Virus record (IMG/VR): IMGVR_UViG_3300000212_000001
Span: 1 to 47,503 of that record
Strand: one strand, 5' to 3'
Length of the DNA stretch: 47,503 nucleotides
From: a virus
Shown: positions 1-47,503 of the stretch, in pieces
Numbering within the stretch: the first letter of the stretch is position 1
Layout: each line of letters opens with the position of its first letter
Made by a program: the position numbers and the translations under genes
Notes under the pieces: model-generated
Told to the model about the DNA's origin: nothing
Database searches by the model: none
Seen by the model: only the letters and a program-made list of their open reading frames with translations

Positions 1-816
1 GAAGATACAGAAGAAGTAGTAGAAGATATTTCTGTTAAACTGACAGCTGAAGATATAGACACTTCTGAAGATACTGATGCTCTTTTATCTGGACATGACT
101 TTTCTGATGAATACAAAGAGAAGGTAAAAGGTATATATGAAACTGCTGTTTTAACAAAAATTAATGAACATATTGAACTTATTGAATCAAAATATAAAGA
201 AAAATATGATTCTGAATTATCAACTGTTACTGAAAATATGCATATCGAATTAATAGAAGATATGAATAAGTATTTAACATATGCAGTAGAAGAATGGGTT
301 ACTGAAAATAAAATAGCAATAGAAAGTGGAATTAAATCATCTATTCTAGAAAATTTTATATCAGGACTTAAAGATGTGTTTGAAACAAACTACATTGATA
401 TTCCTACAGAAAAATTAGATATATATGAAGAATCTAAAGAAAATGAAAAACGTTTAGAATCTGAATTAAATATTCAAATTGAGAAAAATATTAAATTAAC
501 AGAACAAATAATGGTATCTCAACGTGATGCTATTATAAATAAATTAACTGAAGGGTTGACATTAACTCAAACTGAAAAGGTTAAGAAATTAAGTGAGAAT
601 TTAGAATTTTCATCAGTAGAAAAATTCAATGATAAAATAAATATTATTATTGAAAGTTATTTTTCTAAAGAAGATACTCTTACTGAAAGTAATATATTGG
701 AAGAAACTGCATTAGACACTGCTATTGAAGATTCTCCTATTGTGAAAGAACTTAATGAATCACAAGAAAATAGCGTGATGACGCATTATACAAGCACATT
801 GTCAAGATGTAAATAG
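1..816 (+). CDS. 22: Prohead core scaffolding protein gp22 (5' partial)
   Basis: The reading frame is open from base 1 to the stop at 814-816, so the start lies upstream of the window; 271 codons are visible. An internal ATG at 238 is not the true start. The protein is very acidic, Glu/Lys-rich and predicted helical. Its central segment around YAVEEWVTENKIAIESGIK, followed by a GLKDVFETNYI-like stretch, is the hallmark of T4-family gp22, the main scaffold of the prohead core that the gp21 protease degrades during head maturation. Its place immediately upstream of gp23 is the standard T4 order. The composition also allows some other coiled-coil scaffold, but motif plus position make gp22 the clear choice. 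Confidence 0.88.
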   Translation, partial: EDTEEVVEDISVKLTAEDIDTSEDTDALLSGHDFSDEYKEKVKGIYETAVLTKINEHIELIESKYKEKYDSELSTVTENMHIELIEDMNKYLTYAVEEWVTENKIAIESGIKSSILENFISGLKDVFETNYIDIPTEKLDIYEESKENEKRLESELNIQIEKNIKLTEQIMVSQRDAIINKLTEGLTLTQTEKVKKLSENLEFSSVEKFNDKINIIIESYFSKEDTLTESNILEETALDTAIEDSPIVKELNESQENSVMTHYTSTLSRCK

Positions 817-823
817 TAATAAT

Positions 824-831
824 TATAAATA
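824..831 (+). promoter_or_regulatory. T4-type late promoter (TATAAATA) upstream of gp23
   Basis: An exact TATAAATA octamer lies in the gap between gp22 and gp23, about 50 bases before the gp23 start. This is the -10-like element read by the phage late sigma gp55 with the gp45 clamp, and both proteins are encoded in this window. No -35 is needed. The same octamer occurs before two other late-type genes here (2471 and 25877). Confidence 0.85.
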
Positions 832-882
832 TATAAAGTATTACAATAATTTAATAAAATAAAAAATAAAAAGGAGAATAGG

Positions 883-2370
883 ATGTACACTAAAATGCAT
901 TTATCTGAAGAATTACAAAACAAATGGAAACCTGTTTTAGATCATGAAAACATTTCACCAATTTCTGACCCATACAAAAAAGCTGTATGTGCGATTTTAT
1001 TGGAAAACCAAGAAAAAGCTGTTAAAGAAGAACAATTATTAATGTCGGAAGGTACTAACGTAGTTGGCGGTGGTATGAGTCCAACAGTTCCTGGTGAAGG
1101 TGAGTTCAAAGGTATGGATCCAGTACTTATCGCACTAGTTAGACGTACTATGCCTAATTTAATGGCATATGATGTCTTAGGTGTTCAACCAATGTCTGGT
1201 CCAACTGGATTAATCTTTGCAATGCGTTCACGTTATGTTAATCGTACTGATAGTACAAGACCTGAAACTTTCTTTGACGAAGTAGATAGCTCATTTTCTG
1301 GTAGAAATGAAGCTGCAGTTGCACATGCTTCTACTGATCCTTTCGCTGGTAATGTGAAGTATACTATAGTTGCTGCTGATATTGCAAGTGGTGGTGCTTA
1401 TGAAGGTTCGGGTTACGTAGTAGATCAAGTCATCTTAGATGATGTAGTACACTCACATACAACTGGTAAAGGTGGAGTTGTATCGGATCTTGAAACACTT
1501 GGTGAACGTAATTCAGAAGGTCAGTTTGCTGGTGCATCTTCAAATAAGATGGGTACTGGTGGTGATTTCAACGAGATGGCATTCTCAATTGAACGTGTTA
1601 CTGTTACCGCAGAAAGTCGTGCATTGAAAGCCGAGTATACTACTGAATTGGCACAAGATTTAAAAGCTGTTCATGGTTTAGACGCAGAGGCTGAGTTATC
1701 TAACATCTTATCAACAGAAATTGTTGCAGAGATAAACAGAGAAGTTATTCGTACTGTATATGGTGTTGCTAGATTGGGTGCCACAAGTGGTACAACTACT
1801 AAAGGTATTTTTGATCTAAGTAGTGATGCTGATGGTCGTTGGTCTGTTGAGAAATTTAAAGGTTTGTTATTTCAAATTGAAAGAGAATCAAATATGATTG
1901 CTCGTTTAACTCGTCGTGGTAAAGCTAACATGATGATTTGTTCATCAGATGTTGCATCTGCATTATCATTGGCTGGTGTTTTAGACTTTAACCCTGCATT
2001 AATGGGTAATAAACAATTAGATCCAGATGATACTGGTTCTACTTTTGTTGGTGTATTAAATGGTAAACTCCGTGTATACATTGATCCATATTTTGATGCT
2101 GCTGGTGCCTATGAAATGGTATGTTTAGGTTATAAAGGTACTTCACCATATGATGCTGGTATTTTCTATTGCCCTTACGTTCCACTACAAATGGTTCGTG
2201 CAATTGGTCATGAAACTTTCCAACCTAAAATTGGTTTTAAAACTCGTTATGGTTTGGCTTCTAACCCATTTGCAACTGGTAGAGAAAGTACAACTCATAG
2301 TGGTTTAGATGCTCGTCAAAACGTGTATTATCGTTTATTTAGAGTTGATAACTTAATGACATTATCTTAA
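883..2370 (+). CDS. 23: Major capsid protein gp23
   Basis: This 495-residue protein is close to the length of T4-family gp23, which forms the hexameric shell of the head. Recognisable stretches include the N-terminus SEELQNKWKPVLDHE, the block VRRTMPNLMAYDVLGVQPM with SGPTGLIFAMRSRY near residues 88-118, and the C-terminal GFKTRYGLASNPF. A strong AAGGAG site 6 bases upstream fixes the start at 883. The first ~65 residues match the scaffold-contacting propeptide that gp21 removes in T4. The acidic stretch around PGEGE (residues 68-72) is a possible cleavage site, but I cannot place it exactly. A late promoter lies upstream and a strong terminator downstream, so it can be made as a single-gene transcript. 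Codon choice looks more optimised than in neighbours, as expected for an abundant protein. Confidence 0.97.
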   Translation: MYTKMHLSEELQNKWKPVLDHENISPISDPYKKAVCAILLENQEKAVKEEQLLMSEGTNVVGGGMSPTVPGEGEFKGMDPVLIALVRRTMPNLMAYDVLGVQPMSGPTGLIFAMRSRYVNRTDSTRPETFFDEVDSSFSGRNEAAVAHASTDPFAGNVKYTIVAADIASGGAYEGSGYVVDQVILDDVVHSHTTGKGGVVSDLETLGERNSEGQFAGASSNKMGTGGDFNEMAFSIERVTVTAESRALKAEYTTELAQDLKAVHGLDAEAELSNILSTEIVAEINREVIRTVYGVARLGATSGTTTKGIFDLSSDADGRWSVEKFKGLLFQIERESNMIARLTRRGKANMMICSSDVASALSLAGVLDFNPALMGNKQLDPDDTGSTFVGVLNGKLRVYIDPYFDAAGAYEMVCLGYKGTSPYDAGIFYCPYVPLQMVRAIGHETFQPKIGFKTRYGLASNPFATGRESTTHSGLDARQNVYYRLFRVDNLMTLS

Positions 2371-2426
2371 GTTTTAAACAATCTTAATGAAATTATAATA
2401 ATAATAATCATTAAGAAAAAAACATT

Positions 2427-2455
2427 AAAAGGTTACTTCGGTAACCTTTTTTTTT
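2427..2455 (+). terminator. Rho-independent terminator after gp23 (UUCG loop)
   Basis: A perfect stem AAAAGGTTAC / GTAACCTTTT closed by a TTCG tetraloop (2437-2440) runs straight into a T-tract ending at 2455. The extra-stable UUCG loop and T-run are typical of strong intrinsic terminators. It sits between gp23 and the next late promoter, isolating capsid transcription from the tail/recombination genes. Confidence 0.93.
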
Positions 2456-2470
2456 GATTTAAATTTATGT

Positions 2471-2478
2471 TATAAATA
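2471..2478 (+). promoter_or_regulatory. T4-type late promoter (TATAAATA) upstream of the tail gene
   Basis: An exact TATAAATA lies just after the gp23 terminator and 17 bases before the ATG of the tail-tube-like gene at 2495. The -10 to start distance leaves only a short leader. It fits independent late expression of the tail protein. Confidence 0.82.
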
Positions 2479-2494
2479 TAATATACAGTTAATT

Positions 2495-3028
2495 ATGGTG
2501 GCAGTTATGCAATTAGTAGGTACTTCAAATTTAAATTATTTTAATAATCAATCCTTTCAATTAAATGTTCCAGTATGTCCGTTATTAAGTGGATTTGTAC
2601 AAATGGTCAATATACCATCAATATCAATTGGTGAAGTATCAGTTGAAACTCCATTAGTGCAAGTAAAACATCCTGGTGATAAATTGACATATGGCACATT
2701 AACTGTTACTTTTTTAATTAATGAAGATTTAAGTAATTGGTTTCAAGTGTACGAATGGATGTCAGCTTTAGGATTCCCTGAACGACATGAACAATATGTA
2801 GAATTTATGGAGAGAAAGAAATCACTTGATGGATATGATACTCCAACAACAACAGGAAAACTAATATTATATAATAACAATAATATACAAATAAAAATGC
2901 TGTCTTTTTATGATTTGTTTCCTGTTAGTTTAATAGAAATTCCTTTAACAACTACTGATACAGTTACTAATCATCCGGCAGGTATAGTAGATTTTCAATT
3001 TACATATTTAACAGTTCAAGATATATGA
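2495..3028 (+). CDS. Tail-tube-fold protein, probably gp3 (tail terminator) or gp19-like
   Basis: A 177-residue protein with the pattern of the T4 gp19/gp3 tail-tube family. An N-terminal NQSFQLNVP-type strand is followed by the VPCPL..F.Q..NIPSISIG region, PGDKLTYGTLTVTFLINEDLSNW (residues ~60-84) and WMSALGFPERHEQY (~88-101). Marine T4-like phages carry a gene of this size directly after gp23, usually annotated gp3, the protein that caps the head-proximal end of the tail tube. I cannot separate gp3 from another gp19-fold tube or baseplate protein from sequence alone. It follows a late promoter, has no strong Shine-Dalgarno, and overlaps uvsY by 4 bases (ATGA). Confidence 0.7.
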   Translation: MVAVMQLVGTSNLNYFNNQSFQLNVPVCPLLSGFVQMVNIPSISIGEVSVETPLVQVKHPGDKLTYGTLTVTFLINEDLSNWFQVYEWMSALGFPERHEQYVEFMERKKSLDGYDTPTTTGKLILYNNNNIQIKMLSFYDLFPVSLIEIPLTTTDTVTNHPAGIVDFQFTYLTVQDI

Positions 3029-3471
3029 CATCTTTAAATGAATTGGTACAAGAAGCTAAAAAGGATTTAGAAATTAATGAACTTGATGTTGATAATACGA
3101 TTGTATCAACACAATTAATGATAGGAAAATGGTTAGAATATCAACAAAAATACAAAGATATATTAATATTTGAAAGTATAGAATATAGAAGAATGTGTGG
3201 ATTGCGTACTTTATATTATTATGGGAAATTATCAGACAAAGAGTTAAATAAATTGGGTTGGGAACACCATGGGTTTTTAATCAAAAGTAAAACCGAATTG
3301 GCACCTTTTGTAGATAGTGACGAAATCTTAGTCCCTCTTAAACTCAAATTTGAGAAACTCAACCAAACTTTAGAATTTATCGATAAAACCTTAGATCAAA
3401 TCAACGCAAAATCATGGGCAATCAAAAATTATATAGATTGGAAAAAGTTTGAATCAGGTATTGGATATTAA
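3025..3471 (+). CDS. uvsY: Recombination mediator UvsY
   Basis: A 148-residue protein whose ends match T4 UvsY: an N-terminal LNELVQEAKKDLEI.ELDVD region, central YR..CGLRTLYYYGKL, and C-terminal AKSWAIKNYIDWKKFESG, equivalent to the T4 RGFAIKHIQDMRAFEAG ending. UvsY loads the UvsX recombinase onto ssDNA coated with the phage SSB. It is translationally coupled to the tail gene (ATGA overlap) and followed by uvsW in an overlapping frame. From about 3290 to 3430 the codons shift (many ATC, ACC, CTC) compared with the ATA/TTA-rich flanks, which may mark a recombined segment. Confidence 0.88.
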   Translation: MTSLNELVQEAKKDLEINELDVDNTIVSTQLMIGKWLEYQQKYKDILIFESIEYRRMCGLRTLYYYGKLSDKELNKLGWEHHGFLIKSKTELAPFVDSDEILVPLKLKFEKLNQTLEFIDKTLDQINAKSWAIKNYIDWKKFESGIGY

Positions 3472-4963
3472 TAATTCTATAACGTTATATAAGCTTGATG
3501 AATCTTATTTACAAATAGATTCAACCGAAATGTTCATATTAAAGGAACTTGTTGATTATTTTACATTTAAAGTTCCTGGTGCTGAATTTATGCCAACTTA
3601 TAAAAGTAAAGTATGGGATGGTAATATTCGATTATTTAATCCAGTAAATAGGAAGATATATACTGGACTTAAAAATAGTATTATCGAGTTTTGTAAAATT
3701 AATAATTATGAAATAAATTATGATGAATCATGTGGTAATTTTAATAAATTAGAATTCAAAGAAAAAGATTTAAATGATTTTCTAACATACATTAAACCAA
3801 TGTCTGGTGGGGTACCTCTCACATATAGAGATTATCAAATTGAATCAATTCATCATGCAGTTAATAATGAACGATTAGTATTAGTATCACCAACTGCATC
3901 TGGCAAATCCTTAATAATATATTCGTTAGTGCGATTTTATTTAATGCATCCTGAATTAGATAATAAAAGTATATTAATAATAGTACCAACAACATCTTTA
4001 GTATCTCAAATGTTTAGTGATTTTAAAGATTATGGTTTTAATGTTGATGAAATGTGTCATACCATATATCAAGGACAATCAAAAGAATCCGATAAAAGAG
4101 TAATTATTTCTACATGGCAATCTATATATAAGATGAATATATCTTATTATGATAAATTTGGAATGGTTATAGGCGATGAATGTCATTTATTTAAAGCCAA
4201 TTCGTTATCTAAAATAATGAATAATTTAGTTAATTGTAAATATAGATTTGGGATGACAGGGACATTAGATGGGACACATACTCATAAATTAGTATTAACT
4301 GGATTATTTGGAGATGTGAAAAGAATAACTACTACTAAAAAATTAATAGATAATAAAGTATTATCTGATTTTAAAATACAATGTGTTGTATTAAAATATA
4401 AAGAATCTCTATGTAAAGAAGTAAGAAAATTAAAATATCATGAAGAAATACAATGGATTATATCTAATAAAAGAAGAAATAATATAATAAGTAATTTAAC
4501 TAAATCTTTAATTGGTAATACTTTAATATTGTATAATTTTGTAGAGGCTCATGGAATCCCCTTATATGAATTATTAAGTGATAAAATAAAAGATAAAGAA
4601 ATATATTTTATATCAGGTAGAATATCAGCTGATGAAAGAGAAGAAATAAGACATAGAGCAGAATTAATAAATAATATTGTTATTATAGCTTCATATGGAA
4701 CATATTCTACTGGTATAAATATAAAGAACTTAGATAATATTATTTTTGCATCACCTACAAAAAGTCGTATACGAAGTTTACAATCAATAGGCAGAGCTTT
4801 ACGTAAAAGTAATAATAATAAAATAGCAGTACTTTATGATATTGTAGATGATCTACGATATAAAAAATATGTTAATTTTGTATGCAGACACTTTTATAAA
4901 AGGTTAGATATATATAATGAAGAACAATTTAAATTTAAGATTAATAATATTGATATAAAATAA
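3449..4963 (+). CDS. uvsW: ATP-dependent recombination helicase UvsW
   Basis: A superfamily-2 helicase of 504 residues (T4 UvsW is about the same), which branch-migrates and unwinds recombination and R-loop intermediates. It shows an N-terminal domain with VWDGNIRLFNP (~55), Walker A SPTASGKS (~147-154), a DExH-type box GDECH (~241-245), MTGT (~268) and motif VI QSIGRALRKS (~447). No ATG is available at the 5' end. The longest frame starts at TTG 3449; a second TTG at 3461 gives MDINNS, which matches the T4 UvsW start (MDI) and shortens the overlap with uvsY from 23 to 11 bases. That second start may be the real one. Confidence 0.92.
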   Translation: MNQVLDINNSITLYKLDESYLQIDSTEMFILKELVDYFTFKVPGAEFMPTYKSKVWDGNIRLFNPVNRKIYTGLKNSIIEFCKINNYEINYDESCGNFNKLEFKEKDLNDFLTYIKPMSGGVPLTYRDYQIESIHHAVNNERLVLVSPTASGKSLIIYSLVRFYLMHPELDNKSILIIVPTTSLVSQMFSDFKDYGFNVDEMCHTIYQGQSKESDKRVIISTWQSIYKMNISYYDKFGMVIGDECHLFKANSLSKIMNNLVNCKYRFGMTGTLDGTHTHKLVLTGLFGDVKRITTTKKLIDNKVLSDFKIQCVVLKYKESLCKEVRKLKYHEEIQWIISNKRRNNIISNLTKSLIGNTLILYNFVEAHGIPLYELLSDKIKDKEIYFISGRISADEREEIRHRAELINNIVIIASYGTYSTGINIKNLDNIIFASPTKSRIRSLQSIGRALRKSNNNKIAVLYDIVDDLRYKKYVNFVCRHFYKRLDIYNEEQFKFKINNIDIK

Positions 4964-5271
4964 TGTCATATCATATTATACAATTAATGACATCAGAATT
5001 TATTATAGGAAAATTATCTATAGATGATGATAAAATGGGGGTATCTTTAGAAGATATTGTTAAATTATCATTTGATGGAGAAGATCTCTTTTTAAGTGAA
5101 TTTAATATTTTCACTAATGATAAAATCACATATATATCATATGATAAAATTCTTACAATAAATAAACCAACAACCGACGTATTAACTCATTATTCAGAAT
5201 ATTTAGCACAACTATATACTGAGTTACATCATTCAACTCCACATCAAAAAGATAAAAGATTACTTAATTAA
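4963..5271 (+). CDS. Small Sm-like-fold candidate protein (relative of the 11967 gene)
   Basis: A 102-residue protein coupled to uvsW by a TAATG overlap. I do not recognise a named gene. Its order of elements (HIIQLMTSEFIIGKL, then FLSEFNIFTND, a YDKILTI strand and a C-terminal YSEYLAQLYTEL helix) parallels the protein at 11967 (VIRFISGEELMGEIV, LSPYMPYTN, FVAFIVDP, LNEYNKIFG). That second protein belongs to a small beta-barrel (LSm/Hfq-like) family common in marine T4-like phages. The parallel is by eye and moderate. If correct, it may bind RNA. It is the last gene before the 5.3 kb promoter region. Confidence 0.6.
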   Translation: MSYHIIQLMTSEFIIGKLSIDDDKMGVSLEDIVKLSFDGEDLFLSEFNIFTNDKITYISYDKILTINKPTTDVLTHYSEYLAQLYTELHHSTPHQKDKRLLN

Positions 5272-5295
5272 GTAATATCAACCCACCACAGATAT

Positions 5296-5324
5296 ATGAT
5301 AACACAAAAAGTAGTAATTGTCAA
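5296..5324 (-). promoter_or_regulatory. Minus-strand sigma70-like promoter (antisense to uvsW operon)
   Basis: Read on the minus strand, TTGACA (complement of 5319-5324) is followed by a 17-base spacer and TATCAT (complement of 5296-5301). It is the mirror image of the plus-strand promoter at 5339 and would fire leftward into the 4963 gene and uvsW. No convincing minus-strand gene lies there, so any transcript would be antisense. It may simply be a by-product of the palindrome. Confidence 0.45.
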
Positions 5325-5363
5325 GTCGATTCCTAAACTTGACAATGATGAGTCTTTTGTGTT
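5301..5363. repeat. Nested inverted repeats overlapping divergent promoters
   Basis: Inner arms ATTGTCAAG (5317-5325) and CTTGACAAT (5338-5346) are perfect inverted copies around a 12-base loop. Outer arms AACACAAAAAG (5301-5311) and CTTTTGTGTT (5354-5363) pair with one extra A. The arms contain both -35 boxes and run into both -10 boxes, so the element is either an operator for a dimeric regulator or a symmetric divergent promoter. There is no T-tract, so it is not a classic terminator. Confidence 0.7.
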
Positions 5364-5368
5364 ACAAT
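5339..5368 (+). promoter_or_regulatory. Sigma70-like early promoter before gp55
   Basis: TTGACA (5339-5344), an 18-base spacer and TACAAT (5363-5368) lie about 30 bases upstream of the gp55 start at 5400, which has its own AAAGGAG. A host-type promoter is expected for an early or middle gene such as the late sigma factor. It sits in a 128-base gap, long for this genome, and within an inverted repeat. Confidence 0.75.
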
Positions 5369-5399
5369 AGTATCTGTAACTGTAAATAAAGGAGTATTT

Positions 5400-5987
5400 A
5401 TGAAAAAGAAAGGTGAACATTATGTAGATAATATACGACTTTATGATGAGATGGTGGAATATAATAAACATGTAACATCTTATAAGAATGGTGAAATAAT
5501 TGATAAACCAATAGTTAGTGATTATATTTGTGAATCTATTATGAAGATTTCTGATAGGTTATCTTATAGGCCTAATTTTATAAATTATACATACAGAGAT
5601 GAGATGGTAAGTGACGGGGTTGAAAATTGTTTATTATATATTAATAATTTTGATCCATCCAAATCAAAGAATCCATTTTCATATTTCACTCAAATAATAT
5701 ATTTTGCTTTTATCCGTAGGATTCAGAAAGAAAAGAAACAGTTATATGTGAAATATAAGTCTATATATAATTCAAATGTATTTGATAATGATGATATGCG
5801 TGATGCTGATATTAATAGTATTAAAGATTCTTATTTAGGATTTGTGATGGAAAATAGAGAAAATATTGATATATTTTTAGATGATTTTGAGCGATTACAG
5901 GATGAAAAAAGAGCATTGAGAGTTAAAAATAAAGTGAGTAATTCTATACAAGAGGAAATAGTTGATGAAAATCGCATTGATAACTGA
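5400..5987 (+). CDS. 55: Late-transcription sigma factor gp55
   Basis: A 195-residue minimal sigma factor of the T4 gp55 family. It directs host RNA polymerase to TATAAATA late promoters with the gp45 clamp as coactivator. The region-2-like core is visible: YRDEMVSDGVENCLLYINNFDPSKSKNPFSYFTQIIYFAFIRRIQKEKKQ spans roughly residues 63-115 and carries the usual sigma region 2 helices. The start at 5400 follows AAAGGAG at good spacing. The gene overlaps gp47 by 23 bases. Three TATAAATA sites in this window are its probable targets. Confidence 0.93.
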   Translation: MKKKGEHYVDNIRLYDEMVEYNKHVTSYKNGEIIDKPIVSDYICESIMKISDRLSYRPNFINYTYRDEMVSDGVENCLLYINNFDPSKSKNPFSYFTQIIYFAFIRRIQKEKKQLYVKYKSIYNSNVFDNDDMRDADINSIKDSYLGFVMENRENIDIFLDDFERLQDEKRALRVKNKVSNSIQEEIVDENRIDN

Positions 5988-7014
5988 TACACACTGGGGT
6001 GCAAGAAATGATTCGTTAATATTTTATGATTATATGATGAAATTTTATGATAATATATTTTTTAAAGAATTGGAGTCACGTGATATTAAGACAATAATTC
6101 ATTTAGGTGATGTGGTTGATCGTAGAAAATTTATAAATTTTAATATATTACATAATTTTAAAAACAACTTTCTTAAGAGATTGATGGATATGGAAATAGA
6201 TACCCATATTATTATAGGTAATCATGATACATATTTTAAGAATTCTAATAAAGTGAATGCTATGGAGTCTTTGATTGATGTGGATAATCCGTTATCACCA
6301 AAGATATATTCGTCCATTGATACTGTTAATTTTGATGGTTTGGATATTTGTTTATGTCCGTGGATTAATGATGACAATTATGATGAGTCTATATCGCATT
6401 TAAATGATACTAATTCTACCGTAGTATTCGGTCATTTAGAAATATCTGGGTTTTTAATGAACAGTGGTATTCGTTGTTTGGAAGGTATTAAAAAATCAAT
6501 ATTTAGTAGATTTGAGAAAGTATATTCTGGTCATTTTCATCATAAGTCAACCGAGGATAATATAACATATTTGGGCAATCCATATGAATTAACTTGGTCT
6601 GATTATAAAGATGACCGTGGATTTCATATATTTGATACTGATACATTGGAATTGGAATTTATTAAGAATACATATACTATATTTGAGAAGATATTTTATG
6701 ATGAAGATACTGTAGATGATTTTGATTTTTCTTATTATAATGGTAAGTTTATTAAGATAATTGTTAATAAAAAGACTGATGTATATAAATTTGATTTATT
6801 TGTTGACACGTTGTATAAGAATGATGTGATTGATATTAATATTATTGATGAAACTATGATAGATGGTGTCGGTATTGATGATAAAGTGTCTATTGATGAT
6901 GATACTATGTCATTGGTATATACATATATAGATGGAACTACTGTTGATGTAGATAAGGATAAATTGAAGAATATTATTAATGATGTGTATATGGATGTGT
7001 TAAGGGAAATATGA
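5965..7014 (+). CDS. 47: Recombination nuclease subunit gp47 (Mre11/SbcD-like)
   Basis: A calcineurin-type metallophosphoesterase and partner of gp46 in the Mre11-Rad50-like end-processing complex. The metal-binding motifs appear in order: DTHWG (~8-12), LGDVVDRR (~48-55), GNHDTY (~84-89), GHLEIS and GHFHHK. It is about 349 residues, near the T4 length. I chose the ATG at 5965 (MKIALITDTHW) over the TTG one codon earlier because it places the first motif as in the family and sits behind AGAGGA. It overlaps gp55 by 23 bases and gp46 by 4 bases (ATGA), indicating a translationally coupled operon. Confidence 0.94.
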   Translation: MKIALITDTHWGARNDSLIFYDYMMKFYDNIFFKELESRDIKTIIHLGDVVDRRKFINFNILHNFKNNFLKRLMDMEIDTHIIIGNHDTYFKNSNKVNAMESLIDVDNPLSPKIYSSIDTVNFDGLDICLCPWINDDNYDESISHLNDTNSTVVFGHLEISGFLMNSGIRCLEGIKKSIFSRFEKVYSGHFHHKSTEDNITYLGNPYELTWSDYKDDRGFHIFDTDTLELEFIKNTYTIFEKIFYDEDTVDDFDFSYYNGKFIKIIVNKKTDVYKFDLFVDTLYKNDVIDINIIDETMIDGVGIDDKVSIDDDTMSLVYTYIDGTTVDVDKDKLKNIINDVYMDVLREI

Positions 7015-8738
7015 TTATATTTGAGAGAATTCGTTGGAAGAATTTTTTAGCTACTGGTGATAAATTTACTGAAATAATTTTAAATGAATGTGGCAGTACA
7101 TTGATTGTTGGTGAGAATGGTGCTGGGAAATCTACTATATTAGATGCGTTGACATTCGTGTTGTTTGGGAAATCATTTAGGAAGATTAATAAACCACAGA
7201 TAGTTAATTCTATTAATGGTAAAGATTGTGTAGTTGAAATAGAATTTAGTATTGGTGATAATGAATATAAAGTAATCCGTTCAATTAAACCTAGTATATT
7301 CAACATATATGTTAATGATAGGTTATTAGATCAGGATTCGAGAGTTAAAGATTCACAAAAATATTTAGAAGATAGTATATTAAAACTAAATTATAAGTCA
7401 TTTACACAGACGGTATTGTTGGGTTCGGCTACGTTTATACCATTTATGCAATTAAATACTTCTGATAGACGAGATATAATAGAAGATATATTAGACATTA
7501 AGATATTTTCTTATATGAATGATATTATAAAAAATAAGGAGTCATTGTGTAAGAATGACTTGATGGAAGTGTCTAGTAAACTTGACATATTAGAACATAA
7601 AGTATCATTACATAAGAAATTTATATCTGATAAACAGAAAAATACTACTGACATTATTAATAATAATAAGGAGAAGATTTCTCAAAAACAACAATTATTA
7701 AAAAACAATTCACTTGAAATTGATAGATTGGATAAGAATATATTGGATTTAAGGGATTCCTTTGATTTTAAAATAGATAAATTTAGGAAAAGGTTAAAGG
7801 GTATTAATAAAGTAAAATATAAGATGGATGCATCAAGAGATATGTTTACTAAGGTAATAGAATGGTTTTCTGATAAGAGTGAGTGTCCATCTTGTAAACA
7901 AGATATAAGTGATGAATATAAAAAAGTTATAATATCAGAGAATATTAATAAAATTGATAATATAACTGCATCGTCAATTGAGGTATCAGATGAGATATCC
8001 CGGGTAGAAGAGAGGATTACTAATCTTAATGATATACGATTGGAGTGTTCCGAGTTAGAAAACACCAGTTTAGAATATAGAATGACTAACAATTCATTAT
8101 TAAGTTCTATTGAGGATTTAAATAATGATAATAAAAGTATATTATCCGATGTAGTTTCAACTTCTGATTTGATAGATGAACTTGAATCCTATGAATATGA
8201 GTATGATGATTTTGTAGAACGAAAAAAAGAGTTAAGTAATGATAAACATCACTATTCTTTAGTTTCTAAAATATTGAATGATGATGGTGTTAAAATATCA
8301 ATTATAAAATATTATTTACCTAAAATTAATCATCTTATTAATGTGTATTTACATAAGATGAATTTTTATGTAAATTTTAAGTTAGATGCTAAGTTTTCTG
8401 AAACTATTGAGTCTATGAATCGTAATAAATTCACATATAGTTCGTTTTCTGAGGGTGAGAGGATGCGTATAGATTTAGCTCTTTTGTTCACATGGAGAGA
8501 TATTGCAAGGATGAAGAATAGTGTTAATACTAATTTGTTAATATTAGATGAGGTTTTTGATTCAAGCTTAGATACAAATGGTACTGATGATTTTTTGAAG
8601 TTAATAAGTAGTTTTGTTGATAGAAATGTCTTTATTATTTCTCATAAAGGTGATATTCTTTATGATAAGTTTGCAAAAACAATAACTTTTGAAAAAAAGA
8701 GAAACTTTAGTTTTATTAAGAAAGATGTTGACAAATAG
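7011..8738 (+). CDS. 46: Recombination nuclease ATPase gp46 (Rad50/SbcC-like)
   Basis: A 575-residue SMC-type ATPase that pairs with gp47 to resect DNA ends for recombination-dependent replication and host DNA breakdown. It has Walker A GENGAGKST (~35-43), long coiled-coil arms, a zinc-hook CPSC (~291-294) at the arm apex, the signature SFSEGERMR (~478) and Walker B LLILDEVFD (~507) with a following D-loop. The ATGA overlap with gp47 supports equimolar synthesis. A sigma70-like promoter begins inside its last codons. Confidence 0.95.
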   Translation: MIIFERIRWKNFLATGDKFTEIILNECGSTLIVGENGAGKSTILDALTFVLFGKSFRKINKPQIVNSINGKDCVVEIEFSIGDNEYKVIRSIKPSIFNIYVNDRLLDQDSRVKDSQKYLEDSILKLNYKSFTQTVLLGSATFIPFMQLNTSDRRDIIEDILDIKIFSYMNDIIKNKESLCKNDLMEVSSKLDILEHKVSLHKKFISDKQKNTTDIINNNKEKISQKQQLLKNNSLEIDRLDKNILDLRDSFDFKIDKFRKRLKGINKVKYKMDASRDMFTKVIEWFSDKSECPSCKQDISDEYKKVIISENINKIDNITASSIEVSDEISRVEERITNLNDIRLECSELENTSLEYRMTNNSLLSSIEDLNNDNKSILSDVVSTSDLIDELESYEYEYDDFVERKKELSNDKHHYSLVSKILNDDGVKISIIKYYLPKINHLINVYLHKMNFYVNFKLDAKFSETIESMNRNKFTYSSFSEGERMRIDLALLFTWRDIARMKNSVNTNLLILDEVFDSSLDTNGTDDFLKLISSFVDRNVFIISHKGDILYDKFAKTITFEKKRNFSFIKKDVDK

Positions 8739-8756
8739 GTAATTATGTGTTATACT
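8728..8756 (+). promoter_or_regulatory. Sigma70-like promoter for the gp45 replication block
   Basis: TTGACA (8728-8733), a 17-base spacer and TATACT (8751-8756) overlap the gp46 stop codon. Predicted transcription starts near 8763, just before the small gene at 8792 and gp45. It would boost the clamp, clamp-loader and polymerase operon independently of gp47/46. Confidence 0.8.
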
Positions 8757-8791
8757 TGTATTGATTAGGTGATAATTGAGGGATTAAACTA

Positions 8792-8962
8792 ATGTCTATG
8801 ACAAATATGATGAAACGAAAGCAATTAAAGAAGGTAAGACGGACGAAAGGAATTAAGAAGAATTACAATATTGAAAGGATGATTATGAAAAAGATGATAA
8901 AGATGAAAGATAGACAGATGATGATGCTTGAGAAATTAAAGGAGATTAATTATGAAAATTAG
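8792..8962 (+). CDS. Small highly basic Met/Lys-rich protein upstream of gp45
   Basis: An uninterrupted 56-codon frame starts at ATG 8792 with GAGGG about 8 bases upstream, directly after the 8728 promoter, and ends 11 bases inside gp45. The product is made almost wholly of Lys, Arg, Met and Ile (for example KRKQLKKVRRTKGIKK), so it is very basic and may bind nucleic acid or RNA polymerase. In T4 the same slot holds small genes including the polymerase-binding rpbA, but I see no sequence match to RpbA. Alternatively it is a coupling leader peptide for gp45. Confidence 0.6.
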   Translation: MSMTNMMKRKQLKKVRRTKGIKKNYNIERMIMKKMIKMKDRQMMMLEKLKEINYEN

Positions 8963-9665
8963 TGAAAAAACGCAACAAATATTGAGAAATTTCTCAACAA
9001 TTAACCCATCAATTTTGTTGAATAAAGGACATAGAATCACTTCTATGTCTATTATGAGGAATATAATAGTATCTTCTGATGTAGAAGAAAACTTCCCAAA
9101 TAAGATAGGAATATATGATTTACCAAGATTTCTATCTAATTTACAGATGTACCCAGAATTGGAATTTCATGATGATCACATTATGATGTTTTCTGAAGAT
9201 AGACGATATGAGTTTAGAACCACAGATGAGAAGGTTATAGTTCATCCTAAAAAAACATTTAAATTAGAAGGTTCTGAATTTAATACAGATGAGAGTAAGG
9301 AATTCCCAGAAGTCCTTTTTTCAGTAAATTTAACTGAAGCTAGTTTGAGTCGTATTAAAAAAGTATCAACCATCAATTCTTTACCAGATTATGCATTAAT
9401 GACTGATGGTGGTATTATTTATTTTGTTGCATTAGATAAAAAGAATAGCATGAGTGATGTGTCTAGAGAGCCAGTTGGGGAATCTACTGATGATTTTAAA
9501 ATATATTTCAAATCTGATAATTTTAAATTATATGACGGTACTTATAAAATTAGTGTATCAAGTATAAGTGAAAAGGGGAGTGGGTTGTCTACTTTTAAAA
9601 ATGAGAATGAATTATTACAATATTGGGTAGCTATAGAGAGTGATTCATATTATAATAAAGTTTAA
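8952..9665 (+). CDS. 45: DNA polymerase sliding clamp gp45
   Basis: A 237-residue protein of T4 gp45 size, starting MKISEKTQQILRNFSTINPSI with LLNKGHRITSMS, the typical N-terminus of phage clamps. The trimeric ring tethers gp43 polymerase and also acts as a mobile activator of gp55-dependent late transcription, linking replication to late genes. AAAGGAG lies upstream of the ATG. It overlaps the small basic gene by 11 bases and is followed by the clamp loader gp44-gp62, as in T4. Confidence 0.93.
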   Translation: MKISEKTQQILRNFSTINPSILLNKGHRITSMSIMRNIIVSSDVEENFPNKIGIYDLPRFLSNLQMYPELEFHDDHIMMFSEDRRYEFRTTDEKVIVHPKKTFKLEGSEFNTDESKEFPEVLFSVNLTEASLSRIKKVSTINSLPDYALMTDGGIIYFVALDKKNSMSDVSREPVGESTDDFKIYFKSDNFKLYDGTYKISVSSISEKGSGLSTFKNENELLQYWVAIESDSYYNKV

Positions 9666-9682
9666 TATGGTTGGAGTATATT

Positions 9683-10612
9683 ATGAACGATAATTTTTTG
9701 TGGGTTGAGAAATATAGACCTAAGACAATAGAAAATTGTGTATTATCACCAGATATTAAGAAGATATTTACTGATATAATTTCTTCTAAAGTTATGCCTA
9801 ATTTATTATTATCTGGTGGTCCTGGTGTAGGAAAAACTACAGTAGCTAAGGCACTATGTGAAGAGTTGGATTATGATTATCTTTTTATAAATGGAACGGA
9901 AGACAATGGTATTGATGGTATAAGAACCACATTACGTCAGTATGCATCTTCTGTGTCGTTGGATGGTAGGTTTAAAGTAATCATTATTGACGAGGCTGAT
10001 TATTTATCATGGGCAGCACAACCAGCGTTGCGTGGATTTATTGAGGAATTTTCAGATAACTGTCGGTTTATTTTCACGTGTAATTTTAAAAACAAGATAA
10101 TAGATCCATTGCATAGTAGATGTACTGTTGTTGAATTTAAAATCACTAATAAGGAAAAACCTAAAATTGCAAAAAGATTTTACAATAGAGTATGTGAAAT
10201 TTTGACAAAAGAGGGTGTTGAATATGATTCTGCCGCAGTAAGGGATGTACTTATGAAACATTTCCCTGATTGGAGACGGACGTTAAATGAATTGCAGTCA
10301 TATTCTAATGATGGAAAGATTGATGTTGATATTATATCAGAAACGTGTGATATTAGTGATCTTTGTGTTTCATTAAAAAATAAGAAATTTACTGAAATGA
10401 GGAAATGGGTTGTTGTTAATTCTTCTGTTGACTGCAATCAAGTTTTTAAAATGATATATGATGGATTATATAATTATATTGAGAGTCAGTCAATCCCAGA
10501 TGCGGTAATTATATTGGGAGACTACCAGTATAAATCTTCATTTGTGGTTAATCAAGAGATTAATTTAGTTGCTTGTTTGACGGAATTGATGTGTAATTGT
10601 GATTGGAAGTGA
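9683..10612 (+). CDS. 44: Clamp loader large subunit gp44 (AAA+ ATPase)
   Basis: An AAA+ ATPase of about 309 residues, the ATPase of the gp44/62 clamp loader. Visible features are the N-terminal FLWVEKYRPKTIENCVL, Walker A GGPGVGKTT (~44-52), Walker B IIDEAD (~100) and the SRC arginine-finger motif in DPLHSRCTVVEF. I place the start at ATG 9683 with GGAG 6 bases upstream; the frame can be extended to TTG 9671, but that removes the ribosome site. gp62 follows after 3 bases. Confidence 0.95.
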   Translation: MNDNFLWVEKYRPKTIENCVLSPDIKKIFTDIISSKVMPNLLLSGGPGVGKTTVAKALCEELDYDYLFINGTEDNGIDGIRTTLRQYASSVSLDGRFKVIIIDEADYLSWAAQPALRGFIEEFSDNCRFIFTCNFKNKIIDPLHSRCTVVEFKITNKEKPKIAKRFYNRVCEILTKEGVEYDSAAVRDVLMKHFPDWRRTLNELQSYSNDGKIDVDIISETCDISDLCVSLKNKKFTEMRKWVVVNSSVDCNQVFKMIYDGLYNYIESQSIPDAVIILGDYQYKSSFVVNQEINLVACLTELMCNCDWK

Positions 10613-10615
10613 TTT

Positions 10616-11017
10616 ATGTCAAACGAACATAAAAAGTATGATTTATTTAAAGGTTATGCAAATTCTATATCGTATACTAAAACTAATTTATTAGACACTG
10701 ATGATGAGTTATGGGAAAGTAATTATAGTCCTTATATGGTAAATAAAATATTTTCTATGTATAAGGATACTATATTATATGCTAATGAAATGAATAAACT
10801 ACCGCATTTAGATAATAAAATGCAATATGACTATTTACTAAATATAATACGGTCAAAGAAACGATTTACATCTTGGCCAAAAAAAACACAACACAAGGAT
10901 TTTGAGTTAGTTAAAGAGTATTATAGTTATAGTGATAAGAAAACTGAGGATATTATTGGAATTTTAACTGAATCTCAAATTAATTATATTAAGGATATTA
11001 TGTATAAGGGTGATTGA
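10616..11017 (+). CDS. 62: Clamp loader small subunit gp62
   Basis: A 133-residue protein in the invariant slot between gp44 and regA. It resembles gp62 in its YDLFKGYANSISYTKTNLLD start and the YSPYMVNKIFSMYKDTILYANEMN region. gp62 is the single non-ATPase subunit that joins the gp44 tetramer in opening and loading the gp45 ring. At 133 residues it is shorter than T4 gp62 (187). The identification depends on both position and motif. Confidence 0.88.
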   Translation: MSNEHKKYDLFKGYANSISYTKTNLLDTDDELWESNYSPYMVNKIFSMYKDTILYANEMNKLPHLDNKMQYDYLLNIIRSKKRFTSWPKKTQHKDFELVKEYYSYSDKKTEDIIGILTESQINYIKDIMYKGD

Positions 11018-11034
11018 ATTGGGAGTAAAGGGAC

Positions 11035-11427
11035 ATGATGAGTGTAGTAGATAGTTTAGTTGAAGTTAGTTTGATAGAGGATGATGATTTTTTAAGAGTA
11101 ATAGAAACATTGACACGGATTGGGGTTTCGTCAAAACGAGAAAAGAAATTATTTCAGTCATGTCATATTCTGCATAAAAAAGATAAGTATTATATAGTTC
11201 ATTTTAAGGAGTTATTTTTATTAGATGGCAAACCTTCAGACTTTACTGATAATGATAGAAGTAGACGAAATAAGATAGTTTCGTTATTAGAAGAGTGGGG
11301 ATTAGTAGAAGTCGTTAGAGCTGATGTTTTTCCTGACGCACCTATATCTCAAATAAAGGTGATACCATATAAAGAGAAAGAGGAATGGGAATTGATACCA
11401 AAGTATAATATAGGTAAACGAAAGTAA
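11035..11427 (+). CDS. regA: Translational repressor RegA
   Basis: This 130-residue protein matches T4 RegA along its length: DDFLRVIETLTRIGV, LFQSCHILHKKDKYYIVHFKELF (residues ~40-63), RRNKIVSLLEEWGLVEVV and the ending EEWELIPKYNIGKRK. RegA binds AU-rich ribosome binding sites of early phage messages and represses their translation, including its own. It lies between gp62 and the polymerase as in T4. Two ATG codons in a row (11035, 11038) follow AAAGGG; either may serve. Confidence 0.95.
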   Translation: MMSVVDSLVEVSLIEDDDFLRVIETLTRIGVSSKREKKLFQSCHILHKKDKYYIVHFKELFLLDGKPSDFTDNDRSRRNKIVSLLEEWGLVEVVRADVFPDAPISQIKVIPYKEKEEWELIPKYNIGKRK

Positions 11428-11428
11428 T

Positions 11429-11701
11429 ATGAAGGTTGAAGATGAGTTGGATTCTCTACTTAAAGAATACAAGTTGGAGAATGACAAATTTTTAAAAAGT
11501 AATTATTCCGCTTCTATACGAGTAAGAAGTATTCTTAGGGAAGTGATACGTATTTGTGAGACAAGGAGACAAGAGATTCTTGAAGAAAGAGAGTGGATTG
11601 TTTCTACATATGGTGAGGGTGATTATGTTGGTGAACATGCCAGAAGGATGGCAAGAAAATATGGACTTAAAGAAGGTGAGTCTTATGATTGGGAAAATTG
11701 A
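11429..11701 (+). CDS. Conserved phage protein, possibly small nucleoid/histone-like
   Basis: A 90-residue, charged, helical protein starting one base after the regA stop. The stretch SNYSASIRVRSILREVIRICETRRQEI (residues ~24-50) recalls the helical repeat of small histone-H1/Hc1-like proteins seen in marine T4-like phages, but the match is weak and lacks the Lys/Ala-rich tail. Function is unassigned. Its place between regA and the DNA polymerase suggests a replication or regulatory role. Confidence 0.75.
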   Translation: MKVEDELDSLLKEYKLENDKFLKSNYSASIRVRSILREVIRICETRRQEILEEREWIVSTYGEGDYVGEHARRMARKYGLKEGESYDWEN

Positions 11702-11722
11702 TTTAATTAATGGGAGAGTGTA

Positions 11723-11974
11723 ATGAGTAATAACTATGTAAATAATTTGTTTATGAGAACTATGATACGTAAGTATGAGTATGAGAGAGATGATGCTATA
11801 GCACATATTAAAAATTTGTTTGATAATCCAGTTGCATCAGATAAAACTTTCGGCGAACCATCCATCACTGATGAGTTGGACTCATGGTTGTCGAAATTGA
11901 GTGATGCTGAAAATAAATTAAAAAGTTTGTTAGTACATTTCGCACAAAAAGACGAAGAAACAAATAGTGAGTAA
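11723..11974 (+). CDS. Conserved hypothetical phage protein
   Basis: An 83-residue protein with GGGAGAG upstream of the ATG. The N-terminal MRTMIRKYEYERDDAIAHIKNLFDNP and the C-terminal ELDSWLSKLSDAENKLKSL form two likely helices, a pattern I associate with unnamed small proteins near the polymerase gene in marine T4-like phages. No catalytic motif is visible. It overlaps the next gene by 8 bases. Confidence 0.78.
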   Translation: MSNNYVNNLFMRTMIRKYEYERDDAIAHIKNLFDNPVASDKTFGEPSITDELDSWLSKLSDAENKLKSLLVHFAQKDEETNSE

Positions 11975-12308
11975 TATTAAAGTTATACGGTTTATATCTG
12001 GTGAGGAATTGATGGGTGAAATTGTAGAGTCTGAAGGTACATATGAATTAAAAAACATATGTCAATTGGCTGCATCATATTCAGATCCAACTACAGCTAC
12101 TGCTAGGATTGGATTGTCACCATATATGCCTTATACTAATGCAAAAGATAGTATTGTTGTAGATGCGACATTTGTTGCGTTTATTGTTGATCCTGTTGTT
12201 GATTTATTGAATGAGTATAATAAGATATTTGGTGTTGGTATTATTGTTCCTAGTGAGAAAGATATAATTAAACCTAAAGGCGGGTCTAATGCGTATGTTA
12301 AAATATAA
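11967..12308 (+). CDS. Sm-like (LSm/Hfq-fold) phage protein
   Basis: A 113-residue protein starting at GTG 11967 inside the previous gene. The sequence VIRFISGEELMGEIVESEGTYELKNICQL, then LSPYMPYTNA, FVAFIVDPVVDLLNEYNKIFGVGIIVP, matches a conserved small beta-barrel family of marine T4-like phages that resembles LSm/Hfq proteins (a first strand with SGEE..G, then short strands). It is therefore a candidate RNA-binding protein, and it stands directly before the polymerase gene near regA. RNA binding is inference. A distant relative is encoded at 4963. Confidence 0.75.
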   Translation: MSNIKVIRFISGEELMGEIVESEGTYELKNICQLAASYSDPTTATARIGLSPYMPYTNAKDSIVVDATFVAFIVDPVVDLLNEYNKIFGVGIIVPSEKDIIKPKGGSNAYVKI

Positions 12309-12330
12309 TTAAATTTAAATAAGGTATATT

Positions 12331-14847
12331 ATGAGTTTTTATACATCTGTTGAGAAAGTGGGCAATAATATATTATATTGCGGATACGATGATGGTGGTA
12401 ATGTGGTTAAATATAAAGAATATTATAAACCCACGTTATATGTTACAAATAATAATAATTCTGATAGTCCATGGAAAACCATTAGTGGTGAATCTGTATC
12501 AGAACTATCTTTTGATAATATGAAAGATTCTCATGAGTTTATGAAGAAATATGAGAACGTGGATAGTTTTAATGTTTATGGTATGAGTAATTATATATCA
12601 CAATATATTAATGATAAACATGATGGTGTTATTGAATTTGATACTGATTTAATTAATGTAACTAATATTGATATTGAAGTTGATTCTGATGATGGGTTTC
12701 CTGATCCGACTCAAGCAAAATTCCCAATAACAGCTATAACAGTTAAAGATAATTCAAATATATACTATGTGTTTGGGTTTGGTGAATATTCGGTGAAGGA
12801 TTCAATCCATGATCATTTAGATATAGAATATATTAAATGTGATGATGAGGGTGATTTATTAAGTAAGTTTATAAAATTTTTATCAAGTGATGGACATGTT
12901 CCTGATGTTATTACTGGATGGAATATTAAGTTTTTTGACATACCATATATAGTTAATCGTAGTATTAGATTATTTAGTGACTCTTTTATGAAAAAGATAT
13001 CACCATGGAATATGGTTAGTCAAAGAACCACATTAAAGATGGGTAAGGAACATCCATATTATGTTATATACGGTATTCAACAGATTGATTATATAGATTT
13101 ATATCGTAAATTCACATATAAAAATTTAGAGTCATATAGACTTGATCATGTTGCTTATGTCGAACTTGGTGATCGTAAATTACAATATCATGAATATACT
13201 GATCTTCATGATTTATACACGAACAATTTTCAATTATATATTGATTATAATATAAAAGATGTTGAAATTGTAGATAGGTTGGATGTTAAATTACAATTGA
13301 TGGATCTGTGTTTTAATATTGCATATAAGGGTGGTGTTAATTATGAAACTGCGTTTGGTACTACTGTAATATGGGATTCATTAATTTATCGGCTTTTATC
13401 ATCACAAAAAATGGTACCTCCACCAAAGAAAGAAAATATAAAGAGTACGTTTGCTGGTGGGTATGTTAAAACCCCATTTATTGGTAAACATGAGTGGATT
13501 GTATCTTTTGATTTGAATAGTTTATATCCTATGTTATTACAACAATATAATATGTCACCCGAAACTATATTGCCGTTAGTTACTAGTGGTGTTGATGTAG
13601 ATAGTTGTTTAAGTATGATGGATTTTGATAGGCAGTATGGTTCTACTGAATCTACTATGGCGGCAAATGGCACTCATTATAAGACAGATGTTCTTGGGGT
13701 AATACCATCTGTAATTGATAAATTATATTCTGAACGAAGTGTTATTAAGAAGAATATGATTAAACTCAAAAAACAACGTGAGGGTGTTCAACATGGTAAG
13801 TTGGATAATCAGATTTCTTCATTACATAATCAGCAATTAGCTATTAAGATTATGATGAATTCATTATATGGTGCGTTAGGTAATCCTTATTTTAGATATT
13901 ATGATTTACGAGTTGCAGAGGGTGTTACTTTGTCTGGTCAGTTATCTATTAAGTGGGCGGAGAAATATATGAATGAATATCTTAATAAGATAATGGGTAT
14001 TGGTTCTGAGGATTATGTGATTGCAATTGATACTGATTCTTTATATGTTGACTTTAAACCGCTAGTGACTAAATTGGGATTGGATACATCTAATAAAAAT
14101 AAAGTGGTTGATGTTTTAGATAAGATATGTGGTGATAAGTTTGAACCAATGTTAGAATCTGCATATAAAGACTTGTATAATTATATGTATGGGTATGAAA
14201 ATAAGATGGTTATGTCCCGTGAAGTTATTGCCGATGCTGGTATATGGACTGCAAAGAAGAGATATATATTAAATGTATATGATGATGAGGGGGTTAGATA
14301 TACAACTCCGAAATTAAAGATGATGGGTATAGAGGCTGTTAGAAGTTCTACACCTGAATGTTGCAGAGATAAAATCAAAGAATCTTTAAAAATAATTCTT
14401 TCTAACACCAATGATGAGTTAATAGAGTTTATTGACGAATTCAAAGAACAATTTAAAAAAATGAATATAGTGGATATATCATTTCCACGCGGTATTAATG
14501 CTATTAATAAGTATTATAATTCTAGAGATGTTTATATAAAGGGTACTCCTATACATGTAAAGGGTGCTTTATTTTATAATCATTTATTGAAAGAACTTGG
14601 TTTGGTTGGTAAATATCAAGAAATAAAATCTGGGGATAAGATAAAATTTTGTTATTTATCTGAACCAAATCCTATTCATAATAACACCATATCCATGTTG
14701 GATGTGTTGCCACCAGAATTTAAATTAGATACGTATATCAATTATGAACTTCAGTTTATTAAAACGTTTTTAGATCCAATTAAAACTATAACGGATGCTA
14801 TAGGGTGGTCAGTAGAACGTAGGAATGTTTTAGATGATTTTTTATAA
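12331..14847 (+). CDS. 43: DNA polymerase gp43 (family B)
   Basis: The replicative polymerase, 838 residues, somewhat shorter than T4 gp43 (898). Proofreading exonuclease: Exo I IDIEVDSD (~111-118) and Exo III around YNIKDVEIVDRL (~303-314). Polymerase: motif A SFDLNSLYP (~392-400), motif B KIMMNSLYGALGNP (~505-518), motif C AIDTDSLYVDF (~565-575) and KKRY (~643). The C-terminus, IGWSVERRNVLDDFL, ends in a short hydrophobic tail of the type that binds the gp45 clamp. AAGG precedes the ATG. There are no inteins, introns or splits, unlike some T4-like polymerases. Confidence 0.97.
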   Translation: MSFYTSVEKVGNNILYCGYDDGGNVVKYKEYYKPTLYVTNNNNSDSPWKTISGESVSELSFDNMKDSHEFMKKYENVDSFNVYGMSNYISQYINDKHDGVIEFDTDLINVTNIDIEVDSDDGFPDPTQAKFPITAITVKDNSNIYYVFGFGEYSVKDSIHDHLDIEYIKCDDEGDLLSKFIKFLSSDGHVPDVITGWNIKFFDIPYIVNRSIRLFSDSFMKKISPWNMVSQRTTLKMGKEHPYYVIYGIQQIDYIDLYRKFTYKNLESYRLDHVAYVELGDRKLQYHEYTDLHDLYTNNFQLYIDYNIKDVEIVDRLDVKLQLMDLCFNIAYKGGVNYETAFGTTVIWDSLIYRLLSSQKMVPPPKKENIKSTFAGGYVKTPFIGKHEWIVSFDLNSLYPMLLQQYNMSPETILPLVTSGVDVDSCLSMMDFDRQYGSTESTMAANGTHYKTDVLGVIPSVIDKLYSERSVIKKNMIKLKKQREGVQHGKLDNQISSLHNQQLAIKIMMNSLYGALGNPYFRYYDLRVAEGVTLSGQLSIKWAEKYMNEYLNKIMGIGSEDYVIAIDTDSLYVDFKPLVTKLGLDTSNKNKVVDVLDKICGDKFEPMLESAYKDLYNYMYGYENKMVMSREVIADAGIWTAKKRYILNVYDDEGVRYTTPKLKMMGIEAVRSSTPECCRDKIKESLKIILSNTNDELIEFIDEFKEQFKKMNIVDISFPRGINAINKYYNSRDVYIKGTPIHVKGALFYNHLLKELGLVGKYQEIKSGDKIKFCYLSEPNPIHNNTISMLDVLPPEFKLDTYINYELQFIKTFLDPIKTITDAIGWSVERRNVLDDFL

Positions 14848-14859
14848 AGGAGATTGTGT

Positions 14860-15912
14860 ATGGGTTTAATGGAAAGAATGAGGAAGAATTCCACGTTGCA
14901 GGATAGAATTTCTGTATTGCAAGATTCTATTTATTTGAATAACAATGATGTGGTGACTACTAAAGTTCCTGCTATTAATATTGCTTTTTCTGGAAGTCCT
15001 TTTGGTGGATTTAGTTCTGGGTTAACTATGATTGCTGGACCATCAAAACATTTTAAGACGGCATTTGGTTTATTATGTATGAAATCTTATATGGATAAGT
15101 ATGAAGAGTCTATATGTATATTTTATGACAGCGAATTTGGTACACCGCAATCATATTTTGATACATTTGAGATTGATACGAGTAGAGTGTTGCATGTTCC
15201 TGTTACAGATTTAGAGGAACTTAAATTTGATATTATGAAACAAGTGAAGGAAATCAGTCGTGATGATAGAATATTTATTATGATAGATTCTGTTGGTAAT
15301 TTAGCATCGAAAAAAGAGGTAGATGATGCCCATGCAGAGAAGAGTGCTGCTGATATGACAAGGGCAAAACAATTCAAGTCATTATTTAGGATGGTTACAC
15401 CACATCTTACATTAAATGACATTCCAATGATTGTTATTAATCATACGTATGACACACAAGAAATGTTTTCAAAACAAGTGGTGTCTGGTGGTAAGGGTGC
15501 ATATTATTCTTCCGATAATATATGGATTGTTGGTAGACAACAAGATAAAACTGGTTCTGATCTGACGGGTTATAATTTTATAATTAATATAGAGAAATCT
15601 AGGTATGTTAAAGAGAAATCGAAGATACCTATAAATGTTTCCTTTGAGGATGGATTGGATAGATGGTCTGGGTTACTTGACATGGCGGTGGATTGTGGTA
15701 TAATAAAGAGATCCGGTGGTTGGTATAATCTTATTGATTTAGAAACTGGTGAGATTGTAGATAAAAAGTTTAGGGGGTCTACTACGAATAATATAGAATT
15801 TTGGAAACCTATATTACAATCTGATAAATTTTTAACATTTTTAAGTAATAAATATTGTATTTCTAGTAATAAAAAACTTATTACAGATACTGATTATCTG
15901 TTTAATGATTGA
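14860..15912 (+). CDS. uvsX: UvsX recombinase (RecA-like)
   Basis: About 350 residues, matching T4 UvsX: Walker A GPSKHFKT (~60-67), FYDSEFGTPQSYF (~88), IDSVGNLASKKEVDDA (~144), MTRAKQFKSLFRMVTPHL and INHTYDTQEMFSKQVVSGG (~190-208). It catalyses strand exchange for recombination-dependent replication together with UvsY and UvsW. The ATG at 14860 follows AAAGGAG at 7 bases; an upstream in-frame TTG at 14854 is too close to that site. It is followed with almost no gap by a small acidic protein gene and then gp41. Confidence 0.96.
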   Translation: MGLMERMRKNSTLQDRISVLQDSIYLNNNDVVTTKVPAINIAFSGSPFGGFSSGLTMIAGPSKHFKTAFGLLCMKSYMDKYEESICIFYDSEFGTPQSYFDTFEIDTSRVLHVPVTDLEELKFDIMKQVKEISRDDRIFIMIDSVGNLASKKEVDDAHAEKSAADMTRAKQFKSLFRMVTPHLTLNDIPMIVINHTYDTQEMFSKQVVSGGKGAYYSSDNIWIVGRQQDKTGSDLTGYNFIINIEKSRYVKEKSKIPINVSFEDGLDRWSGLLDMAVDCGIIKRSGGWYNLIDLETGEIVDKKFRGSTTNNIEFWKPILQSDKFLTFLSNKYCISSNKKLITDTDYLFND

Positions 15913-15922
15913 TGGGGGTGAT

Positions 15923-16303
15923 ATGGATGAACGATTGAGTGAATGTGCTAATGTTATGTTATCTGATGACGTAGTAAATGAATTTAAAGAATTATTTGAA
16001 GTTGTAGAAAACGATAATTTTGATTATTATGCTGTTAAACTTTCTAAGGGGGAATATGTAGATGTTGTTTATAAATATGGTAGTATTGAACCCGAAGAAA
16101 CTGAGGATAGATTAAATATACAATTTGAATATAATGTGTTGGTTGGTAATTCGGAATATACCATAGAACAATTAGATGAATCTGACGAATTTAAAATAGT
16201 TGTTGGTAAGATTTTGAATTTTTTATTATATGAATATTTAGACAATAAAGAGAGTGAAGATGAGTCTGACGGAATTGACAATATTGAAGAATCTGATAAA
16301 TAA
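15923..16303 (+). CDS. Acidic conserved phage protein between uvsX and gp41
   Basis: About 126 residues, strongly acidic, ending in a Glu/Asp/Ser-rich tail. GGGGG lies just before ATG 15923, which I prefer to an earlier ATG at 15905. I do not recognise a domain. It overlaps the helicase gene gp41 by 44 bases, an unusually long coupling. This supports co-translation and perhaps a physical partnership with recombinase or helicase, which is inference. Confidence 0.75.
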   Translation: MDERLSECANVMLSDDVVNEFKELFEVVENDNFDYYAVKLSKGEYVDVVYKYGSIEPEETEDRLNIQFEYNVLVGNSEYTIEQLDESDEFKIVVGKILNFLLYEYLDNKESEDESDGIDNIEESDK

Positions 16304-17636
16304 TGATGAATATTGTAGGAAAGTAATACCATATATAGAAAGTGAATATTTTAGTGATGATAGATATAAATTAATATATAACATGGTTGATGAGTATATT
16401 GTAAAATATAATAATCGTCCAAGTTTAAATTCATTATATATAGGAATTGATTCTATGGATGGTGTCGAATCTCTTTATACATCTACAAAGGATGTTATAG
16501 ATGTATTAGGTGATTGTGTTAAAGAAGATTTAGAATATTTGTTAGATACTACTGAGGAATGGTGTAAGGAAAGGGCATTATATAATGGTATTTTAGAATC
16601 TATTGGTATAATTGATGATGATAAAGGAACTAAAGATAAAGGGGAGATACCAAAGATATTGACTGAGGCTCTTGCTGTATCTTTTGATAATAATGTTGGA
16701 CATGATTTTGTTAATGATTATAAAGAGAGGTGGGAATTTTATCATCGAGTTGAAGAAAAAATACCATTTGGTATTGATAAGTTCAATAAGATAACTAAAG
16801 GTGGTCTTTCTAGAAAGACTTTAAATATTGCAATGGCTGGTACTGGTGTTGGGAAATCTTTATTTATGTGTGATCTTGCTGCAAGTCATATATGTAGTGG
16901 GTTTAATGTTTTGTATATTACATTAGAGATGTCAGAAGAAAAGATTGCAGAACGTATTGATGCTAATTTACTTGATACACCTATACAGAAGTTGTCAGAG
17001 TTACCTTTAGATATATATACAAAAAGAATTGATAGGGCAAAATCAAAAATAACTGGAAAGTTGATAATTAAGGAGTATCCAACCGCTTCTGCATCCACGA
17101 ATCATTTCAAACATTTATTGAATGAGTTGTGGTTAAAGATTTCATTTAAACCTGATGTTATTTTTATAGATTATCTGAATATATGTACTTCATCTAGATT
17201 AAAGGGTGGGAGTAATGTAAATTCATATACATATGTAAAATCTATAGCTGAGGAATTACGTGGACTTGCTGTTGAATATAATGTTCCATTGGTTAGTGCA
17301 ACTCAAGTAAATAGACAGGGGTTTGTATCTTCTGATTTTGGATTGGAAGATACTTCAGAAAGTTTTGGTTTACCAGCTACTGCGGATTTGATGTTTGCGT
17401 TAATATCTTCAGAAGAAATGGATGATTTAAATCAAATCATGATTAAACAATTAAAGAATAGATATAATGATCCAAATATGACTAAGAGATTTGTGGTTGG
17501 GGTTGATAAGTCAAAGATGAGATTATATGATGTGTCGGATTCGGCACAATCAAATATATCAAACGAATCTGGCGGTCAGAATTATACTGGTGTCGGGAAT
17601 AATAAACGTATTGGAAATGTGGAGATAGTATTATGA
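16260..17636 (+). CDS. 41: Replicative DNA helicase gp41 (DnaB-like)
   Basis: A RecA-fold hexameric helicase of about 458 residues, equivalent to T4 gp41, which drives fork movement and partners with primase gp61. Matching stretches are YIESEYF near the start, the ITKGGLSRKTLNIAMAGTGVGKS Walker A region (~178-201), LYITLEMSEEKIAERIDANLLD, IFIDYLNICTS (~301), NSYTYVKSIAEELRGLAVE, SATQVNRQG and ESFGLPATADLMFALI. ATG 16260 follows GAGAG; the frame extends to GTG 16254. It overlaps the preceding gene by 44 bases and the oxygenase gene by 4 (ATGA). Confidence 0.96.
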   Translation: MSLTELTILKNLINNDEYCRKVIPYIESEYFSDDRYKLIYNMVDEYIVKYNNRPSLNSLYIGIDSMDGVESLYTSTKDVIDVLGDCVKEDLEYLLDTTEEWCKERALYNGILESIGIIDDDKGTKDKGEIPKILTEALAVSFDNNVGHDFVNDYKERWEFYHRVEEKIPFGIDKFNKITKGGLSRKTLNIAMAGTGVGKSLFMCDLAASHICSGFNVLYITLEMSEEKIAERIDANLLDTPIQKLSELPLDIYTKRIDRAKSKITGKLIIKEYPTASASTNHFKHLLNELWLKISFKPDVIFIDYLNICTSSRLKGGSNVNSYTYVKSIAEELRGLAVEYNVPLVSATQVNRQGFVSSDFGLEDTSESFGLPATADLMFALISSEEMDDLNQIMIKQLKNRYNDPNMTKRFVVGVDKSKMRLYDVSDSAQSNISNESGGQNYTGVGNNKRIGNVEIVL

Positions 17637-18370
17637 GTAAAGAAGAAGTAGTAGGAACTGTTGAATTGAGTGATGTTGAAGTTAATAACGAAAGTGTAAA
17701 TATAGAAAGTGAAGAAACGGAATCAACCGACGATTTTGAGGTTATCGAACCGACTACTAATTCGGCTTTTGTTTCAACATGGGAAAATGCAATACCAGAT
17801 GAATGGTGTGATAAGGTTGTGGAGTTCTTTGATGAAAATGAGGCAGATCATACTAATACTGTACATCCAGACTACCGTCAATTCACAGAATTGAATTTAT
17901 TTGATAATGAGTTAGTAGATGGTAAGGAGCCAACCACCCAACCATCTAAACTTTCATATGACTTTATGTCAATGATATATGATTATATTGAGAGTTATCG
18001 TAGATTTTATAATATATCATTTTTCCCTAGAAATGCTGCTTGCGAAGAGATTAGAATTAAAAAATATAGTACAGAAAAGGAAGATTTTTTCAATTATCAT
18101 GTGGATGTTGGTGATCACCCATCTGCAAGAAGGTTTTTGGTTATATTTTTATATTTAAATGATGTTGAGGAAGGTGGTGAAACTATATTTCCTGAATATG
18201 GTATTAATATTAAACCCAAGAAAGGTACTATTGCAATATTTCCTCCATTTTGGACACACCCACATGTAGGTGATGTTCCAAAATCTAATGATAAATATAT
18301 TATTGGTACGTATATGCATTATTTGGATGGTACTCTTGAAGAAGTTGATACTACAGATGAGGAAGAATAG
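17633..18370 (+). CDS. 2-oxoglutarate/Fe(II)-dependent oxygenase (prolyl-hydroxylase type)
   Basis: A 245-residue protein with an acidic, low-complexity N-terminus (~45 residues) and a P4Hc-type double-stranded beta-helix. The iron triad is visible as HVD (~156-158) and a distal His in FWTHPHVGDVP (~207-210), followed by the 2-oxoglutarate-binding K in NDKYIIGTY. Such oxygenases are frequent in marine T4-like phages. The substrate (protein, sugar or nucleobase) is unknown. It is coupled to gp41 by ATGA and abuts the nuclease gene by one base. Confidence 0.88.
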   Translation: MSKEEVVGTVELSDVEVNNESVNIESEETESTDDFEVIEPTTNSAFVSTWENAIPDEWCDKVVEFFDENEADHTNTVHPDYRQFTELNLFDNELVDGKEPTTQPSKLSYDFMSMIYDYIESYRRFYNISFFPRNAACEEIRIKKYSTEKEDFFNYHVDVGDHPSARRFLVIFLYLNDVEEGGETIFPEYGINIKPKKGTIAIFPPFWTHPHVGDVPKSNDKYIIGTYMHYLDGTLEEVDTTDEEE

Positions 18371-18813
18371 TGTATACTTATAATGCCATTTTAAAACGTA
18401 TTGTTGACGGTGATACATTAGATGCTTATATTGATTTGGGATTTGATGTATCGGTTACAAAACGAATTAGATTAATGTTTATTGATACGGCAGAGTCAAG
18501 GACGAAGTTTCTTGAAGAAAAGGAATTGGGGATAGCAGCCAAACATCGTTTATATGAGATAATAGATGAGAATGATGGTGAGTTTATCATAAAATCTCAT
18601 GGTGTTGGTAAGTATGGTAGAGTACTAGGTGAGTTGTTTATAACAGAATCTGATGATAGAAGTATTAATGATACTCTTGTTATGGAAGGATTTGCTGTGC
18701 CATATGATGGTGGATCTAAGATGGAAATGGATGAAAAGTGGGATATGTTGCAACGTAATCGCAAGATGTTTCTTGAAAGTCGTATTGAAAGTATTGAAAG
18801 TCCATTGGAGTAA
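18370..18813 (+). CDS. Staphylococcal nuclease-like (thermonuclease) protein
   Basis: A 147-residue SNase-fold protein starting with GTG that shares its first base with the previous stop. Signature elements are the RIVDGDTLDAYIDLGF start, RIRLMFIDTAESR (~33-45, supplying Arg and Glu of the active site), GIAAKHRLYEII and KYGRVLGELFI (~78-88, second Arg), with a LVMEGFAVPYDGG ending. No signal peptide is visible, so it probably acts inside the cell, perhaps in host DNA or RNA degradation. It overlaps the next gene by one base. Confidence 0.9.
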   Translation: MYTYNAILKRIVDGDTLDAYIDLGFDVSVTKRIRLMFIDTAESRTKFLEEKELGIAAKHRLYEIIDENDGEFIIKSHGVGKYGRVLGELFITESDDRSINDTLVMEGFAVPYDGGSKMEMDEKWDMLQRNRKMFLESRIESIESPLE

Positions 18814-19124
18814 TGTATTATTATTATATAATAAAAATACATGATAACAGAATCAAGGTTGGCATCACTAAGAATACAGATCAACGTATTAAGTCTTATA
18901 GAACGAGTGATCCAACTTTGAGTTATTATAAAATTTATGAACTTGACATTGAAAAGAAGGACGTTCTGTATATAGAACGTCTGATATTATATGAATTAAA
19001 ACGATGGTTTACTTGTAGGTCTGAAACTATAGAATCTAGTAATATTGAGAATGTGGAAATTATTGTAGATGGACTTATGGAAGAACTATATGTTGAAAAA
19101 GATAAATATATATTTAATAAGTAG
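18813..19124 (+). CDS. T5orf172/GIY-YIG-like domain protein
   Basis: A 103-residue protein with YYYIIKIHDNRIKVGITKNTDQRIKSYRTSDPTL, the N-terminal strand pair and Arg-containing helix of the T5orf172/MUG113 branch of the GIY-YIG superfamily. A Glu in the YIERLILYELK helix could complete the metal site. It may be a small nuclease or DNA-binding protein. Stand-alone domains of this kind are often called homing-endonuclease relatives, but there is no intron here. It starts one base into the previous stop. Confidence 0.72.
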   Translation: MYYYYIIKIHDNRIKVGITKNTDQRIKSYRTSDPTLSYYKIYELDIEKKDVLYIERLILYELKRWFTCRSETIESSNIENVEIIVDGLMEELYVEKDKYIFNK

Positions 19125-19132
19125 GAATTAAG

Positions 19133-19552
19133 ATGGTTAATGAATATAAATACGACGAGATAGATTTTGGATTTACGGCAGTAGACGAAGAAGAACTAGT
19201 TAGTATAAAATCAACAAATGACGAGGTTTCAAAAAAGATAGATACTACTAATGTGGAAGTAAAACATGTATTAGAGAAGATGGATGTTTTTTTGGAGAAA
19301 CAAAATGATGTATTGCGTGAGTTATTATCTACAAAACAACTTTACGAAGATAAATCCAGTAGTATTGATATAAGTAAAGAAGTTGTCGAGGATAAATTGT
19401 TGAAAGTTGAGCGTATGATTATGCCATTATTATATAATTTAATGAAGAATGATGATAAAGATTATATTTATTGGCCAAATCGTGAAGTGATAATAAAAAA
19501 ACAGATTGATGAGATTTTGTTATTAACTGGTGGGGATAGAGATAATGGATAA
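19133..19552 (+). CDS. Conserved phage coiled-coil protein
   Basis: A 139-residue protein with an acidic N-terminus containing DFGFTAVDEEEL and a long central coiled coil (~25-100). It ends in MPLLYNLMKNDDKDYIYWPNREVIIKKQIDEILLLTGG, a conserved ending of an unnamed marine T4-like phage family. Function is unknown. It overlaps the nucleotidyltransferase gene by 8 bases, suggesting coupled synthesis. Confidence 0.78.
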   Translation: MVNEYKYDEIDFGFTAVDEEELVSIKSTNDEVSKKIDTTNVEVKHVLEKMDVFLEKQNDVLRELLSTKQLYEDKSSSIDISKEVVEDKLLKVERMIMPLLYNLMKNDDKDYIYWPNREVIIKKQIDEILLLTGGDRDNG

Positions 19553-20324
19553 AGAAATTACTTTTTCATTTGGTAGATTGAATCCACCAACAACAGGTCA
19601 TGGTAAATTATTAGATGCATTATCTTCTGTGTCTACTGGCGAATATAGAATGTATTTATCAAAGAGTCATGATTCTAAGAAAAACCCATTAACCTTTTCT
19701 GACAAGTTGAAATATGTGAAACAGATGTTTCCAAAACATTCTTCAAATATAATGACTGATAAAAATATAAATAATGTTTTTGATATATTAGTTCATATTT
19801 ATAAAGGTGGATATAAAAACGTTACTATGGTGGTTGGTGCTGATAGGGTTAATGAGTTCGAATTATTAATGAAAAAGTATAATGATGTTAAGGCTAGACA
19901 TGGGTATTATAATTTTAATACTATTACTGTTAAATCTGCTGGTAGACGTGATCCAGATGCAGAGGGAGTGGTTGGGATGTCGGCATCAAAAATGCGATTG
20001 GCTGCAGCCGCAAATGATTATGACAATTTTAAAAAAGGACTTCCCACATCATTTAAGGGTGGAGAATCATTAATGAATGATGTACGTAGTGGTATGGGAA
20101 TCAGTGAAGATATATATGATTTTATTGCAAATGATAGTTTGATGTTGTCTGAGTACTTTGATTGTTTAGATAGTTATAGTGTTATTGAACAGACTCCGGA
20201 TGAATTGTATAAATTTATTATATCAGAGGAATTATATAAATATAATAGTTATCTTGTGGAATTGTCTACAAAGGTAAAAAACTTAAATGAATTAGATAAA
20301 ATAGGAGAAAAGATATGTCGGTAG
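19545..20324 (+). CDS. NMNAT/cytidylyltransferase-like nucleotidyltransferase
   Basis: About 259 residues with a Rossmann-like HxGH-superfamily core: FSFGRLNPPTTGHGKLLDAL (~7-26, with T-x-G-H as the (H/T)xGH motif), MVVGADRVNEF (~88) and the second signature VGMSASKMR (~143-151), equivalent to the ISxTxxR motif. Members transfer a nucleotidyl group to NMN, FMN, phosphopantetheine or similar; the substrate cannot be fixed here. The C-terminal ~90 residues lie outside the core. I chose ATG 19545 over GTG 19530 because of the GGGGA site and motif spacing. Possible roles are NAD supply or cofactor modification. Confidence 0.8.
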   Translation: MDKEITFSFGRLNPPTTGHGKLLDALSSVSTGEYRMYLSKSHDSKKNPLTFSDKLKYVKQMFPKHSSNIMTDKNINNVFDILVHIYKGGYKNVTMVVGADRVNEFELLMKKYNDVKARHGYYNFNTITVKSAGRRDPDAEGVVGMSASKMRLAAAANDYDNFKKGLPTSFKGGESLMNDVRSGMGISEDIYDFIANDSLMLSEYFDCLDSYSVIEQTPDELYKFIISEELYKYNSYLVELSTKVKNLNELDKIGEKICR

Positions 20325-20515
20325 AAAAACAAATGCCACCAAGATGGGCCAAAGATGCGGTAGCTAGTCCACAAGGTTGGAGACATCCAAGAACTAAGGA
20401 ATTATTGGTTGCAAGACGCGGTTTAGTGGTTGATGAAGTTGTTGAAAAGAAACCAGAACCAGTTAAGAAACCTAAACCATCTAAGAAAAAGAAGATTGTG
20501 TCCGAAGATAAGTAG
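20315..20515 (+). CDS. Small basic conserved phage protein
   Basis: A 66-residue protein with GGAGAAAAG before the ATG. The core PPRWAKDAVASPQGWRHPRTKELLVARRG (~8-36) is a conserved phage motif of unknown role. The tail alternates Lys, Pro and Glu and ends very basic. Its charge would suit a DNA- or RNA-associated or virion-internal protein, but nothing specific can be claimed. Confidence 0.75.
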   Translation: MSVEKQMPPRWAKDAVASPQGWRHPRTKELLVARRGLVVDEVVEKKPEPVKKPKPSKKKKIVSEDK

Positions 20516-20530
20516 GTTTTAGTTAATATC

Positions 20531-20920
20531 ATGTTTGAAGTTTTGACAAGTAAGAATGTAGTTATGTATCAGATGAGGTCGTATGTGAATTATAGTTGTT
20601 GTACTATGGACGAGTTTAGTGATGATATGAAACGATTTGAATATATCAAACGATTATTTTATCGATATCATGTTAGAGATATTTTAAAAGAAAGATTGAT
20701 ATTAAATCATTTAATAGTGTTATATAATATATTGGAATCTGAATCTTGTACTAGATTATTATTTTTTAAAATTGATGTAGAATATTATTATATATTAAAA
20801 ACATTTTTATTATTTATGGATAGATTACCTAATAAGGTATATGGTATTGGGTCTGTTGATGTAGATACCATTTCAATTGATATTGATAGAGATATTTTTT
20901 TAATTTTAAGGGAGTTGTAA
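20531..20920 (+). CDS. Conserved phage protein (unknown function)
   Basis: A 129-residue protein of the form CTMDEFSDDMKRFEYIKRLFYRYHVRDILKERLILNHLIVLYNILE followed by LLFFKIDVEYYYILKTFLLFMDRLP. This layout recurs in an unnamed family of marine T4-like phages. It is mostly helical with aromatic and Leu patches but has no clear membrane span. There is no good Shine-Dalgarno before ATG 20531, so translation may depend on coupling with the previous gene 15 bases away. Confidence 0.78.
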   Translation: MFEVLTSKNVVMYQMRSYVNYSCCTMDEFSDDMKRFEYIKRLFYRYHVRDILKERLILNHLIVLYNILESESCTRLLFFKIDVEYYYILKTFLLFMDRLPNKVYGIGSVDVDTISIDIDRDIFLILREL

Positions 20921-21588
20921 TGACGGCAGTTATAGATGGGTTTATTTCTTATAGATTTTTAAGAATATTGACTAGACCTTGGCATAAACAAGATGCTTTT
21001 AAACATGGTATTATTGATAAGAACGGTGTTGCTCTTAGGAAGTCTAAAGATTTAAATAAAACGGTGGAGAAGGATTCTTATACTTTATTGCATAGGTTGA
21101 TTTTTAATTTAAAACGATTACTTGGTAAAGTGCCTGGTGGTAAAAGTCAAATTGCTTCTTATGCCGCGGCATTTGCGTTAATTAGAGAAAGTGAGTTTGA
21201 TGAAAACACATCACGTATATTGAAATTATGTTTAATTGAATATGTAAATTCTATAGAATTTAAGAAGGTTGATGAGTTATTGTTAACTGAGGAATTCGCA
21301 AATTCTATTGGACCTATGAGTTCGGGTGGGGAGATTAGTAATTTTGCGGGTTTGGGAAAAACTCCACCATCTAAATTTGGTGGGTTTTCAGTATATCCTG
21401 TAACATTTAACACATATGTAAAATTGATGAAAGGTAAGAAGAAGTATGCGAGATGGAAGAATTATATGTCATCTGAAGAGGCTAAGGATGTTAGAAAGTA
21501 TATTAAAAGTAATCCAAAAAAGAATGTTGTGATTCAGGATGATACTTATGGTAGTATGATGATATTATATAGACACAACGAGGTATAA
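20920..21588 (+). CDS. Conserved T4-superfamily protein of unknown function
   Basis: A 222-residue protein starting behind GGGAG. Characteristic stretches are FRFLRILTRPWHKQDAFKHGIIDKNG, EKDSYTLLHRLIFNLKRLLGKVPGGKSQIASYAAAFALI (~58-90) and a Gly/Pro-rich segment GLGKTPPSKFGGFSVYPV. The first half is shared by a widespread but unnamed protein of T4-like phages; a structural or virion-associated role has been suspected, but nothing here proves it. It lies between small unknowns and primase. Confidence 0.8.
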   Translation: MTAVIDGFISYRFLRILTRPWHKQDAFKHGIIDKNGVALRKSKDLNKTVEKDSYTLLHRLIFNLKRLLGKVPGGKSQIASYAAAFALIRESEFDENTSRILKLCLIEYVNSIEFKKVDELLLTEEFANSIGPMSSGGEISNFAGLGKTPPSKFGGFSVYPVTFNTYVKLMKGKKKYARWKNYMSSEEAKDVRKYIKSNPKKNVVIQDDTYGSMMILYRHNEV

Positions 21589-21616
21589 ATTATTTAATAT
21601 GATGTGAGGTGGTGAT

Positions 21617-22636
21617 ATGAGTTATATAGATAATTCTTATATTATGAGAATGTCTTATAAGTTTGATATGTTTGTAAAGAAAAAAGAGTCTCTTTATAAT
21701 TTTAGGTGTCCTTTGTGTGGTGATTCGCAAAAGAATAAAGTAAAATCACGTGGATTTATATATTTAAAAAAGAATAATTATTTTTATATGTGTCATAATT
21801 GCGGTGCGTCGATGACTTTAAAGAATTTTATTAAAATTGTTGACAAACCATTATATGACGAGTATGTAATGGATTTATGGAAAGAGGGGAAATCGATATC
21901 TAATAAGAAAATCAAGAAAGAAGTTGCAGTTAAATATGATATGGATTTTTCTTATAAAAAGGTAAAAAGTTTTAATTATGATAATGTGGTTAAATTGTCT
22001 GAATTAGATGAAAATCATACTGCATTGAAGTATATAAAGAATAGAAAGATAACTAAATTACAGTCATTATATTATTCTGATGATTTTAAACTTATGGTGG
22101 ATTCTATATTACCGAATAATACATATTCTTTGATTAAAAATGATCCTAGAATAGTAATACCATTTTATGATGATAAATATAATTTAATTGCTATACAAGG
22201 TAGATCTATTGGTGATTCTTCTATTAGATATATTACTATAAAAGTAAAAGATGATTCATTGAAGATATATGGTATGGATACGGTTGATGATACTAATATG
22301 GTATATGTATTAGAAGGACCATTAGATTCATTGTTTGTTGATAATTCTGTAGCAATGGCTGGAAGTGATTGTGATTTGGATATTTTTAAGAAGTTTGATG
22401 ATGTGGGTTTTATATATGATAATGAACCTAGAAATATACAGATAGTAAAGAAAATGGAGAAGGTTATAGAACACGAATATGGTGTACTTATATGGCCTGA
22501 TGAGATTAATGAAAAAGACATTAATGACATGATCATTAATGGTTATACGGAGGAAGATTTACAAAAAGTTATATCTAATAATGTAAAATATGGATTATCG
22601 GCGAAGGCATGTCTTAATCAATGGAAACGATGTTAG
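21617..22636 (+). CDS. 61: DNA primase gp61
   Basis: A 339-residue DnaG-type primase that makes RNA primers with the gp41 helicase. An N-terminal zinc ribbon has CPLC (~31-34) and CHNC (~59-62). The TOPRIM core shows EGPLDSLF (~234) and acidic residues in FIYDNEP (~266). Near the N-terminus, IMRMSYKFDMFVKKKESLYNFRCPLCGDS is typical of the family. A GAGGTGG site precedes ATG 21617. A one-mismatch TATAAATT at 21584 upstream is probably chance. Confidence 0.93.
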   Translation: MSYIDNSYIMRMSYKFDMFVKKKESLYNFRCPLCGDSQKNKVKSRGFIYLKKNNYFYMCHNCGASMTLKNFIKIVDKPLYDEYVMDLWKEGKSISNKKIKKEVAVKYDMDFSYKKVKSFNYDNVVKLSELDENHTALKYIKNRKITKLQSLYYSDDFKLMVDSILPNNTYSLIKNDPRIVIPFYDDKYNLIAIQGRSIGDSSIRYITIKVKDDSLKIYGMDTVDDTNMVYVLEGPLDSLFVDNSVAMAGSDCDLDIFKKFDDVGFIYDNEPRNIQIVKKMEKVIEHEYGVLIWPDEINEKDINDMIINGYTEEDLQKVISNNVKYGLSAKACLNQWKRC

Positions 22637-22645
22637 GAGAGATTT

Positions 22646-22807
22646 ATGGGAATCAAAGACGAACTTGACTTTTTAAAAAAAGAGAATGACGAATTAAAAC
22701 ATAAGATAAAGGATTTGGAATATGATAATGCAGAACATCAAGTAAAGGATGAGGTTTTATGGAATGCCATGGATAATGAATATAAAGGAACACAAAAACA
22801 GGAATAA
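22646..22807 (+). CDS. Small coiled-coil protein
   Basis: A 53-codon frame at ATG 22646 behind TTAGGAGAG, filling the gap between primase and nrdA with 9 and 3 bases to spare. The product is a heptad-patterned helix (DELDFLKKENDELKHKIKDL, residues ~5-24), so it probably dimerises. I know no relative. The ribosome site and exact fit between genes support it as real. Confidence 0.75.
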   Translation: MGIKDELDFLKKENDELKHKIKDLEYDNAEHQVKDEVLWNAMDNEYKGTQKQE

Positions 22808-22810
22808 TAT

Positions 22811-24574
22811 ATGAATATAAGTGAACAGGGGTTGAAGTTATTACGTGATTATTATATGAGGGAGTATGAAGATACTCCAGAGGATGCATTTAAACGAACA
22901 TCTGATGCTTTTAGTTTTGATGATGAGAAATTGGCAAAACGAATATATTCATATGTTGAAAAGAATTGGTTTATGTTTTCATCTCCTATTTTGTCAAATG
23001 CACCAGAAAAGGAAGAACTTGTGCGTGGGTTACCAATATCATGTTTTTTGGGATATGTACCAGACACATTAGAGGGTTTAATAGAACACACATCCGAATT
23101 GAGGTGGTTGTCAGTTAAGGGTGGTGGTGTTGGTGGTCATTGGTCGGATGTTCGTTCTGTATCAGATATAGCACCAGGACCAATACCATTTTTACATACT
23201 GTGGATGCTGATATGACTGCATATAAACAAGGTATCACTCGTAAGGGGTCGTATGCTGCGTATATGGATATATCACATCCTGATATTTTAGAGTTTATGT
23301 CTTTGAGAATACCTACGGGTGATGTTAATAGGAAGTGTCTTAATTTACATCATGGTGTTAATGTTCCTAATAGTTTTATGAATGCAGTTGAAAGTGATTC
23401 AGTATGGGAACTTATTGATCCAAAATCTGGTGATCCCACCGATACTGTTATGGCTAGAGAGTTATGGGAAACTCTATTAGAAACACGATATCGTACTGGT
23501 GAACCATACATATATTTTATTGATACGGCAAATGATGCATATCCACAAACACAAAAAGATAAAGGATTGTTCTCAAGAGGTTCTAATCTTTGTTGTGAAA
23601 TAACTCTACCTACTAATGAAGAACGCACTGCTGTATGTTGTTTAAGTTCATTGAATCTTGAAACTTATGATGAGTGGAAAGGAACTTCTTTAGTGAAAGA
23701 TTTAACTGTTTTTTTAGATAATGTATTAACTTATTTTATAGAACACGCTCCGTGTGATATAGGTAAGGCTAGATATTCTGCTAGTCAGGAACGGTCAATT
23801 GGTATAGGTGCTATGGGTTGGCATAATTTATTAATGAAACAGTCTATACCTTTTGGTAGTCAATCTGCCGCAGAACTTAATGAGGAAATATTTTCATATA
23901 TTAAAAACGAGGCAGTTGAACAGTCATTGGAATTAGGAAAACAATATGGTGAGTGTTCTGATATGATTGGTACTGGAAGAAGAAATGCTAATTTGTTGGC
24001 AGTTGCCCCTAACGCAAATAGTTCAAGTATTGCTTCAACATCTCCATCTATTGAACCTATAAAGGCTAATGCATTTGTTCATAGAACACGTGCTGGGAGT
24101 CATTTGATTAAAAATAGATATATTAAGAAATTGTTGATTGATTATGATAAAGATAATGAACATATATGGAATTCTATTATTGCTAATAATGGTTCTGTTC
24201 AACATTTGGATTTCTTAACGTCACATGAAAAAGAAGTATTTAAAACGGCAATTGAGATAGATCAAAATGCAATTGTTCGTTTGGGTGGTCAGCGTGCAAA
24301 ATATATTTGTCAATCCCAAAGTTTGAATGTATTTTTCCCCGCAGGAGTTGATAAGAAATATTTACACGAAGTACATTATAATGCGTGGAAATTTGGTAAT
24401 AAGTCGTTATATTATTTAAGAACAGAAACATCAAATCGTACTGAAATATTATCGGAAAAGATAGAACAGAATACTATGACGGATTATACGGAAACCCCAT
24501 CTGGTCAAGATTTGTTGACAGGTGTAAGGGGTGAATTTGTTAGTCAGGATGGTTGTGTTAGTTGTGAAGGTTAA
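22811..24574 (+). CDS. nrdA: Ribonucleotide reductase class Ia alpha subunit NrdA
   Basis: A 587-residue catalytic subunit that reduces ribonucleotides to deoxyribonucleotides. The active-site cysteines are visible: C78 in PISCFLG, thiyl C261 in SNLCCEI, C276/277 in VCCLSSLN, and the C-terminal relay pair CVSC (582-585) ending in EG. Also seen are SVKGGGVGGHWSDVR and the NLLAVAPNANSSSIASTSPSIEPI loop. It is much shorter than E. coli NrdA because the N-terminal ATP-cone is missing, so dATP feedback inhibition is probably lost. Its beta subunit lies 10 kb away (34559), not adjacent; isocitrate lyase follows instead. Confidence 0.95.
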   Translation: MNISEQGLKLLRDYYMREYEDTPEDAFKRTSDAFSFDDEKLAKRIYSYVEKNWFMFSSPILSNAPEKEELVRGLPISCFLGYVPDTLEGLIEHTSELRWLSVKGGGVGGHWSDVRSVSDIAPGPIPFLHTVDADMTAYKQGITRKGSYAAYMDISHPDILEFMSLRIPTGDVNRKCLNLHHGVNVPNSFMNAVESDSVWELIDPKSGDPTDTVMARELWETLLETRYRTGEPYIYFIDTANDAYPQTQKDKGLFSRGSNLCCEITLPTNEERTAVCCLSSLNLETYDEWKGTSLVKDLTVFLDNVLTYFIEHAPCDIGKARYSASQERSIGIGAMGWHNLLMKQSIPFGSQSAAELNEEIFSYIKNEAVEQSLELGKQYGECSDMIGTGRRNANLLAVAPNANSSSIASTSPSIEPIKANAFVHRTRAGSHLIKNRYIKKLLIDYDKDNEHIWNSIIANNGSVQHLDFLTSHEKEVFKTAIEIDQNAIVRLGGQRAKYICQSQSLNVFFPAGVDKKYLHEVHYNAWKFGNKSLYYLRTETSNRTEILSEKIEQNTMTDYTETPSGQDLLTGVRGEFVSQDGCVSCEG

Positions 24575-24595
24575 TTAAAATAGGAGAATTTATTT

Positions 24596-25873
24596 ATGGA
24601 ACAATTGGGTAGAGTTCGAACTTTAGAGAAAGATTGGAGAGAGAATGAGCGTTGGTTGAATGTCAAACGTGATTATTCGGCAGAAGATGTTATTAGGTTA
24701 AGTGGTTCGTTTGATGAAGAATATACAGTGTCTACCGTGGGTTCTAAAAAACTTTGGAAATTGATTAACGAAGATGGATATGTTAATTCTATGGGTGCTA
24801 TAACTGCTGGACAGGCAATGCAACAAGTTAAGGCTGGTATTAAGGTTATATATTTATCAGGTTGGCAAGTTGCTGCTGATGGTAATTCGTCAGAAACTAT
24901 GTATCCAGATCAATCATTATATGCATATAATTCAGTACCAATGATGGTAAGACGTATTAATAATACATTCCGTAGAGCAGATGAAATCCAATGGAATAAG
25001 GGAAGAAATGATATTGATTACTTTGCTCCAATTATCGCAGATGCTGAGGCTGGGTTTGGGGGGGTGTTGAACTCTTATGAGTTGACTAAATCTATGATAG
25101 AGTGTGGTGTGTCTGGTATTCATTTAGAAGATCAACTGTCATCTGCTAAGAAATGTGGACACATGGGTGGTAAGGTGTTAGTGCCAACCCAAGAGGCAAT
25201 CCAGAAACTAGTATCCGCGAGATTGGCATCTGATGTTATGGGTGTGCCTATCGTTATTATCGCAAGGACAGATGCTAACGCAGCAACTTTGCTGACATCT
25301 GATATTGATGTTCGTGACAAGGAATTCGTCACAGGGGAGAGAACTGAAGAGGGTTTTTTTAGAGTCAACTGCGGAATAGACCAAGCGATATCAAGGGGAT
25401 TATCTTATGCGGCTTATGCTGATATGCTTTGGTGTGAAACTGCGGTGCCGAATTTAGAAGAGGCTCAAAAATTTGCGACTGCGATACACCAACAGTATCC
25501 TGGCAAGTTGCTGGCTTATAACTGCTCACCGTCTTTTAATTGGAAGAGGAATTTGAGTGATGAAGAAATAGCGCACTATCAACAAAAATTGGGAGAGATG
25601 GGGTTCAAGTGGCAATTTATTACGCTGGCTGGTATTCATGATATGTGGCATTCTATGTTTGAGTTGTCAAAAGATTATGTTGAACGTGGTATGACTGCTT
25701 ATGTGGAGGGTGTCCAAGAACCTGAGTTTAATTCGGTTAAAGATGGATATACATTTGCAAGGCATCAAGAGGAAGTTGGTGCTGGTTATTTTGATTCTGT
25801 TACAAATGTTATACAAGGTGGTAACTCATCGGTTACTGCTATGGATGGTTCTACTGAAGAGGAACAGTTTTAA
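24596..25873 (+). CDS. aceA: Isocitrate lyase AceA
   Basis: A full-length 425-residue isocitrate lyase, which splits isocitrate into glyoxylate and succinate, the first step of the glyoxylate shunt used on acetate or fatty acids. Diagnostic features are the catalytic loop KKCGHMGGK with C187, [46 protein letters not shown] and the C-terminal EEEQF. All key residues seem intact. GGAGAATTT precedes the ATG 22 bases after nrdA. From about 25120 to 25680 the base composition is visibly richer in G/C than its neighbours, consistent with transfer from a bacterium. No malate synthase is in the window. The 2-methylisocitrate lyase branch is less likely given length and motif. Confidence 0.95.
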
Positions 25874-25876
25874 TAT

Positions 25877-25884
25877 TATAAATA
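25877..25884 (+). promoter_or_regulatory. T4-type late promoter (TATAAATA) before the two tagged proteins
   Basis: An exact TATAAATA sits in the 37-base gap after aceA, 26 bases before ATG 25911. A 6-base stem (TTACAA 25890-25895 / TTGTAA 25902-25907) lies between it and the start, and there is no good Shine-Dalgarno. Together with the capsid-targeting-like N-termini downstream, it marks 25911-27832 as a late-expressed unit amid early metabolic genes. Confidence 0.8.
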
Positions 25885-25910
25885 TAATTTTACAATTAGA
25901 GTTGTAATAT

Positions 25911-27128
25911 ATGTTAACATTTCAAGAATATGTAACAGAAGCTAAAAATACTCATATGACTCATATTGAGGATCTTGTCCTTGATGGTGGCGTTAATGGC
26001 ACACGTGGTGCCATTAATGCTTTAAGGTCATTGAGAGATATGTTGTCTGGTAATTCTAATACTTCACATTCAGTTACTGTTAAGTGGGATGGCGCTCCTG
26101 CTGTGTTTGCTGGTATTGACCCGACAGATGGACAGTTTTTTGTTGCGAAGAAGGGTATATTTAATAAGAATCCAAAAGTATATAAGTCACATAACGATAT
26201 AGATGACGACACTTCTGGTGATTTAGCTAGTAAGTTAAAGATTGCATATACTGAATTAAGGAAACTTGGTATTAAGGGTGTCATGCAAGGTGATATTATG
26301 TATACTAATTCTGATCTTAAGAATGAAACAATTGATGGTGAGTCTTATGTTACCTTTCATCCTAATACGATAGTATACGCTGTACCAACATCACAGGCTG
26401 GTTCTATATTACAGTCAAAGATAGGTGTTGTTTGGCATACAAAATATACTGGTGATTCTTTTGAGAATATGTCTGCATCATTTAATATTAGTATTCGTGA
26501 CTTTAAAAAGACTTCGAGTGTATGGACGAGAACTGCTGACCTTACTGATTTGTCTGGAACCGCGACTATGACTAAATCTGAAACTGATATAGTTACATCA
26601 CATTTATCTGATGCTGGTAAGATATTTAGAAAAATATCTGCAACAACATTAAATGATGTTTCTACCAATTCAGTTATTAATCAGTTGATTAATACGTTTA
26701 ATAATACTAAAGTTAGGTCACAAGAGAAGATTACAAATACTAGAAAACACACAGATGAACTTATTAAATATATTTCAGATAAGTATCAAAAAGATATTGA
26801 CAAATTGAAGTCTGATAAAGGCAAAGCTAAAAAGTCGAAATCAAGAGAAGATGTTTTAAGTTTTTTTTCGGATTCTAATAAAAAGAATTTAAGATTGATG
26901 TTTGAGTTACAAAATCATTTAGTTGATGCTAAAGAGATTTTAATAGACAAAATGGAGAGTGTGTCTGATATATCTACCTTTGTAAGAACCAAGGATGGAT
27001 TTAAAGTATCTGGTTCAGAAGGATTTGTTGCAATTGATCGTAATGATAATGCTGTTAAATTGGTAAACCGAATGGAATTTTCAGCAAATAATTTTTCAAA
27101 AGATATAATAAAAGGTTGGGAGAAATGA
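25911..27128 (+). CDS. Putative internal-head nucleotidyltransferase-like (KWDG) protein
   Basis: A 405-residue protein. Residues 1-11 (MLTFQEYVTEA) resemble the T4 capsid-targeting sequence MKTYQEFIAEA, which sends proteins into the prohead core before gp21 cleavage. The body has VTVKWDGAPAVFAG with K58-x-D60-G61, the motif I signature of covalent nucleotidyltransferases (ligases, capping enzymes), then FFVAKKGIF, GVMQGDIMYT (~123-132) and GVVWHTKYTG. This fits an unnamed ligase-like family of T4-like phages. Enzyme activity is inference. A helical Lys-rich region (~255-300) follows. The gene has its own late promoter and overlaps the next by a few bases. Confidence 0.75.
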   Translation: MLTFQEYVTEAKNTHMTHIEDLVLDGGVNGTRGAINALRSLRDMLSGNSNTSHSVTVKWDGAPAVFAGIDPTDGQFFVAKKGIFNKNPKVYKSHNDIDDDTSGDLASKLKIAYTELRKLGIKGVMQGDIMYTNSDLKNETIDGESYVTFHPNTIVYAVPTSQAGSILQSKIGVVWHTKYTGDSFENMSASFNISIRDFKKTSSVWTRTADLTDLSGTATMTKSETDIVTSHLSDAGKIFRKISATTLNDVSTNSVINQLINTFNNTKVRSQEKITNTRKHTDELIKYISDKYQKDIDKLKSDKGKAKKSKSREDVLSFFSDSNKKNLRLMFELQNHLVDAKEILIDKMESVSDISTFVRTKDGFKVSGSEGFVAIDRNDNAVKLVNRMEFSANNFSKDIIKGWEK

Positions 27129-27832
27129 AATCATTTAAGAATTATTTAATGGAAAAGGGTGGTGGTGCTGCGGCTGGTAAACTTGAACTTCTTACTACGT
27201 CTCTATCAGATGCCCGTAAGTTTGCATTGAGTAAGATGTCTACGTTAGATGAAGATATCCCTGATTTTGATTCTAATTATATTTTAGCACAGAAGTTGGC
27301 TCGTAAAGGACATACTAAAAGAAAGGATATGCCTGTTATAACATCAAAGGATGTTAATAAATTTCAAAAGAGATTGTCTAAGGGGTTTTTAGATATAACA
27401 AAACCATTTGCAGATGATACTGATCAATCAAATCCATTTCCAGAAGGATTGTCTGGCACTAAAGCTAATAGTTTTTTAAAGTCAGGATTAAAGAAATATG
27501 ACGGTGATGCTGAAGATGATGTTGTATCTATTGTGCGTGGGAAGATTTCTGCAAAGGATTTGATACCAATTCAGGCTCAAATATATTTTGATAAGGGGTT
27601 TAAAACCATATCTAAGAATGGTGTTGAATCCACTATCGATTTATTGAATTCTAAGACGTTAATAGTATCGTCTGATAATCGTATTATTGATGGTCATCAT
27701 AGATTTTTATCTGCGTTATTGATAAACAAAAATATGAAACTTAATGTTATACAGATTGACTTACCATTAAATAAGTTATTACCGTTGAGTTTAGCTTATG
27801 GTGATTCTATTGGTAATAAACGGAATCAATGA
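27125..27832 (+). CDS. Putative internal-head protein with ParB/Srx-like fold
   Basis: About 235 residues. I chose ATG 27125 (GGGAGAA upstream) over 27116 because it gives MKSFKNYLMEKGGGAAAGKL. This mirrors T4 internal protein III, whose start is MKTYQEFIAEA and continues with GAGKL. That implies capsid targeting and gp21 cleavage after Glu10. The C-terminal half has KISAKDLIPIQAQIYFDK and SSDNRIIDGHHRFLSALL (~181-198), the layout of the ParB/sulfiredoxin-like fold with the DGHHR motif. Activity (nuclease, NTPase or kinase-like) is unknown. It overlaps the KWDG protein by 4 bases, so both belong to one late operon. Confidence 0.72.
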   Translation: MKSFKNYLMEKGGGAAAGKLELLTTSLSDARKFALSKMSTLDEDIPDFDSNYILAQKLARKGHTKRKDMPVITSKDVNKFQKRLSKGFLDITKPFADDTDQSNPFPEGLSGTKANSFLKSGLKKYDGDAEDDVVSIVRGKISAKDLIPIQAQIYFDKGFKTISKNGVESTIDLLNSKTLIVSSDNRIIDGHHRFLSALLINKNMKLNVIQIDLPLNKLLPLSLAYGDSIGNKRNQ

Positions 27833-27833
27833 T

Positions 27834-28151
27834 ATGAAGATTGATAAGTATTATGAGTATATGGAGTCTGATAAATACAATTTAGAAAAAGAAATAGGAT
27901 ACTATTTGATGTATTCATATTTGTTTACTCATCATCCAGATAGTAATAATATATATTCAGAAACAAGACATCATGAGGTGATGCAGAATTTATATGATAA
28001 TTTTGATAATTTACCAAATCATGTTGACAAGTGTTTATTGAAACGTGAATTTTTAGAGGAAGGAAAAGTATTAGAATATAATGAACATGTATACCCTGAC
28101 ACGGTAAAGACATTTGCATTATATTTCTCGGTGAATCCAACTAATTTGTAG
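27834..28151 (+). CDS. Hypothetical protein
   Basis: About 105 residues from ATG 27834, one base after the previous stop; the frame can be extended upstream into that gene but without support. It is rich in Tyr, His and Asn, with two predicted helices, and has no recognised motif. The segment YLFTHHPDSNNIYSETRHHEV contains several His residues. The ribosome site (CGGA) is weak, so coupling to the upstream gene is likely. Confidence 0.65.
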   Translation: MKIDKYYEYMESDKYNLEKEIGYYLMYSYLFTHHPDSNNIYSETRHHEVMQNLYDNFDNLPNHVDKCLLKREFLEEGKVLEYNEHVYPDTVKTFALYFSVNPTNL

Positions 28152-28159
28152 GAGTGAAT

Positions 28160-28798
28160 ATGAGTAAAGATGTTATTGAGCTGTATCATTGTACTGATAC
28201 AAGGTCATTTAGACCTTTATGGTTGTTAGAAGAATTAGGTGTTGATTACACGTTAACACCAATAGACATATTCGGTGATGGTAAAACTAATAGAGACTAT
28301 CTAACAATAAATCCGAATGCATCTGTCCCGACATTAAAATATAATAATAATGTTATATGGGAGGCTGGTGCTATTTGTATGTATTTGTGTGATATGAATC
28401 CTGAATCGGGGTTGTCTCCTGACGTGTCTAGTTTATATCGGTCTGAGTATTTGAAATGGATGTTTTATGTTACTTCTACTATGGAGTATCCGTTGGTGGA
28501 TTTATTTTTACACAGTAAGTTGTTGCCTAAAGAAAAACGTAGACAGTCTGTAGTTGAGTATTCATTAGAACGATATAAAAAAATATTAGTAGTTATTAAT
28601 AATTCTATGAATGGTAATAATCCAATGATGGTTCAACGTCCATATATGATAGGACATGAATTTTCTGTTGTTGATATAATGGTATCATCTACATTGAATT
28701 GGTTCCCAGAACTTTTACATGATTTCCCACATCTTAAATCGTATGTTGACCGTTGTATTAATAGACCTTCATTTGGCACGGCAATGGAAAAAAATTAA
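28160..28798 (+). CDS. Glutathione S-transferase
   Basis: A GST of about 212 residues with the canonical two-domain layout. The thioredoxin-like N-domain has IELYHCTDTRSFRPLWLLEELG (~5-26), NPNASVPTLKYNN (~52-64, cis-Pro) and WEAGAICMYLCD (E/S-type glutathione contact). The all-alpha C-domain ends with HEFSVVDIMVSSTLNW (~169), equivalent to the N-capping box D of GSTs. TAGGAG five bases before ATG 28160 fixes the start. It could conjugate or reduce electrophiles and peroxides, protecting the infected cell, or act in aromatic or lipid-peroxide metabolism. The exact class is unknown. Confidence 0.9.
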   Translation: MSKDVIELYHCTDTRSFRPLWLLEELGVDYTLTPIDIFGDGKTNRDYLTINPNASVPTLKYNNNVIWEAGAICMYLCDMNPESGLSPDVSSLYRSEYLKWMFYVTSTMEYPLVDLFLHSKLLPKEKRRQSVVEYSLERYKKILVVINNSMNGNNPMMVQRPYMIGHEFSVVDIMVSSTLNWFPELLHDFPHLKSYVDRCINRPSFGTAMEKN

Positions 28799-28806
28799 TA
28801 AACACC

Positions 28807-28835
28807 TTGACAATTAAGTTGGGGTGTGGTATACT
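28807..28835 (+). promoter_or_regulatory. Sigma70-like promoter before the methyltransferase
   Basis: TTGACA (28807-28812), a 17-base spacer and TATACT (28830-28835). Predicted transcription starts near 28842, which rules out upstream start codons such as 28826 for the following gene. It gives the methyltransferase and acyltransferase-hydrolase genes their own early transcript. Confidence 0.82.
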
Positions 28836-28858
28836 ATGAATATAGTGGGGGGTTTAAT

Positions 28859-29866
28859 TTGGATAAAATATATAATTGTGACATCATGGAAGGTTTCAAA
28901 AAGTTAGATGATAATTCTATTGATTGTGTCATTACGTCACCTCCATATTGGCAATTAAGAGACTATGGGTTTGATGGGCAGTGGGGATTAGAACCCACAT
29001 TCCAAGAATATCTTGAACATTTATGGGAAATGATGGATGAGATATATAGAGTTTTAAAAGATACTGGTACTGTGTGGATCAATCTTGGCGACACATATTC
29101 TACTAAATCTGGTGGACTTAATATGGGATATACTGGAAGTAGAACTGGTGAATATTTGGGTGGTATGGTGATAAAACAACCATCTGATTTGAGATCTAAA
29201 AGTTTATTATTGATTCCTCATAGATTTGCTATTGGTTGTTATGATCGTGGTTGGACTATTCGTAATGATATAATCTGGGCAAAGAGAAATGGTATGCCGG
29301 AATCAGTTCGTGATAGATTCTCAAAGAAACACGAATATATCTTTTTAATGACGAAGAAACCTAAAGGTTATTATTTTGACCTTGATTCTATTCGTGATGA
29401 GAATATGACTACTTCTATTAAAAGAGCCTTACGTGGTACTAATGAAAATAAGTATTCTACTGGTATTGGGGTGAGTTCCGCTCAAACTCTTTCTAGACCA
29501 AAGAATGGTGGACGTGATATTGATGAATACAATAGTGGTAATACTTCATTAAATCCAAAAGGAAAGAACCCGGGTGATGTGTCTGATTTTTGGAATATCA
29601 CGATAAAGGGTAATCGTTCTTCACACCTTGCTTCATATAATTCAGAATTAATTGATAAACCTATAATTGCGGGTTGTCCAGTAGGTGGTGTTGTTCTTGA
29701 CCCCTTTTCTGGCACAGGAACTACATTAGTTAGAGCATCACAACTTGGTAGAAAGTATATTGGATTTGAAGCATCAGAACAGTTTTTTAAGATAACTAAA
29801 GAGAATGTTAATACTGAGATTGAACGTAAGAATATTCCGACACTTGATGGTTTTTTAACATTATGA
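28859..29866 (+). CDS. DNA methyltransferase (N6-adenine/N4-cytosine, beta-type)
   Basis: About 335 residues. I place the start at TTG 28859 because GGGGGG (28847-28852) sits 6 bases upstream and the frame before it overlaps the promoter. The result, MDKIYNCDIMEGFKKL, is the usual beginning of this family. Catalytic motif IV is TSPPYWQLRDYG (~31-42) and SAM-binding motif I is LDPFSGTGTTLVRASQLGRKYIGFE near the C-terminus, so the order is the beta class. The central target-recognition region is Gly/Asn/Ser-rich. It probably modifies phage DNA against host restriction; no cognate nuclease is nearby. It overlaps the next gene by 4 bases (ATGA). Confidence 0.92.
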   Translation: MDKIYNCDIMEGFKKLDDNSIDCVITSPPYWQLRDYGFDGQWGLEPTFQEYLEHLWEMMDEIYRVLKDTGTVWINLGDTYSTKSGGLNMGYTGSRTGEYLGGMVIKQPSDLRSKSLLLIPHRFAIGCYDRGWTIRNDIIWAKRNGMPESVRDRFSKKHEYIFLMTKKPKGYYFDLDSIRDENMTTSIKRALRGTNENKYSTGIGVSSAQTLSRPKNGGRDIDEYNSGNTSLNPKGKNPGDVSDFWNITIKGNRSSHLASYNSELIDKPIIAGCPVGGVVLDPFSGTGTTLVRASQLGRKYIGFEASEQFFKITKENVNTEIERKNIPTLDGFLTL

Positions 29867-32145
29867 AACTTTCTAAGTATAATCATGATTGGGTTGATAT
29901 AGACAAACGTATGTATCGTTTGTCTTTACGAGCATTTCGTATTATGAAGAAAGTGTTACGCATGAATGTTAATATTCATTCTGCGTGTAATATAAATGAT
30001 GGTAGTATATTTGTATTTAATCATTTTTCTCGTATAGAAACATTTATTCCTCAATATTTGATACATGAAGAAAATGGTAGTTATTGTTATTCTGTTGGTT
30101 CTGGTGAATTTTTTAAAAATGATGGTATATTGTCATCGTATTTAACGAAGTTGGGGGTTGTACCACATGATCATCCAAGGTTGTTTTCTATATTAGCAAA
30201 ACAAATATTACATGGTCATAAAGTAGTTATTTTCCCTGAAGGTGGGATGGTAAAGGATCATCGGGTTGTTGATGATGAAGGACATTATAATATGTTATGT
30301 CAAACAACCATGAAAGTGCGGAAACAACATACTGGTGCAGCTGTTTTGTCACATGGGTTGGAGGTGTTTAAGTTCATAGTTCGTAATGCTCATAGAGATA
30401 TGGATATGGATAGATTATTAATGTGGCAAAAGGAATTAGATTTTCATAGTTTGGATGAGTTATTGGCAGCAGTAGAAATACCTACTAATATAGTTGCATC
30501 TAATATAACGTTTTATCCTTTACGTGCGACTGATAATGTTTTATTGAAGGCTGTTGAATATATTTCTAATGGACTTACATTACGACAAACAGAAGAATTG
30601 ATAGTTGAGGGGAATTTAATTACTAAAGATACTGATATGGATGTTGTTATGAGTAAAGTGATATCTACCTCCGGTATTTGGCATTCATGGAAGTCATCTT
30701 TAACTGAAACATTTACTGATTCTATAAAATCCTTAGATGATGTGTTTTCTATTGGTAGTGTTGATAAGTCTTGGAAAGGTGAGATGTTGCATAAACATCT
30801 CATAAAGTGTTCTAATGTTACACGTGACTTTTACACTAAAAGTATTTATTCTTATGTTACTATTAATTTAAGCCATCTGACATCTTGTTTATTGATGTAT
30901 AGATTCAAACAAAATATATCATTTGTAAATAAGAAAACACTTTATAAGGAGTTATATTTAACATTAAAAACATTACAACATAAATCAGGAGTGAGGTTGC
31001 ACGATGGTTTAATGATACCTAATATATATGGTGATATATTAAATGGTAATAATGTTAACATGATTAAGTATATTGATTCTCTTGAAAAACAAGGATTGCT
31101 AATTATTGGTGGTGATGTTATATACTTATCTGGTAATTTTGATTCTGGTGTAGATCCGTTGACGGTTAGGGTTGAGAATTTATTAGTTGTATATTATAAT
31201 GAAGTACAGCCGGTTTCTATTGTTGGTAAAGTTATTAATAAGATTGTTGAAAGTGTAGATACTATTAGTAACAAAGATATTGCAATGCATTTATTGGACG
31301 ACCAACAGTTGTCATATGAGTATGATAAGAATATGTATATTAATGATAAATATAATTCTAAATTTGATGGTATTAATTCTTCTGATAATAAACCATTTAT
31401 TCTATTTCCTAAGAAGTCTAATGGTATTGTTGTGTTATTAATCCATGGATTATTGTCATCTCCATATGAAGTTAGAGGTTTTGGTGAATATTTATGTGGT
31501 ATAGGATATATTGTAGTTGGTGCAAGAATAGTTGGACATGGTACATCACCTTATGATTTGTTATCATATAGTTATGAAGATTGGATTAAATCAGTATACG
31601 AGTATTTTCAAATAACTTCTATGTTATCTGAAAATATTGTGATTGTTGGATTTTCTACTGGCGGACTTATTGCATTACGTGAAGAATTTTCTTCTGATTA
31701 TAGAGTTAAATCAGTAGTTGTTATATCAGCTCCATTTTTTTATACGGATTTCCGGGTTAAATTTGCACCATTAGTTTATTATGTTAATAGGGTGGTGGGT
31801 TTGGTGATAGGGAATAATGGAGTGAAACCTTTTTTTAAGAATATTCCAGAGAATGAACATATTAATTATTGGTTAGTTCCCACACGTAGTATATATGAAA
31901 TAGGTAAATTAGTTAAAAGTGTGAAGAAGTGTTTATGTGATGTAACAATACCTATGTTGGTCATTTATTCTAAGGATGACACATTAGTTTCAGTAGATGG
32001 TGCTGATTATATATATAATAATATATCTTCTGTAGATAAAGAAATGCATATTATTGGTTCTGATTGTCATGGTATATTGTATAATAATTCTGATTTAATA
32101 TGGGAAAGAATTTCAATGTTTATTGAAAAAAGACTTGACATTTGA
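29863..32145 (+). CDS. PlsC-type acyltransferase / alpha-beta hydrolase fusion protein
   Basis: A 760-residue, two-domain protein. The N-terminal part is a glycerolipid acyltransferase: FNHFSRIET supplies the NHx4(D/E) catalytic motif (~52-58) and FPEGG (~124-128) the acyl-acceptor motif. A helical linker (~190-500) follows. The C-terminal part is an alpha/beta hydrolase: LLIHGLLSS oxyanion region (~522-530), nucleophile GFSTGG with Ser598, Asp in YSKDDTLVS (~703) and His in SDCHGI (~736), a full catalytic triad like monoacylglycerol lipases and lysophospholipases. One polypeptide could thus both remove and add acyl chains. There is no signal peptide. It is coupled by ATGA to the methyltransferase. 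I know of no such fusion in T4 or cyanophages. Confidence 0.88.
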   Translation: MKLSKYNHDWVDIDKRMYRLSLRAFRIMKKVLRMNVNIHSACNINDGSIFVFNHFSRIETFIPQYLIHEENGSYCYSVGSGEFFKNDGILSSYLTKLGVVPHDHPRLFSILAKQILHGHKVVIFPEGGMVKDHRVVDDEGHYNMLCQTTMKVRKQHTGAAVLSHGLEVFKFIVRNAHRDMDMDRLLMWQKELDFHSLDELLAAVEIPTNIVASNITFYPLRATDNVLLKAVEYISNGLTLRQTEELIVEGNLITKDTDMDVVMSKVISTSGIWHSWKSSLTETFTDSIKSLDDVFSIGSVDKSWKGEMLHKHLIKCSNVTRDFYTKSIYSYVTINLSHLTSCLLMYRFKQNISFVNKKTLYKELYLTLKTLQHKSGVRLHDGLMIPNIYGDILNGNNVNMIKYIDSLEKQGLLIIGGDVIYLSGNFDSGVDPLTVRVENLLVVYYNEVQPVSIVGKVINKIVESVDTISNKDIAMHLLDDQQLSYEYDKNMYINDKYNSKFDGINSSDNKPFILFPKKSNGIVVLLIHGLLSSPYEVRGFGEYLCGIGYIVVGARIVGHGTSPYDLLSYSYEDWIKSVYEYFQITSMLSENIVIVGFSTGGLIALREEFSSDYRVKSVVVISAPFFYTDFRVKFAPLVYYVNRVVGLVIGNNGVKPFFKNIPENEHINYWLVPTRSIYEIGKLVKSVKKCLCDVTIPMLVIYSKDDTLVSVDGADYIYNNISSVDKEMHIIGSDCHGILYNNSDLIWERISMFIEKRLDI

Positions 32146-32163
32146 GTCATATTGTGGTATTAT
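32135..32163 (+). promoter_or_regulatory. Sigma70-like promoter before the tRNA/small-gene block
   Basis: TTGACA (32135-32140) overlaps the end of the acyltransferase-hydrolase gene, followed by a 17-base spacer and TATTAT (32158-32163). It would transcribe the 33-aa peptide, tRNA-Met and the second methyltransferase operon. Confidence 0.78.
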
Positions 32164-32194
32164 ATGTTATAAAGTTGTTTTAATTGGGGAGAAT

Positions 32195-32296
32195 ATGTTA
32201 GTTAATTTAATAGATAGAAAAATAACGTTTGAACCGAATTTAGTTTTATTTCATTTGGTTGTGACAGGAATATATTTTGCTTATCATTTGTTTTAA
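32195..32296 (+). CDS. Very small membrane-type peptide
   Basis: A 33-codon frame at ATG 32195 behind GGGGAGA and directly after a promoter. The C-terminal half (LVLFHLVVTGIYFAYHLF) is hydrophobic and aromatic, long enough for one membrane span. No relative is known. It may instead be a short leader before the tRNA; the good ribosome site argues for translation. Confidence 0.5.
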   Translation: MLVNLIDRKITFEPNLVLFHLVVTGIYFAYHLF

Positions 32297-32302
32297 AGAA
32301 TG

Positions 32303-32378
32303 GGGTCTGTAGCATAATGGTTAATGCATCCGACTCATAATCGGCCGAGTGTAGGTTCGAGTCCTACCAGACCCACCA
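32303..32378 (+). tRNA. tRNA-Met (CAT anticodon)
   Basis: A complete cloverleaf: acceptor GGGTCTG pairs with CAGACCC, the D-arm is GCATAATGGTTAATGC, the anticodon loop CTCATAA has CAT at 32336-32338, and the T-arm is GTAGG-TTCGAGT-CCTAC. The discriminator A and CCA (32376-32378) are encoded. The anticodon stem lacks the three G-C pairs of initiator tRNA, so it is elongator Met. A lysidine-modified Ile(CAT) identity cannot be excluded by eye. Confidence 0.95.
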
Positions 32379-32397
32379 ATTTTAGTAGGGAATAGTT

Positions 32398-32562
32398 ATG
32401 AAAGAAATATGTAGTGGAGATGGTGTTATATCTGGAAGATATGGATATGGTATTGTATTAGATGTTAATGTGTGTAATGTGTTTAATATCTATAAGGTTT
32501 CATTTGATAGATATGGTATTAGGTGGGTGTGTTCACTTGTACCTGTGTGTGCAGATGTGTGA
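32398..32562 (+). CDS. Small hypothetical protein after the tRNA
   Basis: A 54-codon frame from ATG 32398, with GTAGGGA upstream, starting 20 bases after the tRNA. The product is Gly/Tyr/Val-rich with four Cys and has a strand-like pattern: GVISGRYGYGIVLDVNV then NIYKVSFDRYGIRWVCSLVP. This suggests a small beta-barrel, but no family is recognised. Confidence 0.6.
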   Translation: MKEICSGDGVISGRYGYGIVLDVNVCNVFNIYKVSFDRYGIRWVCSLVPVCADV

Positions 32563-32590
32563 TGCAACATCTGTTGGTGCGAGGCGACTG

Positions 32591-32836
32591 ATGAAAAATT
32601 TATATGTGATAAAGAGGGTGTCTGTTGGACTTATTAATATACCAGAATTACAACGAGTAAATGGGAAGTATGCCTTTTTTGATATAAATGCTCCTGTGTA
32701 TAGACCATTGGCGGTATATTATGATGATGGATATCCTAGTGATGAGTGGATAGAAAAGTGTGAAAATATGTATTGTTCTGCTATGTGTTATAATTATTAT
32801 ATGGGGATGTATAACAAGTATAGAGGTAGATTATGA
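32591..32836 (+). CDS. Small hypothetical protein
   Basis: About 81 residues. The reading frame is open further upstream, but GCGAGG six bases before ATG 32591 makes this the best start; ATG 32555 is an alternative overlapping the previous stop. Features are MKNLYVIKRVSVGLINIPELQ, YDDGYPSDEWIEKCENMYCSAMCYNYYMGMYNKYRG, with many Tyr and Cys. No motif is recognised. It overlaps the next gene by 4 bases. Confidence 0.6.
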   Translation: MKNLYVIKRVSVGLINIPELQRVNGKYAFFDINAPVYRPLAVYYDDGYPSDEWIEKCENMYCSAMCYNYYMGMYNKYRGRL

Positions 32837-33111
32837 AGAAAGATAAAATAGATAGGTTGTATGAGTTAGATCAATTAATAATGAAGGTGTGGGGATTTTC
32901 TGATGATTTAGAATTAATTATTAAAAAAATGAGAGTTAGTTCAGAACGTGAAGATATTGTTGCAGTATCCAAATTATTTGAGTTAAGGATGGAATCGTTG
33001 TGGAAGGGTTATGAGTCGTGTTTTGAAAACCCTGATACTATTAAATTTAAAGGTCATCAAGTAAATGATTTTTTCCCCAGTAAGGATGGTGGTGATGATA
33101 CTGTATTGTGA
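32833..33111 (+). CDS. Hypothetical helical protein
   Basis: A 92-residue, charged protein coupled by ATGA to the previous gene and overlapping the methyltransferase gene by 17 bases. Predicted helices are MKKDKIDRLYELDQLIMKVWGF and SEREDIVAVSKLFELRMESLWKGYESCF. Position suggests co-expression with the methyltransferase. Function is unknown. Confidence 0.65.
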   Translation: MKKDKIDRLYELDQLIMKVWGFSDDLELIIKKMRVSSEREDIVAVSKLFELRMESLWKGYESCFENPDTIKFKGHQVNDFFPSKDGGDDTVL

Positions 33112-34546
33112 CGATTGTATTGATAGAATGAAACAGATGATAGATGATGGTGTGCAAGTTGATTCAATTGTTACGGATCCTCCATATGAGTTAGGATTTA
33201 TGGGGAAACAATGGGATGATACTGGTATAGCATTTTCTAAAGAAACATGGGAATTGGCATTAAAGTTATTGAAACCGGGTGGTCATTTACTTGCATTTTC
33301 TGGTTCTAGAACCTATCATAGAATGGCAGTTGCTATTGAGGACGCTGGGTTTGAGATACGAGATCAGATTATGTGGTTATATGGTTCTGGATTTCCAAAG
33401 AGTTTGAATATCGGAAAACAGATTGATAAGAAACTTGGTAATGAAAGAGATGTTGTCGGTAAAGGGAAACCTATGAGTTCACTCGGAGTTATGCATGATG
33501 ATGATTGGAAAAGTGATGATTCATATAAAGAAACCATGGGTAATTCAGAATATGAGGGGTGGGGAACCGCACTCAAACCAGCACACGAACCTGTTGTTAT
33601 GGCTAGGAAACCATTATCAGAAAAGACTATTGTCGCAAATGTTCTGAAGCATGGAACTGGTGGTATTAATATTGATGGTTGTAGAGTGGGATTATCCGAG
33701 GGTGATGATTCAAGATTAGGTGGTAAAGGAACTTGGAAAACCGACAAGATGGCAAAAGATGTTTATGTTGGTGGATATGCTGGAGAAAAAACAGGATCAA
33801 GTGAGTTAGGTAGATTCCCATCAAATGTAATGCATGATGGTTCTGATGTTGTGAAAGAGGTATTTCCAAAACGGAAAACAACTAATCGTAAATCTCGACC
33901 CGATGATAATGTATTTACTAATGAAAACTCAGGTATGAAACAGGAAGTAAATCATTATGCTGATGCAGACCCAAGAGGTAGATTTCCGTCAAATGTAATG
34001 CATGATGGTTCTGATGCGGTGAAAGGGGTATTTCCAGATACTAAAGCTGGTAAATACAAAGGTGAAGGTTCAAAATCTGGTGGTATTTGGGATAAATCAA
34101 CTGGTACCCCAGCCGGTAGAGAATATGGTGATGAGGGTTCTGCCTCACGATATTTCTATTCGCCAAAGGTGTCTAAGAAAGAGAGAAATCAGGGTTGTGA
34201 TGGAATGCCTATCAAAAAGACATCAAGTATGTCTGGTAGACGAGATCCACATGAAATGGATAAATCAAAGATAGATAATGATGTTACTGGAAGATTTGTA
34301 ACAGAACGAAAGAATGTACATCCAACGGTTAAACCTGTAGAGTTAATGAAATACTTATGTAGAATGGTTACACCGAAAGACGGTACTGTTTTAGACCCAT
34401 TTATGGGTTCTGGTTCTACTGGTATGGCTGCTAAATATGAAGGATTTGATTTTATTGGTATTGAGAGAGAGAAAGAGTATTTTGAGATTGCAACATTAAG
34501 AATAGATTCGGTTGAACCTGTGACTGATTTGGATAGTTTTTTATAA
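33095..34546 (+). CDS. DNA methyltransferase with duplicated internal motif
   Basis: About 483 residues and a beta-class N6-adenine/N4-cytosine methyltransferase. The N-terminus MILYCDDCIDRMKQMIDDG leads into motif IV TDPPYELGFMGKQWDD (~28-43). The C-terminus has HPTVKPVELMKYLCRMVTP and SAM-binding LDPFMGSGSTGMAAKYEGFDFIGIE. The middle contains two near-copies of GRFPSNVMHDGSD-VVK-VFP (encoded about 33807-33870 and 33978-34035), probably part of target recognition. I prefer ATG 33095 over 33086 and 33065 because AAGG is spaced correctly and the start resembles the family. This is a second, unrelated methyltransferase to the one at 28859. Confidence 0.92.
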   Translation: MILYCDDCIDRMKQMIDDGVQVDSIVTDPPYELGFMGKQWDDTGIAFSKETWELALKLLKPGGHLLAFSGSRTYHRMAVAIEDAGFEIRDQIMWLYGSGFPKSLNIGKQIDKKLGNERDVVGKGKPMSSLGVMHDDDWKSDDSYKETMGNSEYEGWGTALKPAHEPVVMARKPLSEKTIVANVLKHGTGGINIDGCRVGLSEGDDSRLGGKGTWKTDKMAKDVYVGGYAGEKTGSSELGRFPSNVMHDGSDVVKEVFPKRKTTNRKSRPDDNVFTNENSGMKQEVNHYADADPRGRFPSNVMHDGSDAVKGVFPDTKAGKYKGEGSKSGGIWDKSTGTPAGREYGDEGSASRYFYSPKVSKKERNQGCDGMPIKKTSSMSGRRDPHEMDKSKIDNDVTGRFVTERKNVHPTVKPVELMKYLCRMVTPKDGTVLDPFMGSGSTGMAAKYEGFDFIGIEREKEYFEIATLRIDSVEPVTDLDSFL

Positions 34547-34558
34547 AGGGAGAAATAA

Positions 34559-35752
34559 ATGGAAATAGTAGTATATTCACAGGGGTCTTGTCCTTTTTGT
34601 GTGAATTTGAAAGATTGGTTTAATACCAATGGTGTTGATTTTGTTGAAAAAGACATTCAATCAAAAAAGGAATATTGGGAAGAGTTTAATAAACTGAATC
34701 AAAGAACTGTTCCACAAGTTGTTATTGACGGTGAGTATTTTGGCAATTTAGATGCAGTTATGAAAAATAAAGAGAAATTTTTATTTAATACTCCGGTTAG
34801 TATGCATACACCATCTGAAACATATAAACCATTTCGATATCCATGGGCTGTTGAATTAACAAAAAGACATGAACAGGCACATTGGATTGAAGATGAGATT
34901 GATTTATCAGATGATGTTGCAGATTGGAAGAATGGTAAATTAACAGATTCTGAAAGGGATTATATTACTCAAGTGTTAAGATTATTTACACAATCTGATG
35001 TTGCAGTAGGACAGAATTATTATGATTTTTTTATTCCTAAATTAAAGAATAACGAGATACGTAACATGCTCGGTTCATTTGCTGCTAGAGAGGGAGTACA
35101 TCAAAGAGCATATGCTTTGTTGAATGATACATTGGGGTTGCCTGAATCCGAATTTCAGTCATTTTTAGAATATAAAGAAATGTATAATAAAGTAGAATTT
35201 ATGCGAGATAACGATAATTCAAATTATTCTAATTTATCATTTGCTATTGCTAAATCTGTATTTTCTGAAGGTATTTCTTTATTTGCTTCATTTGTAATGT
35301 TATTAAATTTTCAAAGATTTGGTAAAATGAAAGGAATGTGTAAAGTTGTAGAATGGTCTATTCGTGATGAAAGTATGCATGTTGATGGTATGACTCAAAT
35401 TTTTAAGAAGTTTTGTGAAGAACATCCAAGAATAGTTACTGATGATTTTAAGAAAGATATATATAGTATGTTACGTAAAGTTGTTAAGTTAGAAGATAAA
35501 TTTATAGATCTTGCATATGGAGATTCTATTATAGAAGATTTAGATAAAGATGATGTTAAACAATATATCAGATATATTGCTGATAGAAGATTATTACAAT
35601 TAGGATTCAAACCTAATTATAGAGTTAAAGAGAATCCGTTACCGTGGTTAGATTGGGTATTAAATGCACCCGATCATACTAACTTTTTTGAGAATCGTGT
35701 TACAGAATATGAAGTTGGTGGTTTAAAGGGAGATTGGTCGGATGTATATTAG
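34559..35752 (+). CDS. nrdB: Glutaredoxin-ribonucleotide reductase beta (NrdB) fusion
   Basis: A 397-residue fusion. Residues 1-75 are a glutaredoxin with CPFC (11-14), VPQVVIDGEYFGN and a short linker. The remainder is class Ia NrdB: EIDLSDDVADW, FAAREGVHQRAYALLND supplying Glu, His and radical Tyr185, SEGISLFASFVML and IRDESMHVDGM supplying the other iron ligands. The glutaredoxin would pass electrons to the CVSC tail of NrdA (22811), making the holoenzyme self-reducing via glutathione. AAAGGGAG precedes ATG 34559. nrdB is separated from nrdA by about 10 kb of accessory genes. Confidence 0.95.
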   Translation: MEIVVYSQGSCPFCVNLKDWFNTNGVDFVEKDIQSKKEYWEEFNKLNQRTVPQVVIDGEYFGNLDAVMKNKEKFLFNTPVSMHTPSETYKPFRYPWAVELTKRHEQAHWIEDEIDLSDDVADWKNGKLTDSERDYITQVLRLFTQSDVAVGQNYYDFFIPKLKNNEIRNMLGSFAAREGVHQRAYALLNDTLGLPESEFQSFLEYKEMYNKVEFMRDNDNSNYSNLSFAIAKSVFSEGISLFASFVMLLNFQRFGKMKGMCKVVEWSIRDESMHVDGMTQIFKKFCEEHPRIVTDDFKKDIYSMLRKVVKLEDKFIDLAYGDSIIEDLDKDDVKQYIRYIADRRLLQLGFKPNYRVKENPLPWLDWVLNAPDHTNFFENRVTEYEVGGLKGDWSDVY

Positions 35753-35761
35753 GGGAAATTT

Positions 35762-36367
35762 ATGAGTACTATAACAAAGATTCTATCGGAATCGACATTA
35801 AATCGTATTCGGACGGCGTGGATGGATCATGATACTGGTACTATTACAGCATTTAGAGATACAGCTGAATGTGGTGATGGTGTTAAGTATACTAAGAAAC
35901 AGAATACTGGTAAGAATAGTATTTTACGTTCTAAGTTATTAAAACGTGGATATGGTATTACTAAAATAAAGGGTTCTTGGATTGAGAATGGTGGTAAAGA
36001 GGTATCAGAGGCATCATATTATGTTGTTGATCTTAAGGATTCTGGTAAGTTATTAAAAGATCTTATTGAACTTGGAAAGGATTTTGAACAGGATGCAATA
36101 ACGTATGCAGAAAAGGAGTCTGATTATTACGCGGTATCTACTAATATGTGTGAAAACAGTTGGCCAGGATTTGGTAGGGTTGGAGTTAAAGAAAAGTTGG
36201 GCAAACCTAAGTTTGGTAAAACTGGAATAAGTGGATTTTCTAGGGTAAATAATAGGGCATTTGTATTTGAATCATATAATTTAATTAGTAGGACTGATTT
36301 TGGTCCAATATCATTGAGAAGTATTGAACATATTGATGATAAGGATTGGAGGGATATTATTTTGTAA
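35762..36367 (+). CDS. Conserved phage protein, DUF3293-like
   Basis: A 201-residue protein with AGGGGAAA before the ATG. The segment TGTITAFRDTAECGDGVKYTKKQNTGKN, RGYGITKIKGSWIENGGKEVSEASYYVVDLKD and the Trp-Pro-Gly block NSWPGFGRVGVKEKLGK match the general layout of a marine T4-like phage family related to DUF3293. The N-terminal ITKILSES faintly resembles capsid-targeting tags but has no late promoter. Function is unknown. Confidence 0.72.
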   Translation: MSTITKILSESTLNRIRTAWMDHDTGTITAFRDTAECGDGVKYTKKQNTGKNSILRSKLLKRGYGITKIKGSWIENGGKEVSEASYYVVDLKDSGKLLKDLIELGKDFEQDAITYAEKESDYYAVSTNMCENSWPGFGRVGVKEKLGKPKFGKTGISGFSRVNNRAFVFESYNLISRTDFGPISLRSIEHIDDKDWRDIIL

Positions 36368-36382
36368 TATAAGGATGTGTGT

Positions 36383-36790
36383 ATGACATGGATGTATAGG
36401 AATAAGGTATATGTACCCAAGAATTTAGATCCAAAACTTTTATATGGGTTTGTATATGAAATAACTAATAAAGATAATGGTAAGAAGTATATAGGTAAGA
36501 AATTCTTTTGGTCTATTAAGTCATATCAAAAGAATAAAAAGAGAAAGAAGAAGAAGGTAGAATCTGATTGGCGAGATTATTATGGTTCTTCTGAATTATT
36601 ATTAGAAGATTTAAATAAAATTGGTGTTGAACAATTTGATAGAAAGATATTAAGGTTGTGTAAAACTAAGTCTGAATGTGCGTATTTTGAGGCTAAGTAT
36701 CAATTTGATTACAAGGTATTAGAGAGTGATGAATATTATAATTCATGGATAATGGTTAAGGTTCGGAAGGCACATTTAAATAGGTTATGA
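36383..36790 (+). CDS. GIY-YIG-like putative endonuclease
   Basis: About 135 residues. LYGFVYEITNKDNGKKYIGKKFFW (~16-39) carries the two strands of a GIY-YIG domain (here F-V-Y / Y-I-G-K), followed by a Lys-rich stretch, WRDYYGSSELLLEDLNKIGVEQFDRKILRLC and a Glu in the helix YFEAKYQFDYKVL. This is typical of stand-alone phage nucleases of the Seg-like group. ATG 36383 has AAGGA 8 bases upstream; ATG 36377 is too close to that site. No intron is nearby. Confidence 0.78.
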   Translation: MTWMYRNKVYVPKNLDPKLLYGFVYEITNKDNGKKYIGKKFFWSIKSYQKNKKRKKKKVESDWRDYYGSSELLLEDLNKIGVEQFDRKILRLCKTKSECAYFEAKYQFDYKVLESDEYYNSWIMVKVRKAHLNRL

Positions 36791-36800
36791 AGGGGTATAT

Positions 36801-37565
36801 ATGAAAGTGGAATATGTTAATCATATGGGTGATGATATTACGGTAGTTAATTCTGCTCGTGTTTCATTTGATAAGTTTTCTGAAGGGGTTGGTTTTGATG
36901 AAATTGTAGAACATGTGGATGAGGATGGAGAGTGTACATTACACGCATTTATTCCAAATCTTAAAGATGGTGATAAGAAGTTGATTAGGTATTTGGCCAA
37001 ACATAATCATTTTACACCATTTACACATGAAATGGTTACGTTACGTGAGAAGGTGCCTATTTTTGTTGCTAGACAACGATTTAAGCATGTTGTTGGATTT
37101 AGTTATAATGAGGTGTCTAGACGATATGTATCAGATGTTCCTGATTTTCATGTACCAGAGACTAATGGTTGGAGAACCCGTCCAGAAAAAGTTAAACAGG
37201 GTTCTTCTACTACTGATTTTGTAACTCATTTCAAAGAACCATTCATGAATGGATTAACTTCTCCCTTATTAGAAGAAGAGTATATGACTCATATCATTAA
37301 ATCAACTAGATTATATACGGAGATGATTTCGTCGGGTGTGTGTCCAGAACAGGCTCGTATGGTTCTACCACAGTCAATGATGACTGAATATTTCGTAACA
37401 GGGTCATTATATGCTTGGGCCCGGGCATATAATTTAAGAAAAAGTTCTACTGCTCAATTGGAGATACGTGAACTTGCTGATGAGTGGAATAGGATATTAG
37501 GGGCGTTGTACCCTATTTCGTGGGAAGCATTAACTATGACTAAGGTGGTGAGAGATTATGAGTAA
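36801..37565 (+). CDS. thyX: Flavin-dependent thymidylate synthase ThyX
   Basis: A 254-residue ThyX that makes dTMP from dUMP using FAD/NADPH and methylene-tetrahydrofolate. The NSARVSF start and NHFTPFTHEMVTLREKVPIFVARQ (~74-97) are typical. The signature motif appears in a variant form, KHVVGFSYNEVSRRYV, instead of RHRxxSxNExSxR; this variant occurs in T4-like phages. The C-terminal QARMVLPQSMMTEYFVTGSLYAWARAYNLR is intact. AAGGGG precedes the ATG. It overlaps the next gene by 8 bases. Confidence 0.94.
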   Translation: MKVEYVNHMGDDITVVNSARVSFDKFSEGVGFDEIVEHVDEDGECTLHAFIPNLKDGDKKLIRYLAKHNHFTPFTHEMVTLREKVPIFVARQRFKHVVGFSYNEVSRRYVSDVPDFHVPETNGWRTRPEKVKQGSSTTDFVTHFKEPFMNGLTSPLLEEEYMTHIIKSTRLYTEMISSGVCPEQARMVLPQSMMTEYFVTGSLYAWARAYNLRKSSTAQLEIRELADEWNRILGALYPISWEALTMTKVVRDYE

Positions 37566-37743
37566 AAATGTGTTACAGTTGAATTATGAATGGAAATCTA
37601 ATAAACGTATTAGAGTTAGATACAGGGGTACTAATATGGTTTGGGTTAATTTACCTAAACCAACAGATGATGGTATGTCATCTTATGATAAGTTGCCTTG
37701 GAACATATTAAAATATGAATATCAAATAGGGGGTGGGGAATGA
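37558..37743 (+). CDS. Small hypothetical protein between thyX and dut
   Basis: A 61-residue protein overlapping thyX by 8 bases and dut by 4. NYEWKSNKRIRVRYRGTNMVWVNLPKP suggests a small beta structure. No family is recognised. The double overlap and intact frame support translation as part of the nucleotide operon. Confidence 0.65.
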   Translation: MSKNVLQLNYEWKSNKRIRVRYRGTNMVWVNLPKPTDDGMSSYDKLPWNILKYEYQIGGGE

Positions 37744-38258
37744 TATATGATGAAAATTCTCTATTAGGTGTGAAAGTTATATTAATGAATGAGACTGCTA
37801 AAAAACCAACTAGGGGTACTAATTATTCTGCTGGGTACGACTTATATGCATCTGTAGATGAAACAATTACATATGAATATAATCCTACTGGTATAAAACA
37901 TAGAACGTCATATGTATATCCAGGAGAACGTTTACTGATATCTACTGGTGTGGTGTTTGGTATACGTGAGGGATTTGTGGGTATAATTAAACCGCGGTCT
38001 GGTTTGGCATTAAGACATGGGATTGATGTATTAGCTGGTGTGATAGATTCTGATTATCGTGGTGTTGTTGGTGTTGTATTGCAGAATCATGGTTCTGAGA
38101 AATTTAGAGTAAATGACGGAGATAGGATTGCTCAGATTATATTTATACCACATGAAAGTCCTGATATAGTTGTATGTAGTGATTTGCATGAATTACCAAG
38201 TACTGGTGATTTTTCTAGTAGGGGATCTGGTGGATTTGGTTCAACGGGAGTTAATTAG
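37740..38258 (+). CDS. dut: dUTP diphosphatase (dUTPase)
   Basis: A 172-residue trimeric dUTPase that hydrolyses dUTP to dUMP, protecting DNA from uracil and feeding ThyX. The motifs appear in order: AGYDLYASVDE (~27-37), IIKPRSGLALRHGI, GVIDSDYRGVVGVVLQNHG, GDRIAQIIF and the C-terminal P-loop-like STGDFSSRGSGGFGSTG, which closes over the substrate. About 15 residues longer than many homologues because of an insertion before the RSG motif. It sits behind GGGGTGGGG. Confidence 0.95.
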   Translation: MIYDENSLLGVKVILMNETAKKPTRGTNYSAGYDLYASVDETITYEYNPTGIKHRTSYVYPGERLLISTGVVFGIREGFVGIIKPRSGLALRHGIDVLAGVIDSDYRGVVGVVLQNHGSEKFRVNDGDRIAQIIFIPHESPDIVVCSDLHELPSTGDFSSRGSGGFGSTGVN

Positions 38259-38923
38259 TGTTTGAACATTGCCCGATTAATTTTAAGGATTATGATGATT
38301 TGGAATCGGTCACGTCATCTGATGGTTCTAGGAAATATGTGACACCAGATGGTATTGAGTATCCGTCTGTTACAACTGTCTTATCTATATTATCAAAGGA
38401 ATTTATTGATAAATGGAAAAGACGTGTTGGTATTGAAGAGGCTGATAAGATTTCTTATGCTGCGTCTTATCGTGGAACACAAGTACATGAAATAATAGAG
38501 AAGTATCTTGATAATGATGTTAATTATACGAAAGGATATTTTCCTAATATAATATCATCATTATCTTCGGTGAAATCTACTCTTGATCGTATTGGTAGTA
38601 TATATGAACAAGAATGTGCGTTATATTCTAACCATTTAAAGTTGGCTGGTAGAGTAGATTGTGTTGCCGAATTTGATGGAAAGTTAAGTATTATAGATTT
38701 TAAAACATCAAAGAAACTGAAAAAGAAAGAATGGATATCGTCATATTTTATGCAATGTGCTGCTTATGCAATAATGTGGGAAGAACGTACTAATATACCA
38801 ATAGTAGAATTAGTAATTATTATTGCAGTTGATGGACACGAACCACAAGTATTTAAAGAACATCGTGATAATTGGACGACGGATCTTAAAGATACTATAT
38901 ATAAGTATAATAATAGTTTTTGA
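38258..38923 (+). CDS. PD-(D/E)XK family exonuclease
   Basis: A 221-residue nuclease of the RecB/Cas4-like PD-(D/E)XK fold, starting with GTG that overlaps the dut stop by one base behind CGGGAG. Visible are YPSVTTVLSILSKEFIDKWKRRVG near the N-terminus, RGTQVHEIIEKYL (the His-containing helix), AGRVDCVAEFDGKLSIIDFKTSKK (~130-150, catalytic D, D-x-K) and MQCAAYAIMWEE (QxxxY). No iron-sulfur cysteine cluster is seen. T4-like marine phages often carry this enzyme; the role is probably DNA end processing or host DNA breakdown. Confidence 0.88.
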   Translation: MFEHCPINFKDYDDLESVTSSDGSRKYVTPDGIEYPSVTTVLSILSKEFIDKWKRRVGIEEADKISYAASYRGTQVHEIIEKYLDNDVNYTKGYFPNIISSLSSVKSTLDRIGSIYEQECALYSNHLKLAGRVDCVAEFDGKLSIIDFKTSKKLKKKEWISSYFMQCAAYAIMWEERTNIPIVELVIIIAVDGHEPQVFKEHRDNWTTDLKDTIYKYNNSF

Positions 38924-38932
38924 GGTGATGAT

Positions 38933-39202
38933 ATGATATTTGAGTGGATTAAAGATATGTTTTTGTCTTCAGTACAAGATCCGGCTGGGGTCATTAAGAA
39001 ACCAGAGGATGTTATAATAGATGATTGTGATTTTTCTTATTTAAATGGTGATCCAAAATCAGTAACACATGAGGATCTTTTAAAAATGAATAAATTGCAA
39101 TTAGAAACTTTTGGCAGAGAATTTTTAAATATAGAATTGGATAGACGTAAAAGTCATGGTGCTTTAGTAACTATTTTATGGGAAAGGTTAAAAAACATTT
39201 GA
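38933..39202 (+). CDS. Hypothetical protein with SAP-like C-terminus
   Basis: An 89-residue protein, with GAGGTGATG before the ATG. Residues ~48-88 (EDLLKMNKLQLETFGREFLNIELDRRKSHGALVTILWERL) have the two-helix spacing of SAP-type DNA-binding modules (L-x3-L-x2-G ... R-x-K-x2-L). The resemblance is moderate. It follows the nuclease gene and might act with it. Confidence 0.65.
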   Translation: MIFEWIKDMFLSSVQDPAGVIKKPEDVIIDDCDFSYLNGDPKSVTHEDLLKMNKLQLETFGREFLNIELDRRKSHGALVTILWERLKNI

Positions 39203-39227
39203 CAATTAGATGACTTTATGATATAAT
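39199..39227 (+). promoter_or_regulatory. Perfect-consensus sigma70 promoter
   Basis: TTGACA (39199-39204), exactly 17 bases, TATAAT (39222-39227): the full consensus. It begins at the stop codon of the SAP-like gene. The predicted start of transcription, about 39234, coincides with the ATG at 39233, so the first product would be leaderless or use a later start. It drives the tiny-gene cluster that follows. Confidence 0.9.
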
Positions 39228-39232
39228 GTGTT

Positions 39233-39454
39233 ATGAAACTTAATATTGCCGATTGGGGAACCATTTTTGGAGTTGTTGCCGCAATATTATTGGCATTGAA
39301 TATAACTATTAGTCCATATTCCTTTATATTATTTGGAGTTTCTTCAATTCTTTGGTGTATTTATGGGTATAGGATTCATGAATATTCTTTAATGTGGATG
39401 AATGTTGTTTATTTTGTTATTGACATTGTAGCTATTTATAGATGGTTTTTTTAA
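39233..39454 (+). CDS. Small membrane protein (possibly leaderless)
   Basis: A 73-residue protein with at least two hydrophobic spans (TIFGVVAAILLALNITI, ~10-26; PYSFILFGVSSILWCIYGY, ~28-46) and a third in WMNVVYFVIDIVAIYRWFF. No Shine-Dalgarno is possible because the perfect promoter ends 5 bases before the ATG. Either the message is leaderless or the gene is read from upstream transcripts. It might be a small transporter or membrane-modifying peptide of the phage; no family is named. Confidence 0.65.
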   Translation: MKLNIADWGTIFGVVAAILLALNITISPYSFILFGVSSILWCIYGYRIHEYSLMWMNVVYFVIDIVAIYRWFF

Positions 39455-39472
39455 ATTTAATGGAGTATTAAA

Positions 39473-39619
39473 ATGAGTATTTTAATAAGAAGATTGGTTT
39501 TATTGGGATTGATGTTTGGTTTAATTATAATGTTATTACTGTTTCCAGCTTTAGTTGGTAATAAGGTATTTACTGATGTTGAGATAGAGGAAGTGCAGAA
39601 TCGTATATTAGTGGGGTAA
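39473..39619 (+). CDS. Small single-span membrane protein
   Basis: A 48-codon frame from ATG 39473 behind TGGAG. The N-terminus has two Arg followed by an uninterrupted hydrophobic stretch (LVLLGLMFGLIIMLLLFPALVG, ~8-29), then an acidic tail DVEIEEVQNR. This looks like a signal-anchor peptide with the tail outside. No relative is known. Confidence 0.65.
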   Translation: MSILIRRLVLLGLMFGLIIMLLLFPALVGNKVFTDVEIEEVQNRILVG

Positions 39620-39625
39620 TCTGCC

Positions 39626-39808
39626 ATGGATAAGTTAACTATACAGAAAATTATAGTTACTATGTTGTGCATAGTAGTTGGTTTTTTATGGATAGTATTT
39701 GTTATACCGATTGTAAATGGTGATTATGCGAGTGTTCACGATCATGATAGAGATACACATACTGAGATAGATTATAGTCATGACTATATTGCCAAAAAGA
39801 ATTTATGA
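39626..39808 (+). CDS. Small membrane protein with His/Asp-rich tail
   Basis: A 60-residue protein beginning 6 bases after the previous stop. One hydrophobic span (IIVTMLCIVVGFLWIVFVIPIV, ~9-30) is followed by NGDYASVHDHDRDTHTEIDYSHDY, a His/Asp-rich tail that could bind metal. There is no strong ribosome site, so coupling with the preceding gene is likely. Confidence 0.65.
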   Translation: MDKLTIQKIIVTMLCIVVGFLWIVFVIPIVNGDYASVHDHDRDTHTEIDYSHDYIAKKNL

Positions 39809-39884
39809 TTTTATAATAGATATATTAATTGAATTGATATGTATTAATATAGTTTGGTTTTGTTTTTTAATTAGTTTAATATGA
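39780..39884 (+). CDS. Possible tiny membrane peptide
   Basis: A 34-codon frame overlapping the previous gene by 29 bases: a basic N-terminus (MTILPKRIYD) then a hydrophobic helix (FIIDILIELICINIVWFCFLISLI). It covers the otherwise empty 82-base gap before the next gene. No clear ribosome site, so this is tentative. Confidence 0.35.
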   Translation: MTILPKRIYDFIIDILIELICINIVWFCFLISLI

Positions 39885-39890
39885 GGATAT

Positions 39891-40049
39891 ATGTATAATT
39901 TTTTATGTGTTTTATTGAGTGTTTTGGGTTTTTTTGTTATTCTAGGGGTTGTTGATTCTGCGACGTATGATATTGGTTCTATGATTTCATATTCGTTTGT
40001 TGGGTTTTTATCAATGATTACTGGTGCTGCGTTATATGAGGGTGGTTGA
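39891..40049 (+). CDS. Small two-span membrane protein
   Basis: A 52-codon frame from ATG 39891 with GAGG 4-5 bases upstream. Hydrophobic spans are FLCVLLSVLGFFVILGVV (~4-21) and ISYSFVGFLSMITGAAL (~32-48). It ends 2 bases before the DUF2693-like gene. No relative is recognised. Confidence 0.6.
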   Translation: MYNFLCVLLSVLGFFVILGVVDSATYDIGSMISYSFVGFLSMITGAALYEGG

Positions 40050-40051
40050 TT

Positions 40052-40465
40052 ATGAATGATATTAGAAGTAAGAGCGGAATGGTTAACTCTTTAAAAGATG
40101 GTGTGTGTGAAGTAACTTTTAATAAAGTTAATGGTGATTTACGTGTTATGTCATGCACATTAGATATGATTTTTGTTCCTGAATCGTTTTTACCAAAGGG
40201 TAATGGTAATGTATCTGAATTAGTTATTTCTGTGTGGGATGTTAACTCACAGGGTTGGAGATCATTTCGACCAGAGAATGTTATTGAATTTAAGTATTTA
40301 TATAATTATGCAGGACAGTCGGAAGAGTGGTATGATATGACAAAAGAAGATTTTGTCAAGAAATATTGTATTGAAGATTGGGATAGACATGAATATGAAT
40401 TTTATACATATTCAAAAGAGGCGGATGATATGATAGAAGAGGCTAATAGGGTTATTGGAGTATGA
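40052..40465 (+). CDS. DUF2693-like SH3-fold phage protein
   Basis: About 137 residues. MVNSLKDGVCEVTFNKVNGDLRVMSCTLDMIFVPE (~10-44) and VISVWDVNSQGWRSFRPENVIEF (~61-83) match the DUF2693/SH3-beta-barrel family found widely in T4-like phages, including small early T4 proteins. A helical C-terminal extension follows. ATG 40052 follows GAGGGTGG. Biochemical function is not known. Confidence 0.82.
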   Translation: MNDIRSKSGMVNSLKDGVCEVTFNKVNGDLRVMSCTLDMIFVPESFLPKGNGNVSELVISVWDVNSQGWRSFRPENVIEFKYLYNYAGQSEEWYDMTKEDFVKKYCIEDWDRHEYEFYTYSKEADDMIEEANRVIGV

Positions 40466-40599
40466 GTATGAGTGATGATGTTGAAACTATGAGTATGATT
40501 GAATTTGGTAAAAAATATGGATATAAGTATATTAATGTTTGGTTGGCTGCAAGGAGTACTTCTGTAGTTGATCATATAGAAGAATTGTTAAAAAAATGA
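40462..40599 (+). CDS. Very small hypothetical protein
   Basis: A 45-codon frame overlapping the DUF2693-like gene by 4 bases (ATGA), behind TTGGAG. The segment MSMIEFGKKYGYKYINVWLAARSTSVVDHIEELLKK looks like a small helix-turn-helix-type unit, but this is only a visual impression. Confidence 0.55.
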   Translation: MSMSDDVETMSMIEFGKKYGYKYINVWLAARSTSVVDHIEELLKK

Positions 40600-40622
40600 G
40601 TTAGGAGAGTAGGTGTAGTATT

Positions 40623-40802
40623 ATGTCTAAAATGAATTTACATGATATAGATTTTGAGTCTGAGAACGATTGGTTAGAAATGGATAAAGAGAGTTTTATT
40701 TCTATGTATGGTAAAATTAGATGGGAACAAATAGAATACAGAAATACTTTTAAGGATAAAAAAGTAAGTAAGAAATTTCAAAGGGATGAAGATGTGTTCT
40801 GA
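40623..40802 (+). CDS. Small acidic/basic hypothetical protein
   Basis: A 59-codon frame from ATG 40623; AGGAGAGTAGG lies upstream at about 10 bases. The N-terminus is acidic (DIDFESENDWLEMDKE) and the C-terminus basic (FKDKKVSKKFQRDED). No motif is recognised. Neighbouring tiny genes have the same compact layout. Confidence 0.6.
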   Translation: MSKMNLHDIDFESENDWLEMDKESFISMYGKIRWEQIEYRNTFKDKKVSKKFQRDEDVF

Positions 40803-40824
40803 TTATTAAGAGAGGGATAGGTAT

Positions 40825-40971
40825 ATGGATATACAAATAAAATGTGATAATTGTGAATCTGAATATGTGGTGGTGTTGATGGATGACGATGATAATGGTG
40901 TTAAATACTGTAGTATGTGCGGAACTAATGTTGACGTGACGGAATACCTTAGTTTAGATTTTGGTGAATAA
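40825..40971 (+). CDS. Small zinc-ribbon protein
   Basis: A 48-codon frame from ATG 40825 behind AGAGGGATAGG. Two CxxC knuckles, CDNC (7-10) and CSMC (29-32), separated by an acidic hairpin, form a complete zinc ribbon. Such minimal ribbons often bind nucleic acid or RNA polymerase; the partner is unknown. It ends 11 bases before RNase H. Confidence 0.72.
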   Translation: MDIQIKCDNCESEYVVVLMDDDDNGVKYCSMCGTNVDVTEYLSLDFGE

Positions 40972-40982
40972 ATTGGTGATAT

Positions 40983-41888
40983 ATGATATTAATAGATTTT
41001 AATCAAATTATAATAAGTTTATCTATTAGGGAATTGAACAATACGTTAAGAGAGGAACCAGATGATATAGTTGAATATTCTGCGGTTATGAATTTATTTT
41101 TAGAATATGTATTATCTGTTAAAAAGAAATATTCTAAAAAATATGGTAATATTGTTATATGTTGTGATAATAAACATTTTTGGCGAAAGGATATATTTCC
41201 GTATTATAAACATTCTAGGAAGAAAGATAGAGAGACTTCTAAATTTGATTGGAAATTTGTATTTGATGGCATGTCTTCCATAAAGAAGGATTTGGTTGAT
41301 TATTTTCCATATAGAGTGTTAGAGATTGATAAAACTGAGGCAGATGACATTATTGCAATTTTGACTAAAGAGTATCATCATCTTGAAAAGGTATTGATAT
41401 TATCTTCTGATAAAGATTTTAAACAATTACAAATTTATGATGGCGTGTTTCAATATAGTCAAAGTGCTGGTAAGTTTTTAGTTACTGATAACCCATTAAA
41501 GTTTTTAAGAGAACATATTATAAGGGGTGATAGATCAGATGGAATTCCAAATATATTATCAGATGATGATGTATTCGCAACTGGTAAACGGCAGACATCT
41601 TTACGTAAAAAAAGTATAATTGATATGATGGATATATCGAAGAACCCTTCAGAATTTTGTAATGAGGATATGATTAGAAGATATGATAGAAACAAACAAC
41701 TTATAGATTTTTCATGTATACCAGATGAAATTGTTAATAATATATTGGATTCTTTCGTTAAATCTCCAAATGGTAACAATCGTACTATGATGGAATATTT
41801 TCAAGCACGTAGAATGATGATGTTTTTTATGCAATTAGATAATTTTAAAGAGGATATAAATGAAACATATACACGAAGTATTTTTTGA
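40983..41888 (+). CDS. rnh: T4-type RNase H (FEN-1-like 5' nuclease)
   Basis: A 301-residue 5'-3' exonuclease of the T4 RNase H/FEN family that removes RNA primers from Okazaki fragments. Metal-binding acids are visible in LIDFNQ (~3-8), IVICCDNKHFWR (~57-68), KTEADDIIAIL (~116-126) and LSSDKDFKQLQ (~138-148), with RGDRSDGIPNI (H3TH-type DNA-binding loop, ~178-188). There is no strong Shine-Dalgarno apart from TTGGTGAT. It overlaps the next gene by 29 bases. Confidence 0.92.
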   Translation: MILIDFNQIIISLSIRELNNTLREEPDDIVEYSAVMNLFLEYVLSVKKKYSKKYGNIVICCDNKHFWRKDIFPYYKHSRKKDRETSKFDWKFVFDGMSSIKKDLVDYFPYRVLEIDKTEADDIIAILTKEYHHLEKVLILSSDKDFKQLQIYDGVFQYSQSAGKFLVTDNPLKFLREHIIRGDRSDGIPNILSDDDVFATGKRQTSLRKKSIIDMMDISKNPSEFCNEDMIRRYDRNKQLIDFSCIPDEIVNNILDSFVKSPNGNNRTMMEYFQARRMMMFFMQLDNFKEDINETYTRSIF

Positions 41889-42264
41889 GTTTGATGAGGC
41901 AAAGAATACAAAAGAAAGAAAACATGTGTTATTGCAAAATAATAGTAAGTTATTATTAAAAACATTAAAATTGATGTTTGATGATTTTCATTTTGCATTA
42001 GATAAAGTGCCTAAGTATACTCCTGATGATTCTCCGGAGGGATATACTCTAAGTAATTTGCATAAAAGGTTATCAGAATTTGAAGTATTTTTAGATGAAT
42101 CTTATTTCGTTAATTATAGGAGTGAACATAGATTTATTCAATTCTTGGAGAGTTTACATCATAAAGAGGCTGAGATTGTTGTCAAAATTATAAATAAAAA
42201 AATGAAGGTTAAGTGGTTAACTAGAAGATTAGTAGACGAGGTGTTTCCAAATTTATTAGATTGA
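41860..42264 (+). CDS. Conserved phage protein, DUF6433-like
   Basis: A 134-residue protein starting inside rnh with GAGG 8 bases upstream. FDEAKNTKERKHVLLQNNSKLLLKTLKLMFDDFHFAL, PKYTPDDSPEGYTLSNLHKRLSEF and RFIQFLESLHHKEAEIVVKIINKKM..WLTRRLVDEVFP match a helical family common in marine T4-like phages. Its role is unknown; close coupling with RNase H suggests DNA metabolism. Confidence 0.82.
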   Translation: MKHIHEVFFEFDEAKNTKERKHVLLQNNSKLLLKTLKLMFDDFHFALDKVPKYTPDDSPEGYTLSNLHKRLSEFEVFLDESYFVNYRSEHRFIQFLESLHHKEAEIVVKIINKKMKVKWLTRRLVDEVFPNLLD

Positions 42265-42266
42265 AT

Positions 42267-42776
42267 ATGATTAATACAAAAAGGACAGTAAGTGCAAGTA
42301 TAATATTGAGTGAAGATTATGGCATTGATGATAATGGTTGTAATCTTGTTGTGTATTCTAAAAAGACACAGGCGTGGTTTGACCGTACTATGAGAATGAG
42401 AAATGGTATATTGTTGATGGGGCATAATACATATAAGCAATTATTTAGTATATTACCAGAAGATTATATGAAGTATGTTGTGACTAATAATGAAATAACA
42501 TATGATGAGAAATCATTTAAGATTAATATATCTGATTCATTGTCGTGGTTGTCCGATCATTCACATATGAATGTACATATTATTGGTGGGTATTATACAT
42601 ATATGACATATTGGAAATATATTAATATGTTTTATATTGCGACAGTATTAGATAAAAAAATAAATAGTAATTTATATATAGAGAGGGATTATATGGAAGA
42701 AATGGAATCTAATTTCGAACAGACTTTCTGTAAAGAAAGTGATAATTTAGAATTAAGAATAATGGTAAGAAAATAG
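42267..42776 (+). CDS. Divergent dihydrofolate reductase-like protein
   Basis: About 169 residues. GILLMGHNTYKQL (~49-61) matches the NADPH-binding MGRxTxxS motif of DHFR, and NVHIIGGYYTYMTYWKYINMFYIATV matches the (F/I)IGGxxxY...L.TxI block. The N-terminal substrate loop is poorly conserved and the usual WP..D motif is not evident, so activity is uncertain. If active it would regenerate tetrahydrofolate; ThyX, unlike ThyA, does not need DHFR strictly. The start is taken as ATG 42267; TTG 42261 is also possible. Confidence 0.72.
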   Translation: MINTKRTVSASIILSEDYGIDDNGCNLVVYSKKTQAWFDRTMRMRNGILLMGHNTYKQLFSILPEDYMKYVVTNNEITYDEKSFKINISDSLSWLSDHSHMNVHIIGGYYTYMTYWKYINMFYIATVLDKKINSNLYIERDYMEEMESNFEQTFCKESDNLELRIMVRK

Positions 42777-43079
42777 ATGCCTATATATACATTTAAAAAT
42801 AATGATACGGACGAAGTATTCGATAAGTTTATTAGTATATCTGAAAAGGATGTATTTTTATCAGATAACTCTAATATAAAACAAATAATTGGTGCTCCTA
42901 AGATAATATCTGGTAGGGGTGATATGAAAGTCAGTGAGGGGTTTAAAGAGGTACTTTCTAAAGTTGCAGAGAATAATCCTTATACCCCACTTGCTGAGAA
43001 GTTGGGTGGTAGGGACGCGAAAACTGTAAAGAATACAGAGATTATTAATAATGCAAGAAAGAAAAGCGGTTTAATTTAA
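42777..43079 (+). CDS. Conserved phage protein, FmdB-like N-terminus without zinc ligands
   Basis: A 100-residue protein that begins directly after the DHFR-like stop. [43 protein letters not shown] resembles the FmdB putative-regulator fold, but the zinc cysteines are absent. The C-terminal half [33 protein letters not shown] is a conserved marine T4-like phage motif. Function is unknown. Confidence 0.78.
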
Positions 43080-43101
43080 AATTGAGAAAGGAGAAGTAAA
43101 A

Positions 43102-45012
43102 ATGGGTAATATTATTGGTATTGATTTGGGTACTACTAATTCATGTGTAGCTGTATTAGAGAATGGTAAGGCAGTAGTAATTGAAAATGGTGAAGGTTCT
43201 AGGACGACACCATCTATAGTTTCACATTCGGATTCGGAAATATTAGTAGGACAGTCGGCTAAGAGACAATCGGTGACTAATCCAAAAGATACATTGTTTG
43301 CGGTTAAGAGATTAATTGGCAGAAAGTTTAAAGATGATGCAGTTCAAAAGGACATATCTATGGTGCCTTATGACATTGTAGAGGCGGATAATGGTGATGC
43401 GTGGGTAAAATCTGGTGGTGAGTTATTATCTCCCCCAGAAATTTCATCAAAAATTTTAATGAAATTAAAAAAAGATGCGGAGTCGTATTTGGGTTCTGAT
43501 GTAACACAGGCAGTTATTACTGTTCCTGCTTATTTTAATGATTCACAAAGACAGGCAACAAAGGATGCTGGTAAGATTGCAGGACTAGATGTTATGCGAA
43601 TTATCAATGAACCTACTGCGGCAGCTTTATCTTATGGTTTAGATAAGGGTGATGTTACTGATGATAAGGTAGTTGCTGTTTATGATCTTGGTGGTGGTAC
43701 TTTTGATGTTTCTATTATTGAGATGTCGAATGTGGATGGGGAATATTCCTTTGAAGTATTGTCTACTAATGGTGATACATTTTTAGGTGGTGAGGATTTC
43801 GATTTACGACTTATTGATTATCTCTGTGATGAATTTAAAAAAGAAAATGGTGTAGATCTTCATAATGATCCTATTGCATTACAACGATTAAAAGAAGCGG
43901 CAGAGAAGTGTAAAATTGAGTTGTCATCGACTCAAGAAACTGAAGTAAATTTACCATATATTACTGCGGATTCTACTGGTCCTAAACATTTAAATGTTAA
44001 GATTTCACGTTCTAAATTGGAGAAGATGGTATCTGAATTAATTGAACGTACAAAAAACCCATGTGTTACTGCGTTAAAGGATGCAGACATTACTAAGGTT
44101 GATGATGTTATTTTAGTTGGTGGGCAAACTAGAATGCCTAAAGTTCAAGAAATGGTAAAATCTATTTTTGGTATTGAACCGAGAAAGGATGTAAATCCTG
44201 ATGAGTCAGTTGCTCTTGGTGCTGCTACACAGGGTGGTGTGTTATCTGGTGGTATTGACAATGTGTTATTGCTTGATGTTACTCCATTGTCATTAGGTAT
44301 TGAAACGATGGGTGGTGTTATGACCACATTAATTGAAAAGAATACCACCATTCCAACGAAAAAAAGTGAAGTATTTTCGACGGCAGAGGATAATCAATCA
44401 GCTGTAACTATTCATGTTCTTCAAGGTGAACGTTCAGTTGCTTCTGGTAATAATTCTTTAGGTAGATTTGATTTAACAGAAATTCAACCAGGACCACGCG
44501 GAACACCACAAATTGAAGTTGAATTTAATATTGATGCTAATGGTATTATGCATGTTTCTGCCAAGGATAAAAACACTGGTAAGGAACAATCAATTGAAAT
44601 TAAATCTTCATCGGGGTTATCTGATGAAGATGTAGAACGTATGATTAAAGAGGGTGAAGAACATAAAGATGCAGATGATAAGTATACTGCGTTGGTTGGT
44701 GCAAGAAATATGGCGGAAGGATTTATTAATGATGTTGAGAAGAAATTAGCAGACGAAGAAATTATAGTACCAGATGAAGAACGTGAGAAGATCGTAAATA
44801 GTGTTTCTGAATTGAAAGAATCTATGTCTGGTGAAGATTTAGATGATATTAATACTAAAGTGCAATCGTTGGCTGAGTTATCTGCAACTTTACAAAAGCC
44901 AGTTCCGGAACCTGAAGCAGAAGTCGTTGATGGTGTCGTTCCCGAAGAGGCAGAAGTTGTAGATGCTGAGATTGTGGAACCGACACCAGAAGAAAAAACA
45001 GAAACTAAATAA
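43102..45012 (+). CDS. dnaK: Molecular chaperone DnaK (Hsp70)
   Basis: A full-length 636-residue Hsp70. ATPase domain: [15 protein letters not shown] (~4-18), [32 protein letters not shown] (~198) and [11 protein letters not shown] (~340). The linker [12 protein letters not shown] leads into the substrate-binding domain, with the lid ending in an acidic tail ([18 protein letters not shown]). ADNGDAWVK and EVVDGVV wording is of proteobacterial DnaK type. GAAAGGAG precedes ATG 43102. No defect is seen. It is followed after 12 bases by dnaJ, and there is no grpE in the window. Phage-borne DnaK could aid folding of capsid and tail proteins or replicate lambda-style chaperone control of replication complexes. 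Confidence 0.97.
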
Positions 45013-45024
45013 TTCGGTGATTTG

Positions 45025-46044
45025 ATGTCTAAACGTGATTATTATGATGTATTGAGTGTGAAGAAGAATGCATCTTCTGGTGATATAAAGAAAAGTTATC
45101 GTAAGTTGGCAATGAAATATCACCCTGATAAAAACCAGGGTGATACTGTTTGTGAATCTAAGTTTAAAGATGTTACTGAGGCGTATGAAATTTTGTCTGA
45201 TCCTGAAAAACGCAGACAGTATGATACATTTGGACATGATACACAAAGACAGGGTGGACGTGGATTTGATCCATTTTCAGATATATTCGGTGGGTTTGGG
45301 CAACAACAACAAAGTCGTCCAAGACAAAACCATAGGGGTCGTGATGTTGAATATACGGTTTCTTTAACTTTACAACAATCTGTATATGGTGATGATTTAG
45401 AAATAAAGATACCAAAGGAATATAGATGTACACCATGTAGGGGTAGTGGTATATTATCTCCTAAAGATGAGATTGATTGTCGTTCTTGTGGTGGTACTGG
45501 TATGTTATATCATTCTAATCTGTTTGGCCAACGGGTTGCTTCTGAGTGTGGTTATTGTAGTGGTCGTGGTAAGGTTATAATAAAACCTTGTAAAGTGTGT
45601 AATGGGGAAGGTTATACAAAAAAACAGGAAAATTTTAAATTAACTATACCTTCTGGAATAACCAGTGGTGAGAGGTTAAGATATCAAGGACGTGGATTTA
45701 CTAACAAAGATAATGGTGTTGTCGGTGATTTATATATATCAGTTAAAATATTACCACATGACATATATCAACGAGATGCTTTTAATTTGATTCGTAAGTT
45801 AGAGGTTGGATATTCCACTTTGTGTTTGGGTGGTGAGGTTCAGTTAACTTTATTAGATAATACCACTCTTAAAGTTAGAATATCACGTGGGAGTGTTGTT
45901 GGTAAGTTATTAAGAATAACTGGTAAAGGTATACGTCGAGGTAATGGTCGTGTTGGAGATTTAATATGTAGTATTGATTTGCAAATTCCTAAAAATATTA
46001 ATTCTAAACATGAAAAGATATTACGGTCTTTGTCAAAGTTTTAA
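45025..46044 (+). CDS. dnaJ: Co-chaperone DnaJ (Hsp40, type I)
   Basis: About 339 residues with the complete type I layout: J-domain with HPD (33-35) in KYHPDKNQG, a Gly/Phe-rich linker ([16 protein letters not shown]), four zinc-binding CxxCxGxG repeats ([32 protein letters not shown], ~136-195) and a C-terminal substrate domain. It is slightly shorter than E. coli DnaJ (376), mainly at the C-terminus. ATG 45025 is preferred; the TTG one codon earlier is an alternative. It stimulates DnaK ATPase and delivers substrates; the pair forms an operon. Confidence 0.96.
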
Positions 46045-46056
46045 TAGGAGTTTAAA

Positions 46057-46242
46057 ATGGGATGGTTTGAAATAGTTTGGTTATGTATATTGTCATTTGT
46101 GATTTTATGTAATGTTATGAATATGTCGGTGAAGGCTGAAGATATTACAAATAAAATATTGTTAGGTATTTTATTTGTATTAATACCGATATGGATAATT
46201 ATTGCAACAGGACTCATTTCGGTTAAGGACAACATACCATGA
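46057..46242 (+). CDS. Small two-span membrane protein
   Basis: A 61-residue protein behind ATAGGAG. Hydrophobic spans are WFEIVWLCILSFVILCNVM (~3-21) and ILLGILFVLIPIWIIIATGLI (~34-54), with a charged loop between them. No family is recognised. It ends at the base before the next small gene. Confidence 0.65.
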   Translation: MGWFEIVWLCILSFVILCNVMNMSVKAEDITNKILLGILFVLIPIWIIIATGLISVKDNIP

Positions 46243-46431
46243 TTGGACATGATAGGGCATAGGAATATAATATGCTTATGTAATGATATTAGTTATTGTG
46301 AATTGAAGTTAGATTTGGTTAAAAAATTATTAAAAGATGATAGCACGTGGCATTGTGGTAGGTGTTATATGTTATTATTGGAACGTAAGAAATTTATGAA
46401 ATTAAAGGAAGACCTTGAAGAAGGGGGATAG
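46243..46431 (+). CDS. Small Cys/His-containing hypothetical protein
   Basis: A 62-residue frame from TTG 46243 (ATG 46249 also possible) with a weak ribosome site, right after the previous stop. ICLCNDISYCELK and WHCGRCYMLLLERKKF suggest a small metal-binding unit (CxC, CxxC plus His). It ends 5 bases before the thiolase. Confidence 0.5.
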   Translation: MDMIGHRNIICLCNDISYCELKLDLVKKLLKDDSTWHCGRCYMLLLERKKFMKLKEDLEEGG

Positions 46432-46436
46432 TAGTT

Positions 46437-47503
46437 ATGAAATATAAGTTAAATGATGTATATATTGTAGATGGTAGTAGGACACCTTTTTTAAAGGCTA
46501 AAGGAAGTCCTGGAAAGTTTAAGGCATTGGATTTGGCTATTCAGGTGGTTAGACCTATGTTGATTCGTAATGATATTGGTAATGATGATGTGGATGAATT
46601 GGTTGTTGGTTGCATGAACCCCAACGCCGATGAGTGTAATATTGCAAAATTGTTAGCATTACGATTAGGACTTAATGTTAATATACCGGCATATACGGTA
46701 CAACGAAATTGTGCTTCTGGTTTGCAGTCAATTGATTCGGCATATAGGAGTATATCTTGTGGACAGTCTGATTTGATTATTGCTGGTGGTACGGAAACTA
46801 TGAGTAGGGCACCATTATTATTTAATGATGATATGACTATGTGGTTGTCTGAATTTACATTAGCTAAGACATTTTCTAAGAAGTTGTCTGTGTTACTTAA
46901 GTTTAGACCTAAGTTATTAGTTCCAGTGATTAGTTTATTACGTGCATTAAAAGATCCAACTATTAATTTATCAATGGGACAGACTGCCGAGAATTTGGCA
47001 TATAAGTTTAATATATCTAGAAATGATATGGATGCTTATTCATTAGATAGTCATATGAAAGCGTCTATCTCACAAAATACTAATGTATTAGAGGATGAGA
47101 TTGTTACTATATATGATACTGATGGGAATTTTTACAATAAAGATGAATCTGTTAGATCCAAGAACACTATTGAAAAATTAGGGAAATTAAGACCAGTTTT
47201 TGATAAAATATTTGGTAATGTGACTGCGGGTAATTCTTCACCTATTACGGATGGTGCTTCATTTGTTTTGTTGGCAAGTGAGGATGCCTTGGATAAGTAT
47301 GGGTTACGTGATAAAGCTATTGCAAAAATTATTGATACTAAGTGGGCTGGAGTAGATCCATCAGAGATGGGATTGGGTCCAGTTCAGTCAATAGTTCCTC
47401 TTGTTATGAGAAATGGGTTACGATGTGATGATATTGATAGTTGGGAATTAAATGAAGCTTTTGCATCACAAGTTATTGGTTGTACAAGGGCAATGAATGA
47501 TGC
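46437..47503 (+). CDS. Thiolase (acetyl-CoA acyltransferase), 3' end outside window
   Basis: 355 codons are visible from ATG 46437 (GGGGGATAG upstream) to the window edge; thiolases are ~390-430 residues, so only the end is missing. The acyl-carrying Cys92 lies in QRNCASGLQSID, GGTETMSRAPLLF is the typical substrate loop, and NITAGNSSPITDGAS appears as NVTAGNSSPITDGAS. NEAFA (~339) is present; the final His and Cys lie outside the window. It can be a degradative 3-ketoacyl-CoA thiolase (FadA/FadI) or a biosynthetic acetyl-CoA acetyltransferase; the longer loop around residues 130-165 favours the FadI/trifunctional type, but this is uncertain. Confidence 0.92.
   Translation, partial: MKYKLNDVYIVDGSRTPFLKAKGSPGKFKALDLAIQVVRPMLIRNDIGNDDVDELVVGCMNPNADECNIAKLLALRLGLNVNIPAYTVQRNCASGLQSIDSAYRSISCGQSDLIIAGGTETMSRAPLLFNDDMTMWLSEFTLAKTFSKKLSVLLKFRPKLLVPVISLLRALKDPTINLSMGQTAENLAYKFNISRNDMDAYSLDSHMKASISQNTNVLEDEIVTIYDTDGNFYNKDESVRSKNTIEKLGKLRPVFDKIFGNVTAGNSSPITDGASFVLLASEDALDKYGLRDKAIAKIIDTKWAGVDPSEMGLGPVQSIVPLVMRNGLRCDDIDSWELNEAFASQVIGCTRAMND

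Follow-up and report, generated by a model that had tools for sequence, protein, structure and literature searches.

The stretch of viral DNA analysed here (the window; 47,503 nucleotides, positions 1 to 47,503 of IMG/VR record IMGVR_UViG_3300000212_000001) encodes a T4-type scaffold protein, major head protein and tail tube protein, a UvsW-like helicase and a late sigma factor, along with SbcC/SbcD-like nuclease subunits, clamp, clamp loader, DNA polymerase, UvsX, helicase, primase, ribonucleotide reductase and thymidylate synthase. Two long open reading frames at 43102-46044 match PHROGs with no known function, phrog_22485 (E 6e-258) and phrog_14336 (E 3e-84). On the plus strand, at positions 29863-32145, lies a gene that is open for 760 codons from its ATG and encodes a 760-residue protein in which an acyltransferase is followed by an alpha/beta hydrolase. 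The initial annotation had described a single polypeptide carrying both domains, with a complete Ser598-Asp-His triad in the hydrolase, and this is borne out by the reading frame, the Pfam matches and the alignment; the motifs that it named, NHFSRIE (residues 53-59), FPEGG (residues 124-128) and the nucleophile Ser598, are all present as described.

The core of the acyltransferase domain, residues 36-135 (29968-30267), matches PF01553 with a score of 25.2 bits against a cut-off of 23 (28.4 bits when this domain is searched alone), and the same model is matched by 47 of the 55 members of the fusion family. Within this core, the HX4E catalytic motif (30019-30039) contributes His54 and Glu59, and the second acyltransferase motif, FPEGGMVKD, occupies residues 124-132 (30232-30258). 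The latter is invariant in an alignment of 88 sequences, a result that is partly circular because PEGGMVKD served as the search key; the other motifs are free of this circularity, and N53, H54, E59, S598, D706 and H736 are each retained in at least 84 of the 88 rows. The middle region, residues 219-505 (30517-31377), accounts for over a third of the protein, is mostly helical and has no confident match to anything known, the only hint being a faint GPAT_C match in one of the 55 family members (E 0.0085). Neither the N-terminal nor the middle part gave more than chance matches in profile searches of PDB sequences.

The hydrolase domain, residues 511-760 (31393-32142), is of the monoacylglycerol-lipase type by both Pfam and fold comparison. 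Hydrolase_4 (PF12146) matches residues 523-740 with E 3.7e-18 and 66.1 bits, against a cut-off of 27, and the alignment identifies the GFSTGG nucleophile elbow with Ser598 (31648-31665), the triad acid Asp706 (31978-31980) and the triad base His736 (32068-32070). An AlphaFold2 model built with the 88 sequences reached pLDDT 85.4 and pTM 0.85; without an alignment, the model was unusable (pLDDT 31). In the model, Ser598 sits at a strand-to-helix elbow and Asp706 and His736 follow strands, and the motif sets of both active sites are intact in the sequence. Among solved structures, the fold is nearest to LipS and the monoacylglycerol lipases, with target-length TM scores of 0.82-0.88; among the best 50 matches listed in the PDB fold search there were hydrolases alone and none for the N-terminal half. 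The Hydrolase_4 match, the predicted fold and the triad together assign the C-terminal domain to the serine aminopeptidase S33/monoacylglycerol-lipase type.

The gene immediately upstream, on the same strand, encodes a DNA methyltransferase (28826-29866), the stop codon of which overlaps the ATG of the fusion, so that translational coupling of the two is likely. The pair is preceded by a sigma-70-like promoter (TTGACA-17-TATACT with an extended -10; 28807-28835, plus strand), a site that is kept in three relatives, and the next such promoter (TTGACA-17-TATTAT; 32135-32163, plus strand) starts inside the 3' end of the fusion gene. Five sigma-70-like sites were observed in the window versus 0.65 expected, and late sites of the T4 type (TATAAATA) were not enriched there. 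Because the promoter is conserved and sigma-70-like and the late consensus is not enriched, early expression of the methyltransferase-fusion unit is suggested. In the interval 28807-28860, the GTG called as the methyltransferase start (28826) falls within the conserved promoter-like site, and translation therefore probably begins at a codon further downstream. Gene order around the fusion matches in the related contigs L003, L005, L006 and L007. A second DNA methyltransferase gene downstream of the fusion (33065-34546) lies in a variable region: it has no match in L007, is split in L005 and is shorter in L006.

The IMG/VR protein search recovered the complete reading frame from six further contigs, at 78-100% identity, with the hydrolase triad intact in every viral copy. 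In pairwise comparisons of four distinct viral copies, dN/dS was 0.21-0.31 for the whole gene, 0.13-0.22 for the acyltransferase part, 0.23-0.42 for the middle region and 0.24-0.46 for the hydrolase. Because the gene is intact in these further contigs and dN/dS is well below 1, we conclude that the fusion is real, common to several viral contigs and under purifying selection. Among the viral records searched, it is confined to one narrow phage lineage, and the earlier statement that no such fusion was known from T4 relatives holds for the phage records searched, in which the matches were to the hydrolase domain only. The next nearest T4-like contigs, in which a neighbour gene is 59-77% identical, contained no copy in the stretches examined, several of them short. 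Several neighbouring genes vary less than the fusion gene, with identities of 95-99% for some of them. The fusion gene also looks mosaic: in L007 (8001-10280), the N-terminal 209 residues are 94% identical to those of the window (29863-32142), and the C-terminal part is nearer to L005. A 9.4-kb contig labelled as viral (L008, 7630-9276) carries a bacterial-type copy at 38% identity, in which the N-terminal part alone is in frame and no hydrolase match is found.

When 84,980 bacterial and archaeal genomes were scanned, automatic peptide patterns brought up no relatives; a hand-made PEGGMVKD pattern detected at least 119 stretches in bacterial and archaeal genomes, nearly all of them full or contig-cut homologues with NHF[SAT]RxE and, mostly, where complete, GFSTGG. 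More than 100 bacterial homologues share the same full-length architecture, mainly from Methylococcales and Rhodospirillales, and most are 31-48% identical to the viral protein over about 750 residues. The best bacterial matches, L093 (Methylococcales OPU3_GD_OMZ), L082 and L086, are 46-48% identical along the whole length, and L102 is 50% identical over its cut length; further homologues come from Methylobacter, Crenothrix, Methylomonas, Thalassospira, Kiloniella, Magnetovibrio, Sedimenticola and a few other phyla. The same fusion occurs in bacteria, marine methanotrophs of the OPU3 type among them. A frameshift or an assembly artefact is ruled out by the 760-codon reading frame, the intact viral copies and the full-length bacterial homologues.

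In the phylogenetic tree, the viral copies form one clade (support 100) that is sister (support 99) to L093, L082, L086 and L102, inside Methylococcales, and separate trees of residues 1-505 and 506-760 recover the same sister group (support 100 and 92, respectively). Because the N-terminal and hydrolase trees agree, the two halves came together, and it is nearly certain, judging from these trees, that the phage obtained the complete fusion from a methanotroph; the sister sequences belong to marine methanotrophs of the OPU3 type. The viral branch since leaving the bacteria is long (0.9). Thus, the fusion is not the phage peculiarity that it had been taken for; a phage-only origin is ruled out by the widespread chromosomal family, within which the viral copies are nested. 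This nesting in a cellular gene tree and the location among viral genes are two of the features of a host-derived auxiliary metabolic gene.

The tRNA-Met gene of the phage (32303-32378) best matches genomes of the sister methanotroph clade (70.7 bits), followed by other Methylococcales (61.7 bits), with scores of at most 50.9 bits outside Methylococcales; the tRNA was not matched in G016, the genome to which L093 belongs. On the basis of two genes, the fusion and the tRNA-Met, the host probably belongs to marine Methylococcales, among OPU3-type methanotrophs.

The acyltransferase had been described as PlsC-type, and a PF01553 domain with intact motifs is indeed present; this is, however, not a standard PlsC because the first motif is HX4E (His54...Glu59) rather than the canonical HX4D, in all alignment rows with residues at these positions. 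Motifs of the HX4E/D form have been described for other acyltransferases such as LpxM (PMC6286764). None of the PlsC-type NCBIfam models matches the window protein; TIGR00530 matches one of the 55 family members (E 0.0013) and not the window protein. Profile comparison with Escherichia coli PlsC was not significant, E. coli PlsB aligns across both motifs in register, again not significantly, and E. coli Aas aligns with the acyltransferase profile at E 1.1e-4 and a probability of 56%, so that the profile comparison favours Aas over PlsC and PlsB. GPAT_C, the domain of classical PlsB, was found in none of ten genomes carrying the fusion.

Some homologues indicate which half might be the more fundamental. 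In three Kiloniella proteins (L099, L069 and L028) and one from Novispirillum (L068), Ser598 is replaced by Ala or Gly and the acyltransferase motif is kept, a possible loss of hydrolase function in these four Alphaproteobacterial homologues. Because these proteins lost the nucleophile and retained the acyltransferase motif, acyl transfer may be the core function of the family, and for some members the hydrolase may be of secondary importance.

The genes adjoining the bacterial copies offer a functional hint. MlaA takes phospholipid out of the outer membrane; fatty acids are broken down by the Fad proteins. The next gene on the same strand encodes FadD, a long-chain acyl-CoA ligase, in 14 and FadA, a thiolase, in 12 of the 75 loci with a readable next open reading frame (26/75, a raw count), and such neighbours often continue with a FadB-like protein and FadE; around two thirds of the bacterial loci have no adjoining fad gene. 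FadD directly follows the fusion in L093, L082 and L086, the nearest relatives, and in L086 FadA and FadB come after it. Directly upstream, an MlaA-family lipoprotein is encoded in 12 of the 31 Methylococcales loci with a readable upstream open reading frame. The Fad families were confirmed on representatives with NCBIfam; the MlaA representative matched with E 2.4e-38, below the strict equivalog cut-off. This context points to phospholipid turnover feeding beta-oxidation. Because mlaA lies upstream and fad genes downstream, we infer that the fusion acts between phospholipid removal and fatty-acid degradation, hydrolysing a glycerolipid and re-acylating the lysolipid. The literature searched contained no paper joining lysophospholipid acyltransferase, beta-oxidation, MlaA and fadD.

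Taken together, these observations moderately favour a host-derived auxiliary metabolic gene, carried by a T4-like phage and probably expressed early, which encodes a bifunctional lipid-turnover enzyme that would de-acylate and re-acylate host glycerolipids. The proposal that the protein both cuts and transfers acyl chains is retained in this form, as a probable one, given the intact motifs of both domains, and the biochemical mechanism is likewise moderately supported. The C-terminal serine hydrolase, of the monoacylglycerol-lipase or lysophospholipase type, would release acyl chains from glycerolipids, and the N-terminal HX4E acyltransferase would return acyl chains, from acyl-CoA or acyl-ACP, to lysolipids. 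In bacteria, the freed fatty acids would be activated and then re-esterified or burned, as suggested by the FadD, FadA, FadB and FadE genes adjoining many copies and MlaA adjoining some. Type I methanotrophs house methane monooxygenase in intracytoplasmic membranes. In the phage, the enzyme most likely would speed the turnover of host phospholipids, including those of these membranes, with fatty acids or an altered membrane as the outcome. The phage records, all fragments, contained no match to FadD (PF00501), so that oxidation of the freed fatty acids would need host enzymes. Host phospholipid hydrolysis has been reported in T4-infected E. coli, and, in a phage-infected nitrifier, intracytoplasmic membranes collapse and free C16 fatty acids rise (PMC13356812). 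A methanotroph phage that carries a lipid-turnover enzyme would be in keeping with these reports.

The same reports, along with the triad being intact in all viral copies, would also suit a role in takeover or lysis, whereby the enzyme degrades membrane phospholipid so that the intracytoplasmic membranes that generate energy collapse or the envelope weakens late in infection. We consider this unlikely, although the best placed of the alternatives: the acyltransferase half, which a pure lipase would not need, is at least as conserved as the hydrolase (dN/dS 0.13-0.22), and the conserved promoter is sigma-70-like, with no enrichment of the T4 late consensus across the window. Strong conservation of the acyltransferase, and a lineage-specific setting in which the fusion and a DNA methyltransferase follow one sigma-70-like promoter, could instead speak for remodelling rather than fatty-acid release, that is, a membrane-lipid change that blocks superinfection or alters the envelope; however, no link to a receptor or to defence was found, and the bacterial family exists without phages, making this account improbable. 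Storage or ester lipids, which the initial annotation had also envisaged, could be made if the two domains combined to produce triacylglycerols, waxes or similar esters, and hydrolase and acyltransferase are fused in the phytyl ester synthases of plants and cyanobacteria, with the hydrolase first and a DGAT-type acyltransferase second, the opposite of the order in the phage protein; the bacterial context, however, is phospholipid handling by MlaA and fatty-acid degradation, not storage-lipid synthesis, so that this idea finds no support and is very improbable. Least credible of all is a chance-acquired cargo gene without current use, for which confinement to one narrow lineage, variability exceeding that of several neighbours and the mosaic look could be cited, but which is disfavoured by dN/dS well below 1, with purifying selection in every domain, by motifs intact across copies that are 78-83% identical and by the long branch since leaving the bacteria.

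Building on the lipid-turnover reading, we tentatively put forward a more specific possibility, namely, that phages of marine methanotrophs use a phospholipid-salvage enzyme of the host to dismantle the methane-oxidation membranes early in infection, gaining fatty acids for energy or building blocks. Should this be true, the gene would be an auxiliary one that ties lipid turnover to methane oxidation; in bacteria, the family would join the removal of phospholipid to beta-oxidation, a connection so far unrecognised. Beyond this possibility, the analysis predicts that the host of an uncultured phage lineage is to be sought among OPU3-type, methane-oxidising Methylococcales. A widespread and uncharacterised bacterial enzyme family comes to light as well, with a clear hint at its function in the gene context: MlaA lies upstream in some members and FadD-FadA-FadB-FadE downstream in many. 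It also adds lipid turnover to the processes that methanotroph phages may control, of which pmoC is the best-known example. The literature searched contained no published example of a phage-borne lipid-turnover fusion and no paper joining phage auxiliary genes with fatty acid, phospholipase and acyltransferase.

Several known systems resemble the phage protein in part. The chromosomal acyltransferase-hydrolase family shares its domain order and the NHFxRxE, FPEGGMVKD and GFSTGG motifs, but the bacterial copies often lie in runs of fad genes whereas the phage copies lie near two DNA methyltransferases. The monoacylglycerol lipases (Bacillus H257, Geobacillus and the marine Bacillus Bomgl) and LipS have the same fold and triad as the hydrolase half, at 23-28% identity, but are stand-alone enzymes of about 250 residues. 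E. coli Aas, a 2-acyl-GPE acyltransferase fused to an acyl-ACP synthetase, recycles lysophospholipids; it belongs to the same acyltransferase superfamily, with a weak profile match, and is likewise a fusion joining acyl transfer with acyl supply. The difference is that Aas combines HX4D with an AMP-binding synthetase, whereas the phage protein combines HX4E with a serine hydrolase, and in the fusion family FadD is a separate neighbour gene in some bacteria. Finally, the methanotroph phage genes known so far centre on pmoC (PMC7674155, PMC10904782), and the main texts of these two papers do not mention lipid or acyltransferase genes; pmoC gave no match in the viral records analysed here, nor did it in the control genomes. 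Like the phages described in this work, the pmoC-carrying phages of freshwater methanotrophs carry metabolic genes derived from methanotrophs (PMC7674155); here, however, the acquired gene concerns lipid turnover, and a lineage from a marine oxygen-minimum zone is among its bacterial relatives.
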